This document shows, in pieces, positions 1-64,000 of a DNA stretch of 64,000 bases. Both the position numbers and the translations under genes were made by a program. The DNA is taken from positions 1 through 64,000 of the forward strand of contig CANLUC010000004.1 in NCBI GenBank assembly GCA_947494195.1, in the 5' to 3' direction. Numbering within the stretch: the stretch's first letter is position 1; each line of letters starts with the position of its first letter. This stretch comes from an uncultured Nesterenkonia sp. (GTDB lineage Bacteria; Actinomycetota; Actinomycetes; Actinomycetales; Micrococcaceae). The notes under the pieces were generated by a model, which saw only the letters and a program-made list of their open reading frames with translations, was not told the origin of the DNA and did no database searches.

Positions 1-310
1 CCCACCGCACCCGGAGGTCTCCTCTGCGTCAATGACCCGTTCGGAGTGTCACGAACCTCGTGGCCGAGTACACCTAGGTCCTCACGGGGGTCCCACGCCA
101 TCGGTTGGGCCGAAATCGTCGGAATGCGCGCGGGACCAGGCGTCAAAGCGACGATTCGTGCCCACCAGATGCGGGGGCGTGCTTGCCACGTGTTCAGCCC
201 GAGCCCGCGCCGTCGTCGTTGGCCGTGTCTTTCCTGGTCAAGGCAGCTGTGGTGTCATGGAGCCAGCGGCACCGAGAAACATCCATCACGAGCAACCACA
301 GGAGTGACCC
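1..310. other. Intergenic region upstream of ku
   Basis: No convincing gene was seen. Short open frames here lack coding character. On the minus strand a GAGGAG motif (positions 24-19) lies 8 nt before a GTG at 10-8, so a divergent gene may begin here and leave the window on the left, but only about three codons would be visible. Confidence 0.5.
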
Positions 311-1246
311 ATGCGGGCGATCTGGTCTGGCGAAGTGTCTTTCGGGCTGGTGACGGTGCCGATCAAGCTGTATTCGGCCACGCAGAGCCACGATCTGTCC
401 CTGCATCAGGTCCACGACGACGACGGCGGCCGGATCCGCTACGAGCGCCACTGCGAGGTCTGCGGTGAGAAGGTCGACTACAAGGACATCGACAAGGCCT
501 ATGACTCCGGAGAGTCCACAGTGGTCCTCACCAAGGAGGAGCTCGGGGATCTGCCCGCGGATGACTCCAAGGAGATCGCCGTGGAGCAGTTCGTGCCCGA
601 GGATCAGATCGACTCGATGGAGCTGGACAAGTCCTACTACCTCGAGCCCGCCGGGAAGTCCGCGAAGGCCTATGTGCTGCTGCGCCGCACCCTCGAGGAG
701 TCCTCGCGAGTCGCGATCGTGACGTTCACGCTGCGTTCGAAGACCCGGCTCGGGGTGCTGCGCGTCCGCGACGATGTGATTGTGCTGCAGGGGCTGCGCT
801 GGGCCGATGAGCTGCGCGAGCCCGATTTCGACATCCCCAAGTCACGGCTGACGAAGAAGGAACAAGAGATGGCGACCTCGCTGGTGGACTCCTACTCAGA
901 GGACTTCGATCCGGATCGGTTCAAGGACGAGTATCAGGATCAGCTGCACACTCTGGTGGAGGAGAAGCTTGCCCACGGCGAGGACATCGATACTGAGGCC
1001 ACCTTTGGCGACGTCGAGGATGAGGAGGAAGGTGACGGCAACGTCATTGACCTCATGGAGGCGCTGAAACAGTCCGTGGATTCCCGGCGAAAGAGCTCCG
1101 GGAAGGGGTCCGGGGACTCGGGTGCGAAGAGTGGCTCAGCGAAGGGGTCGTCCAAGGGCGGGGCAACGAAGGGTGAATCCAAGGGCGCCTCGTCGAAGGG
1201 CACTGCGAAGAGCAGCGGCAGCAGCCAGAAGAAGAAGGCCAGCTGA
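311..1246 (+). CDS. ku: Non-homologous end-joining protein Ku
   Basis: Prokaryotic Ku forms a ring-shaped homodimer that threads onto double-strand break ends and recruits the ligase LigD for end joining. The protein (311 aa) begins with the family hallmark MRAIWSGEVSFGLV and has the usual C-E-V-C-G segment at residues 48-52. The core fills about residues 1-235. The tail from about residue 258 is a low-complexity Lys/Ser/Gly stretch, as in the basic C-terminal extensions of many actinobacterial Ku proteins that help DNA and ligase contact. A CAGGAG ribosome site precedes the ATG. No ligD is visible in the window. Identification is firm. Confidence 0.96.
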   Translation: MRAIWSGEVSFGLVTVPIKLYSATQSHDLSLHQVHDDDGGRIRYERHCEVCGEKVDYKDIDKAYDSGESTVVLTKEELGDLPADDSKEIAVEQFVPEDQIDSMELDKSYYLEPAGKSAKAYVLLRRTLEESSRVAIVTFTLRSKTRLGVLRVRDDVIVLQGLRWADELREPDFDIPKSRLTKKEQEMATSLVDSYSEDFDPDRFKDEYQDQLHTLVEEKLAHGEDIDTEATFGDVEDEEEGDGNVIDLMEALKQSVDSRRKSSGKGSGDSGAKSGSAKGSSKGGATKGESKGASSKGTAKSSGSSQKKKAS

Positions 1247-1257
1247 AGGAGGAACGG

Positions 1258-1692
1258 ATGCACGTGGCGAGAAAGATGGTGCTGGCGTTCGGTGCGGCGG
1301 CGGTCCTCACCGGATGCAGCGCTGGCGGTCCCACTGAAGAGGACTCGGAATCTGGCGGACTGCTCTCCAAGGTGAGGCAGCATATCGAGGACGAGGGCCG
1401 CGACTACCTGGTGGGATCAAGTGCTGCCGGGTCTGAACCCGTCGATGGCAGGTCTGAATGGACGGCCACAGAAGACGAAGTGTCACTGTTCGCGGCCTGC
1501 CAGAGCACGGGTGAAGGTGAGTTCCTCCTCGACGATGAGGTGCTCGATATCTCCTGCGATGAAGAAGGCTCCGTCCAACTCGTCGCTTCGCACTACAAGC
1601 CCGAGGGAAAGGTTGTCATCACCAGCGAGGGATTTGAAGAGGGTGCCAGCTACGCGATTGCCATGGCTTCCACTGCACAAGACGAGAACTGA
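1258..1692 (+). CDS. Small predicted lipoprotein, unknown function
   Basis: This 144-residue protein starts 11 nt after ku with a strong AAGGAGG site, so it is probably cotranscribed. The N-terminus (basic MHVARK, hydrophobic run, then VLTGCS) is a lipobox with the lipidated Cys near residue 19, so the mature protein should be anchored on the outer face of the membrane. The rest is acidic. Two further cysteines, in FAACQS and DISCDEE, could form a disulfide. I do not recognise a family. Co-orientation with ku may be incidental. Confidence 0.75.
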   Translation: MHVARKMVLAFGAAAVLTGCSAGGPTEEDSESGGLLSKVRQHIEDEGRDYLVGSSAAGSEPVDGRSEWTATEDEVSLFAACQSTGEGEFLLDDEVLDISCDEEGSVQLVASHYKPEGKVVITSEGFEEGASYAIAMASTAQDEN

Positions 1693-1754
1693 CCTCGGGT
1701 GAGCCGGGCAGGACAGACTGGTTCACGCCGCGGCGGGCGACCGGTACGGTTCCC

Positions 1755-2204
1755 TCAGTGTCGACTGATGTACTCAGCGAGCACGTTCAAGGCACTGTCC
1801 CAGCCGTCGTAGAAGTATTCGTCTCCCTGGGAGCCCTCGACGCCGCGCAGTTCGAAGCTCATGTGCGTGCCTTCTGGGGTAGGGGTGAACACCAGGGTCA
1901 CCACCGGGGTGTTCTCTGGATCTCCGAGTGGGTCGCCCCAGGTGAAGGCCAGGCGCTCATACGGTGAGACCTCGCGATAGACCCCGCCGGTGACATACCT
2001 GGTGCCATCGGTGTCATTGACCATCGTGTAGGTGTAGCGACCGCCCACGCGGACATCCATCTCCACAGATTCTCGGGGTGTGGACGCGCCCTCGGGGTGG
2101 AACCACTGCGCTGCCTCATCGGGGTTGGTCCACGCGGACCAGACCTCCTCGGGGGTGGCGGCGAATGTGCGAGCGAGGGTGAACCCCTTGGTTTCGTCGA
2201 TCAT
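1755..2204 (-). CDS. SRPBCC (AHSA1-type) domain protein
   Basis: A 149-residue START/Bet v1-fold protein of the activator-of-Hsp90-ATPase-1-like group. It carries the usual pattern: an N-terminal TRAFxAxPEEVWxAWTNPDEAAQWF segment, a central beta-rich region (GGRYTYTM, YREVSPYERLAFTW) and a C-terminal helix with the DGWDSALNVL motif. Members bind small hydrophobic ligands, but the ligand here is unknown. Its start overlaps the upstream ArsR gene by ATGA, so the two are translationally coupled. ArsR-SRPBCC pairs are common in actinobacteria and the regulator probably controls both genes. Confidence 0.9.
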   Translation of the reverse strand: MIDETKGFTLARTFAATPEEVWSAWTNPDEAAQWFHPEGASTPRESVEMDVRVGGRYTYTMVNDTDGTRYVTGGVYREVSPYERLAFTWGDPLGDPENTPVVTLVFTPTPEGTHMSFELRGVEGSQGDEYFYDGWDSALNVLAEYISRH

Positions 2205-2575
2205 TTCTCTGCGCCTTTCTGAGCCTTTTCATCATCGGATCTGGTGCTCTTGCTGAGGTGTTGCTCGAGTCGGTCGAGTCGACCGTTCCACTCGGCGCGC
2301 TGCTGTTCGATCCATTGCGAGGCCGGATTCAGCGCCGCAGGAGAGAGGGCGCATTCCATCCACTGTCCCCGGCGGCTGCGTCGGACCAGGTCTGCGCGCT
2401 CCAGAACCGTGACGTGCTGGGAGACTCCGGCCCTGCTCATGGCGTAGTGCTCGGCGAGCTCGCTGACGGTGAGCGGATGCCTGCGGAGCCGGGCGAGGAT
2501 GTCGCGGCGGGTGGGATCGGCCAGCGCGCTGAAAATGATGCTCAGTGGATCCTTGGCCTGCAAGCTCGCCTCCAA
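2201..2575 (-). CDS. ArsR-family winged-helix repressor
   Basis: A 124-residue regulator with a winged helix over about residues 10-90 (FSALADPTRRDILARL, then LTVSELAEHYAMSRAGVSQHVTVLERADLVRRSRRGQ). No metal-binding ELCVCDL motif is seen, so it is more likely the ligand- or partner-responsive type that travels with SRPBCC proteins than an arsenic sensor. The start used is TTG at 2575; a TTG at 2563 is the alternative. A 16-bp palindrome just upstream (2579-2594) overlaps the probable transcription start and suggests autorepression. Confidence 0.88.
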   Translation of the reverse strand: MEASLQAKDPLSIIFSALADPTRRDILARLRRHPLTVSELAEHYAMSRAGVSQHVTVLERADLVRRSRRGQWMECALSPAALNPASQWIEQQRAEWNGRLDRLEQHLSKSTRSDDEKAQKGAEK

Positions 2576-2578
2576 TGC

Positions 2579-2594
2579 GTAAGCAGTTGCTTAC
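2579..2594. promoter_or_regulatory. Probable ArsR operator (16-bp palindrome)
   Basis: The sequence GTAAGCAGTTGCTTAC has two perfect 7-bp arms around a 2-bp centre. It lies 4 bp before the ArsR start codon. A minus-strand -10-like TAGCGT (2600-2595) directly precedes it, so bound repressor would cover the transcription start. Assignment to the adjacent ArsR is inferred from position. Confidence 0.75.
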
Positions 2595-2714
2595 ACGCTA
2601 GGCGGGTCCTCTGGTGCGGTCAAGGGTCCGGGCACTCAGTTCCGACAGGACGTGCTGCAGGTTGCAATTCGCCTCACGTGTGAGAAGGTGTGATATCCAT
2701 GTGATGCACCACAC

Positions 2715-3026
2715 TTGGCGAAAGAAGCAATGCAACGTTTATCCACGCGTACAACTACAGACTTGATCAGAGCACTTAAACGGAGATCCCTTAACGGGAT
2801 ACCCATCGAGGCGCAATCTTCGGGATACACCGTTCGTATCCGCGGATTGGACCCTCTCACTGGCGTCGCCGAACCCGGGCACCACCCGAGGGTTGAACTC
2901 TGGTATGGCTCCTTCAGTCATGCCGCGAACTTCGAAATCCTCGATCCCTCGTGGCCGAAGTCGCAGTGGAACCTGCTCCAAGCTGCGCTGAGTCAGTGTG
3001 TTCGGCTCAAGCCGTCAGAGGACTGA
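2715..3026 (+). CDS. Hypothetical protein, about 100 residues
   Basis: An unrecognised 103-residue open frame, alone between two leftward genes. The start is uncertain: TTG at 2715 or ATG at 2730, neither with a strong ribosome site. The N-terminal half is basic (LIRALKRRSLNGIPIEAQSSGYTVRIRGLDP) and the C-terminal half has regular aromatic residues (VELWYGSFSHAANFEILDPSWPKSQWNLLQAAL). There is no signal peptide or membrane segment. Its upstream region has phased TGTGA repeats. Locally lower GC (for example in the first 100 bp) hints at different ancestry from its neighbours. Confidence 0.55.
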   Translation: MAKEAMQRLSTRTTTDLIRALKRRSLNGIPIEAQSSGYTVRIRGLDPLTGVAEPGHHPRVELWYGSFSHAANFEILDPSWPKSQWNLLQAALSQCVRLKPSED

Positions 3027-3056
3027 CTCTTCAGCGGGATGTCCAGTGTCCGAGCC

Positions 3057-3689
3057 TCAGGGCTTGATGCCACGCGGGTGATCCGCCCACGGCGCACGCG
3101 CATCGCGCAGCTCTCCCGCTCCGGTCCGCAGCGCATGCAGCGCCAGGATTCCGGTGACTGCGCTGGGGTTATGGATCTGGCCAGCCAGCACCGCCCCCAC
3201 GGCCTCGGCGAGCGGAACCCAGGTCTTTACGATCTCGGCCTCTTCGCCTTCACGTTCGTGCTGCTCTGCCTCTGGGGTCTCCGAAATGCCCTCGGCGAGG
3301 TAGATCCGGATGGCCTCGTTGGATGCGCCCGGAGTGGTGTAGAAATCCACAAGTGTGTGCCAGGTGTCTGCGCTGATATCGGCTTCCTCGTGCAATTCAC
3401 GCACGGCAGCGTCGAGCATCGGCTCGCCGTCCATGTCCAACAGTCCCGCCGGAATCTCCCACATGTTCAGGCGTGCAGGATGGCGGTACTGGTTGATCAA
3501 CAGCACGCGGTCCTGCGCATCGATGGCGAGCACGGCCACCGCACTGAGGTGCTTGAGGAAAGCTCGGGTCAGCGGCTCTTCACGCTCACCGAATACGATC
3601 TTCTCCTCCGCGAGTTCGAAGATCGGCGTTGTCTGCAGGGTCTGCGACTCAGTGATCGGGTGTGACGCAGGGGAATCATGAACGGGCAT
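3057..3689 (-). CDS. NUDIX hydrolase, ADP-ribose pyrophosphatase-like
   Basis: A 210-residue cytoplasmic enzyme that probably cleaves ADP-ribose or a related nucleoside diphosphate sugar. The Nudix box lies at about residues 82-104: G, six residues (LLDMDG), E, seven residues, then RELHEEAD. The usual Gly near the box end is Asp here, and there is one extra residue early in the box. The preceding Y-R-H-P and W-E-I-P-A segments are typical of ADP-ribose hydrolases. The ATG at 3689 is preferred over an upstream frame extension because a -10 box (TACCCT) sits 6 nt before it, indicating a leaderless transcript. Confidence 0.88.
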   Translation of the reverse strand: MPVHDSPASHPITESQTLQTTPIFELAEEKIVFGEREEPLTRAFLKHLSAVAVLAIDAQDRVLLINQYRHPARLNMWEIPAGLLDMDGEPMLDAAVRELHEEADISADTWHTLVDFYTTPGASNEAIRIYLAEGISETPEAEQHEREGEEAEIVKTWVPLAEAVGAVLAGQIHNPSAVTGILALHALRTGAGELRDARAPWADHPRGIKP

Positions 3690-3695
3690 TTTGTC

Positions 3696-3701
3696 AGGGT
3701 A
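3696..3701 (-). promoter_or_regulatory. -10 box, leaderless NUDIX transcript
   Basis: TACCCT on the minus strand, 6 nt before the ATG at 3689. This spacing places the transcription start at or next to the start codon. Confidence 0.5.
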
Positions 3702-3790
3702 CGTGGGGAGTCTGCCTGCTTGCTGTTGAGAACGCATACGGAACCTGGACGCATCCTCTTCACTTGGTGGATGCCCCGCGCCCGCCGTGT

Positions 3791-4420
3791 TCACGGCAGC
3801 GGACCCACAGACATTCGAATCAGGACTTCCACGCACTCATCCACGGACCACTCCGGATGGGTGGTGTGTTGGTCGATGCTCAGCGTCACAGCCGCCGAGA
3901 GCAGGGCCGTTGCGGCGATCTCCTGCAGCGGTGACGACATCGGGTTTGGCGGGGCAGCCTCGGCCTCCGCCGCCTCGGCCTCGCCCAGACGCCGCAGCCG
4001 GGAGGCCAGCAGCATCACGATGGCTTCCTTCTCGCGGCGCAGCTGCTGAGACTCGTCGTCGCGCCGGCGGGCCAGGGCGAAGGCCACCAACCCGGTGAAG
4101 GAAGGATAGTCCCGGAGGAATTCGAAGGCCGCCCGCAGCTGGGCACGGAAGCTCTCTCGGGCGGCGCTGAGGCCCACGGCGTCGGTGTCCAGCTGGTCCA
4201 TGATGGATTGGAGCTCCTCGGCACCGTGCACCAGGATGCCGCTGACCAGCTTCTCCTTGGAGCCGAAGTGGTAATACACGGAGCCCTTGGCCACCTGCGC
4301 GATGGCGGCGAGCTCATCCACCGTGTGCTCCTGGACGCTGCGGTGATCGTCCAAGGCCATCATGCCGCGCAGGATCCGGTCGCGGGCAGAAAGGCGTGTG
4401 CCAGAGTTCGGCGTGCTCAT
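3791..4420 (-). CDS. TetR-family transcriptional repressor
   Basis: A 209-residue regulator. The N-terminal helix-turn-helix is clear (VDELAAIAQVAKGSVYYHFGSKEKLV, about residues 33-58), followed by an all-helical ligand domain with an Ala/Glu-rich insert (GEAEAAEAEAAPP). The ATG at 4420 overlaps the stop of the YhgE/Pip gene (ATGA), so it is the last gene of the three-gene operon and probably represses it. The palindrome ACTGACCGGTCAGT upstream of the first gene is the likely operator. The inducer is unknown. Confidence 0.9.
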   Translation of the reverse strand: MSTPNSGTRLSARDRILRGMMALDDHRSVQEHTVDELAAIAQVAKGSVYYHFGSKEKLVSGILVHGAEELQSIMDQLDTDAVGLSAARESFRAQLRAAFEFLRDYPSFTGLVAFALARRRDDESQQLRREKEAIVMLLASRLRRLGEAEAAEAEAAPPNPMSSPLQEIAATALLSAAVTLSIDQHTTHPEWSVDECVEVLIRMSVGPLP

Positions 4421-6648
4421 GCGGCCTCCTCGATGGCAGGTTTCAGACGACTCAAGCTCCACATCTTACGGCGGCGCACCGCCACCGTGAGAAGCATCAG
4501 TCCCATTACGGTCGTGACAGCAAGTGCTGCGAGATCTACGCCCAGCGAATACAGGTCAGCCCCGTAGATCACATGCCGCAGTGCATCGACCACGTAGCTC
4601 AGCGGCAGGAACGGATGAAGAACCTTCAGCGCGGTGGGCAGCGTCTCCACGGGGAAGGTCCCGCCGGAGGCCACCAGCTGCAGCACCAGCAGGGCGATGG
4701 CGAGCATCTTTCCCGGGTTCCCCAACAGAGTCACGATCCCTTGGAGCAGTGCGGAGAACGCCAGGGAGGTGGCGAAGAGGACCAGCAGGGCCAGCCACGG
4801 GTGGGCCGGGGAGAGTCCCACGCCGAAGACCACAGCGGCGTAGAGCAAGAGAGTCTGGATCAGCGAGAGCAGCACGAATGGGATCCACGACCCTAGCGCG
4901 ATCGACACGGCGGAGGCATTCGAGGCCAGCGCCCGAGGAGAGGTGCTGCGCAGAACCTGCAGCATCACCAGCGTGCCGATCCACAGGGACAGTCCCAGGA
5001 AGAAGGGTGCCATTCCGGCTCCGTAGCTTCCAGCTTCGGCCTGAGAGTCTTGGTCCACCTCCAGAGGATTGCCGATCACCTGAGCCAGCCTGTCGCGCTG
5101 CTCGGCGTCGGGGTTGGGCACCTCTTCGGCACCTGAGTCCAACCCCTCGGCGAGCTCTGCAGCTCCGTCCTCGAGTTCATCGCCACCTTCCGCGGCGTCG
5201 CTGAGTCCGGAGGTGAGCGTGTCCGCCCCCTCCGCCAGAGCGCCGGTGCCCTCCCCGAGTTCCGCAGCGCCTGTGCTGAGTTCACCCACCCCTGCGTCAG
5301 CCTCGGCTGCCCCGGAGGAGAGAGCGGTGGCCCCAGTGCTGAGGTCTTCGGCACCACTGGCGGCGTCGCCCAGTCCGGTCACCAGTGCAGGGATGCCCTC
5401 CGCGAGCGTGTCTGCGCCGGTAGAGAGGTCGGCGCTTCCGGCGCTCAATGCAGCAGCGCCGTCTGCCACATCTCGGGCCCCTTCGGAAAGTTCGTCGATG
5501 GAGTCCTGAGCCGCAGACAGCTCCGCGCGGGAGGCCTCTGCTCGCTGGGCAAGGTCAGCATCCGCAGCGATGCTCGAGACGACGTCGCGCGCCTCCGACT
5601 CCTGCTCCGCGGTGATGACTCCGGCGTCGAGGAGTTCCTGGATAGCGTCCTGACCGGCATCGGAGGTCACGGATTCGACCACGGCCAGGACGTCAGAGGC
5701 GGAATGTGAGGCAGCGGAGAGCCGCTCGTTGCCCTCGGCGACAGATTCGGCGCCAGCACTCAGACCGGAGAGTCCGGTGGACAGGTCTGCGGCGCCGGTG
5801 GAGAGCGCGTCCGCGCCACCCCGGAGCTCCCCCGCGCCGGTCTCCAGGTCGGTCAGCCCGGTATCCAGATCATCGGCGCCGGTGGAGAGCGTCGAGGCCC
5901 CGTCTTTCAAGGCGGTGGTGCCCTCGCCGAGTGTGCCAAGCCCTTCGGAGAGTGCGTCCACCCCCTCATCGGCTGCATCAGCGCCCTCGGCCAGGTCGGC
6001 GGCTCCGGCGTGGAGCTCATCGATGCCGCCGTTCAAGGTGACGATGCCCTCGGAGAGCTCACCCGCGCCGTCGGCCGCCTCGCTGATCTGCTGATGGATC
6101 CGACCAAAGCCAGTCAGAAGCTGATCCGCGGTCTCGGTCCCCACCTGTTCGGCGACGGAATCGTGGACCTCGCCTGCGAGCACGTTGACGATGCTGGAGA
6201 GCAGGAAATTGTTCGCCTCATTGGTGGTGATGCTCAGCGAGGCCTGCTCCGCGGGGGTGGAGGCGGCGTCGAACTCTGCGGGCGAGGCAAGCGCCGCGGA
6301 AAAGCCCTCGGGGATGATCAGCGCGAACTGCAGCTCCCCGCGGGCGACGGCGGCCTCCGCCTCCTCACGGTTGTCGAGCTGCTGCCAGCCGAAGGACTCC
6401 TCCTCGACCAGTTCTTCGGTGACATCGTCGCCGATCGCCATGGTCTCGCCGTCGAAATCTGCACCCTCGTCGAGGTTCACCAATGCGGCTTGGACCTGGT
6501 CAAGGTTGCCGTAGGGATCCCAGTTCGCATACAGGTAGACCCCCGCATAGAGGACAGGGACCAGGGCCAGGCCGATGATGGTCACCAGCGGAGTCAAACT
6601 GCTCGTCAGCCGGACCAGCTCGGAGCGCACCATTCGGAGCAGCCTCAT
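4417..6648 (-). CDS. YhgE/Pip-family membrane protein (ABC-2 permease-like)
   Basis: A 743-residue membrane protein. It has one N-terminal transmembrane segment (about residues 18-40), a long extracytoplasmic region, and about five C-terminal segments (roughly 555-720) like those of ABC-2 permeases. The extracytoplasmic part begins with the family region QAALVNLDEGA and then has many 7-residue repeats of the type (L)STGAADL / LSEGLGTL / LAEGADT, expected to form a long helical stalk. Relatives include the phage-infection protein Pip and type VII-linked YhgE proteins. It sits between an ABC-like gene and a TetR gene, overlapping both by 4 bp. The substrate is unknown. Confidence 0.92.
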   Translation of the reverse strand: MRLLRMVRSELVRLTSSLTPLVTIIGLALVPVLYAGVYLYANWDPYGNLDQVQAALVNLDEGADFDGETMAIGDDVTEELVEEESFGWQQLDNREEAEAAVARGELQFALIIPEGFSAALASPAEFDAASTPAEQASLSITTNEANNFLLSSIVNVLAGEVHDSVAEQVGTETADQLLTGFGRIHQQISEAADGAGELSEGIVTLNGGIDELHAGAADLAEGADAADEGVDALSEGLGTLGEGTTALKDGASTLSTGADDLDTGLTDLETGAGELRGGADALSTGAADLSTGLSGLSAGAESVAEGNERLSAASHSASDVLAVVESVTSDAGQDAIQELLDAGVITAEQESEARDVVSSIAADADLAQRAEASRAELSAAQDSIDELSEGARDVADGAAALSAGSADLSTGADTLAEGIPALVTGLGDAASGAEDLSTGATALSSGAAEADAGVGELSTGAAELGEGTGALAEGADTLTSGLSDAAEGGDELEDGAAELAEGLDSGAEEVPNPDAEQRDRLAQVIGNPLEVDQDSQAEAGSYGAGMAPFFLGLSLWIGTLVMLQVLRSTSPRALASNASAVSIALGSWIPFVLLSLIQTLLLYAAVVFGVGLSPAHPWLALLVLFATSLAFSALLQGIVTLLGNPGKMLAIALLVLQLVASGGTFPVETLPTALKVLHPFLPLSYVVDALRHVIYGADLYSLGVDLAALAVTTVMGLMLLTVAVRRRKMWSLSRLKPAIEEAA

Positions 6649-7238
6649 TGTTGGTCTCCCTTCACCACGGCCAGGACGGCCCGGTCCTGATCTGCGCCGA
6701 GGGCATCCACCAAGCAGGTGTGCAGAGCCTCGGGGGTGATGTCATGCCGGTCGGGAGAATCCAGCACGGCACATCGCACGCGTGGATCGGTGAAGGCCAG
6801 CTCCAGCAGAAGCCACAGACGCGTCTGCACCGAAAGGTCTTCCACCCGAAGATCGGCGAGGTCAGTGGATTCGCGCTCAGCCAACCAGTTCCGCTGGGTC
6901 GATCGACCGCCATTGCCGGTTCGAGGTGTCCGGGGGATCAGGGCGAGAGCTTCGGAGACGGTGTCCCTGACCCGCATGTGGTGCTCTGGCGCGGTGATGT
7001 CTGGGGCGTCCACCAAGGCGGTGTGGCGGCGAAGCGCGCGGGCATCGGAGGAGCCGTTGAACTGCACGGTTCCGTGGTCAGGGTGCATCCGGCCCGAAGC
7101 GATCAGGCTCAGCGCGGTGCGTTCCAGGGCCGTGGGCGCGCTGACCACGGTGACCTCGCCAGTGGGGACCTCGAGGGAGAGGTCCTTGATCAGTGATCGG
7201 CGTGGCTCATCGACGCCGACGTGTTCGAGCAGAAGCAT
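6645..7238 (-). CDS. Degenerate ABC ATPase-like protein paired with YhgE/Pip
   Basis: A 197-residue protein with the outline of an ABC ATP-binding subunit (LLLEHVGVDEPRRSLIKDLSLEV, then GEVTVVSAPTALERTALSLIASGRMHPDHGTVQFNG), but with key residues lost. The Walker A position (about 33-42, SAPTALERTA) has no Gly-Lys, the signature is LSVQTR (135-140) instead of LSGGQ, and the Walker B end reads VLDSPD (158-163) without the catalytic Glu. It is probably unable to hydrolyse ATP and may be structural. The ATG at 7238 lies about 17 bp from the TetR palindrome. It overlaps the next gene by ATGA, so the frame is intact and maintained. Confidence 0.75.
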   Translation of the reverse strand: MLLLEHVGVDEPRRSLIKDLSLEVPTGEVTVVSAPTALERTALSLIASGRMHPDHGTVQFNGSSDARALRRHTALVDAPDITAPEHHMRVRDTVSEALALIPRTPRTGNGGRSTQRNWLAERESTDLADLRVEDLSVQTRLWLLLELAFTDPRVRCAVLDSPDRHDITPEALHTCLVDALGADQDRAVLAVVKGDQQ

Positions 7239-7254
7239 GACTTGACTATATAAA

Positions 7255-7268
7255 ACTGACCGGTCAGT
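7255..7268. promoter_or_regulatory. TetR-type operator (perfect 14-bp palindrome)
   Basis: ACTGACCGGTCAGT is a perfect palindrome. It lies 17 bp upstream of the first gene of the ABC-like/YhgE-Pip/TetR operon, directly next to an AT-rich stretch (GACTATATAA) likely to hold the -10 region. The TGACCGGTCA core is a familiar TetR-family operator type. Binding by the operon's own TetR is inferred. Confidence 0.85.
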
Positions 7269-7384
7269 ACAAAGAATTTTCATGGTGACTTGTCCCATAG
7301 GCGGGCGGCGCCACGGGGTCATAGACTTCGAACATACGCGCCGCTCGCCTGCGCCGGCAGCGGCGAACCTCTTGGAAGGACGCC

Positions 7385-9100
7385 ATGCCGACAGTTGCAC
7401 GGAACATCGTTGACACCTTGCACGCCAGTGGAGTGGAGCGGATCTACGGAATCTCCGGGGATTCGCTCAATGGTCTGACCGATGCGCTGCGCGCCGCGGG
7501 GACCATCGAGTGGATACCGACCCGTCATGAAGAGGCCGCCGCCTTCGCGGCCAGCGCTGAGTCCCAGGTCACCGGCGAGCTTGCGGTCTGCGCAGGAAGT
7601 TGTGGACCGGGAAACCTGCACCTGATCAACGGGCTCTTCGACGCCCAGCGCTCGCGGACCCCGGTGCTCGCGATCGCCGCTCACATCCCCAGCGAAGAGA
7701 TCGGGTCGACCTACTTCCAGGAGACCCACCCGCAGGAGCTCTTCCGCGAGTGCAGCGTCTACGTGGAACACGTCGCCCACGCGGACCAGATGCCGCGGTC
7801 GCTGCGGGTCGCCATGCGAGAAGCCATCGAAAAGCGCGGAGTGGCCGTGCTGGTGATCCCCGGGGATGTGGCGCTCGCGGACATCACAGCGGCGGCCGAA
7901 ACGATCCTGCCTACTACCTCCCGCGTCATCCCGGCCGAGACTGATCTGGACCGGGCCGCCGAGGCACTGAACACCTGCGAGCGCGTGACGATTCTTGCAG
8001 GCGCAGGCACAGCCGGGGCGCACGCGGAGATGTTGGCGATCGCTGAGCGTCTGCAGGCCCCGATCGTGCATGCGCTGCGCGGCAAAGAGCATGTCGAGTG
8101 GGACAACCCCTACGACGTCGGGATGACCGGCCTGCTCGGATTCTCCTCCGGCTACCGGGCGATGGATGTCTGCGAGACCCTGCTGGTGCTCGGATCGGAT
8201 CTGCCGTACCAACAGTTTTATCCGGAGCACGCGAAGGTGGTGCAGGTCGATATCCGCGGGTCCCAGATCGGCCGGCGCACTCCGGTAGATGTGGGCTTGG
8301 TCGGCACGGTCAAGGACACGGTGGACGCACTGTTGCCCAAGCTGGATGCGAACCACAGCTCCAAGCACCTGAAGGACTCCACCGAGCACTACAGGAAGAC
8401 GCGGAAGGATCTCGACGCACTGGCCACGCCGTCGCGGCGAACCATCCACCCGCAGTACCTGACCAAACTGATCAATGAAGCCGCCGACGACGACGCCATC
8501 TTCCTTCCCGACGTCGGCTCACCGGTGGTCTGGGCGTGCCGGTATCTGACGATGAACGGCAAGCGCCGGCTGCTGGGATCCTTCAGCCACGGGTCCATGG
8601 CGAACGCGATTTCTCAGGGAATCGGCGCGCAGATGGCCGAACCGGAGAAGCAGGTCATCGCGCTCGCGGGAGACGGTGGGCTGGCGATGCTGATGGGGGA
8701 GCTGCTGACCATCACGCAGAACGAGCTGCCGATCAAGACCGTGGTCTACAACAACTCCTCGCTGAACTTCGTGGAAGTGGAGATGAAGGCCGCCGGAATC
8801 GTCAACTACGGCACCGAGCTGAAGAACCCGAACTTCGCCAAGGTGGCTGAAGCGATGGACATCAAGGGGATTCGGGTAGAAAAATCTGAAGATCTTCCCG
8901 CAGCTGTCGAGGAGTTCCTTGCGCACGACGGGCCCGCGCTGCTGGACGTGGTGACCGAGCGTCAGGAGCTCTCTATGCCCCCGACGATCACCGCTGAGCA
9001 GGCGAAAGGCTTCACCCTCTACGCCGTGCGAACGGTGCTCAGTGGTCGCGGCGATGAGTTGGTCGACCTCGCGAAGACGAACTTCCGCCAGTTGTTCTAG
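7385..9100 (+). CDS. poxB: Thiamine-diphosphate-dependent pyruvate oxidase (quinone-type)
   Basis: A 571-residue enzyme of the acetohydroxyacid synthase/pyruvate oxidase superfamily that most resembles PoxB, which oxidatively decarboxylates pyruvate to acetate and CO2 and passes electrons to the quinone pool. Three domains are seen: an N-terminal PYR domain (ending CAGSCGPGNLHLINGLFDAQ, with the HEEAAAF glutamate near 50), a central FAD-type domain, and a C-terminal PP domain with the thiamine-diphosphate motif GDGGLAMLMGE...NNSSLNF. The length matches PoxB. A GGAAGGA site precedes the ATG, a -10-like TAGACT lies at 7322-7327, and a terminator hairpin follows. Confidence 0.93.
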   Translation: MPTVARNIVDTLHASGVERIYGISGDSLNGLTDALRAAGTIEWIPTRHEEAAAFAASAESQVTGELAVCAGSCGPGNLHLINGLFDAQRSRTPVLAIAAHIPSEEIGSTYFQETHPQELFRECSVYVEHVAHADQMPRSLRVAMREAIEKRGVAVLVIPGDVALADITAAAETILPTTSRVIPAETDLDRAAEALNTCERVTILAGAGTAGAHAEMLAIAERLQAPIVHALRGKEHVEWDNPYDVGMTGLLGFSSGYRAMDVCETLLVLGSDLPYQQFYPEHAKVVQVDIRGSQIGRRTPVDVGLVGTVKDTVDALLPKLDANHSSKHLKDSTEHYRKTRKDLDALATPSRRTIHPQYLTKLINEAADDDAIFLPDVGSPVVWACRYLTMNGKRRLLGSFSHGSMANAISQGIGAQMAEPEKQVIALAGDGGLAMLMGELLTITQNELPIKTVVYNNSSLNFVEVEMKAAGIVNYGTELKNPNFAKVAEAMDIKGIRVEKSEDLPAAVEEFLAHDGPALLDVVTERQELSMPPTITAEQAKGFTLYAVRTVLSGRGDELVDLAKTNFRQLF

Positions 9101-9119
9101 ATCCAGCTCTGTCCACAGT

Positions 9120-9148
9120 CCGCCCCGGCCCCTTTTGTGCCGGGGCGG
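9120..9148 (+). terminator. Rho-independent terminator after poxB
   Basis: Perfect 10-bp stem CCGCCCCGGC / GCCGGGGCGG with a 9-nt loop, followed by a T-containing run (ATCTGTTTAG). It lies 20 nt after the poxB stop. Confidence 0.85.
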
Positions 9149-9213
9149 ATCTGTTTAGTCTGTTGCCCCACAGGTGGTTGGGCAGGCAGTCACAGGCTGG
9201 ACGGAACAGGTTC

Positions 9214-9915
9214 ATGAACACGTCATCGGGTGGGCTCAGTGCGGTGGGCCTCGCGGTTGTCCTTGTGTTGAGTGTGAGTTCTTGTGGAGGTGAAGATGCT
9301 GGGGCAGAACCTGATGGGACGAGTGATGAGCCGAGTGCGGGGGAGACCGCGCCGGAGGGCGGATCTTCGGGTTCAGAAGAGCCGAGTGGTGAAGGGGGCG
9401 CGGCCGAGGATCCTGAATCGTCGCCGACGCCGGTCCCTGCGTCTTCGGATGGACCCGCAGAGAACTGGCCCGAGCCTGAGATTCCAGAGGAGATCTACGA
9501 AGAGACCGAAGAAGGTGCGCTGGCGGCTCTGAGGTACTGGTTCGAGGCCGACCTCCATATGGAGCTGACAGGTGACAGTGAAGCTTTCGAACGCGTATCC
9601 AGCACCGATTGCCAGATTTGCGCGGGCCGGGTCGGTCAGTTTGAACAGCTTTACGCCGAAGACGAGGGATGGCACGTCGCTGAGGGCGCAGGAGTTGAGG
9701 ATGAAGTTGTAAGTGGCATCTCGGATGCGCGACAAGTCTCAGTTCTTTTCACAATCCGAGAAGGGGCTTTCTCGGAGTTTGGCGCAGACGGTGAGAAACG
9801 ATCGGAAGCTGGGGAGGAGAGCCTTCCTGGAGTTGAAGCGGTTTTAGAGTTCAAGGGTGAGCTCTGGCAGGTGGTCGAGCTGTACTTTCCAAACGACGCC
9901 ACAGTGGACGACTGA
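9214..9915 (+). CDS. DUF6318-like secreted lipoprotein
   Basis: A 233-residue predicted lipoprotein. The signal (MNTSSGG, hydrophobic stretch) ends in VSSCGG, giving a lipidated Cys near residue 25. About 75 residues of acidic, Pro/Ser-rich linker follow, then a folded domain (EEGALAALRYWFEADLHMELTGDSEAFERVSSTDCQICAGRVGQFEQLY...) that resembles the actinobacterial DUF6318 family, including its paired CxxC cysteines. Function is unknown. The stop overlaps the next start by 1 nt (TGATG), so the two secreted proteins are probably made together. GC is lower than in the neighbours. Confidence 0.75.
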   Translation: MNTSSGGLSAVGLAVVLVLSVSSCGGEDAGAEPDGTSDEPSAGETAPEGGSSGSEEPSGEGGAAEDPESSPTPVPASSDGPAENWPEPEIPEEIYEETEEGALAALRYWFEADLHMELTGDSEAFERVSSTDCQICAGRVGQFEQLYAEDEGWHVAEGAGVEDEVVSGISDARQVSVLFTIREGAFSEFGADGEKRSEAGEESLPGVEAVLEFKGELWQVVELYFPNDATVDD

Positions 9916-10994
9916 TGCTTCGCCGGAGTGGGGCGCGCTTAATGATGGTCCTCGTCGGGGTCATGGTCGCAGTAGCAATCTCCTTGATTCCGGTGCACGT
10001 AGCCAACGCTTCACCCTCCGGTGCAAGTGAGTGCAACACATCAGCTCGGTGGACCACCCCTGGGGAGGCTCAGATCAACATTCGGTCTTGTACCTCTGGC
10101 GTCTCTCGTGGGGACGACGCGAACGGGGGGAGTGGCTCTTCCCAAGGCCCGGCGGAAGCTCCCGGGATAGTCGCGCCAAGACCAAGTGAACGAGAAGACC
10201 CTGTCTATTGCGCGGAGGAAGAAGGGAACGGCCGAGCTGACTGTCGGGTAGTGCTGCTGGATCAGTGCGAATCCCAAGGTTTAGACGTCGTGAGTCCAGT
10301 TGATACGGGGGAGTTCTCGGGCTACGTCTGCGCCGACGCCGACGTTCCGGAAATCGAGGAGGCGGACGAAGAAGAAGCCATGGACATCATGGCGCTCTTA
10401 CCCGGAGCGGTCGAGGAAGCGTTCGCTACGCTCCCCATTGCCGGCGGTGAAGTGCAGTTCGAACCAGACCTGCTCGGCTTCGGGTACAAAGACCGCCACA
10501 CGCATATGTTCGCCGAGGTGGACACGCAGACGCTCAACGAGACCCTCCTCGGCATTCCAGTTGAGATCCGAGTCCAGCCGCAGACCTTCAACTGGAACTA
10601 CGGCGACGGCACGAACGGGGTCACCTACGACCCCGGGGAAGCCATGCCAGACAGCTGGGCCGGCGAGACCGTGGTCAAGACGAACCAAGAAACGCCCACG
10701 AGTCACGTCTATACCGACACCGGGCGCTTCTCGGTCGCGCTGACCACAACATTCGTGGGCGAATACCGAGTAGGTGGCGGCGGTCCCTGGATCGTCATCC
10801 CCGGATCGGTCGACGTCCAGGCTTCCCCAGGAGAGGCTGACATCTGGCGGGTGGCCGCACGGAACGTCTCCGGCTCCTGCCGCGACGCGAGCCACTGGGG
10901 ATGCAACGGCCCCGTCACCCTCGAACCCGGTGACACCCCGCCGAAGATCTTCGCCGATCAGTACGATGCGAACGGCAACTGGCTGGGCAACTGA
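9915..10994 (+). CDS. Secreted PKD-domain protein
   Basis: A 359-residue exported protein with a cleavable signal peptide (LMMVLVGVMVAVAISLIPVHVANAS, predicted cut after ANA). It has cysteine-containing acidic spacers and a PKD-like beta domain near residues 210-320 (FNWNYGDGTNG ... ETPTSHVYTDTGRFSVALTTTFVGEYRV). There is no sortase signal or C-terminal membrane anchor. Similar PKD proteins occur downstream of DUF6318 lipoproteins in Micrococcales. It may act on the cell surface with its partner, but the molecular role is not known. Confidence 0.75.
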   Translation: MLRRSGARLMMVLVGVMVAVAISLIPVHVANASPSGASECNTSARWTTPGEAQINIRSCTSGVSRGDDANGGSGSSQGPAEAPGIVAPRPSEREDPVYCAEEEGNGRADCRVVLLDQCESQGLDVVSPVDTGEFSGYVCADADVPEIEEADEEEAMDIMALLPGAVEEAFATLPIAGGEVQFEPDLLGFGYKDRHTHMFAEVDTQTLNETLLGIPVEIRVQPQTFNWNYGDGTNGVTYDPGEAMPDSWAGETVVKTNQETPTSHVYTDTGRFSVALTTTFVGEYRVGGGGPWIVIPGSVDVQASPGEADIWRVAARNVSGSCRDASHWGCNGPVTLEPGDTPPKIFADQYDANGNWLGN

Positions 10995-11052
10995 CCGGCG
11001 CGCCGGACCCGGGCCTCCGGTGGGGCCGAACGGGCGCCGTCGTCGTCGGCTA

Positions 11053-12099
11053 TCAGCGTCGGCGGAGGTGGTTGCCGGCGATCATGCAGCGCACCGAACC
11101 TCCCGCGGCCTCCACGGTGGAGACATCCACTGCCACCAGGGTGCAGAACTCGGAGATCCTCTCCCGCTGCTCGCCTGTCAGGGACCGCTCGGCCGTGGTG
11201 GAGAGCACCAGGTAGCGCTGACCGTGCACGGTCAGCTCCAGGCAGTTCCCGGCGAACCGAGTGATCTGCTCCATGCTCAGGTCCACCACGGTCCGTCCGG
11301 AGTCACGCAGGACGCCGAGCACGTGCTCGCGCTGGGAGTGGTCACGGATCATGTCGCTGCTGATCAGCGCCAGCTCGGTGCCCACCGACATCATCACATT
11401 GGTGTGATAGACCGGCACCCCGGCTCCGTCGGTGGCGTCGAAGAGCACCGGCGCGTAGCCGAAGTCGCGGCAGAATTCGCTGAACAGCCCTGGTGAGAGC
11501 CGCCGCGAACGGCAGGCGTAGGCCAGGCGCTCGCGGTGATCCAGCACCATGGAACCGGTGCCCTCCAGATACTCACCGAACCGCTCCGCCGAGGAGTAGT
11601 CCACCACCCGGCGCACCCGGTAGGTCTCCTGAAGGTGCGCGAGGATGTCCGTGCGTCGCTCGCCCCGCCGATTTTCGGCGTACATCGGATACAGCGTCAC
11701 CGTGCCGTCGGGGTGAGTGCTGAACCAGTTGTTCGGGAACACGCTGTCAGGCGTCTCAGCCGATGGGTCATCGAAGAGATCCACACCGATGCCCAGCGCC
11801 TCCAACCTGCGTCCCAGTTCGGTGACCTCGGCGTAGGCCGCCGCAGCGACCCGCCGCGCCGATTCCAGAGCCGTCCGCTGACCGGATCCCTGCACCGCGG
11901 AGGGCAGCAGTACTTCGAGCACACGCTGCTGGAAGCTATTGTCCGCCGCGGTCTCCGGGTTCGGCGTGAACTGGTGCGGCCGCACGAGCACCACCCGGGA
12001 GGGTGACTGTTCGGTCTCCGAATCAGTCGTGGCGACCTTAGCTGCGCCGTCGGCGTCCAGGGTGAAGCGCGCGACCGGGGACTGAACCATTTCAGTCAC
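11053..12099 (-). CDS. ctlX: Citrulline utilization hydrolase CtlX (amidinotransferase fold)
   Basis: A 348-residue member of the arginine deiminase/dimethylarginine hydrolase superfamily. It has the CtlX hallmark PNNWFSTHPDG, a YPMYAENRRGERR segment, and a C-terminal GGSVRCMIAG with the likely nucleophilic Cys. CtlX proteins are linked to conversion of citrulline to ornithine. The gene follows the ornithine cyclodeaminase gene by 6 nt, so the pair could take citrulline through ornithine to proline. The start is GTG at 12099; an ATG three codons later is possible. Confidence 0.85.
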   Translation of the reverse strand: MTEMVQSPVARFTLDADGAAKVATTDSETEQSPSRVVLVRPHQFTPNPETAADNSFQQRVLEVLLPSAVQGSGQRTALESARRVAAAAYAEVTELGRRLEALGIGVDLFDDPSAETPDSVFPNNWFSTHPDGTVTLYPMYAENRRGERRTDILAHLQETYRVRRVVDYSSAERFGEYLEGTGSMVLDHRERLAYACRSRRLSPGLFSEFCRDFGYAPVLFDATDGAGVPVYHTNVMMSVGTELALISSDMIRDHSQREHVLGVLRDSGRTVVDLSMEQITRFAGNCLELTVHGQRYLVLSTTAERSLTGEQRERISEFCTLVAVDVSTVEAAGGSVRCMIAGNHLRRR

Positions 12100-12105
12100 G
12101 GCCGC

Positions 12106-13134
12106 TCACCCCACCGGCTTCATCGAGCTGACCAGCGAGAACAGATCCTTCGGGTCCTCGGGATCGGCCACAAGGTCCAGCGTGGTCTGCAGATCCGTGC
12201 CAGCGGTGGCGTCACGGACGAACCGCAGCGCGGAGAGATCGGCGATGGCGAAGCCCACCGAGTCGAAGATCGTGATCTGCTCCTCGGACTGGCGCCCGGT
12301 CTCGGCTCCGGTGAGGACCTTCCAGAACTCGACCACGGGGAAATCCGCCTCCATCTGCTGGATCTCGCCCTCGATCCGGGTCTGCTCGGGGTACTCCACG
12401 AACACCCGCCCGCGGCGCAGAATCTCGGCGTCCAGCTCGGTCTTCCCCGGGCAGTCCCCACCCACGGCGTTGATGTGCACGCCGGGGGAGACCTGCGCGG
12501 AACTGAGGATGGTGTTCTGCGCCTTGTCGGCGGTGCAGGTGGTGATGATGTCGACCCCGGCCACCGCTTCATCGGTGGACCGTGCCGCGAGCACGCGGAA
12601 GCCCAGCGGCTCGAGGTTCCGGCGCAGCTTTTCCACTGCCGCCGGGTCCACATCGAAGACCTGCAGGTCCTCGATGCCCAGCGCGGAGCGGAAGGCCAGC
12701 GCCTGGAACTCGGCCTGCGAGCCCGCCCCGATCAGCGCCATCCGGCGAGAGTCCTTCCGCGCCAACGCCTTGGCGGTCATCGCCGAGGTGGCTGCGGTGC
12801 GCAGCGCGGTGAGCAGGGTCATCTCGGCGAGGAAGGTGGGATAGCCGTTGTCCACATCGGCGAGCATGCCGAAGGCGGTGACGGTCTGGAACCCGCGCGA
12901 GGGGTTCAGCGGGTGCCCGTTGACGTACTTGAAGGCGTAGGTCTCCAGGTCGGAGGTCGGCATCAGCTCGATCACGCCGAACGGGGTGTGGCTGGCGATG
13001 CGCGGGATCTTGTCGAAGCTCTCCCAACGGCGGAAGTCATCCTCGAGGTAGTGGATCATCTCGGTCATCAGATGCTCCACGCCTTCGCGCTGGATCCATC
13101 GGGCCATGTTTCCGACGTCGACGAACTGCGTCAT
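12106..13134 (-). CDS. ocd: Ornithine cyclodeaminase
   Basis: A 342-residue NAD-dependent enzyme of the ornithine cyclodeaminase/mu-crystallin family, which converts ornithine to proline and ammonia. The substrate region (NPSRGFQTVTAFGMLADVDNGYPTF) and the Rossmann motif GAGSQAEFQ with its NAD-binding segment are intact. The ATG at 13134 is preferred because the MTQFVDVGNM start matches the family. It is the first gene of an ocd-ctlX operon, divergent from an Lrp regulator that probably controls it. Confidence 0.92.
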   Translation of the reverse strand: MTQFVDVGNMARWIQREGVEHLMTEMIHYLEDDFRRWESFDKIPRIASHTPFGVIELMPTSDLETYAFKYVNGHPLNPSRGFQTVTAFGMLADVDNGYPTFLAEMTLLTALRTAATSAMTAKALARKDSRRMALIGAGSQAEFQALAFRSALGIEDLQVFDVDPAAVEKLRRNLEPLGFRVLAARSTDEAVAGVDIITTCTADKAQNTILSSAQVSPGVHINAVGGDCPGKTELDAEILRRGRVFVEYPEQTRIEGEIQQMEADFPVVEFWKVLTGAETGRQSEEQITIFDSVGFAIADLSALRFVRDATAGTDLQTTLDLVADPEDPKDLFSLVSSMKPVG

Positions 13135-13268
13135 GACGAACTCCTCTGCTGATGCTGGGTGGATCGTGCCAGGTTGATGCACTTCAGCCTAGAGATCTCG
13201 ATGTGTACATGTAAGAGAAGTTCTGTTGAATTTCGGGTCAATCAGGTGTCAGTGTGTCGGGTTCGAGT

Positions 13269-13274
13269 TAGCAT
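13269..13274 (+). promoter_or_regulatory. -10 box, leaderless lrp-type gene
   Basis: TAGCAT, 7 nt before the ATG at 13282. It selects this ATG over the earlier ATG at 13273 and upstream frame extensions. Confidence 0.5.
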
Positions 13275-13281
13275 GTTGTGC

Positions 13282-13713
13282 ATGCCTCGCCTCACCGACC
13301 TCGACCGCCGCCTGATCTCCGCGCTGCGCAAGGACGGCCGTGCTCCGGTCGCGGCCCTGGCGGAACAGCTCGGGGTCGCCCGCGCCACGGTGACCAGCCG
13401 GATCGAAAAGCTCAAGGCGGCAGGGGTCATCGTCGGCTTCAGCGTGCGCGTCCACGACCACAACGAGACCGGGGAGGTCCGCGCCATCTCCTTCATCGAG
13501 GTGGTGGGCCGCACCACCGACCATGTCATCGCGGAGCTGCGCGGCTTCCCGGAGATCATGGCCCTGCACACCACCAACGGCGGCTGGGACCTGGTCGCGG
13601 AGATCTCGTGCGAGAACCTGCGCGACTTCGACGAGGTGCTGCGCCGGGTCCGCGGGATCAAGGGCGTGGTCAACAGCGAGACCAGCTTGCTGCTGAGCTC
13701 CGTGGTCCGCTGA
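13282..13713 (+). CDS. Lrp/AsnC-family regulator
   Basis: A 143-residue regulator. The N-terminal winged helix (LTDLDRRLISALRKDGRAPVAALAEQLGVARATVTSRIEKLKAAGVI) is followed by an AsnC/RAM ligand domain. Lrp proteins bind amino acids and form octamers. It is divergent from ocd-ctlX, the same arrangement as many Lrp regulators of amino-acid catabolism, so arginine, ornithine or citrulline is a reasonable guess for the effector. The ATG at 13282 gives a normal family length. Confidence 0.9.
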   Translation: MPRLTDLDRRLISALRKDGRAPVAALAEQLGVARATVTSRIEKLKAAGVIVGFSVRVHDHNETGEVRAISFIEVVGRTTDHVIAELRGFPEIMALHTTNGGWDLVAEISCENLRDFDEVLRRVRGIKGVVNSETSLLLSSVVR

Positions 13714-13773
13714 GCTCTCCGGTCCAGACGCAGGTGCCGGATCACTCAGCGGCACAGGTAACCTGGGGAACCT

Positions 13774-15075
13774 ATGCGCGTCACCATTGATCCCCACACC
13801 GAAGGCGTCCTGAACAACGACGCCGGCTCCACCGTCCGCCGCTCCGTGCTTCCCTCCGGAGTACGCGTGCTCACCGAGGAGATGCCGGGCCAGCGCTCGG
13901 TCACCCTCGGATTCTGGATCGGCGTGGGCTCCCGCGACGAGGCCGCCCACCAGCACGGCTCCACCCACTTCCTGGAGCACCTGCTCTTCAAGGGCACCAA
14001 GACCCGCTCCGCCTTGGAGATCGCCTCCGCCTTCGACAGCGTGGGAGGGGAGTCCAACGCCGCCACAGGCAAGGAACACACCTGCTACTACGCGCGGGTG
14101 CTCGACACCGATCTGCCCATGGCCGTGGACGTGCTCACCGACATCGTCACCTCCGCCCTGCTGGATCCGGCCGAGATGGAGATCGAGCGCGGGGTCATCC
14201 TCGAAGAGCTCGCCATGGCCGAGGATGATCCCGAGGACGTGGTCCACGAGCGCTTCGGCTCCCAGGTCATGGACGGGCACCCGCTGGGCCGACCCATCGG
14301 TGGCACACCCGAGGAGATCAACGCCGCTAGCCGCGACGACGTCTTCGACCACTACCAGCGCTGGTACCGCCCCGACGAGCTGGTCATCACCGCCGCCGGC
14401 GGACTCGACCATGACCACGTGGTCTCGCTGATCGCCGAAGCTCTGGACAAGTCCGCCTGGGACATGACCGTGGCGGGTTCCCCGGTTGAGCGCCGGGTCG
14501 GCCAGGAGACCGAGATCCCGGTCCGCGCCGGCACTGAGACCATCATCAAACCCGTGGAACAGTCCCAGGTGATCCTCGGCGGACGCGGCATGCCCGCCGC
14601 TGACGAGGACCGATTCGCACTCTCGGTGATGCACGCGGTCCTGGGCGGCGGCATGTCCTCCCGGCTCTTCCAGGAGGTCCGCGAACGCCGCGGCCTGGCC
14701 TACTCCACCTACTCCTTCTCCTCCGCGATGACCGACGCCGGCTACTTCGGCCTCTACGCCGGATGCCTGCCGAACAAGGTGGAGAAGGTCACCGAGGTCA
14801 TGGCCGCCGAGCTCGAGCGGATCGCCACCGACCACGTCACCGCCGAAGAGCTGACCCGCGCGAAGGGCCAGCTGCGCGGAGGCACCGTGCTGGGCATGGA
14901 GGAGACCTCCTCACGCATGTCCCGGCTGGGCCGCGCGGAGCTGGTGCGCGGGGAGTTCGTGGACATCTCCGACACGCTGAACCAGATCGACGCCATCACC
15001 GCCGAAGACCTGCGCAAGGTCGCCGCCCGGCTGGCCAGCTCCCCGCGAGCGGTCACCGTGGTCGGCCCCAGCTAG
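13774..15075 (+). CDS. M16-family zinc metallopeptidase
   Basis: A 433-residue peptidase of the pitrilysin/mitochondrial processing peptidase type. The inverted zinc motif HxxEH is seen as HFLEH (about residues 69-73), with the third ligand Glu in ERGVILEELAM further on. Two M16 domains are present; the second has the usual RRGLAYSTYSFSS segment. In actinobacteria this gene often follows pnp, but here it stands downstream of the Lrp gene. A -10-like TAACCT ends 9 nt before the ATG. The physiological substrate is not known. Confidence 0.93.
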   Translation: MRVTIDPHTEGVLNNDAGSTVRRSVLPSGVRVLTEEMPGQRSVTLGFWIGVGSRDEAAHQHGSTHFLEHLLFKGTKTRSALEIASAFDSVGGESNAATGKEHTCYYARVLDTDLPMAVDVLTDIVTSALLDPAEMEIERGVILEELAMAEDDPEDVVHERFGSQVMDGHPLGRPIGGTPEEINAASRDDVFDHYQRWYRPDELVITAAGGLDHDHVVSLIAEALDKSAWDMTVAGSPVERRVGQETEIPVRAGTETIIKPVEQSQVILGGRGMPAADEDRFALSVMHAVLGGGMSSRLFQEVRERRGLAYSTYSFSSAMTDAGYFGLYAGCLPNKVEKVTEVMAAELERIATDHVTAEELTRAKGQLRGGTVLGMEETSSRMSRLGRAELVRGEFVDISDTLNQIDAITAEDLRKVAARLASSPRAVTVVGPS

Positions 15076-15081
15076 GTCACG

Positions 15082-15585
15082 ATGCGCGGCGGGCGCAGGA
15101 GACTGCTGGTTCTCGCCGCCGCGGCCCTCACGCTGGCCTCCTGCGCGGAGCCCGGCGATATAGACGCCGGCGATGGTGACGAGCCGACGAGCTCGCCGGT
15201 TGCCGTGCATCCCGACGACGACGGCGCGGCGCCCAGTCCCAGCGACGGCGCCAGGGTCTCTCCGGATCTGATGCCGGACCCGATCCGAGAGACCGAGGAG
15301 ATGGTGGCTGAACACCTCTCCTCCTGGCAGGACTACACCGTGGTCTCCGAGACCGAGCTGCAGCTGGCGTTCTACACCGGCAATCCTGCCTGCTACGGCG
15401 TCCGCTCGGTGGTTGCGGAGAATGATCGGGAGGTCCGCGTAGCGACGATCTCCGGGACCCTGCTCGACGCCACCGATTCAGCCTGCACCCAGGAGGCTCG
15501 GTCCGTTTCGGTGGTCGTGGAGCTGGATCAGCCGCTGGGAGACCGCGAAGTGCTCCCGCTGACCGAGGTCGAGCTCAACCGGTAG
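15082..15585 (+). CDS. Hypothetical lipoprotein
   Basis: A 167-residue protein starting 6 nt after the M16 gene. The N-terminus MRGGRRRLLVLAAAALTLASCAEP is a clear lipoprotein signal with lipobox LASC. A short acidic linker is followed by a compact domain containing two cysteines (NPACYGV and DSACTQE) that may pair. No family was recognised. The last 11 bp overlap the end of the convergent NTF2-like gene. Confidence 0.75.
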   Translation: MRGGRRRLLVLAAAALTLASCAEPGDIDAGDGDEPTSSPVAVHPDDDGAAPSPSDGARVSPDLMPDPIRETEEMVAEHLSSWQDYTVVSETELQLAFYTGNPACYGVRSVVAENDREVRVATISGTLLDATDSACTQEARSVSVVVELDQPLGDREVLPLTEVELNR

Positions 15586-15940
15586 TCGAGGTGGGAGGCG
15601 AGGTCTCGACCCCGCCGAAATAGACCTGGATCTCGGTGATGAGCCCTTCGGCCACGCTGATGATCTCCACGTTGCTGAACGGCTGCTGTCCCGGCAGCTG
15701 GGCCATGTAGCGCAGCAGCACCGTGCCGGGGGAGATCTCCACGGCGGTGGTGATCTCTTGGCGCAGGAACCGTCGCGCGGTGGGAAAGCAGGTCTCCAGG
15801 AAGCGGGCCTTGTCCAGGTGGTCATCCTGCGGGGAGGTGAAGGTCATGTCATCGTCGAGCAGCATTCGGGCTGCGCGCAGGTCTCCGACCCGGTAGGCGG
15901 CGAACTGCGCCAGTGCGGTCTCCAGCGGGGTTCGAGTCAT
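15575..15940 (-). CDS. NTF2-like/SnoaL-like domain protein
   Basis: A 121-residue single-domain protein of the nuclear-transport-factor-2 fold. The helical start (LETALAQFAAYRVGDLRAARMLLDDDMTFTSPQ) and strand pattern (GTVLLRYMAQL, VEIISVAEGLITEIQVYFGG) fit SnoaL-like proteins, which bind or isomerise small ligands. The ATG at 15940 has GGAG six bases upstream. Specific function cannot be assigned. It stands alone between convergent neighbours. Confidence 0.75.
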   Translation of the reverse strand: MTRTPLETALAQFAAYRVGDLRAARMLLDDDMTFTSPQDDHLDKARFLETCFPTARRFLRQEITTAVEISPGTVLLRYMAQLPGQQPFSNVEIISVAEGLITEIQVYFGGVETSPPTSTTG

Positions 15941-16035
15941 CACGCGCTCCGGTTCAACGGTCTCTCCAGGTCATCCCCGGAATGTACTCCGCGGCCCCAC
16001 TGCATGTCAGGAGCTGATCCCCTTGAGGATCCTGC

Positions 16036-16464
16036 TCAGCCTCCGGCGAAGGGCGGCAGCACGTCCAGCTGGTCACCCGGCTGGACCTGGGTGCTCTCTG
16101 CCCGGGCGCGCACTCCGTTGACCAGGAACGAGCTGCGCGCGCATACCCGGTCCAGGCTGGGGGCGGCGGAGGGGGATGTGTCCGAGGTGGGCGCGCCGTC
16201 GTCGTCCGCTGTGTGCTCAGCAGTCTGCTGCCGGACCAGTTGCGGCAGGTCTGCGATGAGCTCGGCGAGGGCAATTCCGGCAGCGGGCAATGGCGTGGGC
16301 AGTGGAATCTGGAGCTGCTCGGCGCCGGCGGCCTCTGCGGCGGCGGCGAAGAACCGGACGGTGATCTGCTGGTCTCCGGTGCTTTCCGGGCCGGTTGAGC
16401 CGGTGGTGGCGTCATGGGAGGCGGGGTCTGCGTTCTGTGCGGGCGAGGGGTCCTGCATGGTCAT
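16036..16464 (-). CDS. moaD: Molybdopterin synthase small subunit MoaD, with an internal insert
   Basis: A ubiquitin-fold sulfur carrier that ends in the required Gly-Gly (LPPFAGG). After activation its C-terminal thiocarboxylate gives sulfur to cyclic pyranopterin in complex with MoaE. The conserved ends are clear: ITVRFFAAAAEAAGAEQLQIPLP and SSFLVNGVRARAESTQVQPGDQLDVLPPFAGG. At 142 aa it is longer than the usual 80-90, because of a 25-residue N-terminal extension and an acidic Ser/Thr/Pro insert (about residues 80-100). It lies 5 nt after moaA. The moaE partner is at 20191. Confidence 0.88.
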   Translation of the reverse strand: MTMQDPSPAQNADPASHDATTGSTGPESTGDQQITVRFFAAAAEAAGAEQLQIPLPTPLPAAGIALAELIADLPQLVRQQTAEHTADDDGAPTSDTSPSAAPSLDRVCARSSFLVNGVRARAESTQVQPGDQLDVLPPFAGG

Positions 16465-16469
16465 GGCGC

Positions 16470-17669
16470 TCAGCCTCCGATCGCTGACATGGAACGGTCA
16501 GGGCGGTGGAAGCTTGCCAGATCGAATCCGGGGCGGTCGGTGCCGTGCGCGGCGGGCTTGACCCACATGGCTTCGGCCCAGGCCTGGGCGATGTCCGCGT
16601 CCGTGCTCTCGGGGGCACGCAGCAGGTGCATCAGGTCGAACTCCTCGTTGGAGAACAGGCAGCTCATCACGCGCCCCTCCGCGGTGAGGCGGGTGCGGCG
16701 GCAGTCGCCGCAGAACGGCTCGGTCACCGAGGCGATGATTCCCACGCGGCCCAGCGGTTCGGGCTCCGACTCAGGGGAGGCCCCGGGCGCGGTGTCCAGG
16801 GGGAATACATCGAAGCGCTCGGCTGGGGCGCCGTCGCGGTTCTCCTGGGTCGGGGCAAGCCGGAACCGTTCGGAGAGCAATGCGCGGGTCTCGGCGGCGG
16901 AGATGGTGCCTTCGGCCTTCCACTGCTGGTCGCCGTCCAGCGGCATCTGCTCGATAAAGCGCAGCTCGAAGCCGCGCGCCACGGACCATTCCAGCAGGTC
17001 AGCTGCATGGGTGTCATTGACTCCGCGCATCAGCACCGCGTTGATCTTCAGTGGAGTCAGTCCGGCGGCCGCCGCGGCCTCCACGCCCATCAGCACCTTG
17101 TCCAGGGAGTCGCGGCGGGTCAGCTGGGCGAAGGTCTCGCGGTGCACCGAGTCCAGGGAGATGTTTACCCGGGTCAGACCGGCCTCGGCGAGGGCGGCGG
17201 CCTTGCGCTCGAGACCGATGGCGTTGGTGGTCATGGCGATGGGCAGATCAGGGTGATCCGCGCGGAGTCCGGCGATGATGTCCACCAGGTCGGCGCGGAC
17301 CAGCGGCTCCCCGCCGGTCAGGCGCAGCTCCCGCACACCGAGCGTGTTCACGCCGATGTGGACCAGGCGGCGAATCTCTGCCGCAGAGAGCAGCTGGTCC
17401 TTGCTGAGCCAGGGGAGCCCCTCGGCGGGCATGCAGTAGGTACAACGCAGATTGCACTTGTCGATCAAGGAGATGCGCAGGTCGGTGGCGCGGCGGCCGA
17501 AGGAGTCCATGAGCCCGCGTGCGGGGTCGGGTCCCGTGGTGTCGGGACCCGTCGCCCCGGTGGGTGGACGATCGCTGGAGCCGGAGGGGCTTCGCAGCGC
17601 CGGCATTCCCAGCTGCACCGGCGCCGTATGGCCCGGAGCAGGGGTGAGGTCATGCTGAGCCTGCTGCAT
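16470..17669 (-). CDS. moaA: GTP 3',8-cyclase MoaA
   Basis: A radical-SAM enzyme for the first step of molybdenum cofactor synthesis, rearranging GTP to 3',8-cyclo-GTP. The protein (399 aa) has the SAM cluster motif CNLRCTYC, the GGEPL motif, the C-terminal second cluster (CGDC, then CLF) and the terminal Gly-Gly (SAIGG) needed for activity. The ATG at 17669 is chosen because a -10 box (TACGAT) lies 6 nt upstream, giving a leaderless transcript. About 50 disordered residues precede the catalytic domain. The operon is moaA-moaD, divergent from moeA. Confidence 0.95.
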   Translation of the reverse strand: MQQAQHDLTPAPGHTAPVQLGMPALRSPSGSSDRPPTGATGPDTTGPDPARGLMDSFGRRATDLRISLIDKCNLRCTYCMPAEGLPWLSKDQLLSAAEIRRLVHIGVNTLGVRELRLTGGEPLVRADLVDIIAGLRADHPDLPIAMTTNAIGLERKAAALAEAGLTRVNISLDSVHRETFAQLTRRDSLDKVLMGVEAAAAAGLTPLKINAVLMRGVNDTHAADLLEWSVARGFELRFIEQMPLDGDQQWKAEGTISAAETRALLSERFRLAPTQENRDGAPAERFDVFPLDTAPGASPESEPEPLGRVGIIASVTEPFCGDCRRTRLTAEGRVMSCLFSNEEFDLMHLLRAPESTDADIAQAWAEAMWVKPAAHGTDRPGFDLASFHRPDRSMSAIGG

Positions 17670-17675
17670 GCGGCC

Positions 17676-17681
17676 ATCGTA
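17676..17681 (-). promoter_or_regulatory. -10 box, leaderless moaA
   Basis: TACGAT on the minus strand, separated by 6 nt (GGCCGC) from the moaA ATG. Confidence 0.55.
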
Positions 17682-17735
17682 TCCCCGTCGCCTGGATCCC
17701 CGCTGGCCGTCTCGGGAGATGTCAGGGGCCCCGCG

Positions 17736-17741
17736 TAGACT
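17736..17741 (+). promoter_or_regulatory. -10 box, leaderless moeA operon
   Basis: TAGACT, separated by 7 nt from the moeA ATG at 17749. No ribosome-binding motif is present, consistent with leaderless translation. Confidence 0.6.
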
Positions 17742-17748
17742 GGGCCCC

Positions 17749-19092
17749 ATGTCAGAGACCACTACTCGAGTGCCCGTTGAAGAGCACATCAGCCGCCTGA
17801 AAGACGTCCTGGGTGCCGCGCTGGGGGCCCGTGCCACCGAAACCGTGGAGATCTCCGCCGGCGGCGTGGCCGGTCGGATCATCGCCGAACGGCTGGTCTC
17901 CGAGGTCCCGCTTCCCGGGTTCGACAACTCACAGATGGACGGCTTCGCGCTGCGCGCCGCCGACCTCGCCGTGGTCGACGGCGAGGCGCGACTGCCCGTG
18001 GCCGGCACCACCGCCGCAGGCAATGAGCCCGCGCTGCTGCCACTGGGCGCCGCCTTCGAGGTGATGACCGGTGCGCCCATTCCCGCCGGAGCAGACCTGG
18101 TCATTCCCGTGGAGTTCACCGAAGGCTTCGGTGCGAAAGAGGTCCACTTCACCGGGCTGAGTGAGGCCGACGTCGTCCCCGGACGCTACATCCGCGCCAT
18201 CGGTTCTGACATCGCCGCCGGTGAGCTCCTTGCCGAACCCGGCGACGTGATCAGCCCCGCCCAGCTGGCGGTGCTCGTGGCCTGCGGCTACGCCGAGCTC
18301 GAGGTCCTGGAACCCATTCGCACCCTGGTGCTCTCCACCGGGGATGAGATTCGCCGGCCCGGATCCGAACTGCGCCCCGGACAGCTCTACGATGCGGACA
18401 CCCCGCTGCTCGGTGCCGTGCTGGAGACCTTCGGCCACCAGGTCGTGACCTCCCGCGTGGGCACCGATGACCCGGCGTGGTTCCTCGACGCGCTCGATGC
18501 ACTCGTAGCGGTGCACCACCCGCACCTGATCATCACCGCCGGAGGCATCAGCAAGGGCGCCTACGAGGTGGTGCGCCAGGGTCTGGGCAATCGCGGCATC
18601 TCCTTCGGCACCGTGGCCCAGCAGCCCGGCGGGCCGCAGGGCTGGGGTCTGCTCGAAGGCGACCTCGAGGGCCGAGGGCTCCTGCACTGGCGTTCCCAGC
18701 AGGAGGATCCCCACGCTCCGATCGCCGTGATCGCGCTCCCCGGGAACCCCGTCTCCTCCGCCGTGAGCATGGAGACCCTGGTCCGCCCCGCGCTGGCAGC
18801 GGTGGACCCCAACTGCGCACCGCCGCGCCGCATCACCGTGCGCACCGTGGAAGACATCAGCTCCCCACAGGGCGTGCGGCAGTTCCGTCGCGTGCGGATC
18901 CTCGACGATGCCGCCGCCGAGGCGGGCAGCGTGCCCACTGTGGCGCTCGAAGGCGGCCCCGGATCGCATCTGCTGGGACACCTGGCCCGTGCGGACGCGC
19001 TGCTCGAGCTGCCCGCCGACGACGTGGAAGTGCCCTCCGGCTCGGAGCGGCAGGCAGTGCTGATCACCGGCCGCGGAGTGGGCACTCGATGA
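17749..19092 (+). CDS. moeA: Molybdopterin molybdenumtransferase MoeA
   Basis: MoeA inserts molybdate into adenylylated molybdopterin. The 447-residue protein has the N-terminal segment [20 protein letters not shown], the PTGDEI-like segment ([12 protein letters not shown]), the molybdopterin-binding motif [14 protein letters not shown] (in place of TSGGVSVGDYD) and a GNPVSS loop. It is the first gene of moeA-moaC-mogA-moaE, each overlapping the next by ATGA. The start at 17749 follows the -10 box at 17736. Confidence 0.95.
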
Positions 19093-19649
19093 GCGCGCAG
19101 GACAGCCCGCAGCCGGGAGAGCCCGCCCAGCCAACCGGCGGACCCGAGGACGACGCGCAGCGACTGACCCATGTCCGCGGGGACGGCAGCGCTCATATGG
19201 TCGATGTCTCCGGCAAGGAGGTCACCTCTCGGGTGGCGCGTGCGCAGGCAGTGCTCATCACTACCAGCACCGTCACGGCCCTGCTGGCCGGGGATGGCCT
19301 GCCCAAGGGTGACGCCCTGGCCACCGCTCGGATCGCCGGCATCATGGCGGCGAAGAAGACACCCGAGCTGGTGCCGCTGTGCCATCCGCTGCCGGTGGCG
19401 AAGGTGACCGTCGACCTTGAGGTCGATGCTCCCGCTCCGGGATCGGTGCTCATCACCACCGAGGTGAAGACGACCTCGCGCACCGGGGTGGAGATCGAAG
19501 CATTGACCGCGGCGGCAGTCGCGGCGTTGACTCTGTACGACATGATCAAGGCCGTGGACAAGGCCGCCGTGATCACGGACCAGAAGGTCTTGTTCAAAGC
19601 AGGGGGCAGAAGCGGCGAATGGGCCAGGACTGAGATGGAGACTGGATGA
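19089..19649 (+). CDS. moaC: Cyclic pyranopterin monophosphate synthase MoaC
   Basis: MoaC makes cyclic pyranopterin monophosphate from the MoaA product. The 186-residue protein shows the family landmarks LTHV...[31 protein letters not shown], the [16 protein letters not shown] segment and [13 protein letters not shown]. About 25 extra N-terminal residues are Pro/Gln-rich. The start is the ATG overlapping the moeA stop (ATGA). A much longer frame that continues upstream lies inside moeA and is not real. Confidence 0.95.
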
Positions 19650-20194
19650 CTGACACCCCGGAACTGGGAAAGACCGACTATTCCGACGCCGAGACCTCGC
19701 GCATGATCGCTCCGGTCATCGTCTCCACCCGGGCGGCCACCGGCGTCACCGAAGATCGTTCAGCGCCGGTCATCGCCGAACTCGCGAAGACGATCGGGTT
19801 CTTCGCGCGACCGCCAGTGATCATCCCCGACGGCGAAGGCGTGCTCGCGGCCATCTCCGAGTTGCTGGTGCAGATTGAGCCGGCCGTGATCATCACTTCC
19901 GGCGGCACCGGCCTCACTCCAGATGACCTCACCCCGGAGTACACCAGACCGCTGCTGGACAAAGAGGTCCCCGGCATCATGGAGGCCGTTCGCGCCCATG
20001 GCCTATCGAAGAATCCACTGGCAGCGCTGAGCCGAGGAGTGGCCGGGGTGACCGGCAAGACCGTCATCGTGAACCTTCCGGGCTCGCCCAAGGCCGTGCG
20101 CGAAGGCATGGAAGTGCTCGTGAAGCTGCTGCCGCATCTCTGCGATCAGGTCTCTGACATCCGCGATCACGACTCCTGGGGCAGCGACTCATGA
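19646..20194 (+). CDS. mogA: Molybdopterin adenylyltransferase MogA/MoaB family
   Basis: A 182-residue enzyme that adenylylates molybdopterin before MoeA inserts molybdenum. The binding motifs [15 protein letters not shown] and [17 protein letters not shown] are intact, and the N-terminal [12 protein letters not shown] strand fits the fold. It overlaps moaC and moaE by 4 bp each, so the four genes are translationally coupled. MogA and MoaB cannot be separated from sequence alone. Confidence 0.92.
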
Positions 20195-20679
20195 GCCCGG
20201 ACGGTCCGCAGTCGCTGAACCAGGCGGGACTCTCCGCCGAGGAGCCCTTCGAGTTCCCGCAGGAACGGGTGATCCAGGCTGCGCTCAGTGACCAGCCGCT
20301 GAGCCTGACCCAGGCTGAGGTGGAGGTCTGGGCGGACCGGGCGGGCGCCGTCGTCGGCTTCTCCGGGATCGTGCGCAATCATGACCACGGTCAGTCCGTG
20401 GACCGGCTGAGTTACACCGCGCACCCCTCTGCCGCCGAGGCGCTCGCGCAGGTGGCCGTGGATGTCGCCGCGCGCTTTCCGACCGTGCGGGTGTGGGTGG
20501 CCCACCGGGTGGGTCAGCTCGAGATCGGCGATCACGCGCTCGTGGCTGCGGTGGCCTCAGCGCACCGTGCCGAGGCGTTCCAGGCTTGCGCCGAGCTGGT
20601 GGAGCAGACCAAGGATCAGGTGCCGATCTGGAAGGAACAGTTCTTCTCCGACGGCACCCGGGAGTGGGTCGGCAGCTAG
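20191..20679 (+). CDS. moaE: Molybdopterin synthase catalytic subunit MoaE
   Basis: A 162-residue large subunit of molybdopterin synthase; it transfers sulfur from the MoaD thiocarboxylate. Family segments are clear: VWADRAGAVVGFSGIVRNHDHG, LSYTAHPSAAEAL, VWVAHRVGQLEIGDHALVAAV, SAHRAEAFQACAELVEQTKDQVPIWKEQFFSDG with the catalytic Lys residues. It ends the rightward moco operon. Its partner gene moaD is in the leftward operon, so the two subunits are under separate promoters. Confidence 0.94.
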   Translation: MSPDGPQSLNQAGLSAEEPFEFPQERVIQAALSDQPLSLTQAEVEVWADRAGAVVGFSGIVRNHDHGQSVDRLSYTAHPSAAEALAQVAVDVAARFPTVRVWVAHRVGQLEIGDHALVAAVASAHRAEAFQACAELVEQTKDQVPIWKEQFFSDGTREWVGS

Positions 20680-20727
20680 ACTCTGAAGCAGGCCCACGAA
20701 GGTGGCGCGGTCAGTGCGGAGTGGAAC

Positions 20728-21180
20728 TCAGCCTGCAGTGCGGGCGGACTTCTCCATGGCGATGGCCTTGCGCATCATCTTGCGCGCGCGGACCCGGTCT
20801 CCGGCGGTGTCATAGGCGATGGAGAGCCGGAACCAGGAGCGCCAGTCCTCCGGTGCGGCCTCGGCCTCAGCGGCGTACACCTTGAACTGCTCGTCGGCCT
20901 GCTCGCGGTTCGCCCGACCACCGGCCGAGCGTTCCACAGTGTCCTCGGGCAGTCCGCCCTCGTCCTCCAGCCGACGGCCGAGCCGTTCGGTGCCGATGCC
21001 GAAGAGCAGCTCTCGCCCGAGCACCCACACGCCCAGCGCCACGATCAGCATGGCGCCGGCACCGATCAGCTGCGCGGCGAGGTCGTCCACGCGCAGGAAT
21101 CGCCAGGCCGAGGCGGCTGCGCCGACCAGCATGATGGCCAGCAGCACGATAACCAGCCCGGTCCAGAATTTCGTCTTCAT
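20728..21180 (-). CDS. Membrane-anchored hypothetical protein with TPR-like end
   Basis: A 150-residue protein with two N-terminal transmembrane helices (about residues 5-27 and 35-58), a charged linker, and a C-terminal helical part (ADEQFKVYAAEAEAAPEDWRSWFRLSIAYDTAGDRVRARKMMRKAIAME) that looks like one tetratricopeptide hairpin. It starts 5 nt after dapB and in the same direction, so it is likely cotranscribed. Function is unknown; similar small genes follow dapB in related actinobacteria. Confidence 0.8.
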   Translation of the reverse strand: MKTKFWTGLVIVLLAIMLVGAAASAWRFLRVDDLAAQLIGAGAMLIVALGVWVLGRELLFGIGTERLGRRLEDEGGLPEDTVERSAGGRANREQADEQFKVYAAEAEAAPEDWRSWFRLSIAYDTAGDRVRARKMMRKAIAMEKSARTAG

Positions 21181-21185
21181 CGGGC

Positions 21186-21947
21186 CTACAGCCCCAGGTC
21201 CAGATAGCCGTCGAGTCCGTGGGTCAGGCCGGGACGCGACCCCACGGTGCGCAGCCCGAGCAGCACGCCGGGCATGAAGGAGGCACGGTCGAAGGAGTCG
21301 TGGCGGAGGCTCAGCTGTTCTCCGGCGGAGCCCAGCAGCACCTCCTGGTGGGCGACCAGTCCGCGCAGCCGGACGGAATGCACGTGGATGCCCGCCACCT
21401 CGGCGCCGCGGGCGCCCTCAAGTGCGGTCTCAGTGGCATCGGGGGAGGGGGCGACGTCGGCGGCCTCCCGCGCCGCGCCCATCAGCTCGGCGGTGCGCAC
21501 GGCGGTGCCGGAGGGGGCGTCGACCTTCTGCGGGTGGTGCAGCTCGATGACCTCCGCGGACTCGAAGTACTGCGCGGCCTTGGCGGCGAACGCCGTGGCC
21601 AGCACGGAGCCCAGCGCAAAGTTCGGTGCGATCAGCACACCGGACTCGGGGTGCTCGGCGAGCAGCTGCTCGAGGCGCTCCAGGCGGTCGGTGTCCCAGC
21701 CAGTGGTCCCAACCACGGCGTGGATCCCGTGCTCCACGGCGAAGCGGACATTTTCCTCGGTGGAATTCGGCACGGTGAGGTCCACGATGTGCGTGGCACC
21801 TGCGGAGAGGATGTCCTCCAGGGTGTCGCTGCGCCCGTGCGCCGCGACCAGCTCCATGTCCGGGGCGTTCTTCACGGCTTCCACGGCCTCGCTGCCCATG
21901 CGCCCACCGGCGCCGAGCACGGCGACTCGAATCTCTGCATTGCTCAT
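21186..21947 (-). CDS. dapB: 4-hydroxy-tetrahydrodipicolinate reductase DapB
   Basis: DapB reduces the DapA product in the diaminopimelate/lysine pathway using NAD(P)H. The 253-residue protein has the N-terminal nucleotide motif VAVLGAGGRMGSEA, the GTTGWD segment, and the catalytic/substrate segment ELHHPQKVDAPSGTA. The ATG follows a -10 box (TAGGCT) by 6 nt, so it is probably leaderless. dapA lies about 6 kb away on the other strand, separated by the gal operon, and dapF is at 41.5 kb. Confidence 0.95.
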   Translation of the reverse strand: MSNAEIRVAVLGAGGRMGSEAVEAVKNAPDMELVAAHGRSDTLEDILSAGATHIVDLTVPNSTEENVRFAVEHGIHAVVGTTGWDTDRLERLEQLLAEHPESGVLIAPNFALGSVLATAFAAKAAQYFESAEVIELHHPQKVDAPSGTAVRTAELMGAAREAADVAPSPDATETALEGARGAEVAGIHVHSVRLRGLVAHQEVLLGSAGEQLSLRHDSFDRASFMPGVLLGLRTVGSRPGLTHGLDGYLDLGL

Positions 21948-21953
21948 GCACCC

Positions 21954-21959
21954 AGCCTA
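21954..21959 (-). promoter_or_regulatory. -10 box, leaderless dapB
   Basis: TAGGCT on the minus strand, 6 nt before the dapB ATG. Copy 1 of the 75-bp dyad begins 16 bp further upstream, over the expected -35 region. Confidence 0.55.
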
Positions 21960-21974
21960 ACGCTCACCCACCCA

Positions 21975-22049
21975 GCGTTTTACCCCGTGGGACGTGGTTT
22001 ACCGGGCGCACGGTCTGGCCGGTAGACCTCGAAAGGAGGGGTAAAACGC
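21975..22049. repeat. 75-bp nested dyad element, copy 1
   Basis: The ends GCGTTTTACCCC (21975-21986) and GGGGTAAAACGC (22038-22049) are perfect 12-bp inverted repeats. An inner pair, GGTTTACCGG (21996-22005) and CCGGTAGACC (22019-22028), matches at 9 of 10 positions. Gaps between outer and inner arms are both 9 bp and the centre is 13 bp. It lies between divergent dapB and the DeoR-gal operon. Copies 2 and 3 have exactly the same length. Confidence 0.9.
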
Positions 22050-22123
22050 CAGGAGGGTCTGTTGGAAAGTGTTCACTTGTGTTTGAATGTGATCGTTCGG
22101 TCCGCGCGTCTTGAGGAGGTCCC

Positions 22124-22981
22124 ATGCTCGCAGCTCAGCGCCGTGCTGGGATCGTCTCTCTGCTGGAATCGGCAGGCGGGGTCAGCGTCTCTGAACTGGC
22201 CACGCGCTTCGAGGTCTCGGACATGACCATCCGCCGCGATCTCGAGAACCTCGCGGAGGCGGGGCTCATCGCGAAGGTCCACGGCGGTGCCGTGGCTCCC
22301 GCGGCCGACGCCGCCGCAGCGCGGCGCACGGAGGAGCCTGGGTTCGAGGCCAAATCCGCCCAGATGCTCCCCGAGAAGCAGGCCATCGCAGCCGCCGCGG
22401 CAGAGCTCCTCGCCCCGGGAATGTCCGTCGGGCTCTCGGCCGGGACCACCACCTGGGCCCTGGCGCATCACCTGCTCACCGTCCCCGAGCTCACCGTGGT
22501 CACCAACTCCCCACGGATCGCCGCGATCTTCCACCGCGCCGCCGGTGCGCAGACCGCTGGGCACACGGCTGGGCAGGCCCGTAACACGGCAGACCCGAGA
22601 GTGATCCTCACCGGCGGGGTGCGCACCCCCTCCGACGCGCTCGTCGGACCGATCGCAAATCAGGCCCTGCGCTCGCTGCACCTGGACCTCGTCTTTCTCG
22701 GCACCCACGGCTTCTCCTCCGCCGCGGGATTCACCACGCCGAATCTCGAGGAGGCCGAGACCAACCGCACCCTGCTGCAGTCCGGGGCGCGCGCCGTCGT
22801 ACTGGCTGATCACAGCAAATGCGGCACCACCGCACTGGGCACCTTCGCCCGCCTCCCGCAGATCGACACGCTGATCAGCGACACCGGGCTCCCGGGCCCC
22901 GCGGCCGCAGAGCTGCGCGAGCAGCTGAGGCTGACGCTCGCCGACCCCCTCGTCGACCCCACCCAGACCAGGAGATCCTGA
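22124..22981 (+). CDS. DeoR-family regulator of the galactose operon
   Basis: A 285-residue repressor-type protein. It has the DeoR helix-turn-helix at the N-terminus (RRAGIVSLLESAGGVSVSELATRFEVSDMTIRRDLENLAEAGLIAKVHGGA) and a sugar-phosphate sensing domain (GLSAGTTTWALAHHL, ILTGGVRTPSDALVGP, VFLGTHGFS, LADHSKCG). It overlaps galT by 1 nt (TGATG) and is the first gene of deoR-galT-galE-galK, so it is likely an autoregulated switch for galactose use. GAGGAGGT precedes the ATG. An AT-richer stretch at about 22067-22095 (GTTCAC...GTGATC) may be its operator. Confidence 0.9.
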   Translation: MLAAQRRAGIVSLLESAGGVSVSELATRFEVSDMTIRRDLENLAEAGLIAKVHGGAVAPAADAAAARRTEEPGFEAKSAQMLPEKQAIAAAAAELLAPGMSVGLSAGTTTWALAHHLLTVPELTVVTNSPRIAAIFHRAAGAQTAGHTAGQARNTADPRVILTGGVRTPSDALVGPIANQALRSLHLDLVFLGTHGFSSAAGFTTPNLEEAETNRTLLQSGARAVVLADHSKCGTTALGTFARLPQIDTLISDTGLPGPAAAELREQLRLTLADPLVDPTQTRRS

Positions 22982-24168
22982 TGACCACCGCCCACGAGGC
23001 CCCCGACACCGAACACCGGCGCGCGCACAAGTCCCGCGCGCAGCTGGCTGATGGCCGCGAGATCCTCTTCTTCGATGACGAACCGCGCACCCGGACCGTC
23101 CAGGATCGTCGCGAGATCACCCGGCCCGAGGGTGGCAACGAGATGCGCTATGACCCGCTGCTGCGCGAATGGGTGGCCATCGCCGCCGCCCGCCAACACC
23201 GCACCCACCTGCCCTCTTCCGATCAATGCCCGCTCTGCCCCACCACCGACGACCGCGCCACCGAGGTCCCGCAGGTCGAATACGACGTCGTCGTCTTCGA
23301 AAACCGCTTCCCGTCCTTCCGCGGGGACGTCCCGGTCCCCGCCGACTTCCTGAGCACGACGGCGGCCGCCGAGTCCGCAGGAATCCGCCAGCCCGGCTCG
23401 GGGCGGTGTGAGGTGGTCTGTTTCACCGATGACCACACCTCCCAGCTCGCTCAGGTCAGCGTCACGCGGATGCGCACCGTGGTGGACGCCTGGGCGGATC
23501 GCTCGGAGGCGATGCTGGCCGAGCCCGGAGTCGAGCAGGTCTACTGCTTCGAGAATCGCGGCGAAGAGATCGGCGTGACCCTGCACCACCCGCATGGGCA
23601 GATCTACGGCTACCCGTTCATCACCCCGCGCACCCGGACCCTGCTCGAATCCGCCGCGGACTACCGCGAGCGCCGAGGTGGCGACCTCTTCGCGGACATC
23701 CTGGCCGCAGAGGTCTCCGACGGCCGGAGGATCGTGGCGCGCACCGAACACTGGACCGCGTTCATCCCCGCCTGGGCGCGCTGGCCGGTGGAGCTGCACA
23801 TCTACCCGCACCGTGCCGTGGAGCGGCTGCCGGAGCTCACCGACGCCGAACGGGAGGACTTCGCCGCGCTCTACCTGGACCTGCTCCAGCGCGGGGACCG
23901 GCTCTTCGAGGGCCCGCTGCCCTATATCTCCGGCTGGCAGCAGGCCCCGGCCTCCGCAGAGCCCGGACTGATGCGGTTGCACCTGCAGCTGTTCTCGATC
24001 CGGCGCGCGGAGAATAAGCTGAAGTTCCTGGCCGGCTCCGAATCCGGCATGGGGGTGTTCATCAATGACATCGCACCCGAGGACATGGCCCGTCGGCTGG
24101 TGGACCTGGGCGCGGACGCTGCCGAATCACACAGAGATGCAGAACCACACATGGGGGAGACACGATGA
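22981..24168 (+). CDS. galT: Galactose-1-phosphate uridylyltransferase GalT
   Basis: A 395-residue enzyme of the Leloir pathway that swaps UMP between UDP-glucose and galactose-1-phosphate. The active-site HPHGQIYGYPF, with the nucleophilic second His, is intact, and zinc-ligand segments are seen (QCPLCP near the start; the TLHHPH region). The C-terminal domain has the HIYPHR segment. The first 50 residues, including the repeat-rich EILFFDD region, are typical of actinobacterial GalT. The ATG at 22981 overlaps the regulator stop; a longer upstream frame lies within that gene. Confidence 0.95.
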   Translation: MTTAHEAPDTEHRRAHKSRAQLADGREILFFDDEPRTRTVQDRREITRPEGGNEMRYDPLLREWVAIAAARQHRTHLPSSDQCPLCPTTDDRATEVPQVEYDVVVFENRFPSFRGDVPVPADFLSTTAAAESAGIRQPGSGRCEVVCFTDDHTSQLAQVSVTRMRTVVDAWADRSEAMLAEPGVEQVYCFENRGEEIGVTLHHPHGQIYGYPFITPRTRTLLESAADYRERRGGDLFADILAAEVSDGRRIVARTEHWTAFIPAWARWPVELHIYPHRAVERLPELTDAEREDFAALYLDLLQRGDRLFEGPLPYISGWQQAPASAEPGLMRLHLQLFSIRRAENKLKFLAGSESGMGVFINDIAPEDMARRLVDLGADAAESHRDAEPHMGETR

Positions 24169-25124
24169 AGCTGCTGGTCACCGGAGGCGCCGGGTATATC
24201 GGATCAGTGGTGGTGCAGCAGCTGCTCGCCGGGGGCCACACCGTGGAGGTGCTGGACAACCTGAGCACCGGCCACGCCGATTCCATCCTCGGCGGAGCCA
24301 TCTGGCATGAGGCGGACCTGCTCCAGGCGGGGCGCATCCTGGACTCCAGCTTCGACGGCGTGGTCCACCTCGCCGCGCGCTCCCTGGTGGGCGAGTCCGT
24401 CTCCCATCCCGAGCGGTACTGGCACGGCAACATCGTGGCCACCCTCGCCCTCCTCGACGCGATGCGCGAGGCCGGGGTGCCCCGCCTGGTGTTCTCCTCC
24501 ACGGCGGCCGTCTACGGCGAGCCCGCCGGCGCCAGCATCGCCGAGACCGACCAGACCATGCCGACGAATCCCTACGGCGCGTCCAAGCTGGCGATCGATC
24601 ACATGCTCACCGCCGAGGCGCACGCTCACGGCCTGGCGGCCATCAGTCTGCGCTACTTCAACGTGGCCGGCGCCTCCGGAGAGCTGCGCGAGCGGCACGA
24701 TCCCGAGACTCACCTGATCCCGAATCTGCTCAAGGTGGCCTCGGGGGAGAAGGAGAGCGCGAGCATCTTCGGCACCGACTATCCCACCGAGGACGGCACC
24801 GCCGTCCGAGACTACATCCACGTGCGCGACCTCGCCGAGGGACACCTGCGTGCGCTGACAGCGGCCGTGCCCGGCACCCACGAGATCTACAACCTGGGCA
24901 CCGGCACCGGCACCTCGGTGCGCCAGGTCATCGACGCCGTCCGCGAAGTCACCGGCCGCGAGGTCCCCGCCGTGGAAGAGCCTCGCCGCGCGGGCGACCC
25001 TGCGGTGTTGGTGGCCTCCGGACAGCGCGCATTCGACGACCTCGGCTGGCAGCCCACCCGGGACATCCGCCAGATGGTGGCCGACGCGTGGACCGCACTC
25101 GGCGCGGAAGAAGCGCGCGCATGA
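24165..25124 (+). CDS. galE: UDP-glucose 4-epimerase GalE
   Basis: A 319-residue NAD-dependent short-chain dehydrogenase-type epimerase that interconverts UDP-galactose and UDP-glucose. The N-terminal VTGGAGYIGS binds NAD. The catalytic S-Y-K set is seen as FSSTAAVYG and YGASKLAID, and RYFNVAGA and DGTAVRDYIHVRDLAEGHL follow. Start and stop overlap galT and galK by 4 bp (ATGA), so the three enzymes are made in step. Confidence 0.95.
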   Translation: MKLLVTGGAGYIGSVVVQQLLAGGHTVEVLDNLSTGHADSILGGAIWHEADLLQAGRILDSSFDGVVHLAARSLVGESVSHPERYWHGNIVATLALLDAMREAGVPRLVFSSTAAVYGEPAGASIAETDQTMPTNPYGASKLAIDHMLTAEAHAHGLAAISLRYFNVAGASGELRERHDPETHLIPNLLKVASGEKESASIFGTDYPTEDGTAVRDYIHVRDLAEGHLRALTAAVPGTHEIYNLGTGTGTSVRQVIDAVREVTGREVPAVEEPRRAGDPAVLVASGQRAFDDLGWQPTRDIRQMVADAWTALGAEEARA

Positions 25125-26302
25125 GCTCCGCACCGCTCGCGCTCGCCGGCGCCTTCCAGGAGACCTTCGGCCGACCCAGCGCAGGAATCTGGGCGGCCCC
25201 CGGACGGGTGAACCTGATCGGGGAGCACACCGACTACAACGGCGGGTTCGTCCTGCCGTTCGCGCTGCCGCAGACCAGCCGGGTCGCCGCCGCCACCCGC
25301 AGCGACCGGATCGTGCACGTGCGGTCCCTGCTCAACGGTGAGACTTCCGAGTTCAGTCTGGACGGGTTGCGCCCCGGCGTCGTCGAGGGGTGGGCCGCCT
25401 ACGCCGCAGGGATGCTGTGGTCACTTGAGCAGGCCGGGCATCTGCTCCCGGGAATGGACCTGCTCATCGATTCGGATGTGCCGATCGGGGCGGGGCTGTC
25501 CTCCTCGGCCGCCCTGGAATGCTCCGTCGGCCTCGCCGCGACCGAACTGGCCGGCCTCGAACTCTCCGCGGCTGAACTGGCTCAGCTGGCCCAGCATGCA
25601 GAGAACGACTTCGTCGGGATGCCCTGCGGGATCATGGACCAGATGGCGTCCATCGCCGCGCAGGCCGAGCATGCGCTGCTGCTGGACACCCGGAGCATGG
25701 CGATCGAACACGTCCCCTTCACGCTGGCGCAGGACGGACTCGCGCTGCTGGTCATAGATTCTCTGGCCGAGCACCGGCTGGTCGACGGCGAGTACGCCGC
25801 CCGTCGCGCGCAGTGTGAGACCGGAGCCCGGCAGCTGGGTCTAGAGAGTCTGCGCGAACTCAACGACGACGACGTCGCCCCTGAGGAGCTGTCCGCTCGG
25901 CTGGAGGATCCGGTCATCCTGCGCCGGGTGCGTCACGTGCTCACCGAGAACACCCGGGTGCTCGCGGCTCGGGCGGCGCTGAGCATCGGCGCCTACGCCG
26001 AACTCGGTGAGATCCTCAGTGCCTCCCATGCCTCGCAGCGCGATGACTTCGAGATCACGGTGCCGGAGACCGACACCCTGGTGGAGACGCTGATGTCCCC
26101 GCACCAGGACCACGGGGCCGAGCCCGCGCTCGGGGCCCGACAGGTGGGTGGGGGATTCGGCGGGTGTGTGATCGCGCTGATCGACGCCGACTCCTTCGAC
26201 GGGCTGCTCGGCGCGGTGCAGGAGAACGCCCGCCAGCACGGATTCACCGAACCCACCGGCTTCCTCGCTCAGCCCTCCGCCGGCGCCCACCGACTCAGCT
26301 GA
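25121..26302 (+). CDS. galK: Galactokinase GalK
   Basis: A 393-residue GHMP kinase that phosphorylates galactose at C1. The galactokinase signature (GRVNLIGEHTDYNGGFVLPFALP), the ATP loop PIGAGLSSSAALE and the C-terminal motif GARQVGGGFGGCVIALI are all intact. The ATG at 25121 overlaps the galE stop (ATGA). It ends the gal operon; no galactose transporter is seen nearby. Copy 2 of the 75-bp dyad starts 12 bp after the stop. Confidence 0.96.
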   Translation: MSSAPLALAGAFQETFGRPSAGIWAAPGRVNLIGEHTDYNGGFVLPFALPQTSRVAAATRSDRIVHVRSLLNGETSEFSLDGLRPGVVEGWAAYAAGMLWSLEQAGHLLPGMDLLIDSDVPIGAGLSSSAALECSVGLAATELAGLELSAAELAQLAQHAENDFVGMPCGIMDQMASIAAQAEHALLLDTRSMAIEHVPFTLAQDGLALLVIDSLAEHRLVDGEYAARRAQCETGARQLGLESLRELNDDDVAPEELSARLEDPVILRRVRHVLTENTRVLAARAALSIGAYAELGEILSASHASQRDDFEITVPETDTLVETLMSPHQDHGAEPALGARQVGGGFGGCVIALIDADSFDGLLGAVQENARQHGFTEPTGFLAQPSAGAHRLS

Positions 26303-26314
26303 GCCCCCTCCCCA

Positions 26315-26389
26315 GCGTTTTACCCCCGCGTCTGTGGTCTACCGCCCCCGCCGTGGGGCGGGTATTCCTCGGGAGGCCCGGTAAAACGC
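26315..26389. repeat. 75-bp nested dyad element, copy 2
   Basis: The outer arms GCGTTTTACC (26315-26324) and GGTAAAACGC (26380-26389) are perfect inverted repeats. The inner left unit is GGTCTACC; the inner right unit is decayed (GGTATTCC). It lies between the 3' ends of galK and the convergent acyltransferase-like gene, so here it cannot be a promoter operator for either flanking gene. Confidence 0.9.
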
Positions 26390-26415
26390 GAGGGACACGA
26401 GGGACGCGAGGGACA
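26389..26415. repeat. Three tandem 9-bp repeats
   Basis: CGAGGGACA, CGAGGGACG, CGAGGGACA run directly from the end of dyad copy 2 toward the stop of the leftward gene. They are non-coding. Confidence 0.85.
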
Positions 26416-26420
26416 GGAGC

Positions 26421-27635
26421 TCAGCGACCCGCGACGGCGTTGCCGGCCGCGTGGGTGAGCGCCTCCAACGGGCCGCGTCGGCGCAGCAGGAACCGCAGCA
26501 GACCGGCCGCCAGCGCGCCCAGAATCAGGATCGTGAGCATCTGCGTGGCCGAATACTGCGCCAGGAAGGTCATGAATGCCGGCACCTGGGCCCCGCGCCA
26601 GTAATGGAGCACCACAAGGTGAGCCACATACAGTGTCAGCGGCATCGCGCCGGCGCCGATCAGCGGTGCCAGCAACCAGCGCAGCTTCTCCGCGATCAGC
26701 AGGCACACCCCGAGCACCAGCATCGAGGTGCCCAGGGTGTGGATCAGGTCCATCGTGGAGCCCTGATGCGGGGTGGCCAGCAGGAACCACGCGTTCTCGG
26801 TCACCAGCGGGACCTGGTAGGTCCCGGCGAACAGCTCGGCGCGCAGCTCTGCGGTGGACCAGCCATAGCGGCCCGCCAGCTCGGTGATGAACTCTGACTG
26901 GAAGAGCATCCACAGGTGGACGCCGTAGCTGATCAGCGCCAGCACCAGACCCGTGCCCGCTAGTTTGAGCGCCGTGCCGCTGCGCTGCAGCTGCAGCCGG
27001 CCGATGGCCATGCCGGCGAAGAGGTAGGCGGGCCAGATCAGCAGCGGGTAGTACCCCGTCAGCGCCAGATCCATGCCCAGCAGACCGGGGTCCGCGAGGT
27101 CCGTCAGTGAGGGGGAGTGCCACAGTCTCCAGGTGTCGGGGAACTGCGCCAGGCTGTTGCGCAGATCGTTGTGCAGCCACCAGTACGCCACCGGGGCGGC
27201 AGCCACCCAGACCCCCGCGAGGGCGAACAGCGGGACGGCTCCCAGGCGCAGGAACGGGATCGCGAGCAGGAACAGCAGCCCGTAGTGGACCAGGATGATC
27301 GCCACCCCGGAGTCCAGATACGCGATGAGCAGCCCGATGAGCACCACGATCAGCGCCCGCACCGCGATGGCCTTGCGGTCCCCGGAGAGCTGCGTCTTGG
27401 AGTGCGCCCGTCCGGCGCCGCCGCTGAGCAGCGCCAGGCCGACCCCGGCGAGCAGGGCGAACAGGGCAGAGGGCCGGCCGGTGAAGAGCAGCCCCGCCCA
27501 GGTGGCTTCGTGACCGGGCTCAGAGATGGTGGGCAGCACATGGACGGTCATCATCCCCAGCAGAGCGAGGCCGCGCGCGGCGTCGACTCCCGAGATGCGA
27601 CGGGTGCGTGCGGATGCGGGGCCGGCGGTGATCAC
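26421..27635 (-). CDS. Polytopic membrane protein, DUF418/HGSNAT-like acyltransferase group
   Basis: A 404-residue protein with about ten hydrophobic segments. The opening ISGVDAARGLALLGMMTVHVLP matches the family that includes heparan-alpha-glucosaminide N-acetyltransferase-like and YeiB/DUF418 proteins; later segments (GAGAMPLTLYVAHLVVLHYW) fit their C-terminal part. A role in acyl transfer to a surface polymer is possible but unproven. The GTG at 27635 is chosen because a -10 box (TAGCGT) lies 7 nt before it. A TTG further upstream would add a poor 27-residue extension. Confidence 0.8.
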   Translation of the reverse strand: MITAGPASARTRRISGVDAARGLALLGMMTVHVLPTISEPGHEATWAGLLFTGRPSALFALLAGVGLALLSGGAGRAHSKTQLSGDRKAIAVRALIVVLIGLLIAYLDSGVAIILVHYGLLFLLAIPFLRLGAVPLFALAGVWVAAAPVAYWWLHNDLRNSLAQFPDTWRLWHSPSLTDLADPGLLGMDLALTGYYPLLIWPAYLFAGMAIGRLQLQRSGTALKLAGTGLVLALISYGVHLWMLFQSEFITELAGRYGWSTAELRAELFAGTYQVPLVTENAWFLLATPHQGSTMDLIHTLGTSMLVLGVCLLIAEKLRWLLAPLIGAGAMPLTLYVAHLVVLHYWRGAQVPAFMTFLAQYSATQMLTILILGALAAGLLRFLLRRRGPLEALTHAAGNAVAGR

Positions 27636-27642
27636 AGACCGT

Positions 27643-27648
27643 ACGCTA
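27643..27648 (-). promoter_or_regulatory. -10 box, leaderless acyltransferase-like gene
   Basis: TAGCGT on the minus strand, 7 nt before the GTG at 27635. Confidence 0.5.
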
Positions 27649-27732
27649 CTGCCTCCTGGGTCTCGGCCGGAGAACACCAGGCGCGGAACCCGAAAAAAAC
27701 TTGTCGGCCCCCGCAACCTTTCGGCGGCCGCA

Positions 27733-27807
27733 GCGTTTTACCGCCCGCTACGTGGTTTACCGGCCGGACGGTCCCCCGGGTAGAACACGTACACCCCGGT
27801 AAAACGC
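27733..27807. repeat. 75-bp nested dyad element, copy 3
   Basis: The outer arms GCGTTTTACC (27733-27742) and GGTAAAACGC (27798-27807) are perfect inverted repeats. The inner left unit is GGTTTACCGG (27754-27763); the inner right unit is GGTAGAAC. It lies between the divergent acyltransferase-like gene and dapA, upstream of both promoters. Confidence 0.9.
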
Positions 27808-27877
27808 GTGAGGGTGCCCCGTACAACAGGGGATCGCCGGGCGAGACGTGGGATGGGGGAGCGGCACAGGGGCACGG

Positions 27878-27883
27878 TAGGCT
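27878..27883 (+). promoter_or_regulatory. -10 box, leaderless dapA
   Basis: TAGGCT, 6 nt before the dapA ATG. The same hexamer and spacing are found at dapB. Confidence 0.55.
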
Positions 27884-27889
27884 TGCCCC

Positions 27890-28852
27890 ATGGCAAGCGA
27901 CAACGAGCCCACACACGAATTCGATCCTCATCTCACCCAGGGACAGGTGCAGCACCCGGATCAGACCGACCCGCACTTCGGGCATCTGATCACGGCGATG
28001 GTCACCCCTTTCACCCCGGATGACAAGATCGATTTCGACGCGTTCGAGGCGCTCGCGGTGAAGCTCGTCGACGAGGGCAACGACTCCCTGGTGGTCTCCG
28101 GGACCACCGGCGAGACCTCCACGCTGGAGGACCACGAGAAGGAGTCCCTGGTCCGTGCGGCCAAGTCCGCCGTCGGGGATCGTGCCAAGGTCATCGCCGG
28201 CACCTCGACGAACCACACGGATCATGACCTGCTCATGGCCAAGCGTGCCGAGCGGGCCGGAGCCGATGGGCAGCTGGTCGTCACCCCGTATTACAACAAG
28301 CCCAGCCAGGACGGGGTGCTCGCGCACTTCACCGCCGTGGCCAACGCTGCTGACCTGCCGCTGATGATCTATGACATCCCCGGGCGCACCGGCATCCCGA
28401 TCTCCACCGAGACCATCCTGAAGCTCGCCCAGCATCCGCACATCATGTCGCTCAAAGACGCGAAGAACGACATCACCGCCACCACCGAGGTGCTCACCAA
28501 GACCGACCTCGAGGTCTACTCCGGTGATGACCAGAACGTGCTCGCCTGGATGGCCATGGGCGCGGCCGGCGTCGTCTCGGTCACCGCTCATGTGGCGTCT
28601 CCGACCTTCCGCCGGATGGTCGACGCGGTGCTCAACTATGACCTGCGTGAGGCCCGCATCGCCCACGGCGAGCTCGGCCCCGTCATCCGCGCCATGATGA
28701 CCCGCGTGCAGGGAGCAGTCTCCTGCAAGCAGGTGCTCAACTGGCTTGGCACGGGGATGCAGCCCGGCGTCCGCCTGCCGCTCGTGCAGGCCAACGAACT
28801 TGAGAAACAACTGATCATCGCCGACCTGCGAGAGGCAGGCTGGCAGCTCTGA
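27890..28852 (+). CDS. dapA: 4-hydroxy-tetrahydrodipicolinate synthase DapA
   Basis: A 320-residue TIM-barrel aldolase that condenses pyruvate and aspartate semialdehyde at the branch to lysine and diaminopimelate. The family motifs are present: LVVSGTTGETSTL, the catalytic Tyr in TPYYNKPSQDGVL, YDIPGRTG, and the Schiff-base Lys in MSLKDAKND. About 30 disordered N-terminal residues precede the barrel, as in other actinobacterial DapA proteins. It is probably leaderless and is followed by rnj. Confidence 0.95.
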   Translation: MASDNEPTHEFDPHLTQGQVQHPDQTDPHFGHLITAMVTPFTPDDKIDFDAFEALAVKLVDEGNDSLVVSGTTGETSTLEDHEKESLVRAAKSAVGDRAKVIAGTSTNHTDHDLLMAKRAERAGADGQLVVTPYYNKPSQDGVLAHFTAVANAADLPLMIYDIPGRTGIPISTETILKLAQHPHIMSLKDAKNDITATTEVLTKTDLEVYSGDDQNVLAWMAMGAAGVVSVTAHVASPTFRRMVDAVLNYDLREARIAHGELGPVIRAMMTRVQGAVSCKQVLNWLGTGMQPGVRLPLVQANELEKQLIIADLREAGWQL

Positions 28853-28890
28853 GAGCTTCTCCGCACCCCGGAGAGTCCTCGGAGCAGACC

Positions 28891-28932
28891 ATGAACGACC
28901 TACACAACGGACGCCCCTACCGGGACGTCTAG
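28891..28932 (+). CDS. Candidate 13-residue peptide upstream of rnj
   Basis: The frame MNDLHNGRPYRDV has GGAG six bases before its ATG. Its stop codon TAG falls at the edge of the AGAGGAGGAA ribosome site of rnj, 15 nt before the rnj start. Translation of it could affect initiation on rnj. It is too short to judge coding statistics, so this rests on layout only. Confidence 0.3.
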   Translation: MNDLHNGRPYRDV

Positions 28933-28947
28933 AGGAGGAACATCACC

Positions 28948-30630
28948 TTGGCAGCACAGCGCCTCATCACTCCACCGAAATTACGCCGCGGCACTATGCG
29001 CACCGTCGCCCTGGGCGGCCTGGGGGAGGTCGGGCGCAATATGACGGTCTTCGAGATCGGCGGCAAGCTGCTGATCGTCGACTGCGGCGTCCTCTTCCCC
29101 GAAGAGGAACAGCCCGGCGTGGACCTGATCCTTCCCGACTTCAGCTACATCGAGAACCGACTGGACGACGTCGTCGGCCTGGTCCTCACCCACGGGCACG
29201 AGGACCACATCGGCGCCGTTCCCTACCTGCTCCGCAAGAAGCCCGACATCCCGCTGATCGGCTCCACGCTGACGCTGGCCTTCATCGAGGCGAAGCTGGC
29301 GGAGCACCGGATCAAGCCCTACACCCTCGAGGTCAAAGAGGGTGACGTGGAGGACTTCGGTCCCTTCCAGTGCGAGTTCGTCGCGGTCAACCACTCCATC
29401 CCGGACGCGCTGGCCGTGTTCATCCGCACCGAGGCCGGCACCGTCCTGCACACCGGTGACTTCAAGATGGACCAGCTCCCGCTGGACGGCAGGATCACCG
29501 ACCTGCGCCACTTCGCCAAGCTCGGCGAAGAAGGCGTGGACCTGTTCCTCACCGACTCCACCAACGCCGACGTCCCGGGATTCACCACCCCGGAGAAGGA
29601 GATCGGCCCGACCCTGGAGCAGCTCTTCGGCAACTCGAGCCGACGCATCATCGTCGCCTCGTTCTCCTCGCACGTGCACCGCGTCCAGCAGGTGCTCAAC
29701 GCCGCCCAGGCGCATAACCGCAAGGTGGCCTTCGTCGGCCGCTCGATGGTGCGCAACATGGGCATCGCGTCCAAGCTCGGCTTCCTCGATGTGCCCGAGG
29801 GCATCCTGGTGGACATGAAGAAGGTGGACAACTACCCGGACTCCGAGGTGGTGCTGATGTCCACCGGGTCCCAGGGCGAGCCCATGGCCGCGCTGTCCCG
29901 CATGGCCAACGGCGATCACCCGATCCAGGTGGGTCAGGACGACACCGTCATCCTCGCCTCCTCGCTGATCCCGGGCAACGAGAACGCCGTCTTCCGGGTC
30001 ATCAACGGCCTGCTCAAGCTCGGCACCGACGTGATCCACAAGGGCACCGCGAAGGTCCACGTCTCCGGACACGCCTCGGCCGGCGAGCTGCTCTACTGCT
30101 ACAACATCGTCAAGCCCAAGAACGTCATGCCGGTCCACGGCGAGACGCGCCACCTGATCGCCAACGGCAAGCTCGCCGAGGAGACCGGGGTCCCCAGCGA
30201 CCGCGTGATCATGGCCGATGACGGCACCGTGGTCGATCTGCACAAGGGTGTGGCCCAGATCGTCGGCCAGGTCGAGTGCGGTTACGTCTACGTGGACGGC
30301 TCCTCCATCGGTGAGATCACCGACACCGACCTCAAGGACCGCCGCGTCCTGGGTGAAGAGGGCTTCATCTCGGTGGTCGTGGTGGTCAACCGGCAGACCG
30401 GCAAGATCATCTCCGGGCCCGACATCCACGCCCGCGGCGTGGCCGAGGAGGACCAGGTCTTCAAGGACATCAAGCCGAAGATCTCCCGGGCGCTGACCGA
30501 GGCGATCCAGGACAACAAGGAGCACACCACGCATCAGCTCCAGCAGATCGTGCGTCGCACCATGGGCTCCTGGGTGGCGCGCAAGCTGCGCCGCAAGCCG
30601 ATGATCGTCCCGGTGGTCGTCGAGACCTGA
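28948..30630 (+). CDS. rnj: Ribonuclease J
   Basis: A 560-residue metallo-beta-lactamase/beta-CASP nuclease with endo- and 5'-exonuclease activity on RNA. The metal motif HGHEDHIGA (HxHxDH) is near residue 85, with later ligands in VNHSIPDA and LHTGDFKMD. The beta-CASP and C-terminal domains are intact (SGHASAGELL, PVHGETRH). The start is a TTG at 28948, supported by AGAGGAGGAA 8 nt upstream. dapA-rnj order is standard in actinobacteria. Confidence 0.95.
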   Translation: MAAQRLITPPKLRRGTMRTVALGGLGEVGRNMTVFEIGGKLLIVDCGVLFPEEEQPGVDLILPDFSYIENRLDDVVGLVLTHGHEDHIGAVPYLLRKKPDIPLIGSTLTLAFIEAKLAEHRIKPYTLEVKEGDVEDFGPFQCEFVAVNHSIPDALAVFIRTEAGTVLHTGDFKMDQLPLDGRITDLRHFAKLGEEGVDLFLTDSTNADVPGFTTPEKEIGPTLEQLFGNSSRRIIVASFSSHVHRVQQVLNAAQAHNRKVAFVGRSMVRNMGIASKLGFLDVPEGILVDMKKVDNYPDSEVVLMSTGSQGEPMAALSRMANGDHPIQVGQDDTVILASSLIPGNENAVFRVINGLLKLGTDVIHKGTAKVHVSGHASAGELLYCYNIVKPKNVMPVHGETRHLIANGKLAEETGVPSDRVIMADDGTVVDLHKGVAQIVGQVECGYVYVDGSSIGEITDTDLKDRRVLGEEGFISVVVVVNRQTGKIISGPDIHARGVAEEDQVFKDIKPKISRALTEAIQDNKEHTTHQLQQIVRRTMGSWVARKLRRKPMIVPVVVET

Positions 30631-30704
30631 TCGGCCTGCGCTGCACCTGATCGGCACGCGTGCTGCGCCGAACGCCCGCGCTTGAGGCGCAGCGCCGCAC
30701 CACA

Positions 30705-30743
30705 ACACCTCTGGGCCCCGCACTCAGCGGGGCCCAAAGGTGT
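30705..30743 (+). terminator. Strong hairpin after rnj
   Basis: ACACCT-C-TGGGCCCCGC pairs with GCGGGGCCCA-A-AGGTGT: 16 pairs with one mismatch and a 5-nt loop (ACTCA). There is no T run, but the stem is long enough to act as an intrinsic terminator in a GC-rich host. Confidence 0.75.
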
Positions 30744-30774
30744 GCCGATCGATGACCTGAGTGGGCATCGAGGG

Positions 30775-30780
30775 TAAGTT
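30775..30780 (+). promoter_or_regulatory. -10 box, leaderless ftsK
   Basis: TAAGTT, 7 nt before the ATG at 30788. It argues against an in-frame GTG at 30761. Confidence 0.5.
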
Positions 30781-30787
30781 AGCCCCT

Positions 30788-33700
30788 ATGGCGACACGTA
30801 CTTCCCCCTCGCGAGCCGCCAGCACCAAAGGAAGCAAGCCTTCCAAAAGTGCGTCCGGCCGCGCGACGACGTCGAAGAATTCCTCCAACGAACCAGCAGA
30901 GTCCCCCGGCGGGAACCTGCTGGCCTCTGCCGCGCGCGGCCTCTGGCTGGCCCTGGCCACCCCGGTGGCCTCGGCAGTGCGGGGCATCGGACGGCAGGTG
31001 AAGATCCACCCCGAAGACCGCCGCGACGGCGCCGGGCTGGTGTTCTTCCTGCTGGCCCTGCTCACCGCAGTGGTGGACTGGTGGGGCGCGCGCGCCATCG
31101 ACCACTGGACGTTCAACCTCGTTCACACCTCCACGGCCGGCACCTTCGGCTGGGCCTCGGTGATCCTGCCGCTGATCCTGCTGATCGCCGCCGTACGCTA
31201 CTTCCGCGCCCCGCAGGACCACTCCGGCAACGCCCGGATCGCCGCGGGCAGCACCATCATCCTGGTCGCCGCCGCCGGAATCGTGCACCTGGCCAACGGC
31301 CTGCCCACGATCAACGAGTCCTTCACCGTGGGCTCCGACGGCACCTTCACCGCCCTGCTGACCTCGGGCGGCGTCATCGGCTACCTGATCAGCGTGCCGC
31401 TGGCCTCGCTGGTCACCCCCTATCCGGTCTGGGCGCTGCTGATCCTTGCGCTGCTCGCCGGACTGCTGATCCTCACCGACACCCCGCTGCGCCGGGTGCC
31501 CGAGCGCGCCGCCGTCGCCAAGAGCTACCTGGTGGGGGAGCGCCGCGAGGTCGAGCAGGACCCGAACCTGCCCTCCGGCGGTGCCTCCCAGCAGCGCGAT
31601 CCCTCCGAGCCCGCCAGCGCCAAGTCCGCGGCCGGCACCGCTGCGAAGTCCTCCGACGACGACGTCGCGGCTCGCCCCCGCCGCTCCGCCCGCCATGCCG
31701 AGGATCCCGCCGCCGCCGAGGCCGGCACCAAGAAGTCGCTGCTCGCCAAGATCATGGGCCCCAGGTCCTCGGACTCCGAGGATGCCGATGCCGAGTCCTT
31801 CGGAAATGACCATTCGAGCGACTCCGAGGCCCAGCGCGCCGCCGCCGGAGCCTATGAGGACCCGGTGACCGAGGAGTCTGAGGAGTCCTTCGGCTCTCCC
31901 GCCGTGCCCGCCGGAGTGCGCCGCCCGACAGCCCAGGAGCTGGCCATCCAGCGCGCCCGGGAGAAGGCGGCCCCGGCCACCGAGACCCAGCCCACCGCCG
32001 CCGCAGCGGGGGCAGCTGTGCCCTCCTCGGCGGCGCTGATGAACAGCCCCGAGCGCGAGGCTCCGGCCCCGGCCGCAGCCATGCCGGTGCGTTCGGAGCA
32101 GCTCGCGCTCGGCGGGGACGTCACCTACACCTTGCCCGAGCAGGGCCTGCTGCCCTCGGGCCCGCCGGCCAAGGAACACACCGCGGCCAATGACGAGGTC
32201 GTCCATGCGCTGAACCAGACCTTCCAGCAGTTCAAGGTCGAGGCCCAGGTCACCGGGTTCTCCCGTGGCCCGACGGTCACCCGCTATGAGGTGGAGCTGG
32301 TTCCTGGCACCAAGGTGGAGAAGGTCACCGGGCTGGAGAAGAACATCTCCCTGGCGGTGGCCTCCAACGAGGTCCGCATTCTCTCGCCGATCCCGGGCAA
32401 GTCCGCCATCGGCATCGAGATCCCGAACAAGGACAAGGAAGTCGTCGCCCTGGGCGACGTGCTGCGCTCCAACGCCGCCCGCAAGACCGACCACCCGATG
32501 ATCATGGGCGTGGGCAAAGACGTGGAGGGCGGCTTCGTCGTCGCCAACCTCGCCAAGATGCCGCACCTGCTGGTCGCCGGCGCCACCGGTGCCGGCAAGT
32601 CGGCGTTCGTGAACTCCATGGTCACCTCCATCCTGATGCGCGCCACCCCGGACGAGGTCCGCCTGGTCATGGTCGACCCCAAACGCGTGGAGCTCACCGC
32701 CTACGAGGGCGTCCCGCACCTGGTCACCCCGATCATCACCGACGCCAAGAAGGCCGCCGAGGCGCTGCAGTGGGTGGTCAAGGAGATGGACAACCGCTAC
32801 GACGACCTCGCCCACTTCGGCTATAAGCATGTCGACGACTTCAACAAGGCGATCCGCGCCGGCAAGATCCAGCTGCCGCCGGACTCCAAGCGCGATCTGC
32901 GGCCCTACCCGTACCTGCTGGTGATCGTCGATGAGCTCGCCGACCTGATGATGGTCGCCCCGCGCGACGTCGAGGACTCGATCGTGCGCATCACCCAGCT
33001 GGCCCGTGCCGCCGGCATCCACCTGGTGCTGGCCACCCAGCGCCCCTCGGTGAACGTGGTCACCGGTCTGATCAAGGCCAACATCCCCTCCCGCATGGCC
33101 TTCGCCACCTCCTCCGCCACCGACTCCCGGGTCGTGCTGGACTCAGTGGGCGCGGAGAAGCTGCTGGGCCAGGGCGATGCGCTCTTCCTGCCGGCCGGAC
33201 GCCCCAACGCGATGCGCGTGCAGGGAGCCTGGGTCAACGACTCCGAGGTCCACGCGGTGGTCGAGCACGTGAAGTCCCAGCTCAAGGCCCAGTACCGCGA
33301 GGACGTGGTGCCGGAGAAGGTGTCGAAGAAGATCGACGAGGACATCGGAGACGATCTCGATGTGCTTCTGCAGGCCACCGAACTGGTGGTCACCACGCAG
33401 TTCGGCTCCACCTCCATGCTCCAGCGCAAGCTGCGCGTCGGCTTCGCCAAGGCTGGCCGCCTGATGGACCTCATGGAGTCTCGCGGCGTGGTCAGCGCCT
33501 CGGAAGGCTCCAAGGCCCGCGACGTGCTGGTCTCCCCGGAGGAGCTCCCCGGACTGCTCGCCACCATGCGCGGCGAAGAGCCTCGGGCGACGGCGCCCAG
33601 CGAGGCGGCGCCCGAGGCCTACGACAACACCGGGATCGAGTACGAGCCGGGACAGTCGGTGCAGACCGCGCCCTCCGGAGTCCTCGGCGCAGAGGGCACA

Positions 33701-34063
33701 GCGGACATCAGCCCGACGCCGGGGTATGCGCCGTCCGCACCCTCGGCGGGCCATTCAGCACCCTCGGCGGGCACGTCGGCCCTGTCTGGGGTCTCAGCGC
33801 CTTCTGCCGCCTCGGCGGCGGAGTATGCGGAGTCCGGGCAGTCCGAAGCCCTGGGGACTGAACATCCAGCTGCCGAGCCCACCCAGACCGCGCCCACCCA
33901 GGCCGTGGGGGAGCGGCGCGTCAGCCGCGCCTCGCTCTCCAGCGCTGACCTCATCGCTCGCGATCTGGCCGAACGCACTGCCGCACTGCCCGAGGCGAAC
34001 GACTATCATGACGGTCATGACTCCACATCCGGCGAGGATATGTGGGAATTGACCGGACGCTGA
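30788..34063 (+). CDS. ftsK: DNA translocase FtsK
   Basis: A 1091-residue septal motor that pumps chromosomal DNA during division. In order: a basic Ser/Lys N-terminus, four membrane segments (about residues 80-230), a 200-residue low-complexity linker, the translocase core with Walker [14 protein letters not shown] and Walker B [10 protein letters not shown], and a winged gamma domain ([33 protein letters not shown]) that reads DNA polarity signals. After gamma there is an unusual tail of about 150 residues rich in Pro, Ser and Ala. pgsA and a cinA-type gene follow. Confidence 0.95.
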   Translation: [1091 protein letters not shown]

Positions 34064-34070
34064 GAGGCCC

Positions 34071-34748
34071 ATGACTGACACCCCCCGCGACACATCGGCG
34101 CAGACCGGACAGGCTCCGCTGCTGAACATCGCGAACATCTTGACTATGGTCCGCATCGCCCTGGTGCCCGTCTTCATCTGGTTCCTGCTGCTGGACTCCG
34201 AAGGTGATGTGTTCGGAGGCGGCGCCGAGCCGACCAACGGAGGCTGGCGCTGGGCGGCCGCCGCAGTCTTCGCCGTGGCGGTGCTGACGGACAAGATCGA
34301 CGGCGACCTCGCTCGTGCCCGCAACCTGGTCACCGACTTCGGCAAGATCGCCGACCCCATCGCAGACAAGCTGCTCATCGGGGCGGGCCTGATCATGCTG
34401 TCCCTGCTCTCGGAGCTTTACTGGTGGGTCACGATCGTGATCCTGGTCCGCGAGCTGGGCGTCACCGTGCTGCGCATGGCGGTGATCCGCTACGGGGTCA
34501 TGCCCGCCTCCCGCGGCGGCAAGCTCAAGACCGTGCTGCAGTCCGCCGGCCTGCAGCTGATGCTGCTGCCGCTGGTGGTGCTCGCCGGCTGGCTGGCCGA
34601 CGTCGCATTCTGGATCATGATCCTCGCCCTCGTCGTCACGGTGATCACCGGGGTGGACTACCTGATCTCCGCGCTGAGGATGCGGCGCAGCGTCCGCGCC
34701 TCCCGCGCGAGCGGCAGCGAAGCGTCCCACCGCGACTCCCATGGGTGA
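34071..34748 (+). CDS. pgsA: CDP-diacylglycerol--glycerol-3-phosphate 3-phosphatidyltransferase
   Basis: A 225-residue membrane enzyme for phosphatidylglycerol synthesis. The CDP-alcohol phosphotransferase motif DGxxARx8Gx3Dx3D is intact (DGDLARARNLVTDFGKIADPIAD). About five membrane segments are predicted. The loop after the first segment has an insert (SEGDVFGGGAEPTNGGW), as in other actinobacterial PgsA proteins. Its last 8 bp overlap the next gene. Confidence 0.92.
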   Translation: MTDTPRDTSAQTGQAPLLNIANILTMVRIALVPVFIWFLLLDSEGDVFGGGAEPTNGGWRWAAAAVFAVAVLTDKIDGDLARARNLVTDFGKIADPIADKLLIGAGLIMLSLLSELYWWVTIVILVRELGVTVLRMAVIRYGVMPASRGGKLKTVLQSAGLQLMLLPLVVLAGWLADVAFWIMILALVVTVITGVDYLISALRMRRSVRASRASGSEASHRDSHG

Positions 34749-35394
34749 GGTCTCCAGCGACGACCTCCTGCGCTCCAGGGATGCCGGCCTGCTCGCCCGC
34801 GAGGCCCAGCGCACCACCGTCCCCACTGCCATCATCCAGACCCTCGGACACCGGGGCGCGACCCTTGCTACTGCAGAGTCGCTGACCGCTGGCGGTCTCT
34901 CCTCACGTATCGCCGAGGTCCCCGGGACCTCGGTGGCCCTGCTGGGCGGCGTCGTCGCCTACTCCAGTGCCGTAAAACGTCATCTGCTCGGAGTCGACGC
35001 CGAGCTGCTGGCCCAGCGCGGCGCCGTCGACCCGGATGTCGCCGCCGCCATGGCCCGCGGAGCGGCCTGCTGCACCGGTGCCGACATCGGGATCTCCACC
35101 ACCGGAGTGGCAGGCCCGGAGCCCCACGAGGGCAAGGAGGTGGGCACCGTCTATCTGGGCCTGGCCTGCAGAAAGACCCAGGCGCGGCGCCTTGGACTGA
35201 GTCTTCCCGCCGGATGCGAACCCCCGCAGGCCGGGTTGAGCGCCGCCGACGCGGAGGAGTGGCTCTCCGGCTCGATGCTCCTCGACCTCGAGGGGGACCG
35301 GGAACAGATCCGCGACGCCTCGGTCGAGGGAGCCCTCAAACTGGTCGAGGACTTTCTTCTCACCGTTCCTCCGGGGATCGGCGATCGGGACTAG
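34741..35394 (+). CDS. CinA C-terminal domain protein (NMN amidohydrolase type)
   Basis: A 217-residue protein made of the CinA C-terminal domain alone, like PncC, which deamidates nicotinamide mononucleotide. The segments TLATAESLTAGGLSSRIAEVPGTSVALLGGVVAYSSAVKRHLLGV and GISTTGVAGPEPHEGKEVGTVYLGLA match the family. A C-terminal helical tail contains an acidic loop (SAADAEEWLSGSML). The N-terminal molybdopterin-like domain of full CinA is absent, which is normal for this locus. Translation is probably coupled to pgsA. Confidence 0.9.
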   Translation: MGEVSSDDLLRSRDAGLLAREAQRTTVPTAIIQTLGHRGATLATAESLTAGGLSSRIAEVPGTSVALLGGVVAYSSAVKRHLLGVDAELLAQRGAVDPDVAAAMARGAACCTGADIGISTTGVAGPEPHEGKEVGTVYLGLACRKTQARRLGLSLPAGCEPPQAGLSAADAEEWLSGSMLLDLEGDREQIRDASVEGALKLVEDFLLTVPPGIGDRD

Positions 35395-35487
35395 AGTAGG
35401 GACCGAGGACCTGCAGCCGCACCGGGAAGAAAACACCTGCGAAGACCGTTGACCACAGGTGGAACATACCGAAAGAGGAGTGAGTCC

Positions 35488-35934
35488 ATGGTGAGACAAC
35501 CAGTCACTGTCAACGGGGTGACCCGTTGGAAAGATATGGACGTTGACGGCGTCGCCGCCACCGAGACCCGAGAGTCCAAGGGCGTGATCCTGCGCCAGGA
35601 GATCGGTGACGTCCTGCGCAGCATCCGCCAGGCAGAAGGCCGCACCCTGCGCGATGTGTCCCATGACGCGCGAGTGTCGCTGGGATACCTCTCCGAGGTC
35701 GAACGCGGACAGAAGGAAGCCTCCTCGGAGCTGCTGGCCTCTATCTGCTCCGCCCTCGATGTCCCGCTCTCCACGATGCTCTCCCAGGTCGCCGAGCGCA
35801 TCGCCAACGCCGAAGGGCTGCACGTGCCCGATACCGTGCCCACCGAATTCCAGCGCGAGTTCGGCGGCGGAGTGGTTCCCGACCGGGTGCCCGACAACAT
35901 GACGCGCGAAGAGCTGGCACGCAGCGGTTCTTGA
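35488..35934 (+). CDS. clgR: XRE-family regulator, ClgR-like
   Basis: A 148-residue regulator whose helix-turn-helix ([61 protein letters not shown]) closely fits ClgR, the activator of clp protease genes in actinobacteria. Position after pgsA-cinA and before recA is the usual ClgR locus. The ATG at 35488 has a good AGAGGAG site; an in-frame TTG at 35449 is less likely. ClgR is itself usually controlled by Clp proteolysis. Confidence 0.88.
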
Positions 35935-35993
35935 AGGTCTTCGCTGACTCCGCGGCCTGAGCCGCAGTGACCTCAGGCGCAGCCGGAGCCGAT

Positions 35994-36026
35994 AAGGGAG
36001 GGTCCCCTCACGGGTGGCCCTCCCTT
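35994..36026 (+). terminator. Terminator after clgR
   Basis: AAGGGAGGG (35994-36002) pairs perfectly with CCCTCCCTT (36018-36026) around a 15-nt loop, followed by GCTGTGTCATT. It separates clgR from the MarR-type gene. Confidence 0.75.
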
Positions 36027-36044
36027 GCTGTGTCATTACTGTCT

Positions 36045-36050
36045 TAGACT
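36045..36050 (+). promoter_or_regulatory. -10 box, leaderless marR-type gene
   Basis: TAGACT, 7 nt before the ATG at 36058. Confidence 0.55.
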
Positions 36051-36057
36051 GAGGTGC

Positions 36058-36588
36058 ATGGAAAGCCTTGATCGTCGCGCCAAAGTCCATGAGCTCGAGC
36101 AGGAGTTCAACAGACTCTTCGTCCGGCGACGATTCAATGCGCTGCAGCTCGCACGGCAGATCGACCCAGAGATCGAGCCAGCCTCCTACTCGGTGCTGGC
36201 CACCCTGCAGCAGATGGGACCGCAGCGAATGACCGCGATCGCACGGCATCTGGGCATCGGCAAACCGACCCTCTCGCGTCAGCTGAGCACGCTGGAGGCC
36301 CGCGGGTTCATAGAGAAGGCCACCGATCCGGATGATGGTCGCGCGCAGATGGTCTCACTCACCGAAGAAGGACGCAGTCGGCTCGAGTCTGCACAGGGTG
36401 ATCGCGCCGAGCGCTACCTGCAGATGCTGCAGCCCTGGGAGGAGCAGGAGATCAATCTGCTCTCCGGGCTGCTGGCGAAGCTGAACCGCACCTATACCGA
36501 GTTCGACGCCGAGAACGACCCGACCCTGAGCAGTGGGTCGGCGGAGCAGCATGCCGCGAAGACCGAAGCGATCAAGGGAGATTCATGA
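36058..36588 (+). CDS. MarR-family transcriptional regulator
   Basis: A 176-residue regulator with the MarR winged helix (ASYSVLATLQQMGPQRMTAIARHLGIGKPTLSRQLSTLEARGFIEKATDPDDGRAQMVSLTEEG). The DPDDGRAQ wing is typical. The start at 36058 fits both the -10 box spacing and the family. It overlaps the DUF3046 gene by ATGA. Its target and ligand are unknown. Confidence 0.88.
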   Translation: MESLDRRAKVHELEQEFNRLFVRRRFNALQLARQIDPEIEPASYSVLATLQQMGPQRMTAIARHLGIGKPTLSRQLSTLEARGFIEKATDPDDGRAQMVSLTEEGRSRLESAQGDRAERYLQMLQPWEEQEINLLSGLLAKLNRTYTEFDAENDPTLSSGSAEQHAAKTEAIKGDS

Positions 36589-36803
36589 GAGAAAGTCGAT
36601 TCTGGTTCCTCATGGAGGGGGAGTTCGGCGCCGGCTATGCGCATGTCCTCGCCGATTCCCTGGTGCTCAGCCAATACCAGAAGACGGCGAAGGCCGCCCT
36701 GGAGTCCGGAGTCAGCCCGCGAGATGTCTGGGACGCGGTCTGTGACCAGCAGGACGTCCCCGTGGATCGCCGGCTGGGCCGCGACATCGCACCCAAACCG
36801 TGA
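36585..36803 (+). CDS. DUF3046-family small protein
   Basis: A 72-residue protein matching DUF3046, which is found just upstream of recA across actinobacteria (MRESRFWFLMEGEFGAGYAHVLADSLVLSQ...GVSPRDVWDAVCDQQDVPVDRRLG). Function is unknown. It is coupled to the marR-type gene by ATGA. The RecA SOS box lies 81 bp after its stop, so some recA transcripts may read through this gene. Confidence 0.88.
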   Translation: MRESRFWFLMEGEFGAGYAHVLADSLVLSQYQKTAKAALESGVSPRDVWDAVCDQQDVPVDRRLGRDIAPKP

Positions 36804-36883
36804 ACGCTCCAGCCCTGCGTTGACCCCTCCGGCGTCGGCCGAGGATGACCAGGCACGTTGTGATGGAGACACGCGGGCGGCAG

Positions 36884-36899
36884 TCGAAGATATGTTCGA
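36884..36899. promoter_or_regulatory. LexA SOS box of recA
   Basis: TCGAAGATATGTTCGA differs at one position from the actinobacterial SOS consensus TCGAACATATGTTCGA. A -10-like TAGAGT (36910-36915) begins 10 bp downstream, so LexA would cover its -35 region. Confidence 0.9.
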
Positions 36900-37001
36900 G
36901 CCGATGCGTTAGAGTTTTCCCCAGAAAGCCCGGACGGCGGGGTGGAGCTCGATTGAGTGCACAGGCCCCCTGGTGCACGCGGGCATGTCAGAGGGTCCGC
37001 C

Positions 37002-37007
37002 TAATCT
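37002..37007 (+). promoter_or_regulatory. Second possible -10 box of recA
   Basis: TAATCT, 37 bp before the recA ATG and about 100 bp beyond the SOS box. It could give a LexA-independent promoter, as in some mycobacteria. No clear -35 box was seen. Confidence 0.4.
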
Positions 37008-37044
37008 GGCACCACATACCTACAACGAATCATCGAGGTGAATC

Positions 37045-38088
37045 ATGGCAGTGAGCCAGGATCGTGAAAAGGCGCTCGAAGCAGCGTTGGCACAGATCGA
37101 CAAGCAGTACGGCAAGGGTTCGGTCATGCGTCTTGGTGATGACACCCGCGCGCCGATCGAGACCATCCCGACCTCCTCGATCGCCATGGACGCCGCGCTC
37201 GGCATCGGTGGCTTCCCCCGCGGACGTGTGGTGGAGATCTACGGACCTGAGTCTTCGGGCAAGACCACGGTCGCCCTGCACGCGGTGGCCAACGCGCAGA
37301 AGATGGGCGGCATCGCAGCCTTCATCGACGCCGAGCACGCCCTCGACCCGGTGTACGCGCAGAAGCTCGGCGTGGACACAGACGCACTCCTGGTGTCTCA
37401 GCCGGACACCGGTGAGCAGGCCCTGGAGATCATGGACATGCTGGTCTCCTCCGGTTCCATCGACATCGTGGTCATCGACTCCGTGGCGGCCCTGGTGCCC
37501 CGGGCGGAGATCGAAGGCGAGATGGGTGACTCCCATGTGGGCCTGCAGGCACGTCTGATGTCCCAGGCGCTGCGCAAGATCGCGGGACGCCTCTCCCAGA
37601 CCAAGACCACCGCCATCTTCATCAACCAGCTGCGCGAGAAGATCGGCGTCTTCTTCGGCTCCCCGGAGACCACCTCCGGCGGCAAGGCACTGAAGTTCTA
37701 TGCCTCGGTCCGCGTGGATGTGCGCCGCATCGAGACCCTCAAAGAGGGCACCAACGCCGTGGGCAACCGGACCCGCGCCAAGATCGTCAAGAACAAGATG
37801 GCCCCGCCGTTCAAGCAGGCCGAGTTCGACATCATCTACGGCGAGGGAATCTCCCGCGAGGGAGGCCTCATCGACGTGGGTGTGGAGAACGGCCTGGTCA
37901 AGAAGTCCGGCGCCTGGTTCACCTATGACGGTGACCAGCTCGGGCAGGGCAAGGAGAAGGCCCGCACCTTCCTCAAGGACAACCCGGACCTCGCCGATGA
38001 GATCGAGCGCCGCATCCGCGAGAAGCTCGGCCTCATCTCCCCGCTGGAGGAAGAGGGCGGTCCCTCACTGAAGGCGGTCGACGCCTGA
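37045..38088 (+). CDS. recA: Recombinase RecA
   Basis: A 347-residue recombinase that forms filaments on single-stranded DNA, promotes strand exchange and triggers LexA self-cleavage. Walker [10 protein letters not shown], the [21 protein letters not shown] segment and loop L2 ([20 protein letters not shown]) are intact. There is no intein. The C-terminus is short and acidic. RecX follows 12 nt downstream. Expression is SOS-controlled by the box at 36884. Confidence 0.98.
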
Positions 38089-38100
38089 TAGGAGGTCTCC

Positions 38101-38943
38101 ATGGGTGACCAGCAGCAGACGATCAACGCGCTGCGCGAGGCCTTGACTCGCATCGAGGAACGCGACCCGGATGCTCCGGTGCCGGACTTCCTCGATGTGA
38201 GTAAGCCCGCCGGGGAATTCCCCCAGGACGCAGGCTCGGAGGGCCCAGGCAGCACCGCGGAAGGAGTCGACTCGGACGCTCCCGCCGCAGGGGCCGCGGC
38301 TGTCGGGTCGACGCCCGGCGGTGGATTCGCTCGAGAGGATGTTTCCGACCCCTCCGCGGATCGCGTAGATTCCGAGCCCTCCAGCCCGGAAGACCAGGAC
38401 GACACCGAGGACGTGTCAGGTGACCTCGAGTCGCTGAGCCCCGAGCAGCAGTATGAGAAGGCACGCACCGTGGTGCTGCGCAAGCTCACCGGGTCGCCCA
38501 AGACCCGGCAGCAGCTGGCCACGGCGCTCACCGAGAAGGAGTTCTCCTCCGAGATCATCACCCGGGTCCTGGATCGCATGGAGGAAGTCCATCTGATCAA
38601 CGACGCCGAATTCGCGCGCACCTGGGTGCGAGGTCGTCACGAGATCAAGAACCTGGGCAAGTCGGCGCTGCGCCGCGAACTGCGTGAGAAGGGCGTCAGC
38701 GAACCCGACACCGAGCAGGCCCTGGAGCAGCTCAGTGACGAGGATGAGCTGGCCGCGGCCCGTGAGCTGGTTGAGCGCAAGCTGCGGGACAAACCGGTCC
38801 CCGCCGGCTCTGGACCCGAAGAGCGGGCCGAGCGGGACAAGATCACTCGGCGTCTGGTGTCCATGCTGGCCCGACGCGGCCATGCCCCCGGAACCGCCTT
38901 CCAGATCGTGCGTGAGGTGCTCGACGAACGCGCCAGCGCGTAG
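38101..38943 (+). CDS. recX: Regulatory protein RecX, with a long acidic N-terminus
   Basis: RecX caps and limits RecA filaments. The typical three-helix repeats begin near residue 118 ([58 protein letters not shown]). The first 115 residues are acidic, Ser/Pro/Asp-rich and probably disordered, making the protein 280 aa, much longer than the usual 150-200. It is cotranscribed with recA (12-nt gap, with an AGGAGG site). Confidence 0.9.
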
Positions 38944-38954
38944 AATTCTCAGCG

Positions 38955-40511
38955 ATGACTGATGTAGTGATGGACCGCGCCGATGCCACCGCCCTGGACC
39001 CTGCGACCGCAGAGACACCGGCGGTGAAGGCGCGCACCTACGAGGTGCGCACCTTCGGCTGCCAGATGAACGTCCATGACTCCGAGCGCATGTCCGGTCT
39101 GCTCGAGGACGCCGGGTACACGCCCGCCTCCAGCGACGCGACCCCCGATCTGGTGGTCTTCAACACCTGCGCGGTGCGGGAGAACGCGGACAACAAGCTC
39201 TACGGCAACCTCGGCATGCTGCGCCAGACCAAGGCCAAGCACGAGGGCATGCAGATCGCCGTCGGCGGCTGCCTCGCCCAGAAGGATCAGGACACGGTCC
39301 TCGCCAAGGCTCCCTGGGTCGACGTCGTCTTCGGGACCCACAACATCGGCTCGCTGCCCACGCTGCTTGAACGCTCGCGGCACAACGCCGAGGCGGAGCT
39401 CGAGATCCTTGAGTCTCTGGAGACCTTCCCCTCCACGCTTCCGACCAAGCGCGAATCCGTGCACTCCGGCTGGGTCTCGATCTCAGTGGGCTGCAACAAC
39501 ACCTGCACCTTCTGCATCGTGCCCTCACTGCGCGGCAAGGAACGTGACCGACGCCCGGGAGAGATCCTCGCCGAGGTCCGTGCACTGGTGGCCGACGGAG
39601 CGGTGGAAGTGACCCTGCTGGGGCAGAACGTGAACACCTACGGCGTGGAGTTCGGTGACCGTGGCGCGTTCGCCAAACTGCTGCGCGCCTGTGGAGAGAT
39701 CCAGGGCCTGGAGCGGGTGCGCTTCACCAGCCCGCACCCGGCCTCCTTCACCGACGACGTCATTGACGCCATGGCCGAGACGCCCAATGTCATGCCCCAG
39801 CTGCACATGCCGCTGCAGTCGGGCTCCGACAAGGTGCTCAAGGACATGCGCCGCTCCTACCGGTCCAAGAAGTTCCTCGGCATCCTGGAGAAGGTGCGTG
39901 AGCGCATGCCGCACGCCGCGGTCACCACCGACATCATCGTCGGCTTCCCCGGCGAGACGGAGGATGACTTCCTGGAGACCATGCGCGTCGTCGAAGCTTC
40001 ACGGTTCTCCTCGGCCTTCACCTTCCAGTACTCTCCGCGGCCAGGAACCCCCGCCGCCACCATGGAGGACCAGATCCCCAAGGCCGTCGTGCAGGAGCGC
40101 TTCGAGCGGCTCTGCGCCCTCCAGGACCGCATCTGCGCCGAGGAGAACGCCACGCTGCTGGGCACCTCGCAGGAACTCCTGGTGACCGCAGACTCCGGAT
40201 CCAAGTCCGCCGAGACCGGCCGCCTCTCCGGGCGTGCGCCGGACAACCGACTGGTGCACTTCTCCGTGCCGGCCGGGGAACCCGCACCGCGTCCCGGGGA
40301 CTTCGTCACAGTGACCATCACCAAGGCCGCAGGCTTCCACCTGCTCGCGGACCCCAGCGGCGCCGAGGACTACCAGCTGCGCCGTTCCCCGGCAGGCGAC
40401 GCCTGGGACCGTTGGCAGGCAGACTCCTGCGGAGTCGGCACTACCCAGGTGAGCGGATCCACCCCCGCAGCAGTGTCGCTGGGAATGCCCACCCTGCGCG
40501 TCGGACCGTGA
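38955..40511 (+). CDS. miaB: tRNA-2-methylthio-N6-dimethylallyladenosine synthase MiaB
   Basis: A 518-residue radical-SAM methylthiotransferase modifying A37 of tRNAs that read U-starting codons. The N-terminal cluster cysteines are in [16 protein letters not shown] and VGGCLAQ. The SAM cluster motif is CNNTCTFC, followed by a TRAM domain (about residues 385-460). The C-terminus extends about 50 residues beyond TRAM. It follows recX by 11 nt and overlaps miaA by 1 nt. Confidence 0.95.
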
Positions 40512-41422
40512 TGACGCCGCTGGTCGTCATCGTCGGGCCCACCGCCTCCGGCAAGTCTGCGCTGGGGATCGAGCTGGCGCGTCGGCTCGACGGGGAGATC
40601 ATCAACGCCGACTCGATGCAGCTCTACCGCGGGATGGACATCGGAACGGCAAAGGTGACCGCAGAAGAAGCAGGTGAGGTTCCGCATCATCTCCTCGACG
40701 TGCTCGAGGTGACCAGCGAAGCCTCCGTGGCAGCGTTCCAGGAACAGGCCCGGCAGATCGTCGAACAGATCCGCTCCCGAGGACGGACCCCGATCATGGT
40801 GGGCGGTTCCGGGCTCTACGTGCGGGCAGCCATCGACGTCATCGAATTCCCGCCCACAGACCCTCAGCTGCGCGCCCGTCTCAGCGAACGTCTCGAGGAG
40901 GAGGGTGCCGCCGCACTGCGACTCGAGCTGCGTGCAACCGATCCGGAGTCCGCCGCCGTCATCAAGGATGATCGTCGGCTCGTGCGCGCCCTGGAGGTGG
41001 TCCAGCTGACCGGACGCACGTTCTCCTCCTTCATGCCGCAGCGCACCTATGAACCACGCCTCGGTCCCGTGGTGCAGCTGGGCCTCGATGTGGACCGAAC
41101 CCTGCTGCATGAGCGCATCGCCCTTCGAGTGCAGCAGATGGCCGAACAGGGCATGCTGCAGGAGGTGCAGTCCCTGGAGGCCGCGGGGCTGCGGGAAGGC
41201 AGGACCGCCTCGCGCGCCATCGGATATCAGCAGTTCCTTCAAGTTCTTGACGGGGAGATCGACCAGGCGCAGGCCGTCGAGTCCACCACCGTGGCCACCC
41301 GAAAATTCGCCCGACGCCAGGAGACCTGGTTCCGTGCCGATCCACGCGTCACCTGGCTCAGTGCCCCGAAGGAGAACCTCCCCGATGCCGCCCTGGAAGT
41401 GATCGGCGCCGCGGGGCGTTGA
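40511..41422 (+). CDS. miaA: tRNA dimethylallyltransferase MiaA
   Basis: MiaA adds the dimethylallyl group to A37 of tRNA, making the substrate for MiaB. The 303-residue protein has the P-loop [11 protein letters not shown], the [18 protein letters not shown] segment and a central [12 protein letters not shown] motif; [10 protein letters not shown] and [13 protein letters not shown] are near the end. The ATG at 40511 overlaps the miaB stop (TGATG). The miaB-miaA order puts both steps of the same modification in one transcript. Confidence 0.95.
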
Positions 41423-41496
41423 ACACTGTGAGACGACGCAGGGTTCTGCGCGCCTCGTCCGAGCTATGAAGTCTTGAAGCTATGAAGGAGAACCGC

Positions 41497-42471
41497 GTGG
41501 CCCACCACCTCACCGGCCTCGATGCGCTTGCTGGCATCACCGTCACCAAGGCCCATGCCACCGGCAACGACTTCGTGATGCTCGCGGACCGTGCCGGCGA
41601 GCATGAGCTTGAAGCCCATCAGGTGGCGGCGCTGTGCGACCGGCACCTCGGGATCGGCGGCGACGGTGTGATTCGGGCCGTTCCGGCCCACCGGGTCTCG
41701 GGCGATGCCTCCATCTCCCGGATGCTCGCCGAGGATCCCGAGTTGACCAGCACCGAAGATGCTCCGCTGTGGTTCATGGACTACCGCAACGGTGACGGGT
41801 CGATCGCGGAGATGTGCGGCAATGGTGTCCGCGCCTTCGCACATTTCCTCATCGCGGAGGACCTGGTGCAGCTCGCGGAGGGCCAGGAGCTTCCCGTGCT
41901 GACCCGTGCCGGGCTGCGCAGCGTGCGCAAGGTCCCTGAGGGCTACGCGATCGGGATGGGCGTCTGGTCCTTCATCGATCCCGAGCTTGCCTCATCCAAT
42001 GCCTCCGACTCCCTGGTGATCGCCTCCGGGCTCGACGAGCCTCGACCCGCGCTGAGCATCTCGATGGGCAACCCGCACACCGTCGTCGCGCTCGGTGACA
42101 TCGATGTGCTTGAAGGCCTCAACCTGCACGAGGAACCCAAGGTGGATCCCGTGCCGCCGCACGGAACCAACGTGGAGTTCGTCGTGCCGGCGGACCCGCT
42201 GGTGACCACCGACGAGGCGGGGGAGCCGGTGGGACGGGTCAGGATGCGGGTCCACGAGCGCGGGGTGGGAGAGACCATGTCCTGTGGCACCGGCGCCTGC
42301 GCGGCGGCAGCGGCAGTGCGCGTCTGGGCCTCGGATGACTCCGTGACCGCCTGGAAGGTCGACGTGCCCGGAGGTCAGGTGACGGTTCGTTTCACCGCCC
42401 GGCCCGACGGTGCTGAGGATGTCGAGCTCGCCGGCCCCGCCGAGCTGGTGCTCCGCGGCACGCTGAGCTGA
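41497..42471 (+). CDS. dapF: Diaminopimelate epimerase DapF
   Basis: DapF interconverts LL- and meso-diaminopimelate, needed for peptidoglycan and lysine. The 324-residue protein carries both catalytic cysteines, in MCGNGVRAFAHF and MSCGTGACAAAAA, plus the N-terminal GNDFVML. The GTG at 41497 is favoured because AAGGAG lies 6 nt before it; the ATG at 41482 itself overlaps this ribosome site. An insert (SGDASISRMLAEDPELTSTED) follows the first strand region. Confidence 0.93.
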   Translation: MAHHLTGLDALAGITVTKAHATGNDFVMLADRAGEHELEAHQVAALCDRHLGIGGDGVIRAVPAHRVSGDASISRMLAEDPELTSTEDAPLWFMDYRNGDGSIAEMCGNGVRAFAHFLIAEDLVQLAEGQELPVLTRAGLRSVRKVPEGYAIGMGVWSFIDPELASSNASDSLVIASGLDEPRPALSISMGNPHTVVALGDIDVLEGLNLHEEPKVDPVPPHGTNVEFVVPADPLVTTDEAGEPVGRVRMRVHERGVGETMSCGTGACAAAAAVRVWASDDSVTAWKVDVPGGQVTVRFTARPDGAEDVELAGPAELVLRGTLS

Positions 42472-42481
42472 GTCCCTCAGC

Positions 42482-42505
42482 CGCTGACTCGCTGACTCGC
42501 TGACC
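42482..42505. repeat. Three tandem 8-bp repeats
   Basis: CGCTGACT, CGCTGACT, CGCTGACC lie between the convergent dapF and methyltransferase genes. They are short and probably neutral. Confidence 0.8.
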
Positions 42506-42519
42506 CGTCGTCGAGTCCG

Positions 42520-43137
42520 CTAGCTCCGGGCGATGTGCAGCAGACGGAAGCCCTTGGAGGTCTCCGCGCGGTCGCTGTGGAACTCACCTGCCGCGGCACT
42601 CAACATCTCGGTGATCCAGCTCAGCAGCGAGTCTGCGCCGAGGTTCTTCTGCACCACGAGCCAGGCTTCTCCGCCGGGCTGCAGCCGGGGCAGCCAGTGG
42701 TCAAGCAGGTCATGCAGGGCCTGCTTGCCCACCCTGATCGGGGGATTGGACCAGATGGTCTCGAAGTGCAGGTCGGAGGGGACGTCCTCGGGTGCCATCA
42801 CCCGGACATTGCTCAGTCCCAGTGCCGCGGCGTTCTCCGCGCACAGAGTCCGCGAGCGTTCGTTGACATCGACTGCCCAGACGGTCGCCTCCGGGGACCG
42901 CATGGCCAGCACCAGCGCGATAGGGCCCCAGCCGCACCCGATGTCCAGCAGGTTGCCCGTAGCCGCAGGATCCGGAGCGTGCTTGAGCAGCACCGCGGTG
43001 CCTTTGTCCACACCCTCGGGGGAGAAGATCCCGCCCGCGGTGTTGACCGCGACAGTGCGTCCGTCGAGCGTCACCTCCACTCGGCGACGCGTGAAGGGGC
43101 CCTCGGGAGAGGCGGAGAAATAATGCTGGGAGCTCAC
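42520..43137 (-). CDS. RsmC/RlmG-like SAM-dependent methyltransferase
   Basis: A 205-residue methyltransferase of the small-domain MTS group. The SAM motif LLDIGCGWGPIALVLAM, the acidic VWAVDVNERS strand end and the catalytic NPPIRVGK (an NPPxxxG motif that modifies exocyclic amino groups of bases) are present, followed by GGEAWLVVQKNLGADS. The likely substrate is rRNA guanine. The start is a GTG at 43137, with a -10 box 7 nt before it (leaderless). Confidence 0.88.
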   Translation of the reverse strand: MSSQHYFSASPEGPFTRRRVEVTLDGRTVAVNTAGGIFSPEGVDKGTAVLLKHAPDPAATGNLLDIGCGWGPIALVLAMRSPEATVWAVDVNERSRTLCAENAAALGLSNVRVMAPEDVPSDLHFETIWSNPPIRVGKQALHDLLDHWLPRLQPGGEAWLVVQKNLGADSLLSWITEMLSAAAGEFHSDRAETSKGFRLLHIARS

Positions 43138-43144
43138 AGGGTGA

Positions 43145-43150
43145 ATCGTA
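43145..43150 (-). promoter_or_regulatory. -10 box of methyltransferase gene
   Basis: TACGAT on the minus strand, 7 nt before the GTG at 43137. It lies 1 bp from an opposing -10 box (43152-43157), so the two promoters cannot be used at the same time. Confidence 0.55.
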
Positions 43151-43151
43151 G

Positions 43152-43157
43152 TAGACT
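43152..43157 (+). promoter_or_regulatory. -10 box of candidate leader transcript
   Basis: TAGACT, 7 nt before the ATG at 43165, the same hexamer and spacing as at moeA and the marR-type gene. Confidence 0.55.
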
Positions 43158-43164
43158 TGCCCTC

Positions 43165-43203
43165 ATGTGGATTCACCTGACGTACTCCCGCCCTCGCGGT
43201 TGA
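43165..43203 (+). CDS. Candidate 12-residue leader peptide upstream of hflX
   Basis: The leaderless frame MWIHLTYSRPRG begins exactly where transcription from the -10 box at 43152 should begin and ends with TGA. It is 177 bp before hflX. The last residues (SRPRG) are the kind of Arg/Pro-rich string that can slow ribosomes. A hairpin GCCGG...CCGGC lies shortly after it. In Listeria an hflX homologue is controlled by attenuation; a similar control here is speculation. Confidence 0.4.
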   Translation: MWIHLTYSRPRG

Positions 43204-43380
43204 GTCACCCCTCACCAGCCCGCCGGACGTCTGTGCCGGCGATGGAAGTCATCCACATCCTCGAACAAGTCCCGCAGCGTATCCACAAGGGCCCCGCACA
43301 CTTACTCGTGTCCGCGGCTGAACGTAGGATGGATACCCACAGCGGGCAGGGCCAGCCCGAAAACTGGTCCTAAGGAGATC

Positions 43381-45006
43381 ATGACCAAGCAGAACCACAC
43401 GCCAGACCCCTCAGGCGAGACCCCCGACGAGCAGGCAGCGCAGGACAACGTCCAGTCCTCGGTGGATGCCACCATCGAGCGGATCCTCGCCGCTGACCGA
43501 GCCCGCGACGAGGCCCCGACACGCACCACCCGGTTCGAGGCCGAGCCGGACTTCAAGCGCCGCGGCATTCTGGGGGAACAGGCGCGCGAGCTCGCGCAGG
43601 ACACCTCTCACTCCGACTCGGAGGGGGAGAACTACGACCTGCTCGAACGCCGCTCCCTGCGCCGCGTGGACGGGCTCTCCACCGAGCTCGAGGACGTCTC
43701 CGAGGTCGAGTACCGCCAGCTTCGACTCGAGCGCGTCGTGCTCGCCGGCCTCTGGGGCGAAGGAACCGTCGCCGAGGCGGAGTACTCGCTGCGCGAGCTT
43801 TCGGCCCTGGCCGAGACCGCTGGCTCCACCGTCCTGGATGGCTTCCTGCAGCGCCGGGCCAAGCCCGATCCCGGGACGTTCTTCGGCTCCGGCAAGGCCG
43901 AAGAGATCCGCGAGGCGGTGGCCGAGCTCGGCGCCGACACCGTGGTGGTCGACTCCGAGCTGGCGCCCTCCCAGCGCCGTGGACTGGAGGACATCGTCAA
44001 GGTCAAGGTCATCGACCGCACCGGCCTGATTCTGGACATCTTCGCCCAGCACGCCAAGTCCCGTGAGGGCAAGGCCCAGGTGGAGCTCGCTCAGATGGAG
44101 TACATGCTTCCGCGTCTGCGTGGCTGGGGCGAGTCGCTCTCCCGCCAGGCCGGTGGCCAGGTCGGCGGCGCCGGGGCAGGGATCGGCTCCCGCGGTCCCG
44201 GTGAGACCAAGATCGAGCTCGACCGCCGACGCATCAACAAGCGGATGGCGAAGCTGCGCCGCGACATCACGGCCATGAAGCCGGCCCGCGACGCCAAGCG
44301 TGCCAATCGCAAGCGCAATGCGGTGCCCTCGGTGGCCATCGCCGGCTACACCAACGCCGGCAAGTCCTCGCTGCTGAACCGGCTCACCGACGCCGGGGTG
44401 ATGGTGGAGAACGCCCTCTTCGCCACCCTGGATCCGACCACCCGCAAGGCGGTCACCCCCGACGGCATCGGCTACACGCTCTCGGACACGGTGGGCTTCG
44501 TCCGGCAGCTTCCGACTCAGCTCATCGAAGCCTTCCGCTCCACGCTGGAGGAGGTCGCCGATGCTGACCTGATCCTGCACGTGGTCGACGCCTCTCACCC
44601 CGAGCCGGAAGGCCAGATCCGCGCCGTACGCACGGTGCTGGCCGAGGTGGACGCCCACGAGGTGGACGAGATCATCGTGCTGAACAAAGCCGACCTCGCG
44701 GACTGGGACGTGGTGGAACGGATTCGCCGTCGCGAACCACACACGATCGTGGTCTCGGCGCACACCGGTGAGGGGATCGAGGAGCTCCGCGAGCTGATCA
44801 GCAACTCCATCCCGCGGCCCAGCGTGCCGCTGGACCTCATGGTGCCCTACGCCCAGGGCGACGTCGTCTCCCGGCTGCATGCCGAGGACGCCGAGATCCT
44901 CTCCACCGAGTACCTCGAGGAAGGCACCTTGTTGAAGGTCCTGGTCCGCCGCGAACTGGTGGCAGACCTCTCGGAGTACCAGGTCCAGCCCGAGCCGAAG
45001 GCTTGA
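43381..45006 (+). CDS. hflX: GTPase HflX (ribosome-splitting factor)
   Basis: A 541-residue translational GTPase that splits stalled or hibernating ribosomes and can give resistance to some ribosome-targeting drugs. Order of parts: about 100 acidic, disordered N-terminal residues; the HflX N domain (DPGTFFGSGKAEEI); the glycine-rich linker (GGQVGGAGAGIGSRGPGETKIELDRR); and the G domain with G1 GYTNAGKSS, G3 DTVGF and G4 NKAD. AGGAG lies 3 nt before the ATG. The next gene begins at the stop codon. Confidence 0.95.
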   Translation: MTKQNHTPDPSGETPDEQAAQDNVQSSVDATIERILAADRARDEAPTRTTRFEAEPDFKRRGILGEQARELAQDTSHSDSEGENYDLLERRSLRRVDGLSTELEDVSEVEYRQLRLERVVLAGLWGEGTVAEAEYSLRELSALAETAGSTVLDGFLQRRAKPDPGTFFGSGKAEEIREAVAELGADTVVVDSELAPSQRRGLEDIVKVKVIDRTGLILDIFAQHAKSREGKAQVELAQMEYMLPRLRGWGESLSRQAGGQVGGAGAGIGSRGPGETKIELDRRRINKRMAKLRRDITAMKPARDAKRANRKRNAVPSVAIAGYTNAGKSSLLNRLTDAGVMVENALFATLDPTTRKAVTPDGIGYTLSDTVGFVRQLPTQLIEAFRSTLEEVADADLILHVVDASHPEPEGQIRAVRTVLAEVDAHEVDEIIVLNKADLADWDVVERIRRREPHTIVVSAHTGEGIEELRELISNSIPRPSVPLDLMVPYAQGDVVSRLHAEDAEILSTEYLEEGTLLKVLVRRELVADLSEYQVQPEPKA

Positions 45007-45008
45007 GC

Positions 45009-47036
45009 GTGCCCACCACCCGGTCCACCGGGCACCGGGAGACCACCGAGCTGCTTGGCCGGGCGGTGAGCGCCATGGGCGGCGTCGAGCGTCCGGGGCA
45101 GGTGACCATGGCCGAACACGTCGCCATGGCCCTGCGCAAGCGCCGGCACCTGCTGGTTCAGGCCGGCACCGGCACGGGCAAGTCCCTGGCCTACCTGGTG
45201 CCCGCCGTGGTCCACGCGCTGGACGCCGAGAAGCCCGTGCTCATCTCCACCGCCACATTGGCTCTGCAGGCCCAGATCATGGGCCGAGACCTGCCGAGGC
45301 TGTTGGAGAACATCGCCGATCACGTGGACCGACCGGTGGACGTCGCGCTGGTCAAGGGCCGCTCGAATTATGTGTGCAAGCACAAGATCGATGGCGGCTT
45401 CCCCGAAGACGACGACGAGCAGGCCCTCTTCTCCTTCGCCGATGAGCCGGGCCCCGGCGCCACCGCGCTGGAGCCTGGTTCGCAGCTGGGCCGCGAGATC
45501 GTCACCCTGCGCGAATGGGCGGAGGTCACTGAGACCGGTGACCGCGACGATCTGCCCACGGGCGTCACCGACCGCGCCTGGCGGCACGTCTCGGTCAACG
45601 CGGTGGACTGCATCGGCGCCCGCAAATGCCCCATGGCCGCCGAGTGCTTCTCCGAACGCGCCCGCGAGAAGGCCAAGGACGCCGACCTGGTCGTCACCAA
45701 CCACGCGATGCTCGCGATCGACGCCTTCGAGGGGCTTGATGTGCTGCCCGATCACGATGCCGTCATCGTCGATGAGGCCCATGAGCTCGCAGACCGCGTC
45801 ACCTCCGCCGTCACCGCCCAGCTCTCGGCCCAGATGATCAAGGCTGCCGCCTCCTCGGCCCGCCGGCATACCGCGATCAACGTGGAGGCCCTGCAGAGCG
45901 CAGGCACGGCTGTAGAAGCTGCCTTCCACCGCGTGGACTCGGGACTGCTGGCCCGCGGTCTCAATCCTCAGCAGCGCGAGGCCGTGGAGCTGGCCCGCAA
46001 CGCCGCCCGCACCGCGCTCTCGGATTCCAAGCCCTCCGGCGACGGCGAGGCGGACCCGGGCCGAAGCACGGCGCGGTCCCGCATGCAGGCCGTGCTCGAG
46101 ACCGCCAACCGTATCCTGGAGTCTCCGGAGACCCCGGATGTCGTCTGGCTCAACAGGCAGGGATCCTTCGTCCCGGGACGCGGCTACCAGGAGGCCGACC
46201 TCGAGGAGCCGCCGATCATCTACGTGGCTCCCACCTCGGTGGCCGGGCGGCTGCGCGAAGGACTCTTCGGAGACCGCACGGTCATCCTCACCTCAGCCAC
46301 CCTGACCATCGGCGACAGCTTCGACCCGGTGGCCGGAGCACTCGGCCTGGCCGGCGAGAAGGCCCCCGCCTGGGACGCCGTCGATGTGGGAAGTCCGTTC
46401 GACTACCCCAAGCAGGGTGTGCTCTACGTCGCCAAGCACCTGCCAGCACCTTCGATGAACACCGCCCAGGCGCAGCGCGATGAACTCGCCGGGCTCATCG
46501 AGGCCTCGCGCGGGGCCACCCTGGCGCTGTTCTCCTCACGCCGTGCCGCCGAGGACGCCGCAGAAGACCTCCGCCAGCGCCTCGACGTCCCGATCCTCTG
46601 CCAGGGCGATTCCACGATGTCCGCGCTGGTGCGCGAATTCGCCGAGGATGAGGAGACCTGCCTCTTCGGCACCATGAGCCTCTGGCAGGGAGTCGACGTC
46701 CCGGGACGGGCCTGCCGGCTCGTGGCGATCGACCGCATCCCGTTCCCTCGCCCGGACGATCCGCTGCTCAGCGCGCGCAGCCAGGAGGTGGCGAAGAACG
46801 GCGGCAACGGCTTCATGCAGGTCGCCGCCACCCACGCGGCAACCCGACTGGCTCAGGGTGCGGGCCGGCTGATCCGCACCTCTGAGGACAAGGGCGTGCT
46901 GGCGATCCTCGATTCACGCCTGGCCACCGCGCGCTATGGCGGCTTCCTCAAGCGCTCCATGCCCGACTTCTGGCCCACGGTCAACGGCGATCTCGCCCGC
47001 GGTGCACTGAGCAGACTCGCCGACCTGGAGCGTTAG
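45009..47036 (+). CDS. DinG/YoaA-like ATP-dependent DNA helicase
   Basis: A 675-residue superfamily-2 helicase of the XPD/DinG type. It has Walker A QAGTGTGKSLAYL, an iron-sulfur cluster region (YVCKHK, then CIGARKCPMAAEC), DEAH box VIVDEAHEL, and C-terminal motifs SLWQGVDVPG and GAGRLIRTSEDKGVLAILDSR. Such helicases process R-loops and repair intermediates. The GTG at 45009 has GAAGG 7 nt upstream; a TTG at 45003 is possible. The last 123 bp overlap the convergent vanY-like gene. Confidence 0.9.
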   Translation: MPTTRSTGHRETTELLGRAVSAMGGVERPGQVTMAEHVAMALRKRRHLLVQAGTGTGKSLAYLVPAVVHALDAEKPVLISTATLALQAQIMGRDLPRLLENIADHVDRPVDVALVKGRSNYVCKHKIDGGFPEDDDEQALFSFADEPGPGATALEPGSQLGREIVTLREWAEVTETGDRDDLPTGVTDRAWRHVSVNAVDCIGARKCPMAAECFSERAREKAKDADLVVTNHAMLAIDAFEGLDVLPDHDAVIVDEAHELADRVTSAVTAQLSAQMIKAAASSARRHTAINVEALQSAGTAVEAAFHRVDSGLLARGLNPQQREAVELARNAARTALSDSKPSGDGEADPGRSTARSRMQAVLETANRILESPETPDVVWLNRQGSFVPGRGYQEADLEEPPIIYVAPTSVAGRLREGLFGDRTVILTSATLTIGDSFDPVAGALGLAGEKAPAWDAVDVGSPFDYPKQGVLYVAKHLPAPSMNTAQAQRDELAGLIEASRGATLALFSSRRAAEDAAEDLRQRLDVPILCQGDSTMSALVREFAEDEETCLFGTMSLWQGVDVPGRACRLVAIDRIPFPRPDDPLLSARSQEVAKNGGNGFMQVAATHAATRLAQGAGRLIRTSEDKGVLAILDSRLATARYGGFLKRSMPDFWPTVNGDLARGALSRLADLER

Positions 47037-47837
47037 TCCGGCACGGTAGTCCGTGGTGGAGGGCTCGGCCTCGCCGGGCGCGTAAGCCTCGGCGTAATCC
47101 GGGGCCGGCGCAACGTCCCAGAATTCCTCCAGGGTGAGTCCGCTCGCGTGGACCTCCTGTGCGGTCTCCGTGCCGAGGTACCGGAGATGCCAGGGCTCGT
47201 AGGCGAAGCCCGTGATCTCCTCAACGCCCTCTGGGTACCGGATGATGAAGCCAGACTCGTGCGAATGATCCGCCAGCCACTGTCCCTGCTCAGAGTCGCC
47301 GAAGCAGGGGCGCAGATAGCACTCCCGGTCCTGCAGGTCGGCCACGTCCACGGCCAGGCCGGTCTGGTGCTCGGAATGCCCCGGCCGCGCGCTGACCCGG
47401 TCCGCAGCCTCAGGGCCGTCCTCGAGGCGTCGCTGCTCATACAGCGCCTTCTGGAAGTCCCCGTCGCGGTAGGCGGTGGTCGCCCAGAGATCGATCCCCT
47501 CCTCGGCCGCCGCCGCATGGAGCTCCTCGTAGGCTGCGGCAGCTTCCTCGCGCAGGCGAGCGTCGGCGAACTCGTGAGGCGCGTCTACGGTGCGCAGGTC
47601 ATCAGGCGCGTAGTCCCGGGGACTCAGCGGATTCTGCTTGTTCACCAGCACGTGGACGGAGTCGGGGCTCTCCTGCGCGGGCGCGGGCTCCCGTTCCATC
47701 TCGGTGGGGACGTCTGACGTGGAGCTTTCCTCGCGTCCCGCAACCTGAGATTTCTCCTCGCCCGCTACCATCAACAGGAGAGTCACGCAGGCGGCCACCG
47801 CCAGGATGCGCGTCAGGAGAACGTTACGGGTAGCCAC
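46914..47837 (-). CDS. D-alanyl-D-alanine carboxypeptidase, VanY-like (M15)
   Basis: A 307-residue exported peptidase. An N-terminal hydrophobic segment (NVLLTRILAVAACVTLLLMVAG) serves as signal or anchor and is followed by an acidic linker. The M15B catalytic region has SARPGHSEHQTGLAVDVAD (zinc His and Asp ligands) and EPWHLRYLG (second His). It would trim D-Ala from peptidoglycan stems. The GTG at 47837 follows a -10 box by 8 nt. The frame runs 41 codons into the antisense of the helicase gene, so its C-terminal tail may be fortuitous. Confidence 0.82.
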   Translation of the reverse strand: MATRNVLLTRILAVAACVTLLLMVAGEEKSQVAGREESSTSDVPTEMEREPAPAQESPDSVHVLVNKQNPLSPRDYAPDDLRTVDAPHEFADARLREEAAAAYEELHAAAAEEGIDLWATTAYRDGDFQKALYEQRRLEDGPEAADRVSARPGHSEHQTGLAVDVADLQDRECYLRPCFGDSEQGQWLADHSHESGFIIRYPEGVEEITGFAYEPWHLRYLGTETAQEVHASGLTLEEFWDVAPAPDYAEAYAPGEAEPSTTDYRAGLTLQVGESAQCTAGEIAVDRGPEVGHGALEEAAIARGGQA

Positions 47838-47845
47838 GCTAGGAG

Positions 47846-47851
47846 ATCGTA
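47846..47851 (-). promoter_or_regulatory. -10 box, vanY-like gene
   Basis: TACGAT on the minus strand, 8 nt before the GTG at 47837. It lies only about 5 bp from the start of the divergent capA-like gene. Confidence 0.4.
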
Positions 47852-47855
47852 GACG

Positions 47856-49154
47856 ATGGCGGATGCACAGAGCGCCAGGGGCTCGTTCCCCGGGTTCCTC
47901 ACCTGGGTGCTGGCGGCGGCGCTCGCACTCTCCGGCTGCGCCAATGCCGAGGGCGGCAACGGCAACGGCGACGACGACGCTGCGGACGAACGGCCCGCGT
48001 CCGGAGAGCCTGCGCCTGGAGAGTCCGCGCCCGAAGAATCCGCGTCCAATGAGTTCACCATCGCGGCCACCGGCGACGTGCTTCTGCACGACAACATCCT
48101 TGAAGAGGCCGTAGAGATCGCCGAAGAGCAGGACTACTCGTTCTCTCCGCTGATGCGCGGAGTCGAAGACCTCATCGCCGGTGCGGACCTGGCGCTGTGT
48201 GGACTGGAGGTGCCGATCGCACCGGAAGGCGTGGATCCGGTCGGATACCCGGTGTTCGCCGCCCCGCCGGAGATCGCCGCCGATCTCGCCGAGGTTGGAT
48301 TCGACGGCTGCGCCACCGCCAATAACCATTCCTTCGACCAGGGCGCCGACGGTCAGGAACGCACGCTCGAGGCCCTCGACGAGGCCGGTCTCGGACATGC
48401 AGGCACCGCGCGCACCCCAGCCGAAGCGTCCGAGCCCCAGCTCTACACGCTGGAACGCGGCGGCAGGGAGGTGACCGTGGCGCACCTGGCCACGACCATG
48501 CTGCACAACCAGGGGTACCCGCCTCCGGAGGATGAGCCCTGGCGGGTCTCCGATGTCAGCCCCGAGGAGCTCACCGAGCAGGCTGCCCGAGCGCGTCGGG
48601 AGGGCGCCGACGTCGTCGTCGCCTCGGTGCACTGGGGCGAGGAGTACACCGCTGCACCCTCGCGGGCCCAGCGGGACTACGGTGAGCAGCTCGCAGCCGG
48701 GGGCGAGATCGACGCGGTCTTCGGCAGCCATCCCCACACGCCTCAGCCGATGGAGCGCCTCGACGGAGGCCCGGCGGAGGAGGGCATGTGGGTCGTGTGG
48801 TCCATGGGCAACTTCCTCTCCAACCAGGACGAGGCCTGCTGTGCCCCAGAGACTGCCAGCGGCACGGTCGCCTACGCCACCGTGGAGGTCGACGACGACG
48901 GCGCCCGGGTCAGCTCCATGGACTGGCTGCCGGTGACCGTGGACAGGGGACCGACCGACGATGAGCCCCACCGCGGGATCTGGCCGCTGCGCGACCTGGC
49001 CGAGGGAGAGGTTCCTGCGGCGGTGGAGCTCAGTGAGCGGACCATTGCCGATCGGTGGACGGGTGTGCTCGACGTGATGACGGACCGAGAGCTGCGCGAG
49101 CAGCCACCCTCGCCCACCGGGGACGAGCCCACGGTGGTTCCGCGCAGCGGGTAG
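47856..49154 (+). CDS. CapA-family lipoprotein (metallophosphatase fold)
   Basis: A 432-residue protein of the CapA/PgsA capsule family. The signal MADAQSARGSFPGFLTWVLAAALALSGCAN ends in a lipobox Cys; an acidic, repetitive Glu/Pro/Ser linker follows. The metallophosphatase-like core has FTIAATGDVLLHDN, LALCGLEVPI, CATANNHSFDQGADG, VVASVHWGEEY and VFGSHPHTPQP. CapA in other bacteria helps poly-gamma-glutamate export, but no capB or capC is near, so the substrate is uncertain. AGGAG is 10 nt before the ATG. Confidence 0.87.
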   Translation: MADAQSARGSFPGFLTWVLAAALALSGCANAEGGNGNGDDDAADERPASGEPAPGESAPEESASNEFTIAATGDVLLHDNILEEAVEIAEEQDYSFSPLMRGVEDLIAGADLALCGLEVPIAPEGVDPVGYPVFAAPPEIAADLAEVGFDGCATANNHSFDQGADGQERTLEALDEAGLGHAGTARTPAEASEPQLYTLERGGREVTVAHLATTMLHNQGYPPPEDEPWRVSDVSPEELTEQAARARREGADVVVASVHWGEEYTAAPSRAQRDYGEQLAAGGEIDAVFGSHPHTPQPMERLDGGPAEEGMWVVWSMGNFLSNQDEACCAPETASGTVAYATVEVDDDGARVSSMDWLPVTVDRGPTDDEPHRGIWPLRDLAEGEVPAAVELSERTIADRWTGVLDVMTDRELREQPPSPTGDEPTVVPRSG

Positions 49155-49180
49155 CGGAGACCTCGCTCAGAGGCTGCGAC

Positions 49181-49900
49181 TCAAAGGCTGCGCAGCACGG
49201 TGACGACCTTGCCCATGATGGTGGACTCGTCGCCGAGGATCGGTTCGTACTGTCGGTTCTGCGGCAGCAGCCAGACGTGGCCGTCGCGGCGCTTGAGCGT
49301 CTTCACGGTTGCCTCGTCCTCCAGCAGCGCGGCCACGATGTCGCCGTTCTCCGCGGTGTTCTGCCGCCGCACCACGACCCAGTCTCCTTCGAAGATGCCG
49401 GCCTCAATCATTGAGTCACCGCGGACCTGGAGCATGAAGAGCTCGCCCTCGCCGGTGAGCTGACGCGGCAGCGGCATGATGTCCTCGACCTGCTGATCCG
49501 CGAGGATCGGCCCGCCTGCGGCGATCTGCCCGACCATGGGGATCTCGGAGATCCGGCTGTCCGACTGCACCCGGTACCCCTGCAGGTCGACCACGGTGTC
49601 CTCGGTCGGGTGCTCGGCCTCCGGGACGGGCTCGCTCAGCAGCAGCTTGCCCGTGGAGTCGCGCAGCACCTCCATGGCGCGCGGACGCCCGGGCACTCGC
49701 ATCAGGTACCCCAGCTCCTGGAGACGTGCCAGCTGGTGGGTCACCGAGGAGAGCGAGGCCAGGCCGCAGGCGTCACCGATCTCGCGCATCGACGGCGGGT
49801 AGCTGCGCTCGGCGAGAGACGCCTGGATGACGTCGACGATCTGCCGCTGCCGATCCGTCAGTCGCGGCGCCGCCGATGTGCCTTTGGTGTCCTGCGCCAT
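49181..49900 (-). CDS. lexA: SOS repressor LexA
   Basis: A 239-residue repressor. The N-terminal winged helix ([53 protein letters not shown]) binds SOS boxes. The self-cleavage site is the Ala-Gly in [11 protein letters not shown], and the catalytic pair is Ser in RGDSMIEAG and Lys in DEATVKTL. An extended linker (residues about 70-110) is typical of actinobacteria. AGGAGG precedes the ATG. The divergent LysM gene carries an SOS box. Confidence 0.97.
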
Positions 49901-50074
49901 TGCCGCCTCCTGGTTGCGTCGCCGTCCGTGTCAGACCCTGCTGATGGACTGTTCACGGTGAGATTCGGATCGAAGATCACTTCGAACTTGGCGCTCAGGT
50001 TACGCGAAACCGTAGAGATATTCCATTGATTCCGCGGCGAGTCTGGCCAAGCTTCGAAACTATGTGCTAGAAAT

Positions 50075-50090
50075 AGAACACACGTTCGAT
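50075..50090. promoter_or_regulatory. LexA SOS box in the lexA-LysM gene interval
   Basis: AGAACACACGTTCGAT keeps the GAAC-N4-GTTC core of the actinobacterial SOS box. It ends 16 bp before the LysM gene start. A weaker box-like sequence, TCGAAACTATGTGCTA (50053-50068), lies beside it. Confidence 0.8.
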
Positions 50091-50106
50091 TGAAAGGTTC
50101 TTCCCC

Positions 50107-50535
50107 ATGCGTACAGCACAGCTTGCTCTTGCACCTGTTGTCACCGCGCCCAGCGTCTCCGCAGCATCCACTCCTGCGGCGCGCGTCACTGAACCACACA
50201 GCCACGCCTCTTCGGCCGGCGCCATGAACCTCACCCGGCGCGGACGCTTCCTGCTGCTCGGCCTCCCCACCTTGGCCGCACTGGCCTTCCTGCTTCTGGG
50301 CGCCATGATGCTGGCCACTTCGCTGCTGAACCAGGCCCAGGCCTCCTCGGCCGAGGCCCCAGGCGTCGAAGCGCAGGTCATCACCGTGGGTGCGGGGGAC
50401 ACGCTCTGGAGCGTGGCCAACGCCGTGGAGTCCGAGGAGCGCACCCAGGTGCTCATCGGACAGATCGCTGAACTCAATGACCTGAGTTCCTCCGAGCTCA
50501 CCCCGGGCCAGGAGCTCTTCGTCCCGGTGGACTGA
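50107..50535 (+). CDS. SOS-controlled LysM membrane protein (DivS/ChiZ-like)
   Basis: A 142-residue protein with a Pro/Ala-rich cytoplasmic N-terminus, one membrane segment (about residues 56-78) and a C-terminal LysM domain (about 92-140, VGAGDTLWSVANAVESEERTQVLIGQIAELNDLSSSELTPGQELFVP). A LysM protein divergent from lexA and carrying an SOS box is the arrangement of Rv2719c/ChiZ and DivS, which delay division during DNA damage. The same role is inferred here from position, topology and SOS control. Confidence 0.85.
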   Translation: MRTAQLALAPVVTAPSVSAASTPAARVTEPHSHASSAGAMNLTRRGRFLLLGLPTLAALAFLLLGAMMLATSLLNQAQASSAEAPGVEAQVITVGAGDTLWSVANAVESEERTQVLIGQIAELNDLSSSELTPGQELFVPVD

Positions 50536-50583
50536 CTGAGCCGGTGTCAGAGTCAGTCCCCGCCCTCCCTGGCGGCGGATGAC

Positions 50584-50589
50584 TAGACT
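50584..50589 (+). promoter_or_regulatory. -10 box, leaderless his operon
   Basis: TAGACT, 6 nt before the hisC GTG at 50596. No ribosome-binding motif is seen. Confidence 0.6.
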
Positions 50590-50595
50590 GGTGCG

Positions 50596-51735
50596 GTGAC
50601 TTCGCCCCGCTCCAGCAACCTGTCCCGTCTCCCGCTGCGAGAGGAGCTCCAGGGCCAAGAGCCCTACGGAGCTCCCCAGCTGGCTGTGAAGGCCATGCTC
50701 AACGTCAACGAGACCACCTACGACGTCCCAGCGGACGTGGTGGACGCGATCGCCAAGGAAGTCCGCACCGCGGCGGCCCAGCTCAACCGGTACCCAGACC
50801 GCGAATTCTCCACACTGCGCGAGAAGCTCGCCGACTACCTCAACCGAGACCTCGCCGCCGAGGGCGAACCCGCCGTCCTGACTGCGGAGAACATCTGGGC
50901 CGCGAACGGCTCCAACGAGATCATGCAGCACATCCTGCAGGCCTTCGCCGGGCCGGGTCGGTCCGTGCTGTCCTTCCCCCCGACCTACTCCATGTACCCG
51001 CTCTACGCCCGCGGGACGTACAGCCAGTACATCGCCGGGACCCGCAGCGCGGACTTCACCCAGACCCCTGAGGACGTCGCCGCGCAGATCCGCGAACACC
51101 GGCCGAACGTCGTGATCCTCTGTTCGCCCAACAATCCCACCGGCACGGCCCTGAGCCTGGAGACCGTGGAGGCCGCCTATGAGGCGGCCACGGAGTCCGA
51201 GACCATGGTCGTGGTCGACGAGGCCTACGGTGAGTTCCGCCAGGCGGGCACCGGCTCCGCGCTGGCCCTTCTGCCGGGCCGGGAGCGGCTCATCGTCTCG
51301 CGGACCATGAGCAAGGCCTTCGCCCTGGCCGGAGGTCGACTGGGCTACCTGGCCGCCGCCCCCGAGGTCACCGACGCCATGCGCCTGGTCCGGCTGCCGT
51401 ACCACCTCTCCGCGGTGACCCAGGCGACCGCCGTCGCCGCACTGGACCACTCGGCCACCCTGATGGCCAATGTGGAGCGGATCAAGGAGCAGCGCGACCG
51501 CATTGTGGCCTCCCTGAAGGAGATGGGTCTGCACCCGGCCCCCTCGGATGCGAACTTCGTCTTCTTCGGCGGACTTCACGATGAGAAGGCGGCCTGGCAG
51601 CACCTGTTGGAGGACGGCATCCTGATCCGCGACGTCGGCATTCCTGGACACCTGCGGGTCACCGCGGGCACTGAGGCGGAGACCAGCGAGTTCCTCGCCT
51701 CGCTGCAGCGGTTCATCACCAGCGCCACCGCGTAG
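50596..51735 (+). CDS. hisC: Histidinol-phosphate aminotransferase HisC
   Basis: A 379-residue fold-type I PLP enzyme that aminates imidazole acetol phosphate. The family start (RLPLREELQGQEPYGAPQLAVKAMLNVNE), the CSPNNPTGT segment, the VVDEAYGEF aspartate and the PLP lysine in SRTMSKAFALAGGRLGYL are intact. The GTG start is supported by the -10 box spacing. No hisD is upstream in this window. hisB follows 39 nt later. Confidence 0.94.
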   Translation: MTSPRSSNLSRLPLREELQGQEPYGAPQLAVKAMLNVNETTYDVPADVVDAIAKEVRTAAAQLNRYPDREFSTLREKLADYLNRDLAAEGEPAVLTAENIWAANGSNEIMQHILQAFAGPGRSVLSFPPTYSMYPLYARGTYSQYIAGTRSADFTQTPEDVAAQIREHRPNVVILCSPNNPTGTALSLETVEAAYEAATESETMVVVDEAYGEFRQAGTGSALALLPGRERLIVSRTMSKAFALAGGRLGYLAAAPEVTDAMRLVRLPYHLSAVTQATAVAALDHSATLMANVERIKEQRDRIVASLKEMGLHPAPSDANFVFFGGLHDEKAAWQHLLEDGILIRDVGIPGHLRVTAGTEAETSEFLASLQRFITSATA

Positions 51736-51774
51736 AATAGGGCGTCGGCGTACCCCCACCACCGAGCAGGAGCT

Positions 51775-52392
51775 ATGGGAGCAGAACTGATCTCTGGGCG
51801 CATCGCCCAGATGGAACGAGTCACCAGCGAGTCCAGCGTCAAGGTCCGCATGGACCTGGACGGCACCGGCGCCTCCACGATCAGCACCGGCGTGCCGTTC
51901 TATGACCACATGCTCACCGCGCTGTCCAAGCACTCGCTGATCGACCTGGACATCGAGGCCTCTGGCGACACCCACATCGATGTCCACCACACCGTGGAGG
52001 ACACCGCGATCGTGCTCGGCGAGGTGCTGCGGACCGCACTGGGCGACAAGCGTGGCATCCGCCGCTTCGGCGACGCCACCGTCCCGCTGGACGAGGCCCT
52101 GGCCCACGCCGTGGTCGACGTCTCCGGACGGCCCTACCTGGTGCACGCCGGTGAGCCTGAGGGACAGCAGTACCACCTGATCGGCGGACACTTCACGGGG
52201 TCCATGACCCGCCACGTCTTCGAGGCGATCACCTACCACTCCGGGATCTGCCTGCACATGAACCTGCTCGGCGGTCGCGACCCGCACCACATCGTGGAGG
52301 CCCAGTTCAAGGCCTTCGCCCGTGCGCTGCGCCAGGCCGTGGAGTCCGACCCGCGCACTGATGACATCCCGTCCACCAAGGGTGCCCTGTGA
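51775..52392 (+). CDS. hisB: Imidazoleglycerol-phosphate dehydratase HisB
   Basis: A 205-residue single-function dehydratase. Metal-binding repeats are clear: [39 protein letters not shown], and [14 protein letters not shown]...[18 protein letters not shown]. Unlike the enterobacterial protein there is no phosphatase domain. GAGCAGGAG precedes the ATG. Its stop overlaps the hisH GTG. Confidence 0.96.
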
Positions 52393-53030
52393 GCGGCAGG
52401 CCAGACGTCGTCGTCCTGGACTACGGCTCCGGCAACATCCACTCCGCAGTCCGGGCACTCGAGCGCGCCGGCGCAGACGTGACGCTGACGCGTGACACCG
52501 ACGCCGTGCTCAACGCCTCCGGGCTGGTGGTGCCCGGTGTCGGCGCCTTCGCCGCGGTGATGTCTGCCCTGCGGGAGATCGACGGGCCCCGCTGGATCGG
52601 CCGGCGGATCGCCGGATCACGTCCGGTGCTGGGCATCTGCGTCGGACACCAGGTCATGTTCGAACGCGGGGTGGAACACGGCATCCCCGCCGATGGCCTG
52701 GGGGAGTGGCCCGGAGAGGTCACCGCCCTGCCCGAGGGCGCGGTGGTGCCCCACATGGGTTGGAACACCGTGCGCCCGCCGGAGGACACAGTGCTCTTCG
52801 AAGGGCTCAAGGACGAGCGCTTCTACTTCGTGCACTCCTATGCGGTGCAGTCCTGGGACTTCGATCAGAGCATCGAATCGATGAACCCACCGAAGGTGAC
52901 CTGGAGCCACCACGGCGCCGACTTCATCGCCGCAGTGGAGAACGGGCCGCTCTCGGCCACCCAGTTCCACCCCGAGAAGTCCGGGGACGCCGGGATGCAG
53001 CTGCTGCGCAACTGGATCCTGAGCCTCTGA
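52389..53030 (+). CDS. hisH: Imidazole glycerol phosphate synthase subunit HisH
   Basis: A 213-residue glutaminase that supplies ammonia to HisF. The oxyanion segment GVGAF, the nucleophile Cys in [12 protein letters not shown], and the C-terminal His-Glu pair ([10 protein letters not shown]) are present. It starts with GTG overlapping the hisB stop (GTGA). hisF is not within the window next to it, since priA and then sseB follow. Confidence 0.95.
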
Positions 53031-53106
53031 CCCTTTCGGCGTGCCCCTGCTCGGCGCGCCTCCTCGAGCACCGAACCACACCGACACACCAGCCGAAAGC
53101 AGATCC

Positions 53107-53865
53107 ATGACTGACGCCCCCTCCTCCTCCGCCGTTCCCGCGCTGGAGCTCCTGCCCGCCGTCGACGTCGCCGATGGCCAGGCCGTCCGCCTGGTGCAGG
53201 GCGAGGCCGGCTCGGAGACCGGCTACGGCGACCCGCTGGAGGCCGCGCTGAACTGGCAGCAGCAGGGCGCCGAGTGGATCCACCTGGTGGACCTCGACGC
53301 CGCCTTCGGCCGTGGAGACAACCGCGACATCATGGCCCGGGTCGTCAACGAGCTCGGCGTGAAGATCGAGCTCTCCGGCGGCATCCGCGATGATGAGTCC
53401 CTGGACCGCGCCCTGGAGCTCGGCGCCACCCGGGTGAACCTGGGCACCGCTGCCCTGGAGGACCCGGAATGGACCGCCCGCGCGATCGAGCGTCACGGCG
53501 ACGCGATCGCCGTGGGCCTGGACGTGCGCGGAGAGACCCTCGCCGCGCGCGGCTGGACCCGTGAGGGCGGCAACATCTGGGAGGTCCTGCAGCGCCTCGA
53601 GGACGCCGGCTGCCCGCGCTACGTGGTCACCGACGTCACCAAGGACGGCACCCTGCGCGGCCCCAACACCGAGCTGCTCGCCCAGGTGTGCGCCAAGACC
53701 AAGAAGCCCGTGGTGGCCTCCGGCGGCATCTCCTCCCTGGAAGACATCGAGGCGCTGGCCAAGATGGTCTCCCTCGGCGTGGAGGGCGCCATCATGGGCA
53801 AGGCGCTCTACGCGGGGAAGTTCGAGTTCCCCGACGCCCTGAAGGTGGCCGCAGCCTCCGCATGA
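53107..53865 (+). CDS. priA: Phosphoribosyl isomerase A (PriA, HisA/TrpF)
   Basis: A 252-residue TIM-barrel isomerase. In actinobacteria the hisA-position gene usually encodes PriA, which acts in both histidine and tryptophan synthesis. The sequence has both active-site aspartates ([18 protein letters not shown] and [11 protein letters not shown]), the phosphate loops (SGGIRDD, SGGISS) and PriA-like [12 protein letters not shown]. Dual function is inferred from the phylum, as is the absence of a separate trpF. Confidence 0.93.
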
Positions 53866-54821
53866 GTCAGCGCGAGACCCCCCGCGATCCCTCCAGCTTC
53901 ACTTCTGTCGGCAACGCTGAAGCAGTCTCCCAGGCCGACTCCGGCAAGGAGCTTCCCGGTCATATTGCTGCCCTGCTGCAGCGCCAGGCCCGGGATGACC
54001 AGGGGCGTCCGGCGGACTCCGCGGGTGTGCCCTGGGAGGATCGTGACCTCTCCGGTGCGGGCAATCCGCTGCACACCTTCGACGGCGACGACGGTCTCGC
54101 CTCCCCGGCGGTCCGCGAGGCCCGTGAGCGTCTGCTGGCCGGAGAGCTGGACGAGGCTGGGTTCGTCAACGCCCTGTCAGGGCAGCGGCTCTTCGTCCCC
54201 GTGCTCGCCGAGCTGGCCGAAGAAGCGGCCCCGGCACATTCGCCCACCGGAGAGAGCAGCGGACCGGTGGGGGATAAGCAGGCCGATATCACCCTGATCA
54301 GCATCACCAGCCGCGACGGACGGCAGACCATGCCCGTGTTCACCTCAGTCGAGGCGCTCACCGCGTGGCACGGGCAGGCCCGACCGGTGGCCGCCGAGGC
54401 GGAACGCATCATGCTGGCCGCAATGGCCGAAGGTGCCGAGCTCGCGGTGCTGGACCCTGGTGCCGAGTTCACGTTCGTGTTGCGGCGTCCTGCCCTGCAG
54501 GCGCTGGCCCAAGCTGCTCGCTGGGTTCCCTCCTATCGGGATCCCGAGCTGGCAGAGGCACTCGGCGGAATCCTTGACCTGTGTCCCGGGGTGGCCCAGC
54601 TGCAGATCCAGCCCGGCGACGGCGTCAGCTCGGCCACGGCGGATGGTCGTTCAGTGGCGGGGGGAGGAAGCGGCCCGGAGCTGAGCATCGGTGTGGTGCT
54701 GGTCCCAGGAGCCGACGGCGTTGACGCCCGGCTCGCGCTGGCCAGCGTCCAGGCAGCGCTGGCTGATGTGGGGCTGCTGCGCGAACGCGCCGATTCGGTC
54801 CAGGTGAAGCTGGTCCGCTGA
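53862..54821 (+). CDS. SseB-family protein
   Basis: A 319-residue cytoplasmic protein with an SseB N-terminal-type domain ([38 protein letters not shown] ... [50 protein letters not shown]). The ATG overlaps the priA stop (ATGA). This SseB gene follows priA in many actinobacteria, often before infC. Its molecular function is not established. The C-terminal half is Gly/Ser-interrupted and less conserved in appearance. Confidence 0.85.
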
Positions 54822-54836
54822 CCTGTTGCGGTTGAG

Positions 54837-55349
54837 CTAGGCCCGGTCTTCTGCGGTGGCGGTGGCCTTGATCTGGTCGCAGATGAGCTGGAGCGTCCGT
54901 GCTTCCTCATCATCCAGGGCCGGGTGGAAGAGCTGCTTGATGTGCTGACCGTGCAGCCGGGAGGCCTGTTCAAAGACCTCACGCCCCTCGTCCGTGAGCT
55001 GCGCGGTCATGCCGCGCCGATCCTCGGGGTCGGCGAACCGGGTGATCATGCCGCGTTTCTCCAGCGACTTGACCTGATAGGAGAGGCGCGAGGGGGAGAA
55101 GACCATGCCCTCCGCGAGTTCACCCATGCGCAGCTGGTGGTTGTCGGCCTCGGCGAGCAGCAGCATCAGGTTGTAGTCGGTCAGGCGCAGACCGGTGCTG
55201 GAGTGCAGCCGCTTCTCCATGCGGTCACTGATGATGGCGGAGGTCTCGAAGAAGGCGCGCCACGCGCGGGCCTTGGGGGAGCGTCCGGTGAGGTCATGGC
55301 GGACGCGCTCGTCATTCCCGGTTGCGGTCCCGCCGTTGCTGGCCGTCAC
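54837..55349 (-). CDS. MarR-family transcriptional regulator
   Basis: A 170-residue regulator with the winged helix LTDYNLMLLLAEADNHQLRMGELAEGMVFSPSRLSYQVKSLEKRGMITRFADPEDRRGMTAQLTDEG. It has a 25-residue polar N-terminus. Convergent with sseB (15-bp gap). It reads alone; no palindromic operator was found with certainty in its upstream region. Ligand and targets are unknown. Confidence 0.88.
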   Translation of the reverse strand: MTASNGGTATGNDERVRHDLTGRSPKARAWRAFFETSAIISDRMEKRLHSSTGLRLTDYNLMLLLAEADNHQLRMGELAEGMVFSPSRLSYQVKSLEKRGMITRFADPEDRRGMTAQLTDEGREVFEQASRLHGQHIKQLFHPALDDEEARTLQLICDQIKATATAEDRA

Positions 55350-55403
55350 GACCCCACCTCATCCTTGCCTTGGAAAGCTGATTCGAACTCAGCTCAGTCT
55401 ATG

Positions 55404-56036
55404 TCAGTTGTCGACCCGGTCGACATCACCTGAGGCCACATCCACATGGACCTCAGAGCCGTTGTCCAGCTCGATCTCCCATGTCACCGCCCCATTCTCT
55501 TGGTCAAGGTCTGCCTGTTCCGGCGCTCCGCCACCCTCTTCGGCCGCTGTGCGCAGCGCCTCAGCGAAGTCGATCTCCACAGCCTCGGCGTTGGCCTGAT
55601 CATCGGTGTCGATGTCGTCTTCCTGCGTGTTGGAGATCTCGAAGGTCTCGCGATCCACGTCGAGCTCCCACTCGGAACCTGCCTCGAAGATGGTGAACTC
55701 GTAGGCGTTGCCTTCAGTGTCCATGTCCAGGATCACCGCGTCCGGGTACTCCTCCATGACTGCCTCCACAGCTTGGTAGATCCCGTCGTCGCCCTCGGCA
55801 TCGGACGATTCGGAGGGCTCCTCGGTGGGCTCTGCGTCCGTGGACGCCTCCTCCGTGGAGTCGCCCTCGGGAGTCTCGGAGGATTCCGCCTCAACGGTCT
55901 CGGTGACGGTGGCGGTGGGCTGTGCCTCATCCTCTTCGGAGTCCATGTCCTCGGAGGCACAGGCACTCAACGCGAGAGCAGAGATGGCGGCCACCGAGAG
56001 CAACGTGGAGGAGTTGTTCCAGCGCGAGTTCATCAT
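55404..56036 (-). CDS. PepSY-like lipoprotein
   Basis: A 210-residue predicted lipoprotein (signal ending SALALSACAS). A 65-residue Glu/Ser/Thr-rich linker precedes two PepSY-like units: IYQAVEAVMEEYPDAVILDMDTEGNAYEFTIFEAGSEWELDVDRETFEI and the later IDFAEALRTAAEEGGGAPEQADLDQENGAVTWEIELDNGSEVHVDVASGDV. PepSY domains are linked to inhibition of proteases or periplasmic regulation, but the role here is unknown. Confidence 0.82.
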   Translation of the reverse strand: MMNSRWNNSSTLLSVAAISALALSACASEDMDSEEDEAQPTATVTETVEAESSETPEGDSTEEASTDAEPTEEPSESSDAEGDDGIYQAVEAVMEEYPDAVILDMDTEGNAYEFTIFEAGSEWELDVDRETFEISNTQEDDIDTDDQANAEAVEIDFAEALRTAAEEGGGAPEQADLDQENGAVTWEIELDNGSEVHVDVASGDVDRVDN

Positions 56037-56151
56037 GGGGGTCTCATTTCGTGGGTGGTGGCTTATCTGGTCTCAGTTGTAGCGCGCCTGTCTCGATGCC
56101 CGCTGGGTGGAGCCTGGAGCACAGGGGCCTGGCTGAGATGGGGGCTTTTCT

Positions 56152-59100
56152 CTAGTGGAGCCACCACTGGATGACCTGAGGGCCCTCGTGCTTGAGCCAG
56201 ACCGCTCGCCCCGGGGTGGTCGAACCGAACACAGGTATCGGGACCCCGAACACGTCTCCCTGGCTTCTGCTGGTGGGACTGAGCAGAAAGTTCGCCGGAC
56301 CTCCCCGGGCACGGTGCGCCCACGGCAACTGCGTGAACACCCTCATGCTGGGGTGCGCCGTCGCGATCACCGTGCCACCCGAAAGGATCCATGCCTCGAC
56401 TCGTTGGTGCTGCTCCGGAGAACAACGGTCCGCATCATCGACCAGCAGCAGGGGACGCTGCTGAGAAGCGGTGGATGGAGGTATCGGTTCTCCGTCGAGA
56501 TCTGCGGGGGAGATGCAGCGCTTTTGGGCAGCCAGGATCCGCAGAGCATTGCTCTTCCCGGTGCCAGCGGCACCAAGGATCAAGCCGACGTGAAAGGCCT
56601 GGGGGTCCAGGACGGCAGGTTCATGAGAGAACTGCGTCAGTCCCAACGACAGGTGCGGTGAAGACCGCGTCGACGTCCTGACCGATGTCCTCTTGACCGA
56701 TGTCGGCAGCGCGTGAATACGCAGCATAGGACCCGGGTCGTCGTGTCTGATCGGCTTCGCGGCAGGCGGCGGTGCGGGAGGGCTCACTCCTGTGACCATC
56801 TGGACGGTTCGTCCAGGTGGCCCGTGCGCGGGTTCCACCAGGATCCCACGCCCGGGCAGCGAGTCACTGGCGCGAAGCTTGGGCCAGAGGTACTGGGTGT
56901 CCTCCGGAACGGCATGAGGTAGATAGACCTTGCGAGCAATGCGCGAACCGAGTCTTCCGGTGGCCAATTCACGTCCACCTGAGATGACTCCGCTGATGGC
57001 CGAACCATGGCACTCAGCGAGAAGCGTGGTCAGACGATGCTCCAGGCCGGCTCCAGCAGCGAGCTGTCCGATGGCGTGCCATCGGGGGTGAGCACTGACG
57101 ACCAGCACGATCGGCACACGCTGGGAAGGTTCCGCTGCGCGTCGTTCGTTGCTCGACTCTTGGAGCTGATTCAACAGGTACATGGCCTCTTCGATGTGAT
57201 CTTCGCCGAGCCAAGCGCCCACCCGAGGGTGCGAGCGAAATTCTGCCAGCGAGCGGTCGCCATCGAGCAGATACACGCGGATCGGCTGAGGCCGGGCGAG
57301 GAGCTGACGGGTCAGGGCGGTGAGGACCTCGGTTGTCCCTGATTCGGCCTCTCCTACCAGAGCAATCGTCTGGCCTTCCTCCACGGGCAGGTTCAACGGG
57401 CGTTGACGTTGGAGTGCGGGTTCGTCGACGAGGCCCAGCAGGATCTCGTCTTCACCGAGACATGCGGTGAGCGCCTCCGGGAGGGGTGGACACAGCGGGG
57501 TATGGGAACGGGCTCGTTGCTGATGGTCCATAGCTGCTTGGAGGGCGGCGGTAAGGCCGGCTGTTGGTTCACTTCGAGGTTCTGCGGGAGGTGGATGGGA
57601 GGCTTCCGGACGGATCGACAGCTGAACTGCAGTGTCATGGAGCTGGACCGATTGGAAGGGTGCTGGAGCTTCTCCGGGGTGACGGATCACTCCCCGTCCT
57701 GGCGCTCCTCGCGGGATCATGGCTGCCTCGGTGGTGCCTACGAGATCTCGTGATTCGTCCTCACTGCGAAGGCGCAGGCTGATGACCGTGCCGATGTTGG
57801 CTCGAATATCTGCCGTAACGACACCCTGGGGTCGTTGAGTGGAGAGAACGAGGTGGAGGCCAAGAGACCGACCTAGCGTCGCCAATCGCATCAGTTCATC
57901 CATCGCGCGCGGCAGCGAGTGGGAGAAGACTCGGAATTCATCGATGACGATCAGAATCCGGGCAAGATGGCGATCCTGTCTGCTGGCTCGGTAGTCCGTG
58001 TAGTCCGAGACCCCGGCGTCGAGAAAAAGCCGCTCTCGGCGGGTGAGCTCCGACCGTACCGCTTCGAGGGTGCGTTCCGCCTGTGCCTGGGAGAGATCAG
58101 TGACCAGACCGAGGCAATGTGTGAGGTCTGCGATGTGTTGGAAAGTCGACCCACCCTTGAAGTCGAAAAGAATGAGATTCAACTCCTCGGGTCCATATCG
58201 ACTGGCCCACCCCAGAAGCATGGACTTCAGCAGTTCCGACTTCCCGGACCCGGTGGTGCCCGCGAGGAGGATATGAGGTCCGTCCTCAACGATGTCCAGC
58301 ATCTCCACTCGGTGAGGCCCCCTCCCGATTAAGGTTCGTAAGGAATCATGAGCACGGTGGGTCATCAGCGGCATCTCGAGAGAGCGCGCGAAGTATGCAG
58401 GCGTCCCTGCCAACGTTCTGGTTGCCTGCGGTCCCTGAAGGCCTACCCGAAGATGCTCGGCGAGAGAGCTTCGGGAGAGGCCGTCCGACACCAGCTCGGT
58501 CGCTATGACGCTGGTCCCTCCGGGGTCGACCCGACGCAGTTCCCTCTTGTGGAGGTCCAGTTCCCATCCGGTCATGAACCTCCGGTGATGACGTGTCTCG
58601 TCTCCGGAGACCGTGGACGCGGGGGCGATGACATGCCACCCAGCTCTGCCTGCGGTCTCAAACAGGTTCGTGTCCACGGGCACGGGGCTGAGGAACACCG
58701 GTGCCAGTGCACCCGACATGAGAATCGGGGTGGTGCCCAGTGCTCTGCTGACACTTTGCATAGGCACGGTGCGAACCCTCGACCAGTCGCGCATGTCGCC
58801 GGGATTCGTCAGGAGCCGAGTGCCACCGTGTCCAGGGGCGGCATTGGGATCCGCGACGAGGGTCCAAGGTGAGAAGGAACCGAATCGCTGGGCCAACTGG
58901 GCGAGCATCCAGCGCATGACCCCGTCCAGCTCGTGGGGCGGACCGCTCACCGTGGTGATCTCACCGGCAGCCAGGTCGAGAGTCGCGGCCGAACGGACCA
59001 TCCGGTGGGCGTGCATGCGGGACGCGGTCTCCTGATCTTCGCAGCTCAGTTCGGCCTCCTGGCGTCCGCTTCCAACTGTGACCACCGCCGCTCCTCGACC

Positions 59101-60105
59101 TTCCACGATCATTGTGGGATTTTCTGGGGTCAGCTGTGCTCGTAGGCATCTGATAGCCCGCCCCGGCGACGTCAGTGCTTCGTCACGCCGGCGTGCCCAG
59201 GTCATCGCCGCGGCTTCCACGGCGCGACCGAATCGGCGTCGAACGCGCCCCGCGTGAATCGACATCGACAGCGCCATGAGCACCGAAGCGAGTGTGAAGA
59301 GCAGGAAGATCCACATGCCCGTGACGAAAACAAGCACCAGTCCTACGACTAGAGGTGCCAGAGACATCAGAAGCATGGCGCGGTGGCGCCCCTGGGGTGG
59401 GCGCTCGCGGATGGTCTCTGGCGGAATCGGCCACGAAGAAGGCGTGTGCGAGACAGGGTGATCGTGCACCAGCTCGAGCTGTGAAACTCCCAGTGTGAAC
59501 GTTGCGCCCGCCTTCATCACGAGGGGGTGGATTCCTGGCCTGCGCAGGGTCGCGTTCTGGTCGCCGACTGCGAGAGTTGCATGTATGCGCCGGAGCTGAG
59601 GGTCGTTGATCCTGATGTCGGCTTTCCCGTCCGTCGAGGTCCCCCTGCCCAAGGTATAGAGGCCTCGTCGGAGCCTGACCAAGCGTCCCGAGTCTGGGCC
59701 TGTACTGACGCAGAGCCGAAGATCCGAAGTCCGTGATCGGACATAGTGCCTTCCTCGAACGCGCGGATGGAGCACCACCGTCATGCCAGGATGGATGGCG
59801 GGGGAGTCAGGCCCGTGAGTGTTGAGTCGCGCTCCGTCCAGGTGGGTGACCCAGGTAGGCGCAGAGGGTGGGTGTTCCAGCGAATCCCCCTCGAGCTCTT
59901 GTCTCGTCACCCCCAGAATCCAGCTCGTCAGCGCCTGGTCCAGTTGGGCTCCCGAGGGAGTTGTCAGTCCCTCGGCGACGATCCTCACCTCGTGGTGGCC
60001 GGCACCCCCTGCGACTCTCCAGAGGCGCTGCCAGACCGACTCCTGGACGGAGCCGGGTGCGTGCACCACGGTGCACGTCAGCGGCTCTGTTCCGGCGATG
60101 GTCAT
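56152..60105 (-). CDS. EssC/EccC-type FHA-FtsK ATPase
   Basis: A 1317-residue membrane ATPase related to the motors of type VII secretion. Order: a ubiquitin-like/N domain (1-125), an FHA domain (about 130-215, with YTLGRGTSTDG and LRRIHATL), two membrane segments (about 244-282), a first FtsK domain with intact Walker A GTTGSGKS (616-623) and Walker B ILIVIDEF (717-724), a second domain whose P-loop is GEAESGTT (918-925, no Lys), and a third with GAAGTGKS (1178-1185) and LLLVDDAD. This layout is closer to firmicute EssC than mycobacterial EccC. No WXG100 or other secretion gene is near. Confidence 0.88.
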   Translation of the reverse strand: MTIAGTEPLTCTVVHAPGSVQESVWQRLWRVAGGAGHHEVRIVAEGLTTPSGAQLDQALTSWILGVTRQELEGDSLEHPPSAPTWVTHLDGARLNTHGPDSPAIHPGMTVVLHPRVRGRHYVRSRTSDLRLCVSTGPDSGRLVRLRRGLYTLGRGTSTDGKADIRINDPQLRRIHATLAVGDQNATLRRPGIHPLVMKAGATFTLGVSQLELVHDHPVSHTPSSWPIPPETIRERPPQGRHRAMLLMSLAPLVVGLVLVFVTGMWIFLLFTLASVLMALSMSIHAGRVRRRFGRAVEAAAMTWARRRDEALTSPGRAIRCLRAQLTPENPTMIVEGRGAAVVTVGSGRQEAELSCEDQETASRMHAHRMVRSAATLDLAAGEITTVSGPPHELDGVMRWMLAQLAQRFGSFSPWTLVADPNAAPGHGGTRLLTNPGDMRDWSRVRTVPMQSVSRALGTTPILMSGALAPVFLSPVPVDTNLFETAGRAGWHVIAPASTVSGDETRHHRRFMTGWELDLHKRELRRVDPGGTSVIATELVSDGLSRSSLAEHLRVGLQGPQATRTLAGTPAYFARSLEMPLMTHRAHDSLRTLIGRGPHRVEMLDIVEDGPHILLAGTTGSGKSELLKSMLLGWASRYGPEELNLILFDFKGGSTFQHIADLTHCLGLVTDLSQAQAERTLEAVRSELTRRERLFLDAGVSDYTDYRASRQDRHLARILIVIDEFRVFSHSLPRAMDELMRLATLGRSLGLHLVLSTQRPQGVVTADIRANIGTVISLRLRSEDESRDLVGTTEAAMIPRGAPGRGVIRHPGEAPAPFQSVQLHDTAVQLSIRPEASHPPPAEPRSEPTAGLTAALQAAMDHQQRARSHTPLCPPLPEALTACLGEDEILLGLVDEPALQRQRPLNLPVEEGQTIALVGEAESGTTEVLTALTRQLLARPQPIRVYLLDGDRSLAEFRSHPRVGAWLGEDHIEEAMYLLNQLQESSNERRAAEPSQRVPIVLVVSAHPRWHAIGQLAAGAGLEHRLTTLLAECHGSAISGVISGGRELATGRLGSRIARKVYLPHAVPEDTQYLWPKLRASDSLPGRGILVEPAHGPPGRTVQMVTGVSPPAPPPAAKPIRHDDPGPMLRIHALPTSVKRTSVRTSTRSSPHLSLGLTQFSHEPAVLDPQAFHVGLILGAAGTGKSNALRILAAQKRCISPADLDGEPIPPSTASQQRPLLLVDDADRCSPEQHQRVEAWILSGGTVIATAHPSMRVFTQLPWAHRARGGPANFLLSPTSRSQGDVFGVPIPVFGSTTPGRAVWLKHEGPQVIQWWLH

Positions 60106-60333
60106 TCAGTCCCTCCTTCATTGGTCTCCGCGTCATCGGGCGCGTCTGCTCGGACAGAGCGCCTAACCGCAGATTAGAAGCAGAAGATTCTCGCCCGAGC
60201 TGAACCTAGTCCGCTGTGGATAACGAGCGGGAAGACGAGATCTGTCCACAAGAGTTGAACAATCTCTGGCGGGCTCAGGGATACCTCGTTATCGTGAACT
60301 CACCACGCTGGAATCCTAGACAAGGCCGAGCCG
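60106..60333. other. Intergenic region between EssC-like gene and tad cluster
   Basis: A divergent interval of 228 bp. It contains a perfect DnaA-box match on the minus strand (TGTGGATAA, 60215-60223), but no others nearby. TTGAAC (60255) and TATCGT (60290) look like promoter elements but are too far apart to be a normal pair. Confidence 0.5.
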
Positions 60334-61560
60334 GTGGATGCTTTGACGATCGTTGAAGATGAGGTGCGGGAACAGATCCGCCAACGCGGACTTGACCCTG
60401 CTGGGGATCCCTATGGTGTTCAGCAGCTCGTGGAAGATGCCGTCACGCAGTACGACCGCCGCTCGATGGTGACAGCGCTGCCTCTCATCGGTCCTGTCGA
60501 GAAGGCGGTGAAGCACATCGTCGACGCAGTCGCCGGCTTTGGAGAGCTGCAGCCGCTCCTCGACGACTCCTCCATCGAAGAGATCTGGATCAACGGACCC
60601 AGTGAGGTCTTTGTCGCTCGAGCAGGTCGATCGGAGCTGACCTCGCTCACTCTGTCCGAAGCGCGCATCCGAGACCTCGTCGAAAGGATGCTCAAGACCT
60701 CGGGTCGCCGCCTTGACCTTTCCTCTCCGTTCGTCGACGCCACTCTCCCCGACGGGTCTCGCCTTCATGTCGTGATTCCGGACATCACAAGACGCCATTG
60801 GGCCGTCAATGTTCGCAAGTTCATCTCGCGCGCCGCCACACTCGAGGACCTGGTGCAGGGAGGGTCACTGACCCGGGAAGCGGCGGAGTTCCTCATCGGT
60901 TGCGTCGACAGTGGGCTGAATATTCTCGTATCTGGAGCCACTCAGGCGGGAAAAACCACGATGCTGAACTGTCTCTCCGCTGCCATCGGCCCGAGAGAAC
61001 GCGTCATCACAGTCGAAGAGATCTTTGAACTCCAGCTGCCTCTTCGCGATGTCGTAGGGCTCCAATGCAGGCAGACGAATCTCGAGGGGGAGGGGGAGAT
61101 TCCACTCAGGAAGCTGGTCAAGGAAGCCCTGCGAATGCGCCCTGATCGTCTCATCGTCGGCGAGGTTCGTGAAGCCGAAAGCTTAGACATGCTCATCGCG
61201 CTCAACGCAGGTCTTCCGGGGATGGCAACCGTGCACGCCAACAGCGCGCATGACGCGGTCACGAAGATCTGCACGCTTCCCCTGCTCGCAGGGGAGAACA
61301 TCTCCAGAAACTTTATTCTTCCGACGGTGGCCTCCTGCATCGACCTCGTGATCCATTGCGTGCGGGAGAGGGACGGTCGGCGCCATGTCGGGCAGATACT
61401 CGCGGTCGGAAGTCGCGTGGAGTCCGAGACGATCGAAACGTCGATGCTGTTCCAACAGCAGGACGGAGTTCTGCAGGTCACTGATTCGGCGGTCTTCGAC
61501 CTCCCCAAACTCAGTCCAGAGATGCACACTCGGCTGACTCGGGCAGGGGTGCTGGCGTGA
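60334..61560 (+). CDS. tadA: Tad pilus ATPase TadA/CpaF
   Basis: A 408-residue secretion ATPase that drives assembly of Flp-type (tight adherence) pili. It has an N-terminal linker domain, then Walker A SGATQAGKTTML, a Walker B region (ALRMRPDRLIVGEVREAESLDMLIALNAGLPGMATVHANSAHDA with the His box) typical of CpaF. The start is GTG at 60334 and no strong ribosome site was seen. tadB begins inside its stop. No tadZ/cpaE gene precedes it. Confidence 0.93.
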   Translation: MDALTIVEDEVREQIRQRGLDPAGDPYGVQQLVEDAVTQYDRRSMVTALPLIGPVEKAVKHIVDAVAGFGELQPLLDDSSIEEIWINGPSEVFVARAGRSELTSLTLSEARIRDLVERMLKTSGRRLDLSSPFVDATLPDGSRLHVVIPDITRRHWAVNVRKFISRAATLEDLVQGGSLTREAAEFLIGCVDSGLNILVSGATQAGKTTMLNCLSAAIGPRERVITVEEIFELQLPLRDVVGLQCRQTNLEGEGEIPLRKLVKEALRMRPDRLIVGEVREAESLDMLIALNAGLPGMATVHANSAHDAVTKICTLPLLAGENISRNFILPTVASCIDLVIHCVRERDGRRHVGQILAVGSRVESETIETSMLFQQQDGVLQVTDSAVFDLPKLSPEMHTRLTRAGVLA

Positions 61561-62417
61561 GTCTATTGCTGGGACTTGCCCTGGGCTTCGGTCTCCTGCT
61601 CATCTTCTCTTCCTTCTGGTCCCGCAGTCTCCCACCGACGCGTGTTCGGCCAAGACGCCGACATCCGCTGCGTAAGCTTCTTGACGAGGCCGGGCACCCC
61701 AAACTTCCGGTGATGGGCGTGGTCACGGCGGTGCTCATGTGTTCAATCATGGCCTTCCTGCTGGTGCTGGTGCTCACCTCTGCCATTCCGATCGCCCTGT
61801 GTTTCGCTCTTTTCGCCGCCATGGCGCCTCTCCTCGCGCTTCGCTGGCAAGCGGGACGGCGACGCGCCGTGCTGCGCGAAGTCTGGCCGGACGCCGTGGA
61901 CCACCTCCGCTCGGCAGTCCGCTCGGGGATGTCTCTGCCCGAAGGGCTCATTCAGCTGGGAAATTCGGGTCCGGAACCCCTCCGGGAACCATTTGTAGAG
62001 TTCGCCAAGGACTATCGGTCTGGACACACGATGGGCACCGCTCTGGACCGGTTGAAGCTCAGGCTGGCCGATCCTGTAGGTGACAGGATCGTGGTGGCAC
62101 TGCAGATCACCCGGGAGGTCGGGGGATCAGACCTGGGCCGCCTGCTCGGCACCTTGGCCGAGTTTCTCCGTGAGAACGCGCGCACCAGGAGCGAACTCGA
62201 GGCTCGCCAGTCTTGGACGGTCAATGCAGCCAAACTCGCAGTTGCAGCCCCGTGGATTGTCGTGCTCCTGATCTCTCTTCAGGCGGAGGCGGCGCAGGCG
62301 TATAGGAACGCCACAGGAATGTTAGTCCTGGGTGGGGGACTGATCGTCTCGGTCGGCTGTTACCGCCTGATGCTGCGCATCGGTGCTCTGCCTCGAGAGG
62401 TGCGGGTGCTGGCATGA
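61557..62417 (+). CDS. tadB: Tad pilus inner-membrane protein TadB
   Basis: A 286-residue protein with the type II secretion F (GspF) domain. It has N-terminal hydrophobic segments (1-20 and about 58-100), a cytoplasmic GspF helix bundle (AVDHLRSAVRSGMSLPEGLIQLG...VALQITREVGGSDLGRLLGTLAEFLREN), and two C-terminal membrane segments. The GTG start overlaps tadA (GTGA). TadB forms the membrane platform with TadC. Confidence 0.9.
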   Translation: MSLLLGLALGFGLLLIFSSFWSRSLPPTRVRPRRRHPLRKLLDEAGHPKLPVMGVVTAVLMCSIMAFLLVLVLTSAIPIALCFALFAAMAPLLALRWQAGRRRAVLREVWPDAVDHLRSAVRSGMSLPEGLIQLGNSGPEPLREPFVEFAKDYRSGHTMGTALDRLKLRLADPVGDRIVVALQITREVGGSDLGRLLGTLAEFLRENARTRSELEARQSWTVNAAKLAVAAPWIVVLLISLQAEAAQAYRNATGMLVLGGGLIVSVGCYRLMLRIGALPREVRVLA

Positions 62418-63358
62418 ATTCGACGAGCCTGGGGTGGGTCCTCATCTGCGGGCTGGCACTCGGATTCGGCCTGGTGACCGTCGTCAACGCGCTGCCGCTG
62501 AACAATCAGCCGAGTTTCACCACTCGAGTCGCGCCGTACCTCCGCTCCAGGGACGCGCGGTTCGCCCTCACCGCCGATTCCGCGGACGCGCCCCCCGCAC
62601 TGGGGACGCTGGGCAGAATCATGACTCCAGTCTTCCGGCATGGCCTCCGTCAGCTGGACCGGTTCAGCTTCGACACCCATGAGCTTCGCCGCCGCCTGGA
62701 CCAGGCGAATTCCCGCATCGGGCCGAATGAATACCGTCTCCAGCAGTTGGCACTAGGGATCTTCGGCGGCGTCCTCGGGACAGTCCTGAGCCTGCTGGGC
62801 TTCTTAGCTGGAAGCTTCAACGGCGCCCTCGCTGTGGTGGCCGTCATCGTGCTCTCGACGCTCGGCGCCGCGCTGAGGGAGAACCTGCTGAGCAGCCAGA
62901 TTCGGCGGCGCCAGTCGCGCATGCTTGCTGAGTTCCCGACCGTCGCGGAGATGATCGCCCTTTCTGTCAGCGCGGGGGAAAGCGCGGCCGGGGCTTTCGA
63001 ACGGGTCGGCCGTCTGGCTCGAGGTGAGCTCGCGGCCGAACTCACACTCGTCCTGCATCAGACGCAGGCCGGAACCGGTTTCACGCAAGCGCTGAAGCAC
63101 ATGTCTACCCGTGTCGGCTCAGCTCCGATCTCACGGTTCATCGAAGGCCTCATAGTGGCGATGGAGCGTGGCACGCCACTGGCCGAAGTGATGCAGGCAC
63201 AGGCCCAAGATGTGCGTGAACTCGGCCGGAGGGACCTCATGGAGACGGCAGGAAAGAAGGAAATCGGCATGCTCGTGCCTCTGGTCTTCGGGGTACTGCC
63301 GCTGACGGTGCTCTTCGCCATCTATCCGGGGCTCTCGCTGCTCGAGATCGGGATATGA
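62414..63358 (+). CDS. tadC: Tad pilus inner-membrane protein TadC
   Basis: A 314-residue GspF-domain protein, the partner of TadB. An N-terminal membrane segment, a region with paired hydrophobic segments (about 110-155), a GspF bundle (EFPTVAEMIALSVSAGESAAGAFERVG...RFIEGLIVAMERGTPLAEVMQAQAQDVRELGRRDLMETAGKKEIGMLVPLVFGVLPLTVLFAIYPGL) and a C-terminal membrane segment are seen. It overlaps tadB by ATGA. Confidence 0.92.
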   Translation: MNSTSLGWVLICGLALGFGLVTVVNALPLNNQPSFTTRVAPYLRSRDARFALTADSADAPPALGTLGRIMTPVFRHGLRQLDRFSFDTHELRRRLDQANSRIGPNEYRLQQLALGIFGGVLGTVLSLLGFLAGSFNGALAVVAVIVLSTLGAALRENLLSSQIRRRQSRMLAEFPTVAEMIALSVSAGESAAGAFERVGRLARGELAAELTLVLHQTQAGTGFTQALKHMSTRVGSAPISRFIEGLIVAMERGTPLAEVMQAQAQDVRELGRRDLMETAGKKEIGMLVPLVFGVLPLTVLFAIYPGLSLLEIGI

Positions 63359-63416
63359 CACACGTCCAACAAAACACCGCTGCACATTTCGGGGCAGCTG
63401 ATGAAAGGAAAAGAGT

Positions 63417-63611
63417 ATGGGACTCACGGAAGAAGTCATCGATGAGCAGGTAAGACGCCTGAAAGTGATTCATGTAGAGGAACGCGGCGACGTCCCCGGC
63501 TGGGTCATGATCACGTTGATGAGCGCCGTGCTTGTGGCAGGTCTGCTCGCAATTGCTCAACCTGCGCTGCAGGGGTTGTTCAATGACGCGATCAACCAGG
63601 TCTCGCGCTGA
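63417..63611 (+). CDS. Flp-like small pilin-type protein
   Basis: A 64-residue protein whose layout fits an actinobacterial Flp-type prepilin: an acidic/basic leader (EEVIDEQVRRLKVIHVEERGD) followed by a hydrophobic helix (VPGWVMITLMSAVLVAGLLAIAQPAL) and a short polar end. The order tadA-tadB-tadC-flp-tadE supports pilin or pilin-like identity. A GAAAGGAAAAGAG stretch precedes the ATG. It lies 58 bp after tadC and overlaps the tadE start. Confidence 0.75.
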   Translation: MGLTEEVIDEQVRRLKVIHVEERGDVPGWVMITLMSAVLVAGLLAIAQPALQGLFNDAINQVSR

Positions 63612-64000
63612 GCGGCACGGTCACGCATCTCCTTGGTACCGCGCTGGCGAACGTGGCGCGGCCACTGCTGAGTTTGCGATGGTCTCATCGCTTCTGGTGG
63701 TGCTCACCTTTGCGATCATCCAGTTGACGCTGCTGGTGCATGTTCGCAATACGTTGATCGACGCGGCCTCCACCGGAGCGAGATTCGGAGTGCTCGAGGA
63801 TCGAACCGCTCAAGATGGCGTCTCAAGGACACAGGCGCTGATCCAGTCCTCCATCACCTCCCGCTATGCCCAGGGCGTGAACTACCAGTACGAGACGCAG
63901 ATCGAGGGTCGGATTCTGACCATCACGGTGCAGGCCCAGGTGCCAGTTCTTGGTCTGCTTCCAGGAGTGGGCCAGCTGGAAGTCACCGGAGGTGCCTATG
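63583..64000 (+). CDS. tadE: TadE-like minor pilin, cut by the window end
   Basis: An open frame beginning at the ATG 63583, 29 bp before the end of the Flp-like gene in another frame, and running off the right edge (139 codons visible). It has a basic leader, then a pilin-type segment (GERGAATAEFAMVSSLLVVLTFAIIQLTLLVHVRN), with the Glu five residues after the likely processing site, and a soluble beta-rich part. This is the TadE pattern of minor pilins. Its C-terminus is outside the window. Confidence 0.85.
   Translation, partial: MTRSTRSRAERHGHASPWYRAGERGAATAEFAMVSSLLVVLTFAIIQLTLLVHVRNTLIDAASTGARFGVLEDRTAQDGVSRTQALIQSSITSRYAQGVNYQYETQIEGRILTITVQAQVPVLGLLPGVGQLEVTGGAY

Follow-up and report, generated by a model that had tools for sequence, protein, structure and literature searches.

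Nested 75-bp dyads in Nesterenkonia are predicted binding sites of an AbiEi-DUF559 nuclease protein

Three nested dyads in the dapB-gal-dapA region

The window, the whole 64,000-nucleotide stretch of an uncultured Nesterenkonia genome that was analysed, holds three copies of a nested dyad, flanked by genes for DapB, a DeoR-type regulator, GalT, an epimerase, galactokinase, an HGSNAT-like protein, DHDPS (DapA) and RNase J. A sequence-only reading had placed them in a dapB-gal-dapA region, and its gene names agree with the annotation. The copies are arranged as follows:

21975..22049, dyad element copy 1, between the divergent dapB (-) and DeoR-type regulator (+) genes
21975..21984, + strand, left outer module of copy 1, GCGTTTTACC, mirrored at 22040-22049
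21993..22003, + strand, left inner module of copy 1, CGTGGTTTACC, 19 bp past the outer module, mirrored at 22021-22031
22009..22015, central heptamer of copy 1 on the dyad axis, CACGGTC against the consensus GAC(G/C)GTC
26315..26389, dyad element copy 2, between the convergent galK (+) and HGSNAT-like (-) genes, called gene ends 12 and 31 bp away
26333..26343, + strand, left inner module of copy 2, mirrored at 26361-26371
27733..27807, dyad element copy 3, between the divergent HGSNAT-like (-) and dapA (+) genes
27751..27761, + strand, left inner module of copy 3, CGTGGTTTACC, mirrored at 27779-27789

The coordinates and the length of exactly 75 bp given in that reading were confirmed for each copy, as were the unit offsets, with 19 bp from TACC to TACC and 21 bp from the inner TACC to the inner GGTA. 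The family consensus refines the inner unit to CGnGnnnTACC and places a GAC(G/C)GTC-like heptamer on the dyad axis. In a consensus of the halves, which like the arm test below takes in 74 of 85 copies (score > 65), the spacers are rich in GC and show weak preferences. Outer-arm pairs separated by a gap of 30-60 occur three times in the window versus 0 in 100 dinucleotide-preserving shuffles, and the three 75-bp dyads are real, far beyond chance.

The dyad family in five species

The sequence-only reading had proposed searching this genome and its relatives with the arm pattern, and further copies were found, nearly always 75 bp long. Exact outer arms gave 10 copies in the Nesterenkonia genome itself, all 75 bp (the gap being fixed by the pattern) with none for the reversed-pattern control; 15 were found allowing at most three mismatches, and a profile using sequence alone gave 18 (36 palindromic matches), with scoring applied to the 150 best first-look candidates of each genome. 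This genome thus holds about 18 dyads, mostly intergenic, and four related species hold 18-21 each, mostly in the same places. When the gap was left free at 45-65 in a search of the genus, one listed copy was 74 bp and the other listed copies 75 bp. The profile counts imply ~93 sites in the five species, and 85 of these were extracted; 82 of the 85 are in the 75-bp register and three are 74 or 76 bp long, the third of these read by eye.

Judged by a home-made codon-usage gene caller, 36 of the 85 copies lie between convergent genes, 17 between divergent and 31 between tandem genes, the last including five that reach into the 3' end of the nuclease gene described below, and one lies at a contig end. 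The anticipated intergenic placement holds for most copies, but six extend 70 bp into a called gene and ten others 1-23 bp. The convergent copies bear out the earlier doubt about a simple operator role.

The sites fall into 19 position groups, two of which merge neighbouring sites; 11 groups are present in all five species and 16 in at least four. Across these species the contact columns are conserved and the spacers drift towards background, and conservation extends to the internal modules, not just the dyad ends. The sites are apparently kept one by one, according to a per-site test on 18 hand-typed groups to which decayed sites are invisible, in which the conserved columns derive from the same family and non-orthologous pairs show the same 95%.

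A site on duplex DNA

Arm matching was 0.496 versus 0.507 +- 0.011 for shuffled partners, and arm covariation fell below most shuffles. Because the two arms do not covary, the dyad is read as a duplex site: it looks like a double-stranded protein site with mirrored modules 19 bp apart, and not like an RNA or a cruciform. Arm covariation had been set as a test of the element; its absence points to a protein on duplex DNA and not against the element. The suggestion of selection on geometry and of a multi-subunit protein site is supported by the fixed length, the conserved modules, the drifting spacers and the missing covariation. Their symmetry and frequent convergent placement might suggest structured RNAs or bidirectional terminators, but the arm figures make this highly improbable, and Rfam gave no match on the elements, its matches being to a tRNA and a TPP riboswitch in other parts of two loci. 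The structured RNA among the earlier alternatives was rejected on both grounds, while a nucleoid-protein site and a REP/MITE-like repeat each proved partly right.

A nuclease gene bracketed by two dyads

Two further dyad copies bracket a nuclease gene of the same genome (contig C5:63638-64921, minus strand), which lies between rimP and a proS-like gene. This contig is another than that of the window, so that the gene, the decisive piece, was out of view for the sequence-only reading. The upstream dyad is 73 bp away from the called start of the gene in four of the five species and 107 bp away in the fifth, and the bracketing dyads, hence the gene, hold one position in all five.

The protein of ~430 aa consists of an AbiEi-type DNA-binding domain fused to a C-terminal DUF559/Vsr-like nuclease. 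AbiEi_4 was its sole Pfam match (E=7e-5, below the gathering score), and PADLOC identified AbiEi at E 1e-8; in 25 homologues, Pfam at E 0.01 matched AbiEi_4 in 7 and DUF559 in 4. The residues E297, D329, E340-x-D342-G-x2-K346 and E365-K are invariant in 25 of 25 aligned proteins, all of which carry the catalytic D, E-x-D, K signature of PD-(D/E)XK / DUF559 nucleases; this alignment followed no strict rule and omits the orthologues L159-L161 and the loci L164 (start uncertain), L167 and L171. An AF2 model from a 2-sequence alignment was poor (mean pLDDT 43) and usable for the nuclease region alone, where the fold matches I-Bth0305I, Vsr and AbaSI all had E > 0.1. A PDB search by sequence profile with the protein gave no match.

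The five neighbour proteins at this locus are RimP, NusA, a ProS-like synthetase, TauE and one without a Pfam match, and no AbiEii-type nucleotidyltransferase toxin was recognised among them. With the protein as tblastn query, 0 of 50,697 phage records matched and 1 of 72,556 plasmid records, the latter partially, in a 900-kb Collinsella record. In viral contigs, 64 stretches fit a peptide pattern; none was confirmed as a relative, and there were no element matches.

Coupling of gene and dyad

Nuclease genes of the same type (63-100% identity) occur in 6 of 30 Nesterenkonia genomes, and these same six have the six best dyad profile scores (E 6e-14 or better; next genome 4.6e-9). In genome G020 the two strongest dyad copies bracket its nuclease gene. 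Of 59 homologues, 43 have a repeat shared by their upstream and downstream flanks that exceeds the 99th percentile among 309 control genes (18 of 30 in Nesterenkonia, 25 of 29 in other genera), and 9 of 30 and 3 of 29, respectively, pass neither flanking test. Ordinary genes were taken as control because mismatched up/down pairs include loci of shared ancestry, through which 2 of 60 such pairs had scores over 200 and four more were above 36 or nearby.

The dyads of the relatives have another sequence and a similar geometry. A 19-bp module spacing was found in 30 of 49 flanking dyads versus about 2 expected from shuffled halves, the 49 being the best per flank above the cut-off at 58 non-independent loci, some of common ancestry. 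In all 23 locus pairs whose proteins are at least 60% identical, the dyad upstream of one gene matches that downstream of the other; 15 of these pairs lie among the six orthologues of the same type. Among the other pairs the match occurs in 15 of 412. The Flavimobilis upstream dyad lies within the longest open frame, and counts as bracketing if the gene starts at a later codon. Of 197 genomes sampled from the class, 115 have a homologue at E 1e-15 and 82 have none.

Several different dyad families coexist within one genome. The pattern of a second type, TCGTAG-N12-TCGTAG, matched 17, 15, 12 and 10 times in G000, G009, G024 and G020 and 0-4 times in the other 26 genomes, and is noisy, with 0-7 matches per genome for the reversed control. 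G024 has about 10 sites of this type, yet neither of its two detected homologues belongs to it, a case against the proposed pairing. G050, from another family, contains 25 dispersed dyads of its own type. No near-identical pairs occur among them, and recent dispersal in G050 was rejected on their maximum identity of 0.86. Eight of nine G050 congeners searched hold none of these dyads; in the two of the eight that were searched for a nuclease homologue at E 1e-15, none was found.

Alternative explanations

The dyad-gene-dyad unit could be an ordinary insertion sequence with palindromic ends, the single dyads being MITEs or solo ends. The bracketed gene has the look of one, and in G012 a 3-kb insert next to IS genes lies between near-identical copies, the single recent-looking duplication seen. 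This explanation is nevertheless unlikely given the fixed position of sites and gene in five species, the sharing of most site groups among them, the conserved internal modules, and a protein with no phage match and one partial plasmid match. The one empty site compared shows no target-site duplication, and a loss between GGCG microhomologies accounts for it best; no dyad copy was caught moving at this site or in the duplication. A global transcription regulator with the dyads as operators and a vestigial nuclease fold is improbable to the same degree. Passages of PMC7319586 describe AbiEi proteins as autoregulating through inverted repeats, and the 17 divergent sites and the distance of the upstream site from the gene start would suit such a role, but more than twice as many sites lie between convergent 3' ends, the few annotated neighbouring genes have unrelated functions, and the catalytic residues are invariant.

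A shade less probable still is that the sites organise the chromosome in a matS- or parS-like manner, with tetramers bridging them. About 20 sites per chromosome, apparently kept singly, fit this proposal, and in G050, once neighbours are merged, the 19 sites are clustered near the gene (mean circular distance of 0.140 genome lengths, P 0.0004). However, after merging, neither G012 (P 0.48) nor G019 (P 0.20) shows a significant mean site-gene distance, 82 of the sampled class genomes are without a homologue, and dyad families coexist in one genome. A matS-like clustering was rejected, being significant solely in G050 after merging. A terminus marker was also rejected: by inspection, the sites in G012 stay clear of the region opposite dnaA, the GC skew sampled in G050 and G012 being too weak to place origin and terminus.

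Proposed explanation

The 75-bp dyads are probably the duplex-DNA binding sites of the chromosomal protein that two of them bracket, an AbiEi winged helix joined to a DUF559/Vsr-like PD-(D/E)XK nuclease. Each half-site would present two copies of one module head to tail, 19 bp apart and each read by one helix-turn-helix, and with two half-sites facing each other up to four protomers could assemble. The upstream dyad may act as an autoregulatory operator, as in AbiEi, and the nuclease would cut at or near a synapsed dyad. As has been proposed for RAYTs and REPINs, repair from another copy might now and then plant a dyad at a new position between genes, and the planted site would be kept if a damaged one costs the cell or the system.

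A wider reading, which is favoured less firmly, is that solitary AbiEi-DUF559 nucleases, each with its own nested dyad (typically of 19-bp spacing) in tens of intergenic copies, form a widespread class of actinomycete chromosomal elements. They would represent a second, independently evolved RAYT/REPIN way of life via duplex sites and a restriction-type nuclease, with sites individually held by selection, possibly since the nuclease attacks chromosomes with decayed sites. No description of the dyad-nuclease pairing was found in the open-access literature searched. If true, a large orphan protein family (115 of the 197 class genomes) gains a DNA target readable straight from sequence, and its specificity would be predictable and testable in vitro because most examined homologues have their own site alongside. 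Palindrome-plus-enzyme pairs on bacterial chromosomes would then have arisen more than once, and very long, rare, modular DNA-binding sites would be on offer.

Comparison with known systems

Like the sites of the matS/MatP and parS/ParB systems, the dyads are palindromic, lie on the chromosome in tens of copies and are apparently maintained by selection, but they are much longer and patchily present, come in several families per genome and are paired with a nuclease domain. Vsr-fold homing endonucleases such as I-Bth0305I have a long recognition site, and the modelled nuclease region may share their fold (probability 0.95, E 0.21, not significant), whereas the present gene lies between housekeeping genes and the nested dyad that forms its site occurs about 20 times. 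Passages of PMC7319586 report that known AbiEi proteins bind to pairs of inverted repeats that precede the genes encoding them, and the AbiE type IV toxin-antitoxin (AbiEi, Rv2827c) resembles the present system in its AbiEi-type DNA-binding domain and its upstream inverted-repeat sites. It differs in its AbiEii-type toxin, none being recognised among the five neighbours here, and in that here a nuclease domain is fused and sites are also downstream and dispersed.

RAYT genes sit on the chromosome, with a single copy for each family. Passages of PMC2817692, PMC3116915 and PMC3733652 describe them as bracketed by cognate palindromic repeats with dispersed extragenic copies and more than one family per genome, the REP repeats often lying next to the 3' ends of genes in convergent or tandem arrangement. 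In PMC3733652 no word starts with 'actinobact'. The dyads share these repeat traits: a gene bracketed by two cognate repeats (likewise in 43 of 59 homologues), dispersed and mostly intergenic copies, more than one family per genome, and frequent placement by 3' ends of convergent or tandem genes. The protein, however, is AbiEi-DUF559, whereas RAYT is an IS200/IS605-like tyrosine transposase; no Y1/HUH (IS200/IS605-like) transposase domain was found by Pfam in the protein and 25 homologues or by PADLOC in three, AbiEi and DUF559 being the meaningful matches. No GTAG or CGTC head was seen by eye at the element ends. In place of short tagged hairpins in hundreds of copies, there are about 20 duplex sites of about 60-80 bp with 19-bp module spacing and no compensatory changes. 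The dyad-nuclease pair would work like the RAYT/REPIN pairing, with neither enzyme nor repeat in common.

Copies and anatomy of the 75-bp dyad

The sequence-only reading had reported three nested dyads in the window, and all three were confirmed, each being exactly 75 bp long:

21975-22049, dyad copy
26315-26389, dyad copy
27733-27807, dyad copy

Their outer-arm pair occurs three times in the window, but in 0 of 100 shuffles. The 2.78-Mb genome of this Nesterenkonia (G000) contains 10 dyads with perfect arms, versus none for a reversed-pattern control, 15 with up to 3 mismatches, and 18 according to a sequence-only profile. The same profile yielded 18, 21, 18, and 18 dyads in four other species (G009, G012, G019, and G024, respectively). 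From roughly 93 sites detected in the five species, 85 were extracted. Further copies, for which the earlier reading had proposed to search, are present in all five, and the 75-bp register is kept in 82 of the 85.

The half-site consensus comprises a C-rich flank, GCGTTTTACC, N8, CGTGGTCTACC, a GC-rich stretch, and GAC, with a single G or C at the dyad center between GAC and the mirror half. The module GnGnnnTACC occurs twice per half, 19 bp apart. When both strands of 74 sites are pooled, C makes up 61-80% at nine of the ten positions preceding each element, which carries the symmetric signal past 75 bp. Across 74 sites, arm matching in variable columns was 0.496 within a site versus 0.507 +- 0.011 after shuffling of the partners, and a pair count over 54 rows (27 sites, both strands) revealed no excess covariation. 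Because the left and right arms vary independently, a hairpin, whether RNA or DNA, is not the selected feature. This contradicts the structured RNA that had been offered as an alternative; the covariation proposed as a check was not found, and the outcome fits a protein site on duplex DNA.

A variant at G000:C2:430402, with orthologues in G009, G019, and G024, carries AAAATACC instead of TTTTACC on one outer arm. It sits between convergent genes, its spacers look nearly complementary by eye, and it may double as a terminator.

Placement and maintenance of the sites

The earlier reading had asked whether the copies are intergenic; judged by our own gene calls, 69 of the 85 are clear of called genes and 16 are not. 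The overlap is 1-23 bp for ten of these and 70 bp for the other six; in five of those six the gene is a nuclease gene described below, overlapped at its 3' end. The sites lie between convergent (36), divergent (17), or tandem (31) genes or at a contig end (1); the scripted tally was 36/22/26/1 before the five nuclease-gene copies were reassigned from divergent to tandem.

By position the sites fall into 19 groups, of which two fuse neighboring positions; 11 groups are shared by all five species and 16 by four or more. Among orthologous copies the conserved columns are 92-96% identical, whereas identity in the variable columns falls to 53-81%, against a baseline of 51% for unrelated copies. Because the conserved columns are kept while the variable ones drift, each site seems to be maintained by selection, in a comparison that decayed sites escape. 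The one empty site compared (G024) most likely reflects deletion of the element between short GGCG repeats. At another position (L110, G012:C1:327724-337834), elements at 3501-3575 and 6611-6685 are direct repeats, 94% identical over 82 bp. The 3-kb insert between them encodes an HSDR_N-type protein as well as an ISL3-family transposase, and an rve-type transposase is encoded just outside; G000, G009, and G024 have a single element there. The pair resembles the product of a recent duplication of the element or of recombination at it.

A nuclease gene accompanies the dyads

Comparison of neighborhoods across diverged element types left one gene in common, encoding about 430 residues. In G000 it is bracketed by two elements, one overlapping its 3' end and the other 73 bp upstream of the called start.

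C5:63638-64921, nuclease gene, between rimP-nusA and a proS-like gene
C5:63630-63704, element outside the window, overlapping the final codons of that gene and thus also coding

The N terminus is weakly AbiEi-like (Pfam 7e-5, PADLOC 1e-8), and the C terminus is DUF559-like in some relatives; at E 0.01, Pfam assigned AbiEi to 7 and DUF559 to 4 of 25 homologues. Without exception, the 25 aligned homologues keep the presumed catalytic residues. In a weak AlphaFold model, usable over the nuclease region only, the nearest folds include the catalytic domain of the homing endonuclease I-Bth0305I, AbaSI, and Vsr, none significant.

At E 1e-6, 28 of 30 Nesterenkonia genomes encode a homologue of some type. 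The type found in G000 (63-100% identity) occurs in six of the 30, the same six that have the top element profile scores. In G020, the nuclease gene is bracketed by the two strongest dyads of the genome. In comparisons among 30 homologous loci, the upstream dyad at one locus matched the downstream dyad at another for all 23 pairs whose proteins are at least 60% identical, the six own-type orthologues supplying 15 of these pairs, versus 15 of 412 other pairs (by band 6/322, 7/84, and 2/6). The dyad thus follows the protein.

Other genera and other dyads

At E 1e-15, 115 of 197 sampled genomes of the class have a homologue. With 309 ordinary genes of G012 and G050 serving as controls, a repeat shared upstream and downstream exceeded the control 99th percentile for 18 of 30 Nesterenkonia and 25 of 29 other-genus homologues; 9 and 3, respectively, failed both this test and the dyad test. 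The flanking dyads are entirely unlike in sequence (TGTCCCC, TCATG, TTCCCAC, GTTTCC, GACACCCCC, and others), and G029 has three homologues with three different dyads. Of 49 dyads, 30 have direct repeats 19 bp apart within a half and 38 have them 18-20 bp apart, with about 2 of 49 expected at 19 bp from shuffled halves.

In G050, from a different family of the same order, a half-site pattern gave 42 matches (reversed control, 0). These make up 25 dyads, all but two of which lie outside called genes, and here too arm covariation is not clear (0.493 vs 0.461 +- 0.021). Among congeners the pattern had 4 matches in G181 and was absent from eight others searched. The 25 dyads span 0.81-3.16 Mb of the 3.8-Mb contig C1, clustered round the nuclease gene at 1.96 Mb.

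A second, TCGTAG-type family is dispersed in G000, G009, G020, and G024. About 10 such sites are retained in G024, where neither of two detected homologues is of this type, a natural case for following site decay after gene loss. Loci from a Propionibacterium MAG (L083, L089) and Flavimobilis (L076/L220) share the TACC geometry within different surrounding sequence. No such nuclease gene turned up in either of the two short loci from Propionibacterium; that of Flavimobilis is flanked by a dyad on both sides, provided that translation starts at a later codon.

Proposed mechanism and relation to known systems

AbiEi proteins are described as binding inverted repeats ahead of the genes that encode them, with two repeats in one system and four in a second (PMC7319586), and the four modules per dyad fit four protomers. 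The upstream copy would serve autoregulation of the nuclease gene, the protein would also assemble on the dispersed elements, and on rare occasions the nuclease might, by cutting, drive the copying of a dyad into a new intergenic position. That the nuclease punishes loss of a site is an attractive, speculative idea for their upkeep. Searches with the G000 protein, which distant homologues could escape, gave no match in phage records and one partial match in plasmid records, which fits a resident chromosomal rather than a transmissible system.

Neither the AbiEi-DUF559 protein nor its pairing with dyads is described in the open-access full text searched, which covers few subscription papers and no preprints. 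DUF559 proteins are known elsewhere, for example as a Vsr-like repair nuclease of Caulobacter (PMC12907096), a text from which the word stem 'palindrom' is absent. Defining features of Rfam families are missing from the dyads, as are defining features of AbiE from the dyad-nuclease system. The latter also lacks defining features of RAYT/REPIN, the pairing of a transposase-like enzyme with dispersed palindromic repeats, but the proposed spread of dyads is comparable to what PMC2817692 and PMC3116915 relate for that pairing.
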